Virus record (IMG/VR): IMGVR_UViG_3300044941_000040
Location: 1 to 25,889 of that record
Source: a virus
Length of the DNA: 25,889 nucleotides
Direction: 5' to 3' (one strand)
Made by a program: the position numbers and the translations under genes. How positions within the stretch are numbered: position 1 is the stretch's first letter; each line of letters opens with the position of its first letter. Shown here piece by piece: positions 1-25,889 of this stretch. A model generated the notes under the pieces. That model did no database searches and was not told where the DNA came from. It was given only the letters and a program-made list of their open reading frames with translations.

Positions 1-132
1 GTGGCTGGTAGGGTGGCTGGTAGGGTGGCTGGTAGGGTGGCTGGTAGGGTGGCTGGTAGGGTGGCTGGTAGGGTGGCTGGTAGGGTGGCTGGTAGGGTGG
101 CTGGTAGGGTGGCTGGTAGGGTGGCTGTTAGG
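1..132. repeat. 12-bp tandem array A (GTGGCTGGTAGG)
   Basis: Ten exact head-to-tail copies of GTGGCTGGTAGG fill 1-120, followed by one copy with a single change (GTGGCTGTTAGG) at 121-132. The array starts at base 1, so it is cut by the window edge and its true copy number is unknown. The plus strand carries closely spaced GG and GGG runs that could form G-quadruplexes. The 12-bp period keeps reading frames open, which produces meaningless long ORFs here. The array lies in the gene-free zone beyond the large terminase gene, where T7-like phages carry their right terminal region. Confidence 0.97.
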
Positions 133-166
133 AAAGGCGACAGATCACTTCTCTTGTGTGCGTTCT

Positions 167-256
167 GTGCGCTCCCCCGTGCGCTCCCCCGTGCGCTCCC
201 CCGTGCGCTCCCCCGTGCGCTCCCCCGTGCGCTCCCCCGTGCGCTCCCCCGTGCGC
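167..256. repeat. 12-bp tandem array B (GTGCGCTCCCCC)
   Basis: Seven exact copies of GTGCGCTCCCCC run from 167 to 250, with a partial eighth (GTGCGC) to 256. The C-rich part is complementary to the GGGGGAG of the neighbouring array C, so the two arrays could fold on each other in single strands. The same 12-mer occurs once more at 18,734-18,745 in the leader of the capsid gene. Confidence 0.97.
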
Positions 257-341
257 GCAACCGGGGGAGGCTGCGAGCGGGCAACCGGGGGAGGCTGCGA
301 GCGGGCAACCGGGGGAGGCTGCGAGCGGGCAACCGGGGGAG
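257..341. repeat. 24-bp tandem array C
   Basis: Three full copies of a 24-bp unit occupy 257-280, 281-304 and 305-328. The unit begins GCAACCGGGGGAGG and ends CTGCGAGCGG. A 13-base partial copy follows at 329-341. The unit is twice the 12-bp period of arrays A, B and D. It adjoins array B with no spacer and holds the complement (GGGGGAG) of that array's CTCCCCC. Confidence 0.96.
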
Positions 342-479
342 CCCCGAGGGGGGGAGCGGGCCGCGGCCGCCAGCGTGTAGCCACCTCGGATGAGCGCACT
401 GAACATTCCGACCTCTCCCCCAGGGTCCTCCCCAGGGTCCCCCCAGAACACCCCCCGCAGATCGACGAGGATCGCCGCT
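342..479. other. Gene-free stretch between arrays and hairpin
   Basis: I see no credible gene here. The sequence is rich in C runs on the plus strand (several CCCCAGGGTCC-like segments at 416-455) and has no Shine-Dalgarno plus start codon leading into a protein of ordinary composition on either strand. It joins the tandem arrays to the hairpin element at 480. Together with flanking DNA (1-808) it probably forms the terminal or concatemer-junction region of the phage genome, by comparison with T7; that assignment is inference. Confidence 0.6.
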
Positions 480-536
480 GAGTGGCCTCTCAGGTTTGTC
501 CGCTAGGGTAGCACCGGAGAGCACCAGAGGCCTCTC
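480..536 (-). promoter_or_regulatory. Conserved hairpin element, copy A
   Basis: The outer arms GAGTGGCCTCT (480-490) and AGAGGCCTCTC (526-536) are complementary except at one position. The inner arms TCCG (499-502) and CGGA (515-518) enclose a 12-base loop containing TAGGGTAG. The whole unit, including spacing between arms (46 bases from arm start to arm start) and the flanks CCGCT and TACGG, recurs at 2,931-2,987. As RNA from the minus strand it would be a long imperfect hairpin without a U tract. That looks more like an RNase III processing or RNA-stability site than an intrinsic terminator. The function is inferred. Confidence 0.7.
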
Positions 537-571
537 TACGGTCATCCTAGAGGCTTCCCGAGGGGGCGCCC

Positions 572-610
572 TAGGGAGCACCGTAGGGAGCACCGTAGGG
601 AGCACCGTAG
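572..610. repeat. 12-bp tandem array D (TAGGGAGCACCG)
   Basis: Three exact copies of TAGGGAGCACCG lie at 572-583, 584-595 and 596-607, followed by TAG. The unit resembles part of hairpin copy A (TAGGGTAGCACCGGAG at 504-519), so this short array may have arisen by expansion of that element. It shares the 12-bp period of arrays A and B. Confidence 0.93.
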
Positions 611-613
611 AAA

Positions 614-663
614 GGAGACCCATACCACAGCCTCATTGGTTAAGGATCATGGGGGAGGTCTCC
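614..663. repeat. Long imperfect inverted repeat
   Basis: GGAGACC (614-620) with CCCAT (619-623) pairs with ATGGG (649-653) and GGTCTCC (657-663). A three-base bulge (GGA) interrupts the right arm. The loop of about 25 bases is unusually A+T-rich for this genome (CCTCATTGGTTAAGGATC). A dyad around an A+T-rich core within a terminal region could be a protein-binding or replication-related site, but nothing more specific can be seen. Confidence 0.55.
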
Positions 664-753
664 GCCCTAGGTGGCAGCCTCCGAGGCTACCTTCGGAGCA
701 CCTCTAGGAGAGCCTCAGGAGCTACTCTAGGAGCTCCTTAGATACTACTATAG
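664..753. other. Palindrome-dense, CTAG-rich non-coding stretch
   Basis: No gene is visible. The stretch holds a small hairpin with arms CTCCGA and TCGGAG around 680-697, a perfect 10-bp palindrome AGGAGCTCCT at 729-738, and repeated CTCTAGGAG at about 702-710 and 725-733. CTAG tetramers are clustered: eight lie between 503 and 812. The neighbouring sequence ends in ACTATAGGGA at 747-756 on the plus strand. Confidence 0.5.
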
Positions 754-799
754 GGAATCTTTCTTCCTCATCCCTTCCAGGGATATGAAGCCAAACTAG
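754..799 (-). promoter_or_regulatory. Promoter-like element, terminal copy (phi-OR position)
   Basis: Read on the minus strand, 799 down to 777 is CTAGTTTGGCTTC, then A, then TATCCCTGG: a 23-bp core that matches 22,534-22,512 at 22 of 23 positions. Similarity continues downstream for about another 23 bases (purine-rich, ending GATTCC). The only other copy in the window precedes the structural gene block. A two-copy, 23-bp, same-orientation intergenic motif fits a promoter for a single-subunit phage RNA polymerase. Lying just after the large terminase and pointing at the genome end, it sits where T7 has phi-OR. The transcription start is not determined. Confidence 0.6.
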
Positions 800-808
800 G
801 AAACCGGC

Positions 809-2476
809 CTAGACGCTCACCCAGACCGGCCCCGTCGAGGCCTTTGATCCGGCCACCTCGTCCAGGAACTTCGAGAGCTCCCTGTCGAAGGCCTCCTGCT
901 CTAGCCTCCGCTCAATGTCCTGGTCCTCTGCCTCCATCTGCTCCGTCCAGTAGGCGACGGCGCCTGCGAGGGCATCGAGACGGTCATCGTGGTTCAGCGC
1001 CCCCTTCTCCCTAGTGATGTGCGTCATCTGCCAGAAGAGAGAGAACTCGGGGGCCTTCTCCGCGGCGTGGCCGTTGTAGTTCTGTGCATCAAGCTGGATG
1101 AGGGCCTCGTCGACAACCAGGCGGTGCTGGTTCATCACGGGCTCAAGGGTGTCGATGATCCTGGCCTCTTTCTGCTTGGAGGAGCGGACCTCCTCCGTCG
1201 TGCAGGGGTAGACCTTCGACAGGACCGGGTCGAGGAGGGCCTTGAACATGCCGTCCCCGAAGTTGCTCTCGATCCGGATCGCCTTGACGCCGAGGCGCTT
1301 GGCGTGCCGGGCGATGGCCTCCAGGTTCTCCGGGGAGTAGCCCCCGAGCATCCCCCGGCAATCCAGGAGGAAGAGCTTGGAGTGCAGCTTGGCGACGACC
1401 GCCCAGGCCAACTCGTCCTTGCCCCGACCGGCGGGGTCGATGAACATCACGCAGCCTTGGTAGGGCGCCCATGTGTCAGAAACATGGAAGGGTCGGAACC
1501 AGCGGTCTCCCTTGAAGCCCGGGAGAGGGACGTCCACGAGGGCAAGCTGGGGGCTCGCCCCCCAGGCCATCGTGACGGGGCCTTGTTGGGGGTCCAGGGG
1601 CATGACGATCAGGTCGCGCAGCTTGAGCGGGAACCTCTCGGCGTCCGATAGCTGCGTGTCGAGCATGAACTGGAGGGCGAAGCCGGAGCGGCCGTAGGAG
1701 AGCTCGCGCTCCTGGAGCTCCTCCTCGGGGAACCTGGAGGGCTCCACCGGCGAGCCGGGGACTGCCCCTTCGTAGACCCTCTCGATGATCCAGGGGGCTA
1801 AGCGGTCGCCATACTTGGCCATCTGCTCCTCGGTCGGGAACCTCGCAGGCCAGATGCGGACCTCGTAGCCGCGGGGCTCGAGCTTCGTGGTGTAGATGCT
1901 CTCCTGGGTCTGCGCCGTGCCCAAGTAGACCACGGCACCGCCGGGCTTGAGCACCGCGTCGAACTCCTTCACGAGCTCCCCGAGCTTCTCCCTCTTGCCG
2001 ACCGTGTCGGAGTTCGAGGGGACCTCAATGTCGTCCGCGATGATCGTGTCGGCGCGGCTGCCGGTGATCTGGCCGGTGATGCCGATGGACTTCACCGAGG
2101 GGCTCTGGTCGATCTTCGCGGGTCCCACGTCGAAGGCCTCCAGGGAGGTCCGCTGGCCCTCTCGGGGGCGGAGGTGCTGGAGGATTGGGACTTCCTCGAT
2201 CAGGCGCTTGACGAACAGCGAGAAGGCGTTCGCCCGGCTCTCCGAGGCGGAGACCACCAGGACCTTGTGGTCTGGGTCCTTGAACAGCAGCCAGCAGGCA
2301 TAGGCCGCCGTGATGTAGCTCTTCCCCACGCCACGGAACGCCATGATGATCGAGCGCCGCGGGCCGTTCTGGAGATAGCGCCCAATGTCGAACTGCACCG
2401 GGGTCGGATCGGGCAGCGATAGGTGCTTCCAGATGACGAAGAGGAAGTTGCGGAAGTCTGCGCTCAGGGGGTCCAT
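809..2476 (-). CDS. terL: Terminase large subunit (T7 gp19-like)
   Basis: ATPase and nuclease that drives DNA into the prohead and cuts concatemers. The 555-aa product compares with 586 aa for T7 gp19. Visible features are a Walker A-like loop FRGVGKS at residues 47-53, a Walker B segment TIIADDIE at 144-151, and a C-terminal nuclease domain starting near FIDPAGRGKDE with later acidic motifs (IESNFGDGMF, NHDDRLDAL). I chose the ATG at 2,476 because it overlaps the endolysin stop as TGATG and starts with the family-like MDPLSADFRNF. An upstream in-frame ATG at 2,569 would lie inside the endolysin gene. It is the last gene before the terminal repeat region, as gene 19 is in T7. Confidence 0.96.
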   Translation of the reverse strand: MDPLSADFRNFLFVIWKHLSLPDPTPVQFDIGRYLQNGPRRSIIMAFRGVGKSYITAAYACWLLFKDPDHKVLVVSASESRANAFSLFVKRLIEEVPILQHLRPREGQRTSLEAFDVGPAKIDQSPSVKSIGITGQITGSRADTIIADDIEVPSNSDTVGKREKLGELVKEFDAVLKPGGAVVYLGTAQTQESIYTTKLEPRGYEVRIWPARFPTEEQMAKYGDRLAPWIIERVYEGAVPGSPVEPSRFPEEELQERELSYGRSGFALQFMLDTQLSDAERFPLKLRDLIVMPLDPQQGPVTMAWGASPQLALVDVPLPGFKGDRWFRPFHVSDTWAPYQGCVMFIDPAGRGKDELAWAVVAKLHSKLFLLDCRGMLGGYSPENLEAIARHAKRLGVKAIRIESNFGDGMFKALLDPVLSKVYPCTTEEVRSSKQKEARIIDTLEPVMNQHRLVVDEALIQLDAQNYNGHAAEKAPEFSLFWQMTHITREKGALNHDDRLDALAGAVAYWTEQMEAEDQDIERRLEQEAFDRELSKFLDEVAGSKASTGPVWVSV

Positions 2477-2889
2477 CAGTAGCCGAACACCACTTGGGGC
2501 AGGTTCAGGAGGTCCCTCGCATCGCAGTGGATGAACCCCTTGCCGTCCGGGGGGACACCCACGGACCACCCGAGGTTGAGCGCAGTGCGAACCAGGGTAG
2601 CGGCCTCCTGCCGGTCACGGACGCGGACGTCTACGGCGAGCGTTCCCTTCTGGCCGGGGCGGGCCGGGGCGTCGCAGATGTGGAGGGAGGAGGCAGCCCC
2701 TCCGACGCGCCGGTTGTGAGCCTCGCTCCGGCAGGCCGAGGTCAGCACCATCGGACGCCCGAGGGCTTCACGAAGGTTGTCTAGCCTCTCTGCGAACCCG
2801 GGGTGCAACCGGAGGAGGCCGCTTCCGCGGCACGCCAACTCGGCCCGGGTGAACCATCGGCAAGGGGAGTCGTGAGGGTCGGTGGACAT
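2476..2889 (-). CDS. Endolysin, peptidase M15-type
   Basis: Probable peptidoglycan endopeptidase that degrades the cell wall at lysis. The 137-aa protein has the layout of the Peptidase_M15_3 family: an N-terminal FTRAELACRGSG segment, LDNLREALGRPMVLTSACRS at about 36-54, then the zinc-ligand region SSLH (H70), AVDV (D87) and GFIHCDAR (H121). Family members usually have only about seven residues between the first His and Asp; here about ten extra residues separate them. The ATG at 2,889 is chosen because GGAG lies five bases upstream. An in-frame ATG further upstream would run into the hairpin at 2,931. There is no signal peptide, so a holin should be needed for export. Confidence 0.88.
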   Translation of the reverse strand: MSTDPHDSPCRWFTRAELACRGSGLLRLHPGFAERLDNLREALGRPMVLTSACRSEAHNRRVGGAASSLHICDAPARPGQKGTLAVDVRVRDRQEAATLVRTALNLGWSVGVPPDGKGFIHCDARDLLNLPQVVFGY

Positions 2890-2930
2890 GTGTCTCCAGA
2901 CACGCTTGCAGATTACTGACGATGGCCGCT

Positions 2931-2987
2931 GAGTGGCCTCTTGAGGAGCCCCGGTAGGGTAGTAGCGGGGAACACCAGAGGCCACTC
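2931..2987 (-). promoter_or_regulatory. Conserved hairpin element, copy B (R18.5-like position)
   Basis: Perfect 11-bp outer arms GAGTGGCCTCT (2,931-2,941) and AGAGGCCACTC (2,977-2,987) surround inner arms CCCCG (2,949-2,953) and CGGGG (2,966-2,970) with a 12-base loop holding TAGGGTAG. It fills the only sizeable gap in this block, between the stop of the small terminase gene and the ribosome-binding site of the endolysin gene. No U tract follows. T7 has an RNase III site (R18.5) at the comparable spot after gene 18, so mRNA processing is the most likely role. The second copy at 480-536 differs in the inner stem by a compensatory change. Confidence 0.75.
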
Positions 2988-2997
2988 TACGGGCTTC

Positions 2998-3246
2998 CTA
3001 TCGCTTCCTCGCGAGAGGGACGACGTCGTCGGTGAAGGGTAGGTTCTCGACCACGGAGCTCTGGAGCTTCCGCAGGGGGTCTCCCTCCCCGCGATCCGTG
3101 ATGTCGACCGTGATGTTGTTGTCCTTGAGGAGCTTCACGGCGACGGCCATCTCGGCGGCCGTGGCTTCCCCGCTCTCGATCCGGGCGAGGAGAGCCTTGA
3201 CGGTCTTCTCGTGGAGCTCCTGGTGGAGTTTCCTGAGGGTGCCCAT
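2998..3246 (-). CDS. terS: Terminase small subunit (T7 gp18-like)
   Basis: Small DNA-maturation subunit that recognises phage DNA and works with the large terminase. The 82-aa product (T7 gp18: 89 aa) has an N-terminal helical region LHEKTVKALLARIESGEA, then TAAEMAVAVKLLKDNNIT, and an acidic tail ENLPFTDDVVPL, the usual pattern of the T7 maturase A family. The ATG at 3,246 overlaps the stop of the preceding gene (TGATG). Start codons further upstream would extend through that gene. The endolysin gene separates it from the large subunit gene, with a hairpin in the intervening gap. Confidence 0.85.
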   Translation of the reverse strand: MGTLRKLHQELHEKTVKALLARIESGEATAAEMAVAVKLLKDNNITVDITDRGEGDPLRKLQSSVVENLPFTDDVVPLARKR

Positions 3247-3443
3247 CAGTGGCGTCCGAGGGTGTGGTTGACGAGCGCCGTCAGGGCTGAGCCTAAGAGG
3301 CCAGCAAAGCCAGCGAAGGACCACGAGCGGAACTCCAAGGTGCGGAGCCGCGTCTCGTGGTCCTTCTTGTCCTCTCGGACCTCTGACAGGTGGGACTCGA
3401 TCCGGGTCAGCCGGTCGAGGACCTCACGTTGAAACGGGTCCAT
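3246..3443 (-). CDS. Holin-like / XhlA-like membrane protein
   Basis: A 65-aa protein with an N-terminal amphipathic coiled coil (about residues 3-38: LDRLTRIESHLSEV, DHETRLRTLEF) and a single C-terminal hydrophobic segment (about 43-60: FAGFAGLLGSALTALV), ending in a short basic tail. This resembles haemolysin XhlA-type and small phage holin-associated proteins. Placed beside the terminase and endolysin genes, where T7 has its holin (17.5), it is the best holin candidate in the window. The one-membrane-segment topology also allows a spanin-like or anti-holin role. Its start follows the upstream stop as TGAGATG, with a weak Shine-Dalgarno site. Confidence 0.6.
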   Translation of the reverse strand: MDPFQREVLDRLTRIESHLSEVREDKKDHETRLRTLEFRSWSFAGFAGLLGSALTALVNHTLGRH

Positions 3444-3444
3444 C

Positions 3445-3819
3445 TCACGGGGCCGCTAGGATTTCGAGGTCAAGGTCCCCGGCCTGGATCGTGATACTCC
3501 CGCCCGCGGTGATGTTCACCGGGGCCTCGAGAGCACCGACCCACACGCAGTTGCCTCCAGACGCGGCGTCGAAGAGAGCCCCGTGCGTGAAGGTGCCGAG
3601 GGTCGCCGTGAACCCATCGAAGACGATGGCGTTGGCGTTGGTGGCCGTGCGGCCGGAGATCGTGAGGGCGCCCACGGCGCGGCGAGCGTATCCGCTCCCG
3701 GAGGCCTCTCCGGTCAGCCCGGAAGGGGTCTGACCTGTTCCAAGACCCAGGAAGAGGCCGTTGCCAGCGACAGGGACCAGCGCTAGACCGGCGCCATAGG
3801 TGGTCAGGTTGCTGCTCAT
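3445..3819 (-). CDS. Small beta-rich tail/appendage protein
   Basis: A 124-aa Gly/Ala/Thr-rich protein without membrane segments. The segment GEASGSGYARRAVGALTIS, followed by VFDGFTATLGTFTHGALFD, GGNCVWVGALEAPVNITAGG and a final TIQAGDLDLEIL, resembles a widespread phage family of small beta-structured proteins often encoded among tail-fibre genes. The family's function is not established as far as I know. A virion-surface or fibre-associated role is inferred from its position at the end of the adhesin cassette. The ATG follows AAGGA at short spacing, six bases after the esterase stop. Confidence 0.6.
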   Translation of the reverse strand: MSSNLTTYGAGLALVPVAGNGLFLGLGTGQTPSGLTGEASGSGYARRAVGALTISGRTATNANAIVFDGFTATLGTFTHGALFDAASGGNCVWVGALEAPVNITAGGSITIQAGDLDLEILAAP

Positions 3820-3825
3820 GTTTCC

Positions 3826-5010
3826 TTACTGCTCGATGGGGACGCCGTTCTCAACGACGTTCCCGTGGACGACCCCGGTGACCGTGACGACGTCTTCGCA
3901 GGCCTCGGTGATGGTCGTCAGATTGCCGGTTGGGTCGGAGTAAAGCAGGTTTCTAAGGGTCCCCACCGGCGGCTCGTTGGTGACGCTGTAGGAGCTCTCC
4001 CTGGCCCCGGCCGCCCATGCCAGACGCGACAGGGCCGTCAGCGCGCCAGAGAAGGTGACGTCCACAGTGGCGCGCCTCAGGGTGGCGACCTGGGAGTTGT
4101 CCACGGCGCCGATACCGGTCGCCGTTCCGCCGCCTGAGATGGAGAACCAGGCGGAGGACCCAAGGCCCCCGATGATCCGGATCGGGTGCCCGCCCGGCGA
4201 AGAGATGAACGCGCGCACCGTGGTCGGCCCCACCTGCACAGCCCGGTAGACCACCGGGGCGTCCGGCATGGAGGTGGCGACCCCGTTCACACCGGCGACC
4301 CTATGGGCAAGGGTCTCGGCAATCCTGTAGGCCGTGCTCCGGTAGGGGTGGGCTCCGTCCACCGCGTTCCACGCCGTCGCCGTGAGGGCCGGGAGGACGT
4401 AGGGGAGCGGAGCAAAGCCCTCCAGCGGCTCCTGCCCCGAGACCGCGCGGAAGACCCGGCGTGCCCACGAGAGGTTGTTGGCGCCGGAGGAGCGACTGCC
4501 GTTCACCACGGGCTGGATTACGAACAACCCAAAGGAGCTGGCGCAGTCGGCGTAGACCCGCTCATAGAAGGCCTTGATACTGTTTCGGTAGACGGTGTTG
4601 TTGAAGAGGGGGTCTCCCGTATCCTGCGTGTTGCAGTAGTGGACGTAGACGCCGAGGCGCCCCGCTCCTCCGCGGCCAGTGATCCACAGCCGGAGCGGCT
4701 CGTAGGCGTTCCCCGGCGTCTGGTTGTAGGCGTTCCACCACCGGTTTCCGCCCGTGCTCTCGTTGAAGATCATCAGGGGTGAGCCGGCGATGTAGGTGTA
4801 GGAGGCCGGGGGGTTGGCCTGTCCCCCCGCGGCGCCTGAGACGGTCACCGAAACGCCCGGCATGAGGGTGTTCAGGCGGTTTGTCAGGCGGGTGCCCGCC
4901 GGGGGGGCGCTGCTGAGGGCAGGCTCGGACGTCTCGCCGCCGCTGTTTAGGAACATGGCGCACTGAGACTGGCCCCCCATGATGACCTGGACGTTCGAGA
5001 AGAGCGGCAT
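3826..5010 (-). CDS. SGNH-type esterase in tail adhesin cassette
   Basis: A 394-aa protein whose first third resembles SGNH/GDSL hydrolases. VIMGGQSQCAMF (residues 9-20) contains the likely nucleophile Ser15 in a GQS block, and AVDGAHPY (216-223) supplies a D-x-x-H pair (Asp218, His221) typical of the acid/base block. HYCNTQDTGD near 124-133 may replace the middle block seen in sialate O-acetylesterases. The region after about 245 is beta-rich. Such enzymes in phage tails deacetylate surface polysaccharide; substrate and virion location are inferred. The start overlaps the upstream stop as TGATG, so its translation is probably coupled to the lectin-like gene before it. Confidence 0.72.
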   Translation of the reverse strand: MPLFSNVQVIMGGQSQCAMFLNSGGETSEPALSSAPPAGTRLTNRLNTLMPGVSVTVSGAAGGQANPPASYTYIAGSPLMIFNESTGGNRWWNAYNQTPGNAYEPLRLWITGRGGAGRLGVYVHYCNTQDTGDPLFNNTVYRNSIKAFYERVYADCASSFGLFVIQPVVNGSRSSGANNLSWARRVFRAVSGQEPLEGFAPLPYVLPALTATAWNAVDGAHPYRSTAYRIAETLAHRVAGVNGVATSMPDAPVVYRAVQVGPTTVRAFISSPGGHPIRIIGGLGSSAWFSISGGGTATGIGAVDNSQVATLRRATVDVTFSGALTALSRLAWAAGARESSYSVTNEPPVGTLRNLLYSDPTGNLTTITEACEDVVTVTGVVHGNVVENGVPIEQ

Positions 5011-5942
5011 CAGGGAACCCGTGAGAGGAGCCGGTCAAGGTTGGCTTCGATCCCCGCGTTGGTGGTGGGGGGAATGGCGTCAAACCCGTAGGAGTGAAGG
5101 TCGAAGTTGCCGAGGCCCTCGGTGCTCGCGCTGTTGTTCCATCGGACCCGGTTGATGGTCGCTTCCGCGCCAGTCCAGGTGCCCGTCAGGGAGAGGGCCG
5201 AGGTGTTAAGCTGCTGCATCGTGGCGTAGGTGCCCCCGGGCTTCGTCTTGAGGAACAGCCTCGAGATGTTGTCGGAGGTCCCAGGCGTCGTGCGGTCGTC
5301 GTTGATAACGTGCGCTAGGGCGACCCACTCGTTCGCTGCGGGGCGCGTCCCGAGGGTGGCCTGCTGCGCCGAGGTGTTTGTCCCCCGGGCGACAAACCAC
5401 TGGGTGGCCGTCAGGATGACGATATAGCGGAGGCGGTCGCGGTTCGTATACGTGCTGGAGTTGACGCCGACTTGGAAGAGCACCGTGTTCCACGTTGGGA
5501 GGGTCGGGAACCGGACGAGCATGTAGGAGACGCCCAGGGCGTTCGGCGTGCTCGTGTATCTGGAGGCGAGGTTGGAGATCGACAGCCACTTCCCATTCGT
5601 GGTGTCGTTGCTCGCCGTTGACCCCGTAATGCTCACGACGTCGGAGGCATCGACGTGGGAGGGACGGAAGGACTCCGTGCTCTGGCTGACCGTTCCGGAG
5701 ATGCCCTGGCCGCTCGTCCAGTTGGACAGGGGGCCGTTGACCGTGGTGATCGTCGGATTGGCGTCACCACGCACGTCGATCAGGCCGTTGTTGTAAAGGA
5801 GCTCGAAGTTCGCGAGCCCTCCACCGGCCACGGCGAGGCCCGACTTTCCGACGAACGAGATGCTCGTGGTCTGTCCGGACGGAGGCGGGAGAGCTCCGGA
5901 GGGGAGCCGAGCCCGCACGCCCAGGAGGTGACTGCCGGGCAT
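5010..5942 (-). CDS. Putative tail adhesin, possibly lectin-like
   Basis: A 310-aa protein, Ser/Thr/Asn-rich, with alternating hydrophobic and polar residues typical of beta-sandwich phage appendages. Segments such as NNGLIDVRGD, WLSISNLASRYTSTPNALGV, VSYMLVRFPTLPTWNTVLFQ and INRVRWNNSA look like concanavalin A/LamG-type folds, but I cannot identify a family firmly. There is no signal peptide or membrane segment. It lies between a fibre with a T7 gp17-type N-terminus and an SGNH esterase, overlapping both by TGATG. It is therefore probably part of the same receptor-binding assembly. Confidence 0.55.
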   Translation of the reverse strand: MPGSHLLGVRARLPSGALPPPSGQTTSISFVGKSGLAVAGGGLANFELLYNNGLIDVRGDANPTITTVNGPLSNWTSGQGISGTVSQSTESFRPSHVDASDVVSITGSTASNDTTNGKWLSISNLASRYTSTPNALGVSYMLVRFPTLPTWNTVLFQVGVNSSTYTNRDRLRYIVILTATQWFVARGTNTSAQQATLGTRPAANEWVALAHVINDDRTTPGTSDNISRLFLKTKPGGTYATMQQLNTSALSLTGTWTGAEATINRVRWNNSASTEGLGNFDLHSYGFDAIPPTTNAGIEANLDRLLSRVP

Positions 5943-6628
5943 CAGGCTGCCGTGTCGCCAGAGAGTGTCCAGGTAGCAGCGTTCCCACCCGCGTTCGCGG
6001 TCACTAGGACGGACACCAGAGCGTGCTGCCCGGCCGTCCGTGTGTGCCCGCTACGGTTCACGAGTGTTGCACCGGCACCAGCGACGAAGGTGATCTGGCC
6101 GGTTCCCGCTTGGCCGAAGGTAAGCGTGGTGCCAACCGGGAGGTTGCTCGGGAGGGTCACCGTCACGCCGGTCGAGGCGGTGCAGCGGAAGAACCCGCCG
6201 GTCTGTCCAGCCGATGCCGTGATGGCCGTCGCTGCCGTCTCGGTCACCGAAGTCAGGTAGTTGACGGCGGCGCTTCCCGCGAAGTTCCCGGTGAAGCCGC
6301 CCCCGCCCCCCGCGCTGATGAGCGGCGGGTTGCCAGCCTCGGCGGAGAGGAAAGCGGCCTGCCGTGCCAGGGCCGCAGCGTTCGCGGGCCGGTTCAGGCC
6401 TCCCTCGACGAAGTTCGTGATCGGCGCCGTGGGAGTCACCCGCTGGATCACCACCTGGGTTCCGGCCGGGGGAGTGTCGCCGAGCTCGATTAGGTTCGCG
6501 GCGACCCACCGCCACTCGGTGACGAGAGCGCCGCCGACCGTCACAAAGACGTGGTTGGGAGAGAGATAGTCGAAGTTCAGGGCGAACAGGCGATTGACGC
6601 CGTCCGCCGTAGCGGTAACTCGGGACAT
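5942..6628 (-). CDS. Tail fibre-like protein with gp17-type N-terminus (second copy)
   Basis: A 228-aa protein in two parts. Residues about 1-95 match the T7 tail-fibre N-terminal (virion-anchoring) domain pattern: LFALNFDYLSPNHVFVTVGG, EWRWVAANLIEL, GTQVVIQRVTPTAPI and a LARQAAFLSAEA helix. After a Gly-rich linker (about 105-112) comes a Thr/Gly/Val-rich beta domain with FFRCTASTGVTVTLP and GQITFVAGAGATL. It is a shorter paralogue of the fibre at 7,018-8,004 and may anchor the adhesins encoded downstream. The ATG at 6,628 has a strong AAGGAG site. T7 has only one such protein, so the duplication suggests a branched or composite receptor-binding apparatus. Confidence 0.75.
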   Translation of the reverse strand: MSRVTATADGVNRLFALNFDYLSPNHVFVTVGGALVTEWRWVAANLIELGDTPPAGTQVVIQRVTPTAPITNFVEGGLNRPANAAALARQAAFLSAEAGNPPLISAGGGGGFTGNFAGSAAVNYLTSVTETAATAITASAGQTGGFFRCTASTGVTVTLPSNLPVGTTLTFGQAGTGQITFVAGAGATLVNRSGHTRTAGQHALVSVLVTANAGGNAATWTLSGDTAA

Positions 6629-6637
6629 TGGGACTCC

Positions 6638-7006
6638 TTAGGCGAGAAGCTCGGCGGCGCGAACGGGGCCGAAAAGGGCCTCCGCCACGGCGCGGACCTC
6701 GGGATCGTTGCGGTCGATCTCCGTGGCATCGGCCCACCGGAGACGCTGACGGAGGGGGGCGGCTCCCTGGAGGAAGCCATCGAGCGTCGCGAGCTCGGCG
6801 TCCGTCATGCGACCGTAGAGCGCCAGCTTGGTGATCGGCCGGGGGGGAGTGAAGGGTTCAAAGGCAGTGCCCGTCCACCGCGTCCTGTTGGGCACGGGCG
6901 GGGGGCCTTCGTAGGCAACCGTGAAGGTCGCCCCGGAGACGCCAGCGAGGGGCCAATCGGCAGCGAGCACCACGTTGGTCTGTCGAGAGATTAGGGCGAG
7001 CGGCAT
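6638..7006 (-). CDS. Small protein in tail-fibre cassette
   Basis: A 122-aa protein of unknown function. The N-terminal half is beta-like and Pro-rich (TFTVAYEGPPPVPNRTRWTG, FTPPRPITKLALYG). The C-terminal half looks helical and charged (MTDAELATLDGFLQ, DPEVRAVAEALFG). It lies between the two genes with gp17-type N-termini, which would suit a fibre chaperone or a short fibre-linking protein, but I recognise no family. The Shine-Dalgarno site is weak and the start lies 11 bases after the previous stop, so translation may depend on coupling. Confidence 0.6.
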   Translation of the reverse strand: MPLALISRQTNVVLAADWPLAGVSGATFTVAYEGPPPVPNRTRWTGTAFEPFTPPRPITKLALYGRMTDAELATLDGFLQGAAPLRQRLRWADATEIDRNDPEVRAVAEALFGPVRAAELLA

Positions 7007-7017
7007 TGGTTATAACC

Positions 7018-8004
7018 CTAGTTACCACCACCATTATCGGGCTGCTGGAAGTAGGCCTTCGTCAGGGTGATGACGAGGTCGTTGCCCGAGGTGGTGACCG
7101 AGAGGGCAACGTCGGTGAGGTATGTTCCGCTGTTGACCGACGTGTTTACTACACGGATGCGCCGGAACTGGAGCGTCGATCCCGTCTTGCTGAGGAAGAC
7201 ATCGGCGCCGGTCCCCGCATTTGCCGCCCCTGTCACGTAGGGGCTGAGGTCGGGTGCCCCGGGGAGGGCAAACCAGCCCTTCGTCCCCGAACCGTCCGTG
7301 CCGTAGTATCGGTTGTTCCCCGGGGAGGAGCTGTCGTTGACCAGGGAGAGCGTCCGGTTCGCCGCGAGAGACCCGCCGCCGGTGAGGCTTCCAGCGGTCG
7401 AAACTAGGCGCGCGTTGAAGGAGGAGGCCAGGGCCGAGAGGTTCGCGTTCGTGAGGTCGAGCGCCGTCTGCGGCGCCCCGCCGAGAGCCTCGAGAGTGTC
7501 CTTCTGTCGCCACGCAAAGGCGCCGGGGCCTGTGGCCTCCAGGACGAAACCTACTTGAAGTCCGGAGGGGGCGGGGACGTTGCCACTGCCGGTGACCGCC
7601 GCGAGAGCCTCGTTGGCGGCCGCGAGGGCGTTGTTGGCAAGGGTAATCGCCACGAGCGCCTCGGCCTGAGCCTCCTGGGCCTCATTCTTGGCTTCGTCCA
7701 CCCGTCCGGCCGCCTCTTCCGAGACGAAGACGGCCTGCTGAGTGTCCTTGGTGAGGTCCGCGGCCTTGAGACTGGCCCCGTCCTGCCACGTCACGAGCAC
7801 TTCTCGGGGGGTCTGGCGCTCAATGCGCACCACGGAGGCGTTCGCCGGGGCAGGAGAGACCCGGATCATGGCGTTCGAGAGCCACGAGAAGGTCACGGGG
7901 ACGTTGTTCACCGTCACGGAGACGTGCGAACGGTCGATGAAGGGGAAAATCACGGGGAAATCGGTCAGAGAGCCGTTCCCGGTGTAGGTCACGAGGTATG
8001 CCAT
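7018..8004 (-). CDS. Tail fibre protein (T7 gp17 N-terminal domain)
   Basis: Receptor-binding or adaptor fibre attached to the tail. The 328-aa product starts with the phage T7 tail-fibre domain: MAYLVTYTGNGSLTDFPVIF, VTVNNVPVTFSWLSN, VRIERQTPREVLVTWQDG and LTKDTQQAVFVSEEA. A heptad-like Ala/Glu-rich segment (about 95-140) follows, then a beta-rich C-terminal part ending AYFQQPDNGGGN. T7 gp17 is 553 aa, so this is short and probably acts as an anchoring stem, with recognition carried by the genes downstream. The ATG at 8,004 has GAGGA close upstream; an upstream in-frame ATG at 8,061 would overlap the previous gene and lacks family residues. Confidence 0.9.
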   Translation of the reverse strand: MAYLVTYTGNGSLTDFPVIFPFIDRSHVSVTVNNVPVTFSWLSNAMIRVSPAPANASVVRIERQTPREVLVTWQDGASLKAADLTKDTQQAVFVSEEAAGRVDEAKNEAQEAQAEALVAITLANNALAAANEALAAVTGSGNVPAPSGLQVGFVLEATGPGAFAWRQKDTLEALGGAPQTALDLTNANLSALASSFNARLVSTAGSLTGGGSLAANRTLSLVNDSSSPGNNRYYGTDGSGTKGWFALPGAPDLSPYVTGAANAGTGADVFLSKTGSTLQFRRIRVVNTSVNSGTYLTDVALSVTTSGNDLVITLTKAYFQQPDNGGGN

Positions 8005-8024
8005 GGGTCCTCTAGGGGAGGTGA

Positions 8025-8051
8025 GGGGGTCCGGAGGCCATCCGAACCCCC
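8025..8051 (-). promoter_or_regulatory. Strong hairpin upstream of tail fibre gene
   Basis: On the minus strand an 11-bp stem (arms at 8,051-8,041 and 8,035-8,025, GGGGGTTCGGA with TCCGGACCCCC, one G-U pair) closes a 5-base loop. It lies seven bases after the stop of the large internal virion gene and about 20 bases before the fibre start codon. No U tract follows, so it is not a standard intrinsic terminator. It could stabilise or separate the two messages. Confidence 0.55.
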
Positions 8052-8057
8052 TCGGGG

Positions 8058-11000
8058 TCACTGTGAGAGGCGCCGAATGGCGTCCAGAAGGCCAGTCGGG
8101 CGGTTGTCCCGGGGAGTAGATGGCCCCCGGCCCTCCATTATGCTCTCGGTTAGGGCTCGGCGGGCCATCAACGCCTGCTCGACGGCGGGGAACTCCCTGA
8201 ATAGCCCCTCCAGGGCCGTCTGGCGGTATTCCTGGATGACGGCCTGGGTTTCCCGGAGGCGTGGCCCGTCGATATCGACCGTCCCATCGCCCAGGGCCTT
8301 GTATCGGTCGCTCGTGATGAGGTCCGTGAGGGCCTCCCGGAGGGTCTTACCGGCGATCCTCGTCTCTCCGATGAGCTCCTGGTAGCGCCCGTAGGCCGTC
8401 CCCCTGCCATCCGCCCTCGGGAACTCGCGAAGGTTGATCGCGTTCTCGAGGAGGTGAGGCGGCGGGAGGAAGGCGTTCTTGTGGATGTCCATCAGGCGGA
8501 GAAGCTCCTTCGTCACGACGTCTGCGCCGGGGATGCGGGACTCCCGCACCGGGCTGGCGACATGCCAGAACTCGGTCGGCAGGAAGGAAGCCCCGACACC
8601 GAAGGCCTGCGGCACCGGGACAGGCTCGCCGAGCACCGTGAACCTGGGGTCCAGGGTCTCGACAGCGGCCGTCCGGGCCTTCATGGCGTCGAGGATGGTG
8701 TTTGCCTCGCGCATGTAGGGGTTCCCGGTAAGGAACGTCTCCAGGTCCCGGTGGGCGCCGGGGACGAAACCGGCCGCCACGCCCTGCACGAACTGCTGGG
8801 CATCCCCCCGGTAGAGGGAGGCGACCATGTTCAGGAGGCCCTGGGCGTAGGACTTGTCCGCGATAGCCTTGGCGACCCCGAGGGCCACCATCAGGGCAAG
8901 CTGCCCGTAGCTCTCTTCCACCCGGAGGTCCCCCTCGGCCCGATCCATGAGCTCCTTCGCCGTGGCGAGGACCATGAAGGGATACGAGTATGGGTCGAGG
9001 CGGTCGATGCGGACGAACCGCTCGGTGCCATCAGGCTCCGTGAAGCGGACGCTGTAGCCGCCGACGCCAAAGCTGTTCATCGCCCGGTTCGTGTTTGGGT
9101 CCCTCGTGCCGCCCCCGGTGATATCGCCGGAGAGCACGAAGTAGGCAGCCGAGGACAGCAACGCGGTAGCCGTGGCGATCCTCGCTCCCGCTCGCCTGGC
9201 CGTGTCGCCGCCCGCCGCGAACTCCTGCCAGAGGCGCGCGCGCTCCTTAAAGAGGATGGGGCCGGAGATGGCGGACACAGGGTTGTAGACGGCGAACTCC
9301 GACAGGATGTTCGAGGGCGTGCGCACGAATGGGATGACGTAGCGGAGCGGGGGGAACTGGTTCTTCCCCCGATCCAGCCAGTTGCCAAAGCGGCCGACCC
9401 AGTCCGTCCCGAAGTCCTGCGTGAAGGTCGCCACGCGGGCGGCCTGGAGGCCCTCCTGGTCGAGTGCCCTCCCGTCCACGGGGTCGAAGGCAGCCGACAA
9501 GCGGCCCTGAACGTAGGTTCGGAGGTTCTGCCCGGAGAGTCCCATATCGACACCTTCGCGCGCGGCGTTGGCTTGCACCGTCGCACGCACCGTCAGGCGC
9601 TTGAAGAACTCGTCCTCGAAAGCCATGACCCGGCTGTTAAGCCTGACGAGCTCCCCGAGGCCATTCAGAAGGGCATCCCCAAGGAGCCCCTCGTCGGTGC
9701 CAAAGGTCGAAGCGCTTAAGGCCCGCACGTTGCGCTCGCCCTGAAAGGCGCGGCCGGGGTCTGTTACACCGTCAGCCCTGCGAAACGCCTCCGCGGCATG
9801 GACGACCGCATCCCCCAGGCCCATCATCATCCCGGAGTAGTAGTTCCAGCCCTCTCGGGCAGCCATGAGCGGGCGGCCGTCGAGAAGCCTGACGAAAACG
9901 CGCTCGGCCGGTTCTCCGATGCCCGTGCGGAAGGCGTTCGTGGTCACGTTCAGCACATGCGTCTGGAGTCCCGAGAGGATACCCGCCTGCCAAGTGTTCG
10001 ACGCGGCGTCCCATATGCTGTTCGGGTTCTCGAAGGTCTTCTGCACGGCCTTGCGGAGAGGGCCGGGACCCGACCGCTGCACCGTGCGGACGCGGTAGGC
10101 GAGCTCGACGATGAACCGCTCGCCGCCCTCGATTGAGGACTCCCACACACTGCCCTCGGTTGCCCGGAAGCCGATGCTCTCGGTGAACGTCCGGGTGTTG
10201 GTCGTCCGGGTCGACTGGCTGTCGGTGGTGCGGGTCCGCTGCGCCGGGTTGGTCTCCGGCATGCGCGCCGCGGCGCCCACGTCCGGAGCCCTTGAGGCGG
10301 CTCTGGAGGTGATCCCACGGAGGATCGAGAGGTTCTGACCCATCTGCGACCGCATCCCCAGGGTCAGGGGGTCAACGTTCGCCAGCACGTTGAGGACCGA
10401 GAGGAAGCGGCGGTAGGTCTCGTTCGGGTCGGCAGTGGAGCGCCCGGTTGAGATGTTGACGATCTCATCCGCGAGTTCCGTGGCGCGACGCTGGAGGTTG
10501 ACCGTAAGGGCGGTGAAGGCTGCGGCCCTACGGCCCACCTTCTCGGCACTCTGGAGCTCGGCTTCCATGGCATGGCGAAGCATCCGCGCCTGCCCTGCGT
10601 CGCCCGTGGCGATCAGCGCAGCAGCGTCGGCCCACTCCTCCGCCTGCTCCGTCAGGTCCCGGAGGTTGACCTTGGCCACCCGGGCGTTCCTGTAGCCAGC
10701 CTCGAAGGAGGTCTCGAGCGTCCGCACGAGGGCCAAAACGTCGTCCGGCGTCTCCATGCGGTCGAGGTTTCGCCAGATGATCCCGGCGTCCGGGTCCCTG
10801 CTGAGGGCCTCCGGATCGAACCGGGCGCGCTGCCACGCGGCGGCGATCCGCGCGGCCTCTTCGTCGGTGACCTCCACGGCGCTCCCGCGGATGCGCTGCG
10901 GGCCGAGGGGGGCGGTCACTTCGGGGGTGGGGGCAACGCCGGGCTCACCGGTCGTCGTCGTTGTCGACCGCGTGGTATCGGTCGTGGTCGTCCGGTCGGT

Positions 11001-11876
11001 CGCCTTGCGGGAAGCCTCGAGCTCCACCGTCCGGAAGTCCGTCTGGCTCTCCGACACGCGGAGCCACCGGTCCTCCTGGACGCGCAACGAGAGCGTTTCG
11101 GTGGTGATCGTGGTGGTGCTCTGCGGCATGGCACCGGCCGCGGCTTTGGCGTTTTCCTGGGCCTGCACCATGTCGCCGGAGCGCGCCGCGCGCAGTGCCT
11201 TCACGCTGTAGAACAGCCCCTCCGCGATGCCTGCCAAGCCACCGTTCTCGAGGGCTGCCTTGAAGCGGGCCTCGGCAACGCTGTCCTCTGGGGACGCCGA
11301 GAGGAAGTCGAGCACGGGGTTCTGGAGGGCGGGCACTTCCTGGAGGAGGTTCGAGAGGCGGGCCTCGTAGGGGTCGAAGGCGGTGCCCCCGGCGAGAAAC
11401 TCTCGCGCCAAGACGTTCGGGACGACCCCGATGGCACGGCTGCTGGCCCCCACGGCGTTCAGCGCCTTGCCCCACAGGCCGAAGCCCGTGAGGAACTGGG
11501 CGATGGCCTCGATCCCCTTGCCGGTGTAGCTCTCCGGCTCGGGCATGAGGTCGCGCACCCACGCGCCACCACGGCGGACGAGGTTGGGACCCTGGGCGAC
11601 CGTGCGGAGGACGGAGGCAGCGGTCTCGCTGGTCCCCTCGACGAGGTTGGCACCCCCCTCCAGGAGGTCCTGGGCAGAGGCGCCAAGCTCCGAGATCGCC
11701 CCGGCTGCACCCCGGGCGGCGGCCGGGATTGCCCCGGTCACCCCTCGGGCAACATCCGTGACGACGGCGTTCAGGCCCTCGCTGGCCGTTGTCGGCGTCG
11801 GCTTCCCGCCATCGGGCGACAGGGCCTCGACCGCTTGGTCAAGCTCGGGGGAGAACCCCGAGAGCATACTGCTCAT
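8058..11876 (-). CDS. Large internal virion protein (T7 gp16-like position)
   Basis: A 1,272-aa protein (T7 gp16: 1,318 aa), probably ejected to help form the DNA conduit across the cell envelope. I see no lytic transglycosylase motif at the N-terminus, which T7 gp16 has. The N-terminal part is Ala/Gly-rich and helical. Thr-rich linkers at about 293-309 and 546-566 separate regions. Residues about 630-770 hold SGLQTHVLNVTTNAF and AFEDEFFKRLTVRA, a pattern I associate with large phage ejection proteins, and a later hydrophobic stretch reads ATALLSSAAYFVLSG. The start overlaps the gp15-like stop as ATGA. Assignment rests mainly on size and position. Confidence 0.8.
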   Translation of the reverse strand: MSSMLSGFSPELDQAVEALSPDGGKPTPTTASEGLNAVVTDVARGVTGAIPAAARGAAGAISELGASAQDLLEGGANLVEGTSETAASVLRTVAQGPNLVRRGGAWVRDLMPEPESYTGKGIEAIAQFLTGFGLWGKALNAVGASSRAIGVVPNVLAREFLAGGTAFDPYEARLSNLLQEVPALQNPVLDFLSASPEDSVAEARFKAALENGGLAGIAEGLFYSVKALRAARSGDMVQAQENAKAAAGAMPQSTTTITTETLSLRVQEDRWLRVSESQTDFRTVELEASRKATDRTTTTDTTRSTTTTTGEPGVAPTPEVTAPLGPQRIRGSAVEVTDEEAARIAAAWQRARFDPEALSRDPDAGIIWRNLDRMETPDDVLALVRTLETSFEAGYRNARVAKVNLRDLTEQAEEWADAAALIATGDAGQARMLRHAMEAELQSAEKVGRRAAAFTALTVNLQRRATELADEIVNISTGRSTADPNETYRRFLSVLNVLANVDPLTLGMRSQMGQNLSILRGITSRAASRAPDVGAAARMPETNPAQRTRTTDSQSTRTTNTRTFTESIGFRATEGSVWESSIEGGERFIVELAYRVRTVQRSGPGPLRKAVQKTFENPNSIWDAASNTWQAGILSGLQTHVLNVTTNAFRTGIGEPAERVFVRLLDGRPLMAAREGWNYYSGMMMGLGDAVVHAAEAFRRADGVTDPGRAFQGERNVRALSASTFGTDEGLLGDALLNGLGELVRLNSRVMAFEDEFFKRLTVRATVQANAAREGVDMGLSGQNLRTYVQGRLSAAFDPVDGRALDQEGLQAARVATFTQDFGTDWVGRFGNWLDRGKNQFPPLRYVIPFVRTPSNILSEFAVYNPVSAISGPILFKERARLWQEFAAGGDTARRAGARIATATALLSSAAYFVLSGDITGGGTRDPNTNRAMNSFGVGGYSVRFTEPDGTERFVRIDRLDPYSYPFMVLATAKELMDRAEGDLRVEESYGQLALMVALGVAKAIADKSYAQGLLNMVASLYRGDAQQFVQGVAAGFVPGAHRDLETFLTGNPYMREANTILDAMKARTAAVETLDPRFTVLGEPVPVPQAFGVGASFLPTEFWHVASPVRESRIPGADVVTKELLRLMDIHKNAFLPPPHLLENAINLREFPRADGRGTAYGRYQELIGETRIAGKTLREALTDLITSDRYKALGDGTVDIDGPRLRETQAVIQEYRQTALEGLFREFPAVEQALMARRALTESIMEGRGPSTPRDNRPTGLLDAIRRLSQ

Positions 11877-13636
11877 CGCGTTCCTTGTGGGTTGAGGATT
11901 TCTTCGGCGGCGCCTTCGCCATAGGTCCGGTTGAAGTCGGCAATGAGCCGGTCGCGGTTGGCGGGCGCCCTCTGGACGTTGAGGCGCAACCTGTTGGCAT
12001 CAGCCGGGCTGACCTGACGCTGTGTCGCGAGGGGGTTTGCCGGTTGCGTTCGGCCATCCTGCGGTCCTTCGTAGATCGGGAAGGAGAGCGATCCGTTCCA
12101 AGCCGCTGGCTGCCGGTTCTGGACCCAGGGGGCGGCAAGCTGGCGAGCCTCCAGTGCGATCTGGTTGGCAGCCGCGAGGGCCTCCTGCTCGGTGGGCGCG
12201 CGGCCGTTGGCCTGCCGATACTGCGCGAACCACGCCAGCCACTTCGTCTCGGCCCAGCCGCCAGCGGCCTTCCAGGTGACCTCCACGGCGCTCCGCTGAG
12301 ACGGACTGAACCCCTCAAGGTTGCTCGTGGAGATATCCCGGAAGACGCTCTGGACGGAGGACCGGATGGTGTTGGTCTCTCGGGTGAGATCGTCGATCAG
12401 GCCGTTGAGGTCCCGGAACCGCTGGGGGTCTCGAAGCTGGCCAGCCCGCATGGCCTCGGCCAGGAAGGTCACCGGGGACGACGACCGCATGGCCTGGAAG
12501 AGGATCGGGGTGACCTCCTCAAGGCTCTGCCGCTCGCCTCCGTCTGCGAAGGAGTTCCTGATCTGGAGCAGGGTCCCGGGGAGGGAGCCGTCGATGGCGG
12601 CGATCTGCCGGAGCATCGCGGGGGAGGGCATCTCGACCGTCCGACCTGCTGCCATGGCTTCGGCAGCCGCGACGGAGAAGGCCCCCACCACCTGATCGGC
12701 ACGCTCCTTCCGCAAGCGTTGTTCAGCGATATACGCCCTGTTCTCTGCCGTCAGGCGGGAGGCGTTGATACGGGTGCGCGCCGCAGCGAACGCCTGCGCG
12801 AACTCCGGGATGCTGGCAAGGCTCGGGATGGTCTGGCCTGGGCGGGTGAGGTCCGGCCGAGGAGCCTTGGCGGCGTCGAGGATGCGCGGATCGTCGGCTG
12901 CCTCGGCTGCGCTGATGATGGCCTGGGCGAGAATCTTGTTGATGCGTTCCCCGGACATGCCCGCGAAACGCATCCCCAGGGCTTCCCCGTGGGCCGCAGC
13001 GATGGCCGCCTCAGGGTTGGCCCGCCCCTCGCGGAGCTTGGCCATCATCAAGGCACCCAGGTCGGCCTCTGCCGCCTGCTCGGCGCGGCGGATGCGTTCG
13101 CCGTTCACGGCGTTGATCAACTGGTTTTCATACTGGCCGACGCGGCTGAGAAAGCCCGTCTTCGTGTCGTCGTCCATCCCCTCGAGAAAGGCTCTCCGAC
13201 GCTGGTCCAGGAACCGCTGAAAGACCTGAGGGTCCTCGGCGTTGCGCTCCGGGTTGTCCGGGGAGAGCCAGTCCTGCATGACCTGCGTGCCGAAGTCCGT
13301 CGCGAGCCGCTTGCCGCGGGTCTCCCGCCACGCCCGTTGGAAGACGGGGGAGGCGCCAGCCGAAACTTCGCCGCGCTCGACGGCCTCAGACCAGGAGCGG
13401 GCCTCGGTCAGGGCAGCCTGACGCTCGGCCTCACGGGTGTCTCGGTCGTCCGCGAGGGCCTGCGAGGCGGCGGCCAAACGGCGCACGTCCGGGTTGATCC
13501 GACCGAGAACCTCAGCGAGGTCCTGGAGGGAGTTCCCCGGAGCGCGCTGGAAGCCCCCGAAGGTGTCGACGGGAGAAGCCGCGGCGCGAGAGACGGCGCT
13601 TGGGTTGAAGTCAGGGTTCTGTCGACGGGTTACCAT
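11873..13636 (-). CDS. Internal virion protein (T7 gp15-like)
   Basis: A 587-aa, Ala/Arg/Glu-rich, mostly helical protein (T7 gp15: 747 aa). The N-terminal region around residues 95-125, VFQRAWRETRGKRLATDFG then QVMQDW, resembles the start of gp15-type core proteins, which form part of the ejected tunnel with the gp14 and gp16 equivalents. No enzyme motif or signal peptide is visible. The ATG at 13,636 has AAGGAG five bases upstream, and the stop overlaps the next gene by ATGA. Identification rests on order, size and composition; sequence divergence is large. Confidence 0.8.
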   Translation of the reverse strand: MVTRRQNPDFNPSAVSRAAASPVDTFGGFQRAPGNSLQDLAEVLGRINPDVRRLAAASQALADDRDTREAERQAALTEARSWSEAVERGEVSAGASPVFQRAWRETRGKRLATDFGTQVMQDWLSPDNPERNAEDPQVFQRFLDQRRRAFLEGMDDDTKTGFLSRVGQYENQLINAVNGERIRRAEQAAEADLGALMMAKLREGRANPEAAIAAAHGEALGMRFAGMSGERINKILAQAIISAAEAADDPRILDAAKAPRPDLTRPGQTIPSLASIPEFAQAFAAARTRINASRLTAENRAYIAEQRLRKERADQVVGAFSVAAAEAMAAGRTVEMPSPAMLRQIAAIDGSLPGTLLQIRNSFADGGERQSLEEVTPILFQAMRSSSPVTFLAEAMRAGQLRDPQRFRDLNGLIDDLTRETNTIRSSVQSVFRDISTSNLEGFSPSQRSAVEVTWKAAGGWAETKWLAWFAQYRQANGRAPTEQEALAAANQIALEARQLAAPWVQNRQPAAWNGSLSFPIYEGPQDGRTQPANPLATQRQVSPADANRLRLNVQRAPANRDRLIADFNRTYGEGAAEEILNPQGTR

Positions 13637-13645
13637 CGGAGCTCC

Positions 13646-14263
13646 TTAGGGGGCGACGCCGGGGTTCCGGGGTGCCGGAGGAGTGTTGGGGGCTGTCCCC
13701 CGGCCCATCCCGACGAGGCCGGAGCCGACGCTGGAAGCGATCCCGAGACCCAGGCCGATCAGAGACGGCCGGGCTGCCGGTTGGAGGGAGCGGATGCGCT
13801 GCTCATAGCGGGCCTGCGAGCCTCGACGCTCGGCCTCAAGCTGACCGAGCACGTTGTTCGCACTCCGGGTGATGGCCTCGTCGGCGCGCCCGGCGCGGGA
13901 GAAGTATTCGTTGGCGAGGCTGTCGATGGAGTTGCCCTCGACGCCTGCGCTGTCGGCGGAAGCCATGGCGCGCGAGGCGGCCTCGAGTCCGGCAACCCGG
14001 TTCTCGATCAACCGGTCCACCGCCGCGTCGCGCTCTTGAAGCTGCCGGGTGGTGATCTGCTGGTTCTCGTAGTCGCGCGCCCGCCGGGCATCCTCGGCTG
14101 CCCGTGCGTTCATCGCGTTCTGCTGGCTGGCCTGCTGCGACTGGCCGATGAAGCCAGCCACGGCCTGACCGGCGCCGATCAGCATGGAGGCAGCCGAAAT
14201 AAGGGGGGCGTTCGCGGCCGCGAAGGTCGACACGGCCGCGGCGGCGGGGGCTAGGATGGCCAT
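13646..14263 (-). CDS. Internal virion protein (T7 gp14-like)
   Basis: A 205-aa protein (T7 gp14: 196 aa) that probably forms the outer-membrane pore of the ejection apparatus. It starts with an Ala-rich hydrophobic region (MAILAPAAAAVSTFAAAN, LISAASMLIGAGQAVAGFIG), continues with a long charged helix rich in Arg, Gln and Glu (about 45-100) and ends in Gly/Pro-rich sequence. The segment GVEGNSIDSLANEYF at about 115-130 looks family-typical. I chose the ATG at 14,263 because GAGGA lies seven bases upstream; it overlaps the end of the gp13-like gene by 13 bases. In-frame starts further upstream would run through that gene. Confidence 0.85.
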   Translation of the reverse strand: MAILAPAAAAVSTFAAANAPLISAASMLIGAGQAVAGFIGQSQQASQQNAMNARAAEDARRARDYENQQITTRQLQERDAAVDRLIENRVAGLEAASRAMASADSAGVEGNSIDSLANEYFSRAGRADEAITRSANNVLGQLEAERRGSQARYEQRIRSLQPAARPSLIGLGLGIASSVGSGLVGMGRGTAPNTPPAPRNPGVAP

Positions 14264-14697
14264 GGAGTGATCCTCACGAACTGCGCGAAGTCCACTTCGG
14301 GGTTCGCTATGGGGTGGAAGCCGAGGGCACGAAGGAAGCGGGGGTAGGTAGGCGACCCCCTCCAAGCCGAGGTGACCAGGAGGGGCCATCGGCGCTGCCA
14401 CCCGTCGAGGAGAGACTTCGCGCTCCGCACCAGAGAGACGGGCCGGGCTCGGGTTCCCGCAGCAAGCAGGAGCCACGGCCAGCCAACACCGTCCTCAATG
14501 TGGATCACGCCGAACAGGGCGGCGGGAGAACCACGCTCATCGAGCGCCACCTGGGCGAGGGCGCTGTCGTCCAACGCATTCATCAGGGCGGGCACCGGGG
14601 GGAGACCATTGAAGGCCATCCCCCCGGCGAGGTCCTCCGGGGCCGCCTCCTGGAGCACCCGAAGGGCCAGGAGACGGGAAGCCGGGAGGAACGTCAC
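14251..14697 (-). CDS. gp13-like internal virion protein, GNAT-like fold
   Basis: Encodes about 148 aa from a GTG at 14,697 that overlaps the tail-tube B stop as GTGA. An ATG at 14,754 would give 167 aa but would overlap that gene by 61 bases and lacks a clear ribosome-binding site. The sequence around GVGWPWLLLAAGTRARPVS, RSAKSLLDGWQRRWPLLV and YPRFLRALGFHPIANPEV resembles the acetyltransferase-like phage family that occupies the gene 13 position in T7-like phages (T7 gp13: 138 aa). Whether it has acetyltransferase activity is unknown. In T7 the protein is needed for proper assembly of the internal core. The start site is the least certain part. Confidence 0.72.
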   Translation of the reverse strand: MTFLPASRLLALRVLQEAAPEDLAGGMAFNGLPPVPALMNALDDSALAQVALDERGSPAALFGVIHIEDGVGWPWLLLAAGTRARPVSLVRSAKSLLDGWQRRWPLLVTSAWRGSPTYPRFLRALGFHPIANPEVDFAQFVRITPWPS

Positions 14698-17048
14698 ACC
14701 CTCCGGGGCCGGAGAACGAACTGTCCCTCCCAATCCAGAGAAAGGATCGAGCATGGAAGGTGTCCCGAGGCGCGGAGGACGATCCGGGCCTTCTCGTTGT
14801 GGCCCCCGACCGGGATACGGTAGGAGGCGTCTTCGACGACGACGCGCCCCAGGGGTGCGGAAGGAGAGCCGACGACACGGGGCGTGAAGGTGTAGGTCTG
14901 CTCGGGGTATCCGGCGTCGGGCCACACGGAGGCCTCCAGCTTGCCGGTGCGAGAGGTGTTCGCCGTGATGGAGGACACCTGGAGGCGTCCTACGTTGAGC
15001 GCCACGCGGCCCCGCTGGTTCCCCGCCGAGCGATCCGTCACGGCGATCCTGGAGAGCTCCGCCTCAGCCACGAAGGGCGTCCCGATGGTGACCGGGACCC
15101 CGCTGTAGTTGCCGGTAGCCGCCGCCTGGTTTCCGATGGTCACCAGGGGGATGGCCTCGCCAGCGGCCGTGCCGAAGGCGTCGGGGAGGACTGCCACAAG
15201 GGGCTGCGTGCCAGGATCGTAGGGGAGAGCCCACACCGTCTCGTCGGCGCCAGCGTCGTAGGTCCCGGCGATGACCACCTTCCGGTCGAGGGAGGGGACC
15301 CACGGGAGCCCGAAGGCCTGCGGCCCCTCTTCCACGGTGTGCTCTTCGAGGAACACCGCGTTGCCCCTTTTCAGGACCAGGAGGAGGGTCGTGTCGGCAG
15401 CCAGGATGCCCCACACCACGGTCCCCGTCTGGAACGTCCAGCGGGACCAGGAGGACTGGAGCTTCGTGTCCCCTTCCCAGTGATACTTGTAGACGTAGAC
15501 GAAAGGCCCTTCCTGATCGGTCAGGACGAACACCGTCGCGTCATTCGGGAGGGAGGCCATGGCGGACACCCTCCCCGAGATGTAGGACGGGACGTGGATC
15601 GTAGTGTCCAGGGCTTCCCGGGTCTCCGGGCTCGCAGGGTTGGTGTAGAGCTCATGGATGCTACTGAACGCCCCCCGCTTCGTGGCAAAGAAGACCCCCT
15701 TGCCCGCCGCGACCGGGGCCGCGAGGGTGTCACAGGGGTAGGCGCTGACTTTGTCGACGCCCGTGCTCCCCGGGGTCAGCACCCCGTCCGGGGAGGAGAC
15801 CTCGAACTGCTCGTTGGAGGAGCCGAACACCAGGAGCTTCCGCTCGAACTCCACGAGGTGGCCCGCGGAGGCCACGGAGGCGGAGTTGGAGGCGACGTCA
15901 ATGGGGTCCGTGTCAAGTTGAGCCGTCACCGTCTCAGGCCAGAACCGGAAGAACTCCCCCGAGGCGGAGAAGAGGGTGCTGTCCCCCGCGCGCAAGGCCA
16001 GCCTCCCCTTGTGGAAGGCGATGGCGCTGATCCGCTGGTTCACGAAGCTCGGATTAGGGGCCGAGGTCTGGTCCCCGGCTTGTCGGGCCGTCCACGTTGC
16101 GGGCTGGCAGACGAAGGTGTCGTCCGGGTTCCGCACCAGCGTCCACGGCATGGTGGCGTCGGTGAAGCCCACCGCTGCGTCGGGCCGGACGCTCTCGCGC
16201 CAGAGGCCAGCAGCCTCGTCGTAGCGGACGTAGTAGCTGTCCCGCTCGCTGTTGGCGCTGCCGGTCACCTCCACCCAGGCCCCGTCCCATAGTTTTGGGG
16301 GGAGTTCGGTGAAGGCGCTGATCCGCTCAAACCACGCCTTGAGGAATGTCCCACCAGCCCCGTCGTGAGGCTCTACGGTGAAGGCGGCGTTGTTGTTCCT
16401 CCGGAAACGAATCACGCTCTCCTTCCGTTCGACCGTCCAGCCTGCCCCGAGGCCCGTCACCAGGGCGGCCCTCAGGGTCTCCGCGATGGTCTCCGTGGAG
16501 ACGCTTCCGGTGGCACCGGTGGAGGTGGCCGCGACCTCGGAGCCGTTCACCCGGATCGCATAGCGGGTCTGGTAGGCGCCCTGTCGGACGAAGACGTAGC
16601 CCCACCGGGTGCCAAGGGAGGGCGCGGCAGGCTGCGTTACGGTCACCGTCCGGTTCAGGATGAACGCCGTGTCGGTTACAGGGGCAGCAGCGAAGGCTTC
16701 TATGGGGGGGATGGGCGTGTTGAAGTAGGCCTTCCCCTGGGGGAAGCTCACGGTGGCCTCGGCGCGGGTCGTCAGGTTCCAGACCCGCAGGTCTCCGTTC
16801 CGGATTTCCACCAGGAATGAACGGCTGCCGTCCCTCTTCCAGCGGAAGTAGAAGGGGCGGGCGGACGGGACCCCCGAACCCCCGTAGAGCTGTAGGAGGT
16901 GGTTCGTGCCCTCACGCACGGTCAGGCCGCGCACGAGCGAGGACCGGAAGTTGTCCTGCCGCTCGAGTTGCGAGGAGAGTCTGACCCAGTCCGGCTGCTG
17001 CGAGACGCCGTTGACCAGGGAGGGAATACTGTCGGAGACGTAGGCCAT
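14694..17048 (-). CDS. Tail tubular protein B (T7 gp12-like nozzle)
   Basis: Forms the tail nozzle below the gp11-type adaptor ring. The 784-aa product compares with 794 aa for T7 gp12. The opening SIPSLVNGVSQQPDWVRL is highly typical of this family (I-x-N-L-x-x-G-V-S-Q-Q-P), as are later segments such as FRFWPETVTAQLDTDPID, FAPxK-like ISAIAFHKGRLALRAG and a beta-propeller-like middle. The ATG at 17,048 overlaps the stop of tail tubular A (TGATG). The C-terminus ends VLRPRRV immediately before the gp13-like gene. Confidence 0.95.
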   Translation of the reverse strand: MAYVSDSIPSLVNGVSQQPDWVRLSSQLERQDNFRSSLVRGLTVREGTNHLLQLYGGSGVPSARPFYFRWKRDGSRSFLVEIRNGDLRVWNLTTRAEATVSFPQGKAYFNTPIPPIEAFAAAPVTDTAFILNRTVTVTQPAAPSLGTRWGYVFVRQGAYQTRYAIRVNGSEVAATSTGATGSVSTETIAETLRAALVTGLGAGWTVERKESVIRFRRNNNAAFTVEPHDGAGGTFLKAWFERISAFTELPPKLWDGAWVEVTGSANSERDSYYVRYDEAAGLWRESVRPDAAVGFTDATMPWTLVRNPDDTFVCQPATWTARQAGDQTSAPNPSFVNQRISAIAFHKGRLALRAGDSTLFSASGEFFRFWPETVTAQLDTDPIDVASNSASVASAGHLVEFERKLLVFGSSNEQFEVSSPDGVLTPGSTGVDKVSAYPCDTLAAPVAAGKGVFFATKRGAFSSIHELYTNPASPETREALDTTIHVPSYISGRVSAMASLPNDATVFVLTDQEGPFVYVYKYHWEGDTKLQSSWSRWTFQTGTVVWGILAADTTLLLVLKRGNAVFLEEHTVEEGPQAFGLPWVPSLDRKVVIAGTYDAGADETVWALPYDPGTQPLVAVLPDAFGTAAGEAIPLVTIGNQAAATGNYSGVPVTIGTPFVAEAELSRIAVTDRSAGNQRGRVALNVGRLQVSSITANTSRTGKLEASVWPDAGYPEQTYTFTPRVVGSPSAPLGRVVVEDASYRIPVGGHNEKARIVLRASGHLPCSILSLDWEGQFVLRPRRV

Positions 17049-17644
17049 CAGAGCCCCGTCTTCCGGTAAATCGCGCGGCTCATCGGATAGGTGTTTCCGA
17101 TGTTCAACTGTGCCGTCTCGCCCTCGGCCTCGTAGAGGATCGCCAAGGCCTGGAGCTCATCGCCCTCCTGGACGTTGCCCAGGTAGTTGTCCCCGAGGAC
17201 GCGCTGTTGGAAGCGGCGGACGGCCCTCAGGGTGATGTAGTTGCGGGCAGCCTCGGGAAGGCCGTCGAAGGGGATCGACCAGAGGATATCGAAGGTAATA
17301 GCCGGGTCGATCACGAAGGTCTTCGCCTCGCGGTCCCACAGCCTTCCGTCGCGCTGCGTGAAGTCCTTTGCCCAGCGGTCGGACGGGCGGATGCGGAGGA
17401 CGTTGGACGGGACTACCACGCCGCCCTCGGCGTCGCGGGGGAGGGCATACTCGTAGTCCTGGTTGAAGTGCCACGCCATCGTCAGGACCTCGCGCCACAC
17501 CTGACGGAGCACCTTGAGGGCGCGAGAGACGTCCAGCGACGGGGTGTCGAGGGAGTTCACCGGAGCGGTCCCGATGCCATCGAGCATCGCGTTCACCGCC
17601 TCAAGCTCAGTGGTGAGCCCGAGAGGAAGAGCGGGAGTGGTCAT
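17048..17644 (-). CDS. Tail tubular protein A (T7 gp11-like adaptor)
   Basis: Adaptor between the portal and the tail nozzle. The 198-aa product is almost the same length as T7 gp11 (196 aa). LEAVNAMLDGIGTAPVNSLD near residues 13-32, VLRQVWREVLTMAWHFNQDY near 49-68 and a helical C-terminal part with AVRRFQQRVLGDN are characteristic. The ATG at 17,644 follows GAGGA. It is the first gene after the capsid terminator, so its expression is expected to depend on read-through or coupled regulation, as in T7. Confidence 0.94.
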   Translation of the reverse strand: MTTPALPLGLTTELEAVNAMLDGIGTAPVNSLDTPSLDVSRALKVLRQVWREVLTMAWHFNQDYEYALPRDAEGGVVVPSNVLRIRPSDRWAKDFTQRDGRLWDREAKTFVIDPAITFDILWSIPFDGLPEAARNYITLRAVRRFQQRVLGDNYLGNVQEGDELQALAILYEAEGETAQLNIGNTYPMSRAIYRKTGL

Positions 17645-17656
17645 GGGGTCCTCACG

Positions 17657-17699
17657 AAAAAAGCCCCCTCCCCACCCAGGAAGGGCGAAGGAGGGGGCT
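17657..17699 (-). terminator. Intrinsic terminator after capsid gene (T-phi-like)
   Basis: Read on the minus strand: a perfect 10-bp stem AGCCCCCTCC (17,699-17,690) and GGAGGGGGCT (17,671-17,662), an 18-base intervening sequence, and a run of six T at 17,662-17,657. It lies about 20 bases after the capsid stop codon and ends 13 bases before the tail tubular A start. T7 has its T-phi terminator at exactly this place, where partial termination gives high capsid and lower tail-gene expression. Confidence 0.93.
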
Positions 17700-17719
17700 C
17701 AGGAGGGGTCACTCAGCGA

Positions 17720-18658
17720 TCATGGAATCGCGAGCTCGACGGCGCACGCGGGACGGAGGATGCCGTGACCCACGCTCACCTTCGACACGATCAGCGTGCC
17801 GAGGCGGCGCTCGTCGTAGGACATGCGGGTGTTGATGTCCTGGAGTTTCAGGGTTCCGGCAGCGGCCGGGTGCCACACGACGCCCACGGTCTTCGAGAAG
17901 TTGCCGCGATAGGCGGTCGGGAGGGAAGAGTTGGCGCTGTCGTCGGCGGACGGGACGTGGTTCGACTTCACGATCTCGATGTTGGCCACCATGCGGACCT
18001 GCGCCTTAGCACGGTCGCCGTTGCCATCCGTCAGGTCCTTGTCCACGAGCTCCGCAATGCGGGCGATCAGGTGATACTGGGCCGGGCGGAGCGCCACGGC
18101 GCGGCCATCGGAGTCCACGTCCTTCTCGTCGAGGACCTGGGCGGCGTTCCAGATGTTGTCCACCAGGGTCGCACCCACAGTGTTCATGTTGGCGACCGCG
18201 AGGGCGGCACCGCCGGGCTCACCGGTCAGGTTGCTCGCGCCGCGGGCAGCCAGGACCAGCACACGCGCCACGTTACGGTCGAGCGCGTAGGCAAGCGCCT
18301 TACCGGTCTCCGCGGAGTAGATGCCCCGCAGATCGTAGTGGTTCATGAGCTCGTCGATCTCGGCCGTGAAGATGTGCGACACGAGGAAGCCGTCGACGGT
18401 GATGTTGCGCTCGTTCTGGCCGATGCCCGTGCCCAGGAGCTCATTGCCCGGGGTGTGGTAGGCAGCCGAGGCGCGGCCGACGATGGGGAACTGCGCCGTC
18501 TTGCCGTTCGAGATGGAGCGAACGAGGTGGCGCTCCATGAAGACCGTCCGAGTCTCGAACGCGGTCATCACCTCGCCCGAGAACTGCTTGAGGAAGAGCG
18601 CGTCATCGGCGCCGGACTGGTTGGCTTGGCCGAGACGGGCTGGAGTAGCGTTTGCCAT
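17720..18658 (-). CDS. Major capsid protein (T7 gp10A-like)
   Basis: Main shell subunit, 312 aa (T7 gp10A: 345 aa). The N-terminus LFLKQFSGEVMTAFETRTVF followed by RSISNGKTAQFPIVGRASA and the ELLGTGIGQNERNITVDGF region are typical of HK97-fold T7-like capsid proteins; DELMNHYDLRGIYSAETGKA then ALDRNVARVL are also typical. The ATG at 18,658 is supported by GGAG six bases upstream. The 14 codons of open frame further upstream lie in the structured leader. I see no extended frameshift product of the 10B kind, though I could not rule one out. It is flanked by a 248-base structured leader and an intrinsic terminator. Confidence 0.95.
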   Translation of the reverse strand: MANATPARLGQANQSGADDALFLKQFSGEVMTAFETRTVFMERHLVRSISNGKTAQFPIVGRASAAYHTPGNELLGTGIGQNERNITVDGFLVSHIFTAEIDELMNHYDLRGIYSAETGKALAYALDRNVARVLVLAARGASNLTGEPGGAALAVANMNTVGATLVDNIWNAAQVLDEKDVDSDGRAVALRPAQYHLIARIAELVDKDLTDGNGDRAKAQVRMVANIEIVKSNHVPSADDSANSSLPTAYRGNFSKTVGVVWHPAAAGTLKLQDINTRMSYDERRLGTLIVSKVSVGHGILRPACAVELAIP

Positions 18659-18906
18659 TGAAGGCTCCGAAGCAGGGATGGAGGGGGGAAACCCCCACAC
18701 CGCCGCTCCTGCGGCCCGACCTGAGGTGTCGCCGTGCGCTCCCCCTCGGGGGAGGCCGTGCGGCTCGCGGCAGTCTGCGAGGACGGGGAGTGGAGAACGC
18801 CGCCTAGAAAGGCAGCACGTTCAGCCGCTTCGGATGGAGTAGACTACGCGATTGCCCCGGGGGCTTGCCTTGCGGCAGAGGCCTTCCCGGGGTGAACGCA
18901 GCAGGG
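18659..18906 (-). promoter_or_regulatory. Structured 5' leader of capsid gene
   Basis: This 248-base gap is the longest gene-free stretch inside the structural block and holds four possible hairpins on the minus strand. Arms at 18,892-18,886 and 18,861-18,855 (CCCCGGG with CCCGGGG) enclose a nested GCCT/AGGC stem. Arms at 18,816-18,810 and 18,805-18,799 close the tetraloop TTCT. CTCCCC-CGAG-GGGGAG lies at 18,754-18,739, and GGGGG-TTT-CCCCC at 18,696-18,684. None has a U tract. I cannot see a copy of the promoter-like element here. The region may raise capsid mRNA stability or contain an unrecognised promoter. Confidence 0.55.
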
Positions 18907-18945
18907 TCAGCCCTTGCGGCCGCCCTTCTTCTTGCCGTAGCCCAT
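18907..18945 (-). CDS. 12-aa basic mini-protein (MGYGKKKGGRKG)
   Basis: A 13-codon frame (ATG to TGA) whose ATG overlaps the stop of the lipoprotein gene as TGATG, the same coupling used between many genes in this window. The peptide MGYGKKKGGRKG has five basic residues and four glycines (after the initiating MG). Similar very short Gly/Lys-rich ORFs occur near head genes of other podoviruses, to my recollection. It could bind nucleic acid or the capsid interior, or serve only to keep ribosomes moving. It might also not be translated; the junction and composition are the only evidence. Confidence 0.45.
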   Translation of the reverse strand: MGYGKKKGGRKG

Positions 18946-19085
18946 CAGCCGTTGTCCCGGGCGTCCGGAGGCGTGCAGGCCGGGGTCTCGAACGGGGGGT
19001 CCACACAGGGGTCGCCCCCGGGGCCGGAGGCGCAGGCGACCGCGAAAACGGCCACGAACGCCAGAGCGATCAGACGAGAGAGCAT
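18945..19085 (-). CDS. Small lipoprotein, 46 aa
   Basis: A 46-aa frame starting with ATG at 19,085, eight bases after AAGGA, itself just past the TAA of the preceding gene. It begins MLSRLIALAFVAVFAVAC: a positively charged residue, a hydrophobic core and a lipobox-like AVAC, predicting signal peptidase II cleavage before Cys18. The mature part (about 29 residues) is Pro/Gly/Asp-rich with Cys27 and Cys37. Short Pro-rich lipoproteins in phages include outer-membrane spanins (Rz1) and superinfection-exclusion lipoproteins. No inner-membrane spanin partner is visible, and the position next to the capsid gene is unusual for lysis, so function is open. Confidence 0.68.
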   Translation of the reverse strand: MLSRLIALAFVAVFAVACASGPGGDPCVDPPFETPACTPPDARDNG

Positions 19086-19096
19086 GAGGAGGTTCC

Positions 19097-19423
19097 TTAG
19101 CTGGTTGAGCCGAAGCCCGGCGTCACGAACACATCGCCGGTGCTCGCGGCGGCGGCCACGACGGCGACATGGGTGGTTCCGGAGGGGGCGGTGATAGTCT
19201 CGGTGCGGCCCGCGGCGATCCGAATGCCGTTACCAGCGGCGGCAACCGCCGAGGCGACGACTCCGGAGGTGCCGAAGGCGACGTTGACAATCTGGTTCGT
19301 CGAGTTGAACACACGCACGGAGGCGGCTCCGGAGACCAGCCCCGGGGTCGCCTGAGCGGTCGAGGAGGTGCCCGGAGCGGCGAACCTGACGGTGTTACCG
19401 GCGGGAGCAAAAGGTCGGTCCAT
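19097..19423 (-). CDS. Small beta-rich head-region protein
   Basis: A 108-aa Ala/Val/Thr-rich protein between the scaffold and capsid genes. The pattern SVRVFNSTNQIVNVAFGTSG, then GIRIAAGRTETITAPSGTTH, VAVVAAAAS and VFVTPGFG looks like a small beta-sandwich found in several phages (RVxNxG, VAFG, and TLxxGxxxI-type strands). A decoration or cementing role for the capsid is plausible from its location but not shown. The ATG at 19,423 follows GAGGG at seven bases. No membrane segment or signal peptide. Confidence 0.7.
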   Translation of the reverse strand: MDRPFAPAGNTVRFAAPGTSSTAQATPGLVSGAASVRVFNSTNQIVNVAFGTSGVVASAVAAAGNGIRIAAGRTETITAPSGTTHVAVVAAAASTGDVFVTPGFGSTS

Positions 19424-19426
19424 GGG

Positions 19427-20248
19427 TCATCCCTCGAAGTAGCGAAGCTTGCGCTCGACCTCGGCCTGGAAGGCCCGGTCGTTCTTGTAGCGGGGGTCCC
19501 GCATGTCGCGCTTCACCTCAGCCCAGGACTGGTAGGTGGCCTGCCCTGGACGGACGCTGTCGAGTTCCAGGAGGGACGGCTCCTTGCCGTTCGCCTCCAT
19601 GTAGCGAGCGAAGAGACCGCGGGCCGCCAGCTTGAGGGCCTCGAAGTCGGACCCTGAGGCGATGGCGTTGAAGGCGTCGATCTCGCTCTTCGGGAGGTTG
19701 TCCTTCGCCCACTCGCCCATCGCCCGGTAGTTCTCCTCCCCACCCACGGCCTGGAAGACCGACATGCGGGCGAGGGTGACAACGGCCTGTTGTCCGGCGA
19801 TGTAGGCGTCGACGACTTCTCGGCCGATGCCCTGTTTGGCGAGCGCTTCGTAGGTGGACTCCTTGAGGCCCCCCTCGGTCTCGAACTCGGTGACCAGGGC
19901 TTGGTAGTCGAACCCCGCAGATTCCACCGTCTCCTTCGCGGTGGCCTCGGTGGCCGTGTCGGCCTTGGGAGCGGGGGGCTGCGAAGCGCCGGGGGGCTCG
20001 CTCGCGGGAGAGCGACTACCAAGCTTCTTCTCGAGGGCGGCGTAGGCCTTCTCCAGGTCCTCGACGCTCCCGAACTTCCCGGCCAGCTTTGGCTTCTCCG
20101 CCGGAGCCTCGGCAGGAGCGGCCTGGGGGTCCTCGGTAGGGGGCGCCTTGCCCTCCGCCTTCGCCACCAAGGCCGCTACCTTCGCCGGGTCTTCCTTGAC
20201 GCCAGCCGTATCCGGCGGGCCGAAGGGGGTGTTGATCTCGGCTACCAT
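19427..20248 (-). CDS. Scaffolding / capsid assembly protein (T7 gp9-like)
   Basis: Internal scaffold that directs prohead assembly around the portal and is lost at maturation. The 273-aa, acidic protein has a disordered Pro/Ala/Glu-rich N-terminus (about 1-50), the recognisable motif LAGKFGSVEDLEKAYAALEK at about 55-74, a second low-complexity linker (about 78-105) and a helical C-terminal half ending VERKLRYFEG. T7 gp9 is 307 aa. The start overlaps the stop of the upstream gene as TGATG. Position between portal and capsid matches T7 gene 9. Confidence 0.92.
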   Translation of the reverse strand: MVAEINTPFGPPDTAGVKEDPAKVAALVAKAEGKAPPTEDPQAAPAEAPAEKPKLAGKFGSVEDLEKAYAALEKKLGSRSPASEPPGASQPPAPKADTATEATAKETVESAGFDYQALVTEFETEGGLKESTYEALAKQGIGREVVDAYIAGQQAVVTLARMSVFQAVGGEENYRAMGEWAKDNLPKSEIDAFNAIASGSDFEALKLAARGLFARYMEANGKEPSLLELDSVRPGQATYQSWAEVKRDMRDPRYKNDRAFQAEVERKLRYFEG

Positions 20249-20469
20249 CAGAACTGCTTTAGCACGGCGCCGTTGGGGAGCACGGTCATCGTCACCGCGT
20301 GCGCGTGCGGGTCGGCCTGTTGTGCGCGCGGATCGGGGAGGCTCTCCTCGTTCGCCGGGCGGCTGCCCGCGAGGGGCTCAAAGCTGCTCTCGACCTTGCC
20401 CTCATCCGGGTGCTTCGCCGGGACCGCATCGACCGCGGCGGCCTCCGGCTTGAACGAACGCTTGCTCAC
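20248..20469 (-). CDS. Small hydrophilic protein between portal and scaffold
   Basis: A 73-aa protein of unknown function starting with GTG that overlaps the portal stop (GTGA), with GGAG eight bases upstream. It is Pro/Ala/Glu-rich and probably disordered for the first 50 residues, then has a beta-like end HAHAVTMTVLPNGAVLKQF. Small genes in this position are common in T7-like phages. Its overlaps with the portal gene (4 bases) and scaffold gene (TGATG) support it being a real translated unit. Confidence 0.72.
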   Translation of the reverse strand: MSKRSFKPEAAAVDAVPAKHPDEGKVESSFEPLAGSRPANEESLPDPRAQQADPHAHAVTMTVLPNGAVLKQF

Positions 20470-22043
20470 TGTAGCATCTCCATGGGGGCGCCGCCTGCCT
20501 GAGTGGCGAGCGCCTCAACGATTTTGGGGGCGGACTCGTTGATGAGCCCGTTGGCCTGGGCCTGCTGCTGCTCCTGGGCGATCTCTTCGTCCGTCCGTAG
20601 GAGGCCTGGGGTGGACACGCCACGGGCAGCCGCGAGCCGCCGGAGGACTTCCTTAGCGTTCACACGCTGGAGAACATCGGGACCGAGCACGGTTGCGGCG
20701 TCGCTGAGGAGTTGCAGGAGGTTGGAATAGTCACTGCCACGCCCGATGGCGGCCACGCCTGCGATGATCGTCGGGCGCACCGGGCGACCTTCGAGAGAGG
20801 GGATCGCGCGCTTCTTCGTCAGGCGGTCGAGGATGATCCCGGCCAGAGGAATCAGAAGCTCCTGCGTCAGGAGCGAGTAGACGCCGCCGAGGGTTGCGTC
20901 GAGGTCCTGCGCCATCCGCCGGATTTCCTCGGCGGTCACGCGCTCGGCCTGCCTCTGGATCGAGGCCGTCATCAGGAAAGCGAGCTCAAGGGCCTTCTGG
21001 ATTTCCTGCTCGGCCTGGAAGGCGATGCGGAGGTCTGCGAACTTCTCTAGCTGTAGGACCGACACGTCGTCCTTGTTGCCCACGCCGATGCCCAGGTTCT
21101 TCATGTCCGCGAGCATCTTCGGCCGGGTGGTCCCGTTCGGGCGCACCAGGAAGATGACCTTCGCGGCCGCTGCCGATGCCTCGACGATGGCCTGCCGGAG
21201 GCCCTCCAGGGAGCGTAGGTCCCCGAGATACTCTTCGACATAGGACCGGCCAAAGCTCTCGCCGGAGACCCGAACCATGCGCAGAGGGAGCCACGGCAGC
21301 TTGGCCGCTGGGTAGAACCCATCGCTCTTCGGGACGAGGCTGCCGTTCTGGATTTCCTGCCGAACCGAGAAGCGGTCGTTCGGCCCGCGCCGGACCCAGG
21401 TGTAGACCGGGACGCTCTTCTGTGGGTTCTCCTCGTAGCCCTGCTTCTCTTCCTTCGTGAGAAGCTCCCGAACCTCGGCCGGGAGGGAAGCGTAGGAGAA
21501 CTCCTCCTTCACGACAATCTCGAGGAGATTGCCGGAGGGGTCGCGGAGGACGACATACTGGTCGAGCCTGAACAGGCGCAGCGGCTTGTTCATCGGCCAG
21601 AACAGCAGGGTGTTGCCCGAGACGATCAGTTGCTTGAGGGCCTCGAAGAGGGTCACCCCCAGGTGGTTCGTCTGAACCATCTTGTGGGCTTCCATCTCGA
21701 TCATCCCGAGCGCCTGCTCCACCGCGCCGCGAGGCTCGTCTTCTGCCTGCTCCAACTCCAGGAGCGCCTGGCCTTCCACCTGGAGGCGGAAGAAGGGCAT
21801 CTCCGGCGGGAGGAGAGCGAGAAGGAGCTTGCTCGCAAGGGAGTTGACGCCACGGGCGCCGACCGACTGCCACGTCTCACGGAGGCTCGAGCCCTGGGTG
21901 TGCCCCGTGGGGGGCATCAGGCTCGGGATCGTGAGCTTGGCGCATTCTCGGGCGCGGGCCAGGACGGCCTCTCGCTCGTTCGACAGGGCGGCGTAGCGCC
22001 CCGCCGCGGTCTTCGTGGGGAGCTCCTGAGGTGCCTTCGCCAT
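20466..22043 (-). CDS. Portal / head-tail connector protein (T7 gp8-like)
   Basis: Dodecameric ring at the packaging vertex through which DNA enters and leaves. The 525-aa product is close to T7 gp8 (536 aa). Typical segments are RYAALSNEREAVLARARECA then TIPSLMPP near the N-terminus, GSSLRETWQSVGARGVNSLA followed by KLLLALLPPEMPFF, and in the C-terminal half AFLMTASIQRQAERVTAEEI followed by RRMAQDLDATLGGVYSLL. The C-terminus is Gln/Ala-rich. The start codon is one base after the stop of the upstream gene (TGA C ATG). Confidence 0.96.
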   Translation of the reverse strand: MAKAPQELPTKTAAGRYAALSNEREAVLARARECAKLTIPSLMPPTGHTQGSSLRETWQSVGARGVNSLASKLLLALLPPEMPFFRLQVEGQALLELEQAEDEPRGAVEQALGMIEMEAHKMVQTNHLGVTLFEALKQLIVSGNTLLFWPMNKPLRLFRLDQYVVLRDPSGNLLEIVVKEEFSYASLPAEVRELLTKEEKQGYEENPQKSVPVYTWVRRGPNDRFSVRQEIQNGSLVPKSDGFYPAAKLPWLPLRMVRVSGESFGRSYVEEYLGDLRSLEGLRQAIVEASAAAAKVIFLVRPNGTTRPKMLADMKNLGIGVGNKDDVSVLQLEKFADLRIAFQAEQEIQKALELAFLMTASIQRQAERVTAEEIRRMAQDLDATLGGVYSLLTQELLIPLAGIILDRLTKKRAIPSLEGRPVRPTIIAGVAAIGRGSDYSNLLQLLSDAATVLGPDVLQRVNAKEVLRRLAAARGVSTPGLLRTDEEIAQEQQQAQANGLINESAPKIVEALATQAGGAPMEMLQ

Positions 22044-22044
22044 G

Positions 22045-22266
22045 TCAGATCGTCAGGGAGCCGCCGCGAGGGTCCATGCCGGAGCCCGCGGGGGAGATGG
22101 AGAGGTCGGTCCTCAGGGAGGACGTTCCGCGCCTGTTGGCCTCGCTCCGTCCCCTGCGGCTCGCGCGCCCCTCATCGCCAATCACTGGCGCCACGGGGGT
22201 CGGGGGAGGCGGGGGCGGGGGAGGCGGGGCAGGCTCAGGGAGCTTTGGGCGGGAGCCGAAGCTCAT
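22045..22266 (-). CDS. Small Pro-rich protein (T7 gp7.3-like position)
   Basis: A 73-aa protein with a run of eight prolines at about residues 14-22 (PAPPPPPPPPPTP), a basic middle (RASRRGRSEANRRGT) and the C-terminal pattern SSLRTDLSISPAG then GSLTI. The end resembles short phage proteins encoded just before the portal gene, including T7 gp7.3, a virion-associated protein needed for adsorption. Homology to gp7.3 is tentative because the family is short and low in complexity. The ATG overlaps the stop of the preceding gene as ATGA. Confidence 0.65.
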   Translation of the reverse strand: MSFGSRPKLPEPAPPPPPPPPPTPVAPVIGDEGRASRRGRSEANRRGTSSLRTDLSISPAGSGMDPRGGSLTI

Positions 22267-22484
22267 TCGTTGGTCTCCTCAGGCGAGGCCGCATTCGCAT
22301 CCGGTTCATCCCAAGCGAGCCGAGCGATCAGCATGTCGACCAGAGCGCGCTGCCCGGCGTAGTGCCAGATTTCGCGATCCGTCATGGTCAGGTCGGGACA
22401 CCGCTGGGGGACGGTTCGGTCGAGAAGGGCGATGAGGTCGGTGGACAGGGTGGGAAGCTGGTTTGGGAGGAGCGGGTTGAACAC
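22263..22484 (-). CDS. Conserved small hypothetical protein, first of structural block
   Basis: A 73-aa protein with GTG start at 22,484 and AGGA nine bases upstream. MFNPLLPNQLPTLSTDLIAL, then LDRTVPQRCPDLTMTDREIW and HYAGQRALVDMLIARLAW look like a compact helical protein; I associate this layout with a small conserved family upstream of podovirus portals, of unknown function. It is the first gene after the promoter-like element at 22,490-22,534. An internal ATG at 22,385 lacks a ribosome-binding site and would remove the conserved N-terminus. Confidence 0.7.
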   Translation of the reverse strand: MFNPLLPNQLPTLSTDLIALLDRTVPQRCPDLTMTDREIWHYAGQRALVDMLIARLAWDEPDANAASPEETNE

Positions 22485-22489
22485 CCTAA

Positions 22490-22534
22490 GGAATCCTTCT
22501 CTTCACTCTTCCCAGGGATACGAAGCCAAACTAG
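22490..22534 (-). promoter_or_regulatory. Promoter-like element upstream of structural genes
   Basis: On the minus strand 22,534-22,512 reads CTAGTTTGGCTTC, then G, then TATCCCTGG, identical to the terminal copy at 799-777 except for one base. The downstream flank is also related (GAAG-rich, ending GGATTCC). It lies in the gap between the dNMP kinase stop and the first structural gene, 6 bases before that gene's GTG. Length, strand bias and placement at a module boundary (like T7 phi-6.5) fit a phage RNA polymerase promoter. No bacterial -35/-10 pair is evident. A processing signal is the main alternative. Confidence 0.65.
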
Positions 22535-22551
22535 CTCCGTTCCCTGGGAAG
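22508..22551 (-). promoter_or_regulatory. Perfect 11-bp inverted repeat overlapping promoter-like element
   Basis: CTTCCCAGGGA (22,508-22,518) and TCCCTGGGAAG (22,541-22,551) are exact complements separated by 22 bases. The left arm overlaps the conserved promoter-like core; the right arm does not and is absent at the terminal copy. RNA read from upstream would fold into a hairpin with no U tract after it. It could be a processing site in read-through transcripts from the polymerase genes (T7 R6.5 is in a similar place) or an operator-like dyad. Confidence 0.65.
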
Positions 22552-22569
22552 CTACGCTACAGGAGGGTT

Positions 22570-23190
22570 TCAGCCGACAATAAGCTTCTTGAGTTTCTGC
22601 CGATACTCCGGGAGAGTCCCGTCGTTCACGACAATGTCGTCGAACCTGTAGTCCGCGAGGAGCCCGTGGACCCGAGGGTCGAGGTCCGCCCCCGAGACTC
22701 CCGGCCGGACGATCTTGATGAGCTTCCCGCCGAGAGCCCGCACGGCATCCGCCTCGTTGGCGAACCGAATGTCGTCCACCACGACGTTGAGGCCTTGCAT
22801 CAGGTGGTGAAGAGTGCGCTCCTTCCAGGCCAGAACCCACAGGTCAGGGTGGATCAGGGCGCGGCCGAGGGCGGTCCCGATCAGGTCCATCACGCGGCGG
22901 CCCGTCAGGGTGACGCCGGGCACGATGGTGACGTCACGGGCCTTCTCCGCCCCAGTCCCCCACAGCATTGAGACGGCCACCTCCTTCTTCACACCAAGCT
23001 GGCAGAGGAAGGACAGGCACGTCTCCTTGAGGGGCTCCGCGAAGGGGCGCGGATCGTAGCCGTAGAGGCGGGCCACTTTCGCGGCCTCCGACTTGCCCAC
23101 CTGAGGCACGTCCGAGTAGAAGCCGATCAGGGAGCCTCGCCGGTTGTGTGTATACGGCGGCATGTCCATCGGCAGCATCATGATGCTCAT
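22570..23190 (-). CDS. Deoxynucleoside monophosphate kinase
   Basis: Phosphorylates dNMPs to dNDPs for phage DNA synthesis. The 206-aa product has a P-loop region FYSDVPQVGKSEAA at about 24-37; GKS (32-34) is kept, but the first glycine of the usual GxxxxGK[ST] is Asp27. Further family-like features are GRRVMDLIGTALGRALIHPD, WKERTLHHLM, NVVVDDIRFANEADAVRALG (135-154) and IKIVRPG. The ATG at 23,190 has AAGGAG seven bases upstream and lies four bases after the exonuclease stop; longer in-frame starts would overlap that gene. T7 itself lacks this gene at this place; other podoviruses carry one. Confidence 0.87.
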   Translation of the reverse strand: MSIMMLPMDMPPYTHNRRGSLIGFYSDVPQVGKSEAAKVARLYGYDPRPFAEPLKETCLSFLCQLGVKKEVAVSMLWGTGAEKARDVTIVPGVTLTGRRVMDLIGTALGRALIHPDLWVLAWKERTLHHLMQGLNVVVDDIRFANEADAVRALGGKLIKIVRPGVSGADLDPRVHGLLADYRFDDIVVNDGTLPEYRQKLKKLIVG

Positions 23191-23194
23191 CTGG

Positions 23195-23935
23195 TCACTC
23201 CTTCGGTGGGTTCCAGAGGATCGGCCGCTTGGTCGTGAAGTCGAAGTCCTCGCCGCGCAGGATGCGGGCGACGCGGGCCTGAACGAGCATCTCGTCCCGG
23301 TCCCCGAAGGCCTTCTCGATGGCGGCCCACATCTCGGCGCGAGTGCCCCACCCCGGGGAGTTCCCGAAGATGATCGCCTCGGCCTTCTTCGGGCCGCAGC
23401 CACGGAGCCCCGGGTAGTTGTCCACCCGGTCGCCCGTGAGGGTCTGCGTCGCGTGGCGGTAGTCGGCATCGTCGAGGGTGACCTCGACCACCGCACCGTC
23501 CCGGAGGTGCAGTCCGGGGACCTGGAGGAGGTCCTTGTCGGTGGACCAGATGATCTTCCGGCCGGTCAGCACCCGGGAGGTCCCGAGGATGCCGAGGACG
23601 TCGTCGGCCTCAAGGGCGGGGCGCATGTAGGCGCCTCCTTCGAGTAGCTTCGCCCGCAGGGGAGCGAGCGCGAGAGGCTTCCGCGCTGACTTCCGCGGCG
23701 CCTTGTAAGGTGGGTAGATCGCCTTGCGGAAGTTCTCAGGGTGCGAGAGGGCGACCTTCACGTCGTCCGCCTTGGCCTGCGCCTTGAGCCGCTGGATCGC
23801 GTTCTGCACCTGCTCCCACGCGAGGTCCACATCGGCCGTGTAGGTGAACTGCCCGGGCTCCCACTCGAACGCCTTCTCGACGGCGCAGGCGTGCTCGTAG
23901 ACGAGGATGTCCCCGTCGATCAGGAGGGTCTTCAT
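23195..23935 (-). CDS. 5'-3' exonuclease, FEN/T7 gp6-like
   Basis: Metal-dependent 5'-3' exonuclease/flap nuclease that removes RNA primers and degrades host DNA. The 246-aa protein shows all expected acidic clusters: LLIDGD (D7, D9), RPALEADDVLG (E109, D111, D112), STDKDL (D133, D135) and LTGDRVDNYPGLRGCGPKKA (D169, D172), the last being the helix-hairpin-helix-like DNA-binding segment. T7 gp6 is 300 aa. The ATG at 23,935 lies in TGAGGAGCACATG, so the polymerase stop and the ribosome-binding site overlap. An earlier in-frame ATG at 23,971 would extend into the polymerase gene. Confidence 0.94.
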   Translation of the reverse strand: MKTLLIDGDILVYEHACAVEKAFEWEPGQFTYTADVDLAWEQVQNAIQRLKAQAKADDVKVALSHPENFRKAIYPPYKAPRKSARKPLALAPLRAKLLEGGAYMRPALEADDVLGILGTSRVLTGRKIIWSTDKDLLQVPGLHLRDGAVVEVTLDDADYRHATQTLTGDRVDNYPGLRGCGPKKAEAIIFGNSPGWGTRAEMWAAIEKAFGDRDEMLVQARVARILRGEDFDFTTKRPILWNPPKE

Positions 23936-23942
23936 GTGCTCC

Positions 23943-25829
23943 TCAATGGGTGTCGGCCCAGCTTTGGCCATGGACGGCGGACCCCCGGAGGGGGCACCGG
24001 AAGTTGAGCGAGATGCCAGCCTGACGGATGGACTCGGGACCTTCGCGCTTGATGGTCTCGACGTGCTGCGGCAGGCACTCGATCTGCCACTCGTCGTGGA
24101 CGTTCGCGACGAACTCGTAGTCGACCCCGGGTGTCATTCCGAGGGCCTGGAGGCGGACGTCGAGGATCACCAGGGCCTCCTTCATGATGACCGCACCGGC
24201 CGACTGGAGGAGGGTGTTGATCGCTGCCCGGGCGTTGCGGGGGTAGAGCTTCCTGCGGTCCAGCCCGTAGAGGAACTTCTGCGCCGCAAGGGTCTCGGTC
24301 ACCGCCTTGACCAGCTTGCCCGCCGCAGGGAGCGCGCGCGCGAACCGCTCCGCGCCCTTCCTTCCGACGCGGGCCTTGGCTTCCCGTGTCCCGCTGGCGC
24401 CGAGGGTCTCGCCGAGCTTGACGTCGCCTGCCCCGTAGAGCCATGCGTAGAACCACGTCTTGGCAATGTCGCGGCCGGACTGGTGCTGGCCCTCGACGAG
24501 GTAGCTCTTCGTCGGGTCCAGGCCGAGGGCGCGCGCGTTCACCGAGTGAATGTCGGTTCCCTTGGTCTTGTCGCCGTTGAGCACGGTCTCGATGTAGGCG
24601 CCGCCGTCATACTTCGCGAGGAAGTGGGCGAGGCAGCAGAGCTCCAGGGCCTCGGCATCGATGCCCACCAGGACGAACCCGGGAGAGGCCGTGAAGAGCG
24701 CCCGGCAGTTCTTCCCGTAGGGCGCCCTGAGCGAGGGCACCTGGGCGAGGTTCGGGGAGTGGTGCGTCATGCGGCCGGTGTGCGCCCCGAGGGTGTTCAC
24801 CCCACCATACAACCGGCCGTCCCGCACCCGGGAGAGCCATGCCTCCTGCCCCTCCGCAAGCTGCCCCAACCGCTTCTCGAGCATGAGGTAGCGGGCGGCG
24901 AGCTTCGCCTCCGGCCACGGAAGCTGGCCGAGGATATCATCGTCGATCTTCGGCTCGCCGGTCGGCGTGAACTCTGTCGGCGTCCACCCATAGAGCGCCT
25001 TGAGCCTCTTCGCGAGGTGCGCCCGGGAGGCGGGGTTGAAGGAGACGAGATCGATCTTGACGTAACGGCAGCCCTTGGTGATGCCGTCCTTCGGGCGGCT
25101 CACCTTCGGGTCCCGCTCGACGATCATCCCCCCCTTGCGCTCCGGCTCATACCAGGGATGGAACGCCTCACGGAGCTTGTGGGTGACCTCGGCACGCTCC
25201 TTCTCGAGCTCTATCCGGAGGGCCAAGGCCGCCTCTTCGTCGAAGGCGAACCCCCGGCGCTCCTGCCGAGAGATGATCAGGGCGACGGCGTGTTCCAGGG
25301 AGACGGCCCGGGGGCTCAGGTCCTTGGTGAGAAGGTCGCGGTAGAGGGCCGCCGTAGCCCGGACGTCCTGCACGCAGTAGTCCTGCATGGTCTTGGACCA
25401 GACGTCCCATCCCCCGGTGTAATCGTCCTTGAAGACCCCGGTGCGATACCCCCAGGCCTCCAGGCTATGCGCCCCGATAAGGTTCCTGGGGAGGATGCCG
25501 CGACGGACCAGGGGGGCATCGTGCTCCCGGAGAGCGTCGGCGCTGCGCCAAAGACGGGCCATCACCGCTGTATCCGTGACCTTCCCCTTAGGGGTGAGAT
25601 CAGGAAACAACTTCCCGATGACCGGGATGTCATACTTGATGACGTTGTGGCCGATGACCTCCTCGGCGTGGAGCAGTCGGGTCAGCCCCTCGCGGATGCT
25701 GTGGTAGCCCGGCTGGTCGGCACAGGAGAAGACCTCCCCGGTGTCGACGTCTTCGAGCACCAGGGAGTGGATGACGGAGACCGTGTCGAGGAACCCGTCA
25801 GTCTCAAGGTCGAAGAAGTAGCGTGCCAT
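23943..25829 (-). CDS. DNA polymerase I (family A, T7 gp5-like)
   Basis: Replicative DNA polymerase with proofreading, 628 aa (T7 gp5: 704). Exonuclease motifs are FFDLETDG (D7, E9), GHNVIKYD (N62, D67) and YCVQD (Y151, D155). Polymerase motif A is GIDAEALELCCLAHF (D391, E396), motif B is R453, K457, Y461 and YG 465-466, and motif C is VHDEW (D579). The residue after E-L, Arg in T7 and most relatives, is Cys398. Most of the missing length lies before SFNPASR (263-269), in the thumb/thioredoxin-binding area, so dependence on host thioredoxin is unclear. The ATG at 25,829 follows GAGAGGG. All catalytic residues are present. Confidence 0.96.
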   Translation of the reverse strand: MARYFFDLETDGFLDTVSVIHSLVLEDVDTGEVFSCADQPGYHSIREGLTRLLHAEEVIGHNVIKYDIPVIGKLFPDLTPKGKVTDTAVMARLWRSADALREHDAPLVRRGILPRNLIGAHSLEAWGYRTGVFKDDYTGGWDVWSKTMQDYCVQDVRATAALYRDLLTKDLSPRAVSLEHAVALIISRQERRGFAFDEEAALALRIELEKERAEVTHKLREAFHPWYEPERKGGMIVERDPKVSRPKDGITKGCRYVKIDLVSFNPASRAHLAKRLKALYGWTPTEFTPTGEPKIDDDILGQLPWPEAKLAARYLMLEKRLGQLAEGQEAWLSRVRDGRLYGGVNTLGAHTGRMTHHSPNLAQVPSLRAPYGKNCRALFTASPGFVLVGIDAEALELCCLAHFLAKYDGGAYIETVLNGDKTKGTDIHSVNARALGLDPTKSYLVEGQHQSGRDIAKTWFYAWLYGAGDVKLGETLGASGTREAKARVGRKGAERFARALPAAGKLVKAVTETLAAQKFLYGLDRRKLYPRNARAAINTLLQSAGAVIMKEALVILDVRLQALGMTPGVDYEFVANVHDEWQIECLPQHVETIKREGPESIRQAGISLNFRCPLRGSAVHGQSWADTH

Positions 25830-25851
25830 GCGCCCTCTCGTTGGAGTGGCA

Positions 25852-25872
25852 GGGGGGGGGGGGGGGGGGGGG
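25852..25872. repeat. Homopolymer of 21 G
   Basis: Twenty-one consecutive G on the plus strand, then TT and five more G. It lies 22 bases upstream of the DNA polymerase start codon, so on the transcribed strand it is a C21 tract in the leader. Only 17 bases follow before the window ends. Tracts of this length are unstable during replication and are also a known artefact of two-colour sequencing, so the exact length is not reliable. Confidence 0.8.
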
Positions 25873-25889
25873 TTGGGGGCCGAGAAACC

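Follow-up and report, generated by a model that had tools for sequence, protein, structure and literature searches.

Two stretches of the window (the whole DNA that was analysed, an entire virus record, G000, of 25,889 nt) resemble each other as hairpins, and the question is whether they are a genuine element and, if so, what it serves. The gene content corresponds to the late region of a T7-like podovirus, comprising genes for DNA polymerase, exonuclease, portal, capsid and tail, a small holin-like ORF, terS, endolysin and terL on the minus strand, and a terminal zone with many short repeats beyond terL. We did not find a close relative of the window: the top TerL identity was 58%, and a TerL scan of genome contigs gave only Pseudomonas-borne relatives (49-50% identity). 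Several of the IMG/VR contigs in our comparison are fragments. The features of the locus are the following, R2 being a covariance model described below.

2998 to 3243, minus strand: terS, small terminase (phrog_891, E 1.5e-11)
2476 to 2889, minus strand: endolysin (phrog_894, E 7e-16)
809 to 2476, minus strand: terL, large terminase (phrog_38, E 2.5e-118)
2916 to 3000, minus strand: hairpin copy B, spanning the TerS stop codon (2998-3000) and part of the terS-endolysin gap; R2 match; fold z -4.5
2977 to 2987, minus strand: copy B outer stem, 5' arm, RNA GAGTGGCCTCT; 11-bp stem
2957 to 2962, minus strand: copy B apical hexaloop CUACCC, same in copy A, also in Paadamvirus and other hairpins
2931 to 2941, minus strand: copy B outer stem, 3' arm, RNA AGAGGCCACTC; 11-bp stem, all paired
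465 to 550, minus strand: hairpin copy A, about 260 nt past terL, with a junction-like motif 56 nt further on; R2 match; fold z -1.8
526 to 536, minus strand: copy A outer stem, 5' arm, RNA GAGAGGCCTCT
506 to 511, minus strand: copy A apical hexaloop CUACCC, same in copy B
480 to 490, minus strand: copy A outer stem, 3' arm, RNA AGAGGCCACTC; 10 of 11 pairs, one A.A mismatch
385 to 414, minus strand: concatemer-junction-like motif GGTCGGAATGTTCAGTGCGCTCATCCGAG, with GGAATGTT at 402-409 (compare GGTCGGAATGTTTGGTAGAAATTTCTGAG in Lo5R7ANS)

The original prediction of two look-alike hairpins with a shared architecture was borne out. The copies align without gaps and in register (457-549 and 2908-3000, spacing 2451), with 78% identity across 83 nt (E 3e-15, within the record); a gapped alignment extends to 113 nt (E 3e-17). 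On the transcribed (minus) strand both copies give the same fold, which from the base upward comprises a CCGU/GCGG base, an A.A step, the 11-bp stem, an internal loop, inner pairs (4 in copy A, 5 in copy B) and the tip. Some of the predicted measures needed adjustment: the 11-bp outer stem is perfect in B, but not in A, owing to its mismatch; the arm-to-arm distance of 46 bases is right as a start-to-start distance, but 35 nt actually lie between the arms; and the 12-base loop is present, but closes further to the hexaloop CUACCC via U-A and A-U (B) or G.U (A). The loop core, predicted to be the same in both copies, is indeed unchanged as this hexaloop, and CTACCCTA was found in the window at the two loops only.

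The differences between A and B avoid the pairs and the loop: 5 of the 50 paired or loop positions differ vs 9 of the 17 other hairpin positions (p=6e-4). This supports the claim that the structure is selected, and the two copies are confirmed as genuine and under structural constraint. The prediction had relied for this on a compensatory pair of the inner stem; the exchange is real, but pairs changed on both sides amount to 1 of 22, which 241 of 500 shuffles equalled, and we therefore dropped it as proof.

Other candidates were set aside. A phage promoter was rejected, since the conserved arm recurs at the two copies only. The exact 16-mer GAGGCCACTCAGCGGC had 7 unrelated chance matches in IMG/VR, and a scan with CCGTAGAGNGGCCTCTGG returned seven contigs, comprising one related hairpin group away from packaging genes and one unrelated match, at about chance level. 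Rfam gave no match up to E 1 in window positions 1-6000 and, in the relatives, none at the gathering threshold except a tRNA. We consider it extremely unlikely that the copies are intrinsic transcription terminators: a U-run right after a GC-rich hairpin, the pattern we looked for, follows neither of them, and an ordinary terminator is present elsewhere in the window, behind the capsid gene (17660-17710), although a U-run does follow the inner hairpin in some relatives (L027, L096, L115, L102) and ProddE is annotated with a terminator there.

Copy B lies between terS and endolysin, in the R18.5-type position that had been predicted; in T7, the place after terS is that of the RNase III site R18.5 (between genes 18 and 18.5). 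A strong hairpin was detected in the gap that follows terS, or that immediately precedes terL, in T7, LUZ100, BB8, RHEph01, Lo5R7ANS, Pasto, YIMV22061 and many contigs. Across 64 non-redundant post-terS stretches, which in some Studiervirinae include coding sequence, the median z was -1.9 and 20 stretches were below -3. The hairpins of the relatives are mostly without mutual sequence resemblance; those of the Paadamviruses covary (6 of 35 pairs changed on both sides, a score that 5 of 500 shuffles attained). Copy B is likely the older of the two, since position B, unlike position A, holds a hairpin in many lineages. About 19 nt of the A/B alignment fall within the end of terS, a hint that copy A may have been copied from B, and in other loci we found no sequence duplicates flanking terL comparable to those of the window.

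Copy A lies in the terminal zone, as predicted, and ends directly upstream of the junction-like motif, from whose similarity we infer the cut site of the window. The motif AAAATC[TC]GA has 61 occurrences in the 262 kb analysed downstream of terL vs 3 in 1.30 Mb elsewhere; it starts at 39761 in T7, 17 nt before the right terminal repeat (39778), and 29 nt before the annotated repeat in LUZ100. The 110 nt upstream of this motif had z below -2 in 31% of cases, vs 6% downstream. In the L253 clade, nearly all members with a readable junction have a hairpin a short way upstream of AAAAATCTGA, and L297 has a weak fold only at this place. The junction hairpins of the clade are 83 nt long, save those of L278 (84) and L276 (80), and their ends read CTAGGAAG... 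and ...CTTCCTA or near variants, with diverging loops and middle stems. When junction hairpins from this clade are aligned (A6), the basal pairs hardly vary in sequence and the middle stem covaries; both partners are replaced in 9 of 30 pairs (score 0.265 vs 0.166 in shuffles; reached by 0 of 500). Template switching in quasi-palindromes can correct one arm from the other and so mimic covariation without selection. A scan with GGCTACTACCCTAGCC located the module 60-90 nt before terL and also 500-690 nt after terL, on the same strand; L211, L242, L253 and L257 carry it after terL. In L253 and L242, whose sequence between terS and terL was inspected, terL follows terS directly and there is no gap hairpin.

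A covariance model connected these hairpins with those of the window. This model, R2, was trained on nine of the L253-clade junction hairpins, without any window sequence, and was run over the full window without filters. Its four top matches were the two copies, each on both strands: copy B scored 33.1 bits (E 4.5e-7) on the plus strand, which is antisense, and 12.1 bits on the minus strand, and copy A was the second best locus (467-550, minus strand, 16.2 bits, E 0.018). The calibration of R2 was short, so the control scan counts more than the exact E-values; among 100 other T7-type loci (794 kb) the best E was 0.28. Outside its training set R2 also picked up L278, L211, the Paadamvirus gap hairpins and L255, and L288 more weakly. 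A Paadamvirus model, R1, also ranked copy B on top, yet at E 0.66, and was rejected as independent evidence.

The training hairpins measure 83 nt, and copies B and A 85 and 84 nt, respectively. An IMG/VR scan in which the total length could range over 68-98 nt gave six contigs, and in four the element had exactly 83 nt. In two phages of that scan a further 83-nt copy lies at a distance of 1.8-2.2 kb from the first; it is weaker, keeping ends and length but pairing poorly inside. Judged by sequence, the window copies belong to a recurring hairpin family of near-fixed length (83-85 nt) in T7-like phages, and this recurrence suggests a shared RNA-processing or DNA-maturation signal. The family as delimited by R2 covers only some of the hairpins placed after terS, since the model finds one copy in the whole of RHEph01, after terS, and none in T7, LUZ100 or BB8. 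Its members lie after terS, at the junction and elsewhere. The L255 member is found among small ORFs between the primase and DNA polymerase genes, where T7 has another RNase III site, R4.7.

RNase III was the simple reading of the original prediction, and we retain it as our preferred one, to which we give slightly less than an even chance: both copies would belong to a family of long hairpins at late-gene boundaries that serve RNase III-type processing. Copy B would descend from the hairpin found after terS in many relatives, at the T7 R18.5 position, and copy A would most probably be a duplicate of B placed after terL, just before the concatemer junction. Host RNase III, or an equivalent double-strand RNA endonuclease, would act on both stems and thereby release a single mRNA for endolysin and terL, each end of which (5' and 3') is generated at the same type of hairpin, and the cutting would precede the entry of transcription into the terminal repeat. 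In a weaker form, the endolysin-terL RNA would at least be separated from terS and from the terminal repeat.

RNase III-type processing draws its support from the recovery of B and A by a model from another clade while the control scan gave nothing comparable, from the recurrence of strong post-terS hairpins together with covariation in the relatives and the avoidance of pairs by the A/B differences, and from the L255 member in the place of R4.7. Against it stand the 22 mapped RNA ends of LUZ100, the one relative with mapped ends that was checked, none of which (and no 3' end) falls in the post-terS gap, although the hairpin there is not an R2 match, and the weaker second copies, which keep ends and length yet pair poorly. 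RNase III alone is also an incomplete account, because it needs neither near-invariant ends nor a near-fixed length; this misfit with a bare RNase III site is why we keep some weight on a mobile repeat or on a protein that would bind the ends in DNA or RNA, perhaps in connection with concatemer maturation.

In the end-binding account the element is a maturation or packaging signal at the DNA level, with its conserved ends, kept at a constant spacing of about eight helical turns, bound near the concatemer cut site by a phage protein such as terminase, the phage RNA polymerase or a junction nuclease, the post-terS copy being a second or ancestral site. The ends and length agree with this, as does the location of the L253-clade junction hairpins, all close upstream of AAAAATCTGA, which precedes the terminal repeat in T7 and LUZ100, and that of copy A upstream of its equivalent in the window; either orientation would work. 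We also counted in its favour that T3/T7 packaging recognition is located close to the genome ends and, like concatemer maturation, is linked to a paused RNA polymerase at the junction (PMC3276506). We nevertheless regard a DNA-level signal as unlikely, because RHEph01 has the element at a single place, after terS and far from the genome end, covariation indicates a stem, and T7 itself is without a family member.

A palindromic repeat akin to REP or MITE elements, one that is mobile or easily copied and settles between genes with perhaps little function for the phage, would fit the conserved ends, the near-fixed length, the patchy distribution over several genomic places in both orientations, and the two copies in the window as in two other phages. 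It is quite unlikely given that many lineages have a hairpin after terS even where the sequences are dissimilar, and that almost every L253-clade member with a readable junction has one there. A broader description, possible though doubtful, is that of a previously undescribed quasi-palindrome of near-fixed length (83-85 nt), with conserved ends and a covarying middle, common to T7-like phages that are only distantly related and located after terS and immediately upstream of the junction, which would act as a signal coupled to maturation or packaging (in DNA, RNA or both) and could move or duplicate between these places. Our literature searches found no description of the 83-nt element.

The loop was examined as a further candidate for recognition. 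The identical CUACCC loop is present in A, B, RHEph01, TRX32-1, L117, L119, L211, L253 and L257. Tip hexaloops of the form CUAMCC (M = A or C) were found in both window copies, the Paadamviruses, a group of uncultured phages (L107, L108, L112, L117, L119, L162) and L120. They are enriched in the terS-terL gap: among hairpins with a six-base loop, 5 of 188 within 150 nt before terL have this form vs 13 of 18,498 elsewhere (p=8e-7; p=5e-4 when counted by lineages), in a count that covers loci fetched by TerL only and excludes from the five the window match inside the endolysin gene. These data favour a strand-specific RNA signal in which a phage or host factor binds the CUACCC hexaloop. Against them, the loop is replaced within the L253 clade by GGUAGG or GGUAAG (L280, L281, L284, L285, L286, L292) or by other sequences (L273, L275, L276, L278, L287, L289). 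L281 and L282 share 52 of 67 arm positions, and the tip of one fits the reverse complement of the other (13 of 16) better than its direct sequence (10 of 16), so that the loop of one sub-group is seemingly inverted with the arms kept. R2 members also occur in both orientations: L278 and the Paadamviruses are matched best on the coding strand, window copy B, L211 and L255 on the opposite one. The claim of a strictly recognised loop is hence unsupported, and a signal read through the CUACCC loop is highly unlikely. The flips of orientation fit an enzyme that reads double-stranded RNA, as RNase III-type processing would require, because a quasi-palindrome gives such a stem either way.

The RNA processing sites of T7 have been regarded as structures that are not known to share their sequence across the family. 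The present hairpin can be traced by a covariance model across phage clades, in two places connected with packaging genes and the cut site, and so offers a handle on a possible coupling of late mRNA processing and concatemer maturation. It may also mark genome ends in incomplete virus contigs, and the conserved AAAAATCTGA motif is useful for locating terminal repeats.

Finally, we compared the element with known systems. CCTAGGG/CTAGGA-like words in the terminal zone and near the hairpins recall the T7-type terminal short repeats (SRL/SRR), but a coupling of each phage's loop to its own terminal repeat array was rejected, as none was seen across phages. REP- and MITE-type repeats likewise have conserved ends, near-fixed length, both orientations and a dispersed distribution, but the phage element has one or two copies per genome, many of them near packaging genes. 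The T7/T3 concatemer junction and right-end packaging region is matched by copy A directly upstream of the junction-like motif, whereas copy B is 2.45 kb off, inside the late operon, and terminase binding is putative. With T7 R18.5 the window shares long imperfect RNA hairpins under structural constraint and, in copy B, an RNA hairpin of the late transcript placed after terS and before the next late gene; it differs in that T7 has no R2 match and a shorter stem, and in the second copy that the window has after terL.

The motif AAAATC[TC]GA was found 61 times in 262 kb downstream of the large terminase gene (terL), compared with 3 occurrences in 1.30 Mb elsewhere, and in both T7 and LUZ100 it sits 17–29 nt ahead of the terminal repeat. 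It is a marker for the concatemer junction of T7-like phages. A related motif and the repeat arrays of the window were located as follows.

Repeat arrays and junction-like motif in the window
Within 1–360 (left end of the record): tandem array GTGGCTGGTAGG, about 11 copies
Within 1–360 (left end of the record): tandem array GTGCGCTCCCCC, 7 copies
Within 1–360 (left end of the record): 24-nt tandem unit CAACCGGGGGAGGCTGCGAGCGGG
385–414: junction-like motif, related to the AAAATC[TC]GA of the 3' zones of loci L010–L183 of other phages and contigs
578–612: short array CCGTAGGGAGCA

The left end of the record probably falls within the terminal repeat. The CCGTAGGGAGCA array resembles the tip of copy A, the hairpin at 465–550 (minus strand); no loop-array coupling of a general kind was found in other phages. 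Immediately past terL lies a T7-promoter-like sequence, TACTACTATAGGGA (742–758, plus strand), pointing opposite to the late-gene direction. A strong hairpin, CTTCCCAGGGA...TCCCTGGGAAG (22475–22554), separates the exonuclease and portal regions and is possibly a further RNA-processing site.

The sequence CCGTAGAGTGGCCTCTGG is common to the 5' arm of copy B (2916–3000, minus strand) and a long hairpin of L260–L266, adjoining dCMP-deaminase-like and thyX-like genes; this match is probably due to chance. The CUAMCC hexaloop (M = A or C) is also found in ordinary terminators, namely CCTAGG-CTAACC-CCTAGG hairpins followed by T-runs in four contigs without a TerL match (L186, L189, L199 and L207).

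In the clade of L253, L242 and L257, where the hairpin follows terL, a gene judged by eye to be SpeD-like (S-adenosylmethionine decarboxylase-type) lies directly 3' of terL. Two further phages carry a second 83-nt copy of the family hairpin (the element matched by covariance model R2), with conserved ends and weak internal pairing; in addition, an integrase-like gene is present in the L321 phage.

Second 83-nt copies
L320, 6147–6229: G006 record positions 21646–21728
L321, 4537–4619: G005 record positions 11036–11118

Finally, the family hairpin of L255 (9777–9855), oriented antisense to the genes, neighbours small ORFs flanked by T7-like primase and DNA polymerase genes, a position like that of the T7 RNase III site R4.7.

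Follow-up and report, generated by a model that had tools for sequence, protein, structure and literature searches.

The window analysed here, a 25,889-base virus record taken at its full length, has a T7-like gene order on the minus strand: family A DNA polymerase, 5'-3' exonuclease, nucleotide kinase, head-tail connector (PF12236) and scaffold (PF05396), followed by capsid (PF21703), tail tubular proteins, internal virion protein, peptidase M15 and terminase. The slot between scaffold and capsid holds a 108-aa orphan gene, then a 46-aa lipoprotein frame and then a 12-aa frame (Table 1). Relatives of the 108-aa protein were sought and none was found, nor was a close DNA relative of the window. 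The window carries no tRNA and its positions 17500-20500 gave no Rfam match; a tRNA-Asn is present in the scaffold-capsid slot of two relatives. From the end of the 12-aa frame to the capsid ATG there are 248 nt. The gap preceding the capsid gene (18660-18906) folds strongly, at a z of -2.43 relative to shuffles for a 271-nt stretch, and contains a hairpin that is capped by GCAA and lacks a T run.

Table 1. Features of the window from the head-tail connector to the capsid gene.
Feature	Position	Strand	Remarks
Head-tail connector (portal)	20466..22043	-	PF12236
Capsid assembly (scaffolding) protein, T7-type	19427..20248	-	PF05396
108-aa orphan gene	19097..19423	-	Directly upstream of lipoprotein; without significant family or relative
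Shine-Dalgarno AAGGA of lipoprotein	19094..19098	-	8 nt before ATG; overlaps stop of 108-aa gene
46-aa lipoprotein frame	18945..19085	-	Signal peptide, lipobox AVA-C, 29-residue Pro/Cys-rich mature part
TGATG, lipoprotein stop and mini-gene start	18943..18947	-	One-base overlap
Mini-gene MGYGKKKGGRKG	18907..18945	-	12 aa plus stop; M-x-YGKKKGG family; identical peptide in L051 and L053
G+C-rich hairpin	18855..18892	-	No T run; 14 nt past mini-gene stop
Major capsid protein, T7 gp10A-like	17720..18658	-	PF21703

A previous sequence-only reading had proposed a tiny coupled gene pair at this site, and this was borne out: both frames were recovered, each very short (46 and 12 codons), together with the TGATG overlap, the AAGGA site and the lipobox. 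Of all minus-strand frames of 25-250 codons in the window, the first frame, MLSRLIALAFVAVFAVACASGPGGDPCVDPPFETPACTPPDARDNG, alone combines a Shine-Dalgarno-like site with a lipobox pattern; the single plus-strand frame that does so, at 10567, lies antisense to a 1272-aa gene. When its codon usage was scored against the phage's own genes, none of 270 wrong-frame 46-codon segments matched the score, and 7 of 135 real 46-codon segments scored no higher than it did. The frame is probably coding. By pattern and hydropathy its product is a short lipoprotein with signal peptide and lipobox, as in an Rz1-type o-spanin, and the mature part is short and Pro-rich (7 of 29 residues). Family-profile scans including Pfam, PHROGs and NCBIfam, and tblastn in named phages, detected no relatives of this lipoprotein, the tblastn result being weak evidence of absence in view of the low-complexity filter of BLAST.

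The A that ends the lipoprotein stop TGA (18947-18945) is also the first base of the second frame's ATG. This 12-mer has no Shine-Dalgarno of its own, and its translation would therefore depend on termination-reinitiation. Its codon-usage score was reached by 0 of 270 wrong-frame segments, a rough comparison because only 13 codons are involved. The exact peptide of the window is also encoded in L051 and L053 (L numbers are our handles for contigs), which are related contigs of another phage lineage and carry it before their terminase gene; these copies differ from that of the window by synonymous codons and do have a Shine-Dalgarno.

The start of this peptide recurs in unrelated phages. A degenerate back-translated pattern for its first eight residues, MGYGKKKG, retrieved 40 IMG/VR contigs, compared with 2 for the permuted control MGKGKYKG and 5 for the reversed control MGKKKGYG, both of the same composition. 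All 40 MGYGKKKG frames stop at 12-25 residues, with tails (positions 9-12) consisting mostly of Lys, Gly and Arg, whereas none of the 7 control matches is a stand-alone frame, all 7 lying inside longer frames. The same pattern occurred at 3 places in 257 Gb of prokaryote genomes, none of them with a basic tail, and a stricter pattern gave 0 matches there. Leaving residue 2 free (M-x-YGKKKGG) yielded 62 contigs, including those encoding MKYGKKKGGKKK, MAYGKKKGGKKPPKKY and MSYGKKKGGRKK; a 58-aa frame in L126, one of these contigs, exceeds the 45-aa limit and was left out of the catalogue described below. We define here an M-x-YGKKKGG family by a start M-x-Y-G-K-K-K followed by G-G or near, a stand-alone frame of at most 45 codons, a Shine-Dalgarno or a start overlapping the upstream stop, and a place in the head and packaging module. 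The mini-gene of the window has the start motif, 12 codons followed by TGA, the TGATG overlap and the scaffold-capsid position.

An additional search gave 43 contigs, 20 of them new, from which 4 mini-genes encoding MGYGKKKPGKGGKGK were kept and 16 contigs were left out. The latter comprise 11 with MGYGKKK at the N-terminus of a longer protein (62-140 aa), two in which the motif lies inside an acidic protein (L069, L074) and three chance-like cases (L067, L070, L079). The resulting catalogue, variants and the four contigs just mentioned included, holds 73 mini-gene loci counting the window, which are not 73 independent events because many contigs are interrelated. Its commonest form is MGYGKKKGGKKK, at 8 loci, and a single copy per contig was found in all 21 contigs searched whole (out of 72 catalogue contigs). 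Purifying selection acts on those residues of the longer members that lie outside the search pattern: over the last eight residues of these members, a C-terminal motif, pN/pS was 0.22 (17 loci, 10 distinct sequences). Third-position GC of the mini-genes correlates weakly with that of the flanks (Spearman 0.30, p 0.010, n 73, with related sequences retained). PHROGs scans of two longer members, an NCBIfam scan of one and a Protein Data Bank sequence search with one 23-residue member gave no match, and our literature search found no paper mentioning MGYGKKK or YGKKKGG. Likewise, tblastn of the 23- and 41-residue mini-peptides found nothing in named phages, which is weak evidence of absence given the same low-complexity filter.

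Among named records searched whole, 1 of 21 matched, the isolate Roseobacter phage CRP-902. Its member, MMYGKKKPSQPVKKKVKKKKAKPKKKAY, has 28 aa and an AAAGGAG site and lies in an unannotated gap between the connector and major head genes, on the minus strand at 38142-38228 of record OQ401624.1. A more distant form, the Lys/Gly-rich 20-aa MAKGKKKGMNTQTGKYCGGK, is encoded by phage C72C1 (L127:3634-3696) with a strong Shine-Dalgarno, AGGAGG. This 20-aa frame lies inside an annotated 103-aa frame, at its end, and the longer frame may be over-long.

The catalogued mini-genes start in a recurrent manner. Start codon and upstream stop codon overlap, as TAATG or TGATG, at 36 of the 73 loci including the window, that is, at 35 of the 72 others; a Shine-Dalgarno-like site is present at 65/73, and a single locus has neither. 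The upstream partner belongs to a 56-60-residue family, here called HYF-RDG, at 17 of the 73 loci, with overlap at 14; other partners are a DUF6321 protein, Cys-rich small proteins and portal genes, and in the window the lipoprotein. Since the partner differs among loci, it is the habit of coupling that is conserved and not the partner. The pair described by the sequence-only reading was not seen again elsewhere, where the mini-gene follows a different small gene. The HYF-RDG family (GVKHYFRDGT...HKMPDGxLHSG...LSxTAKKKARK) directly adjoins the mini-gene upstream in L026, L031, L037, L038, L040, L042, L045, L049, L052, L054, L055, L060, L062, L064, L103, L104 and L106. Its member in CRP-902 is gp69 (L090:3001-3171), and the member scanned against Pfam, PHROG and NCBIfam gave no match.

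Most loci lie in head modules. Family clustering showed that 62/73 loci have a gene for terminase, portal, connector, scaffold, capsid or another virion component within 3 kb, and adding the window and L108 separately brings this to 64/73. The 9 loci with no head gene within 3 kb are L027, L029, L100, L116 and five copies of a 41-aa MMYGKKKGGKGC peptide. L027 is at a contig end and has the same neighbours as in L044, and the five 41-aa copies sit near a tail-fibre-like gene and may represent a different family. The lineages carrying mini-genes differ in their neighbour profiles (portal phrog_1216, connector phrog_332, portal phrog_145, portal phrog_12082, several terminases). Among contigs that share scaffold/capsid families F3 and F4, the mini-gene precedes the portal gene in some, and in others it immediately precedes that of the scaffold.

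With modest confidence, we favour the view that the 12-codon frame is a real gene and belongs to an ultrashort family (M-x-Y-G-K-K-K-G-G, mostly 12-25 residues, Gly/Lys-rich) that is mobile in head and packaging modules, is read by reinitiation and/or from its own Shine-Dalgarno, and encodes a cationic helper, the lipoprotein being a separate matter. The family would be a movable element of the head and packaging modules of tailed phages, translated by reinitiation from the stop of the upstream gene (in the window, the lipoprotein), from its own Shine-Dalgarno, or by both. In the phage of the window reinitiation would be the route. The strongly cationic peptide may then bind DNA or an acidic protein of the head (scaffold, portal or capsid) while the head is assembled or during packaging, a role suggested by its charge and location. 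The idea of a DNA- or capsid-binding peptide, put forward earlier, keeps its plausibility insofar as a recurring basic gene of head and packaging modules fits it; no structure, profile or paper that we found supports such a role. Much more tentatively, the peptide could be a widely shared, mobile working part of tailed-phage heads: a cationic product of reinitiation beside genes for portal, scaffold or capsid, which enters the procapsid as a component or is packaged together with the DNA.

Against the favoured reading stands the distribution of the mini-gene among T7-like counterparts of the window. We compared 103 other T7-like capsid loci, 93 of them with at least 600 nt upstream, as a sample in which the relatives are the best 80 of at least 586: a mini-gene in the 2.5 kb before the capsid was found in 0 of the 103, leaving the window as the only carrier among 104, and 44 of the IMG/VR contigs behind these loci, searched whole, gave no match. 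A search for the pair next to the capsid genes of other podoviruses, suggested by the sequence-only reading as a check, thus met with no second case in this sample. The lack of a Shine-Dalgarno in the window's copy also counts against this reading.

The same sample (best 80 of at least 586 relatives) bears on the lipoprotein. Its presence beside the capsid had been called unexpected, a view that no longer holds, since 4 of the 103 other T7-like loci have a small lipoprotein in the same scaffold-capsid slot: LUZ100, an identical copy in L166, L194 and Pasto. The LUZ100 and L194 lipoproteins match phrog_1275, 'Rz-like spanin' (E 1.6e-12 and 2.1e-11, respectively), and that of Pasto is annotated as o-spanin and matches phrog_456 weakly (E 0.0064). 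These neighbours lend weight to the main alternative, a displaced lysis gene, in which the lipoprotein would be an Rz1-type o-spanin bridging to an i-spanin from another locus, with an incidental 12-mer alongside. The mature part of lambda Rz1 is short and Pro-rich, as is that of the window's lipoprotein. However, the latter matched no spanin profile (Pfam, PHROGs) and did not align with the Pasto o-spanin, and no i-spanin-like frame (Shine-Dalgarno-like site plus N-terminal membrane segment) was found in the 25.9 kb fragment of this incomplete genome; moreover, the recurrence of the 12-mer argues against its being incidental. As a whole this alternative is possible, if doubtful. Of the earlier suggestion of a displaced o-spanin there remains the slot, with its spanin-like occupants elsewhere, and the lipoprotein is at most an o-spanin candidate, this being its most likely single role at a probability of about a third. 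We propose that its gene is cargo of the scaffold-capsid slot, separate from the mini-gene.

A role of the lipoprotein as a superinfection-exclusion factor, blocking the receptor after infection, is less likely than that of o-spanin and in our estimate improbable. Small phage lipoproteins of this kind exist, such as T5 Llp and phi80 Cor. Ltp of phage TP-J34 is reported as a further example (PMC3952083). The NCBIfam scan gave a weak, sub-threshold match to TrbK-type entry exclusion (E 0.11), but the superinfection-exclusion families of PHROGs were unmatched, the sole PHROG match (E 0.22) being to a family of unknown function. The exclusion role suggested by the sequence-only reading is therefore unsupported by any match in PHROGs or NCBIfam, none being significant, and a position among late structural genes would be late for a blocker.

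We likewise give little credence to the 12-mer being a chance or low-complexity frame, its likeness to other viral mini-frames reflecting Lys/Gly convergence. Convergence could in principle produce a Lys/Gly 12-mer; the frame has just 12 low-complexity residues and no Shine-Dalgarno, and none of the other T7-like loci examined (a sample with the best 80 of at least 586 relatives) carried it. Such an origin fits poorly with 40 contigs against 2 and 5 for the scrambled peptides, with the identical 12-mer in another lineage, with the location in head modules, with purifying selection in longer members, and with the stop-start overlap both here and in 35 of the 72 other loci. Least probable is that the RNA acts and not the peptide, as a coupling or ribosome-pausing element (Gly-Lys-Lys-Lys) tuning the next head gene: the Lys codons AAG AAA AAA are shared by 47 of the 73 loci and a strong fold lies past the mini-gene of the window, but these codons come in seven forms, all three are AAG in the GC-rich copies (window, L053), which keep the peptide, and downstream genes and their distances vary widely among the loci.

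In the favoured reading, the family finds its place among very small phage proteins. Close to the portal gene, T7 encodes gp7.3 and gp6.7, small basic virion proteins of about 90-100 residues; by description, they resemble the mini-peptide in being small, basic and beside the portal gene, and are far longer. Fremin et al. (2022), cited in a review of phage small proteins, reportedly worked on phage small proteins or microproteins. Phage small proteins, as that review presents them, are encoded by very short frames and are mostly of unknown function (PMC11323111). The mini-gene resembles those of such microproteins in being a very short phage-encoded frame and differs from them generally in its 12 residues, its fixed M-x-YGKKKGG start, its occurrence in head modules of unrelated phages and its frequent coupling. 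As the longer members scanned matched no PHROG or NCBIfam entry, we file the family as so far uncatalogued within the broad kind of phage microproteins. The lipoprotein, for its part, is like the Rz1-type o-spanins of phrog_1275 and phrog_456 in being small and in sharing the slot of those in LUZ100, Pasto and L194, and unlike them in its missing profile match, Pasto alignment and i-spanin partner within the fragment. If translated, the mini-genes would rank with the shortest conserved protein-coding genes known from viruses, and head modules would carry unannotated parts below the usual length thresholds; annotation has missed these genes despite their place in the best-studied module of tailed phages.

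Some further observations were made. MGYGKKK begins proteins of 62-140 residues in L068, L071-L073, L075, L076, L080 and L082-L085, and 10 of these 11 contigs carry, immediately upstream, a gene of the head maturation protease family (F6); the MGYGKKK N-terminus may therefore lead a scaffold-core-like protein. In the window, positions 1-480 contain short repeated units readable in several frames. Between its tail genes and terminase, a 65-aa protein with a C-terminal hydrophobic segment (3246-3443) matches phrog_5225, of unknown function (E 1.6e-6), and more weakly a holin family (E 0.065).
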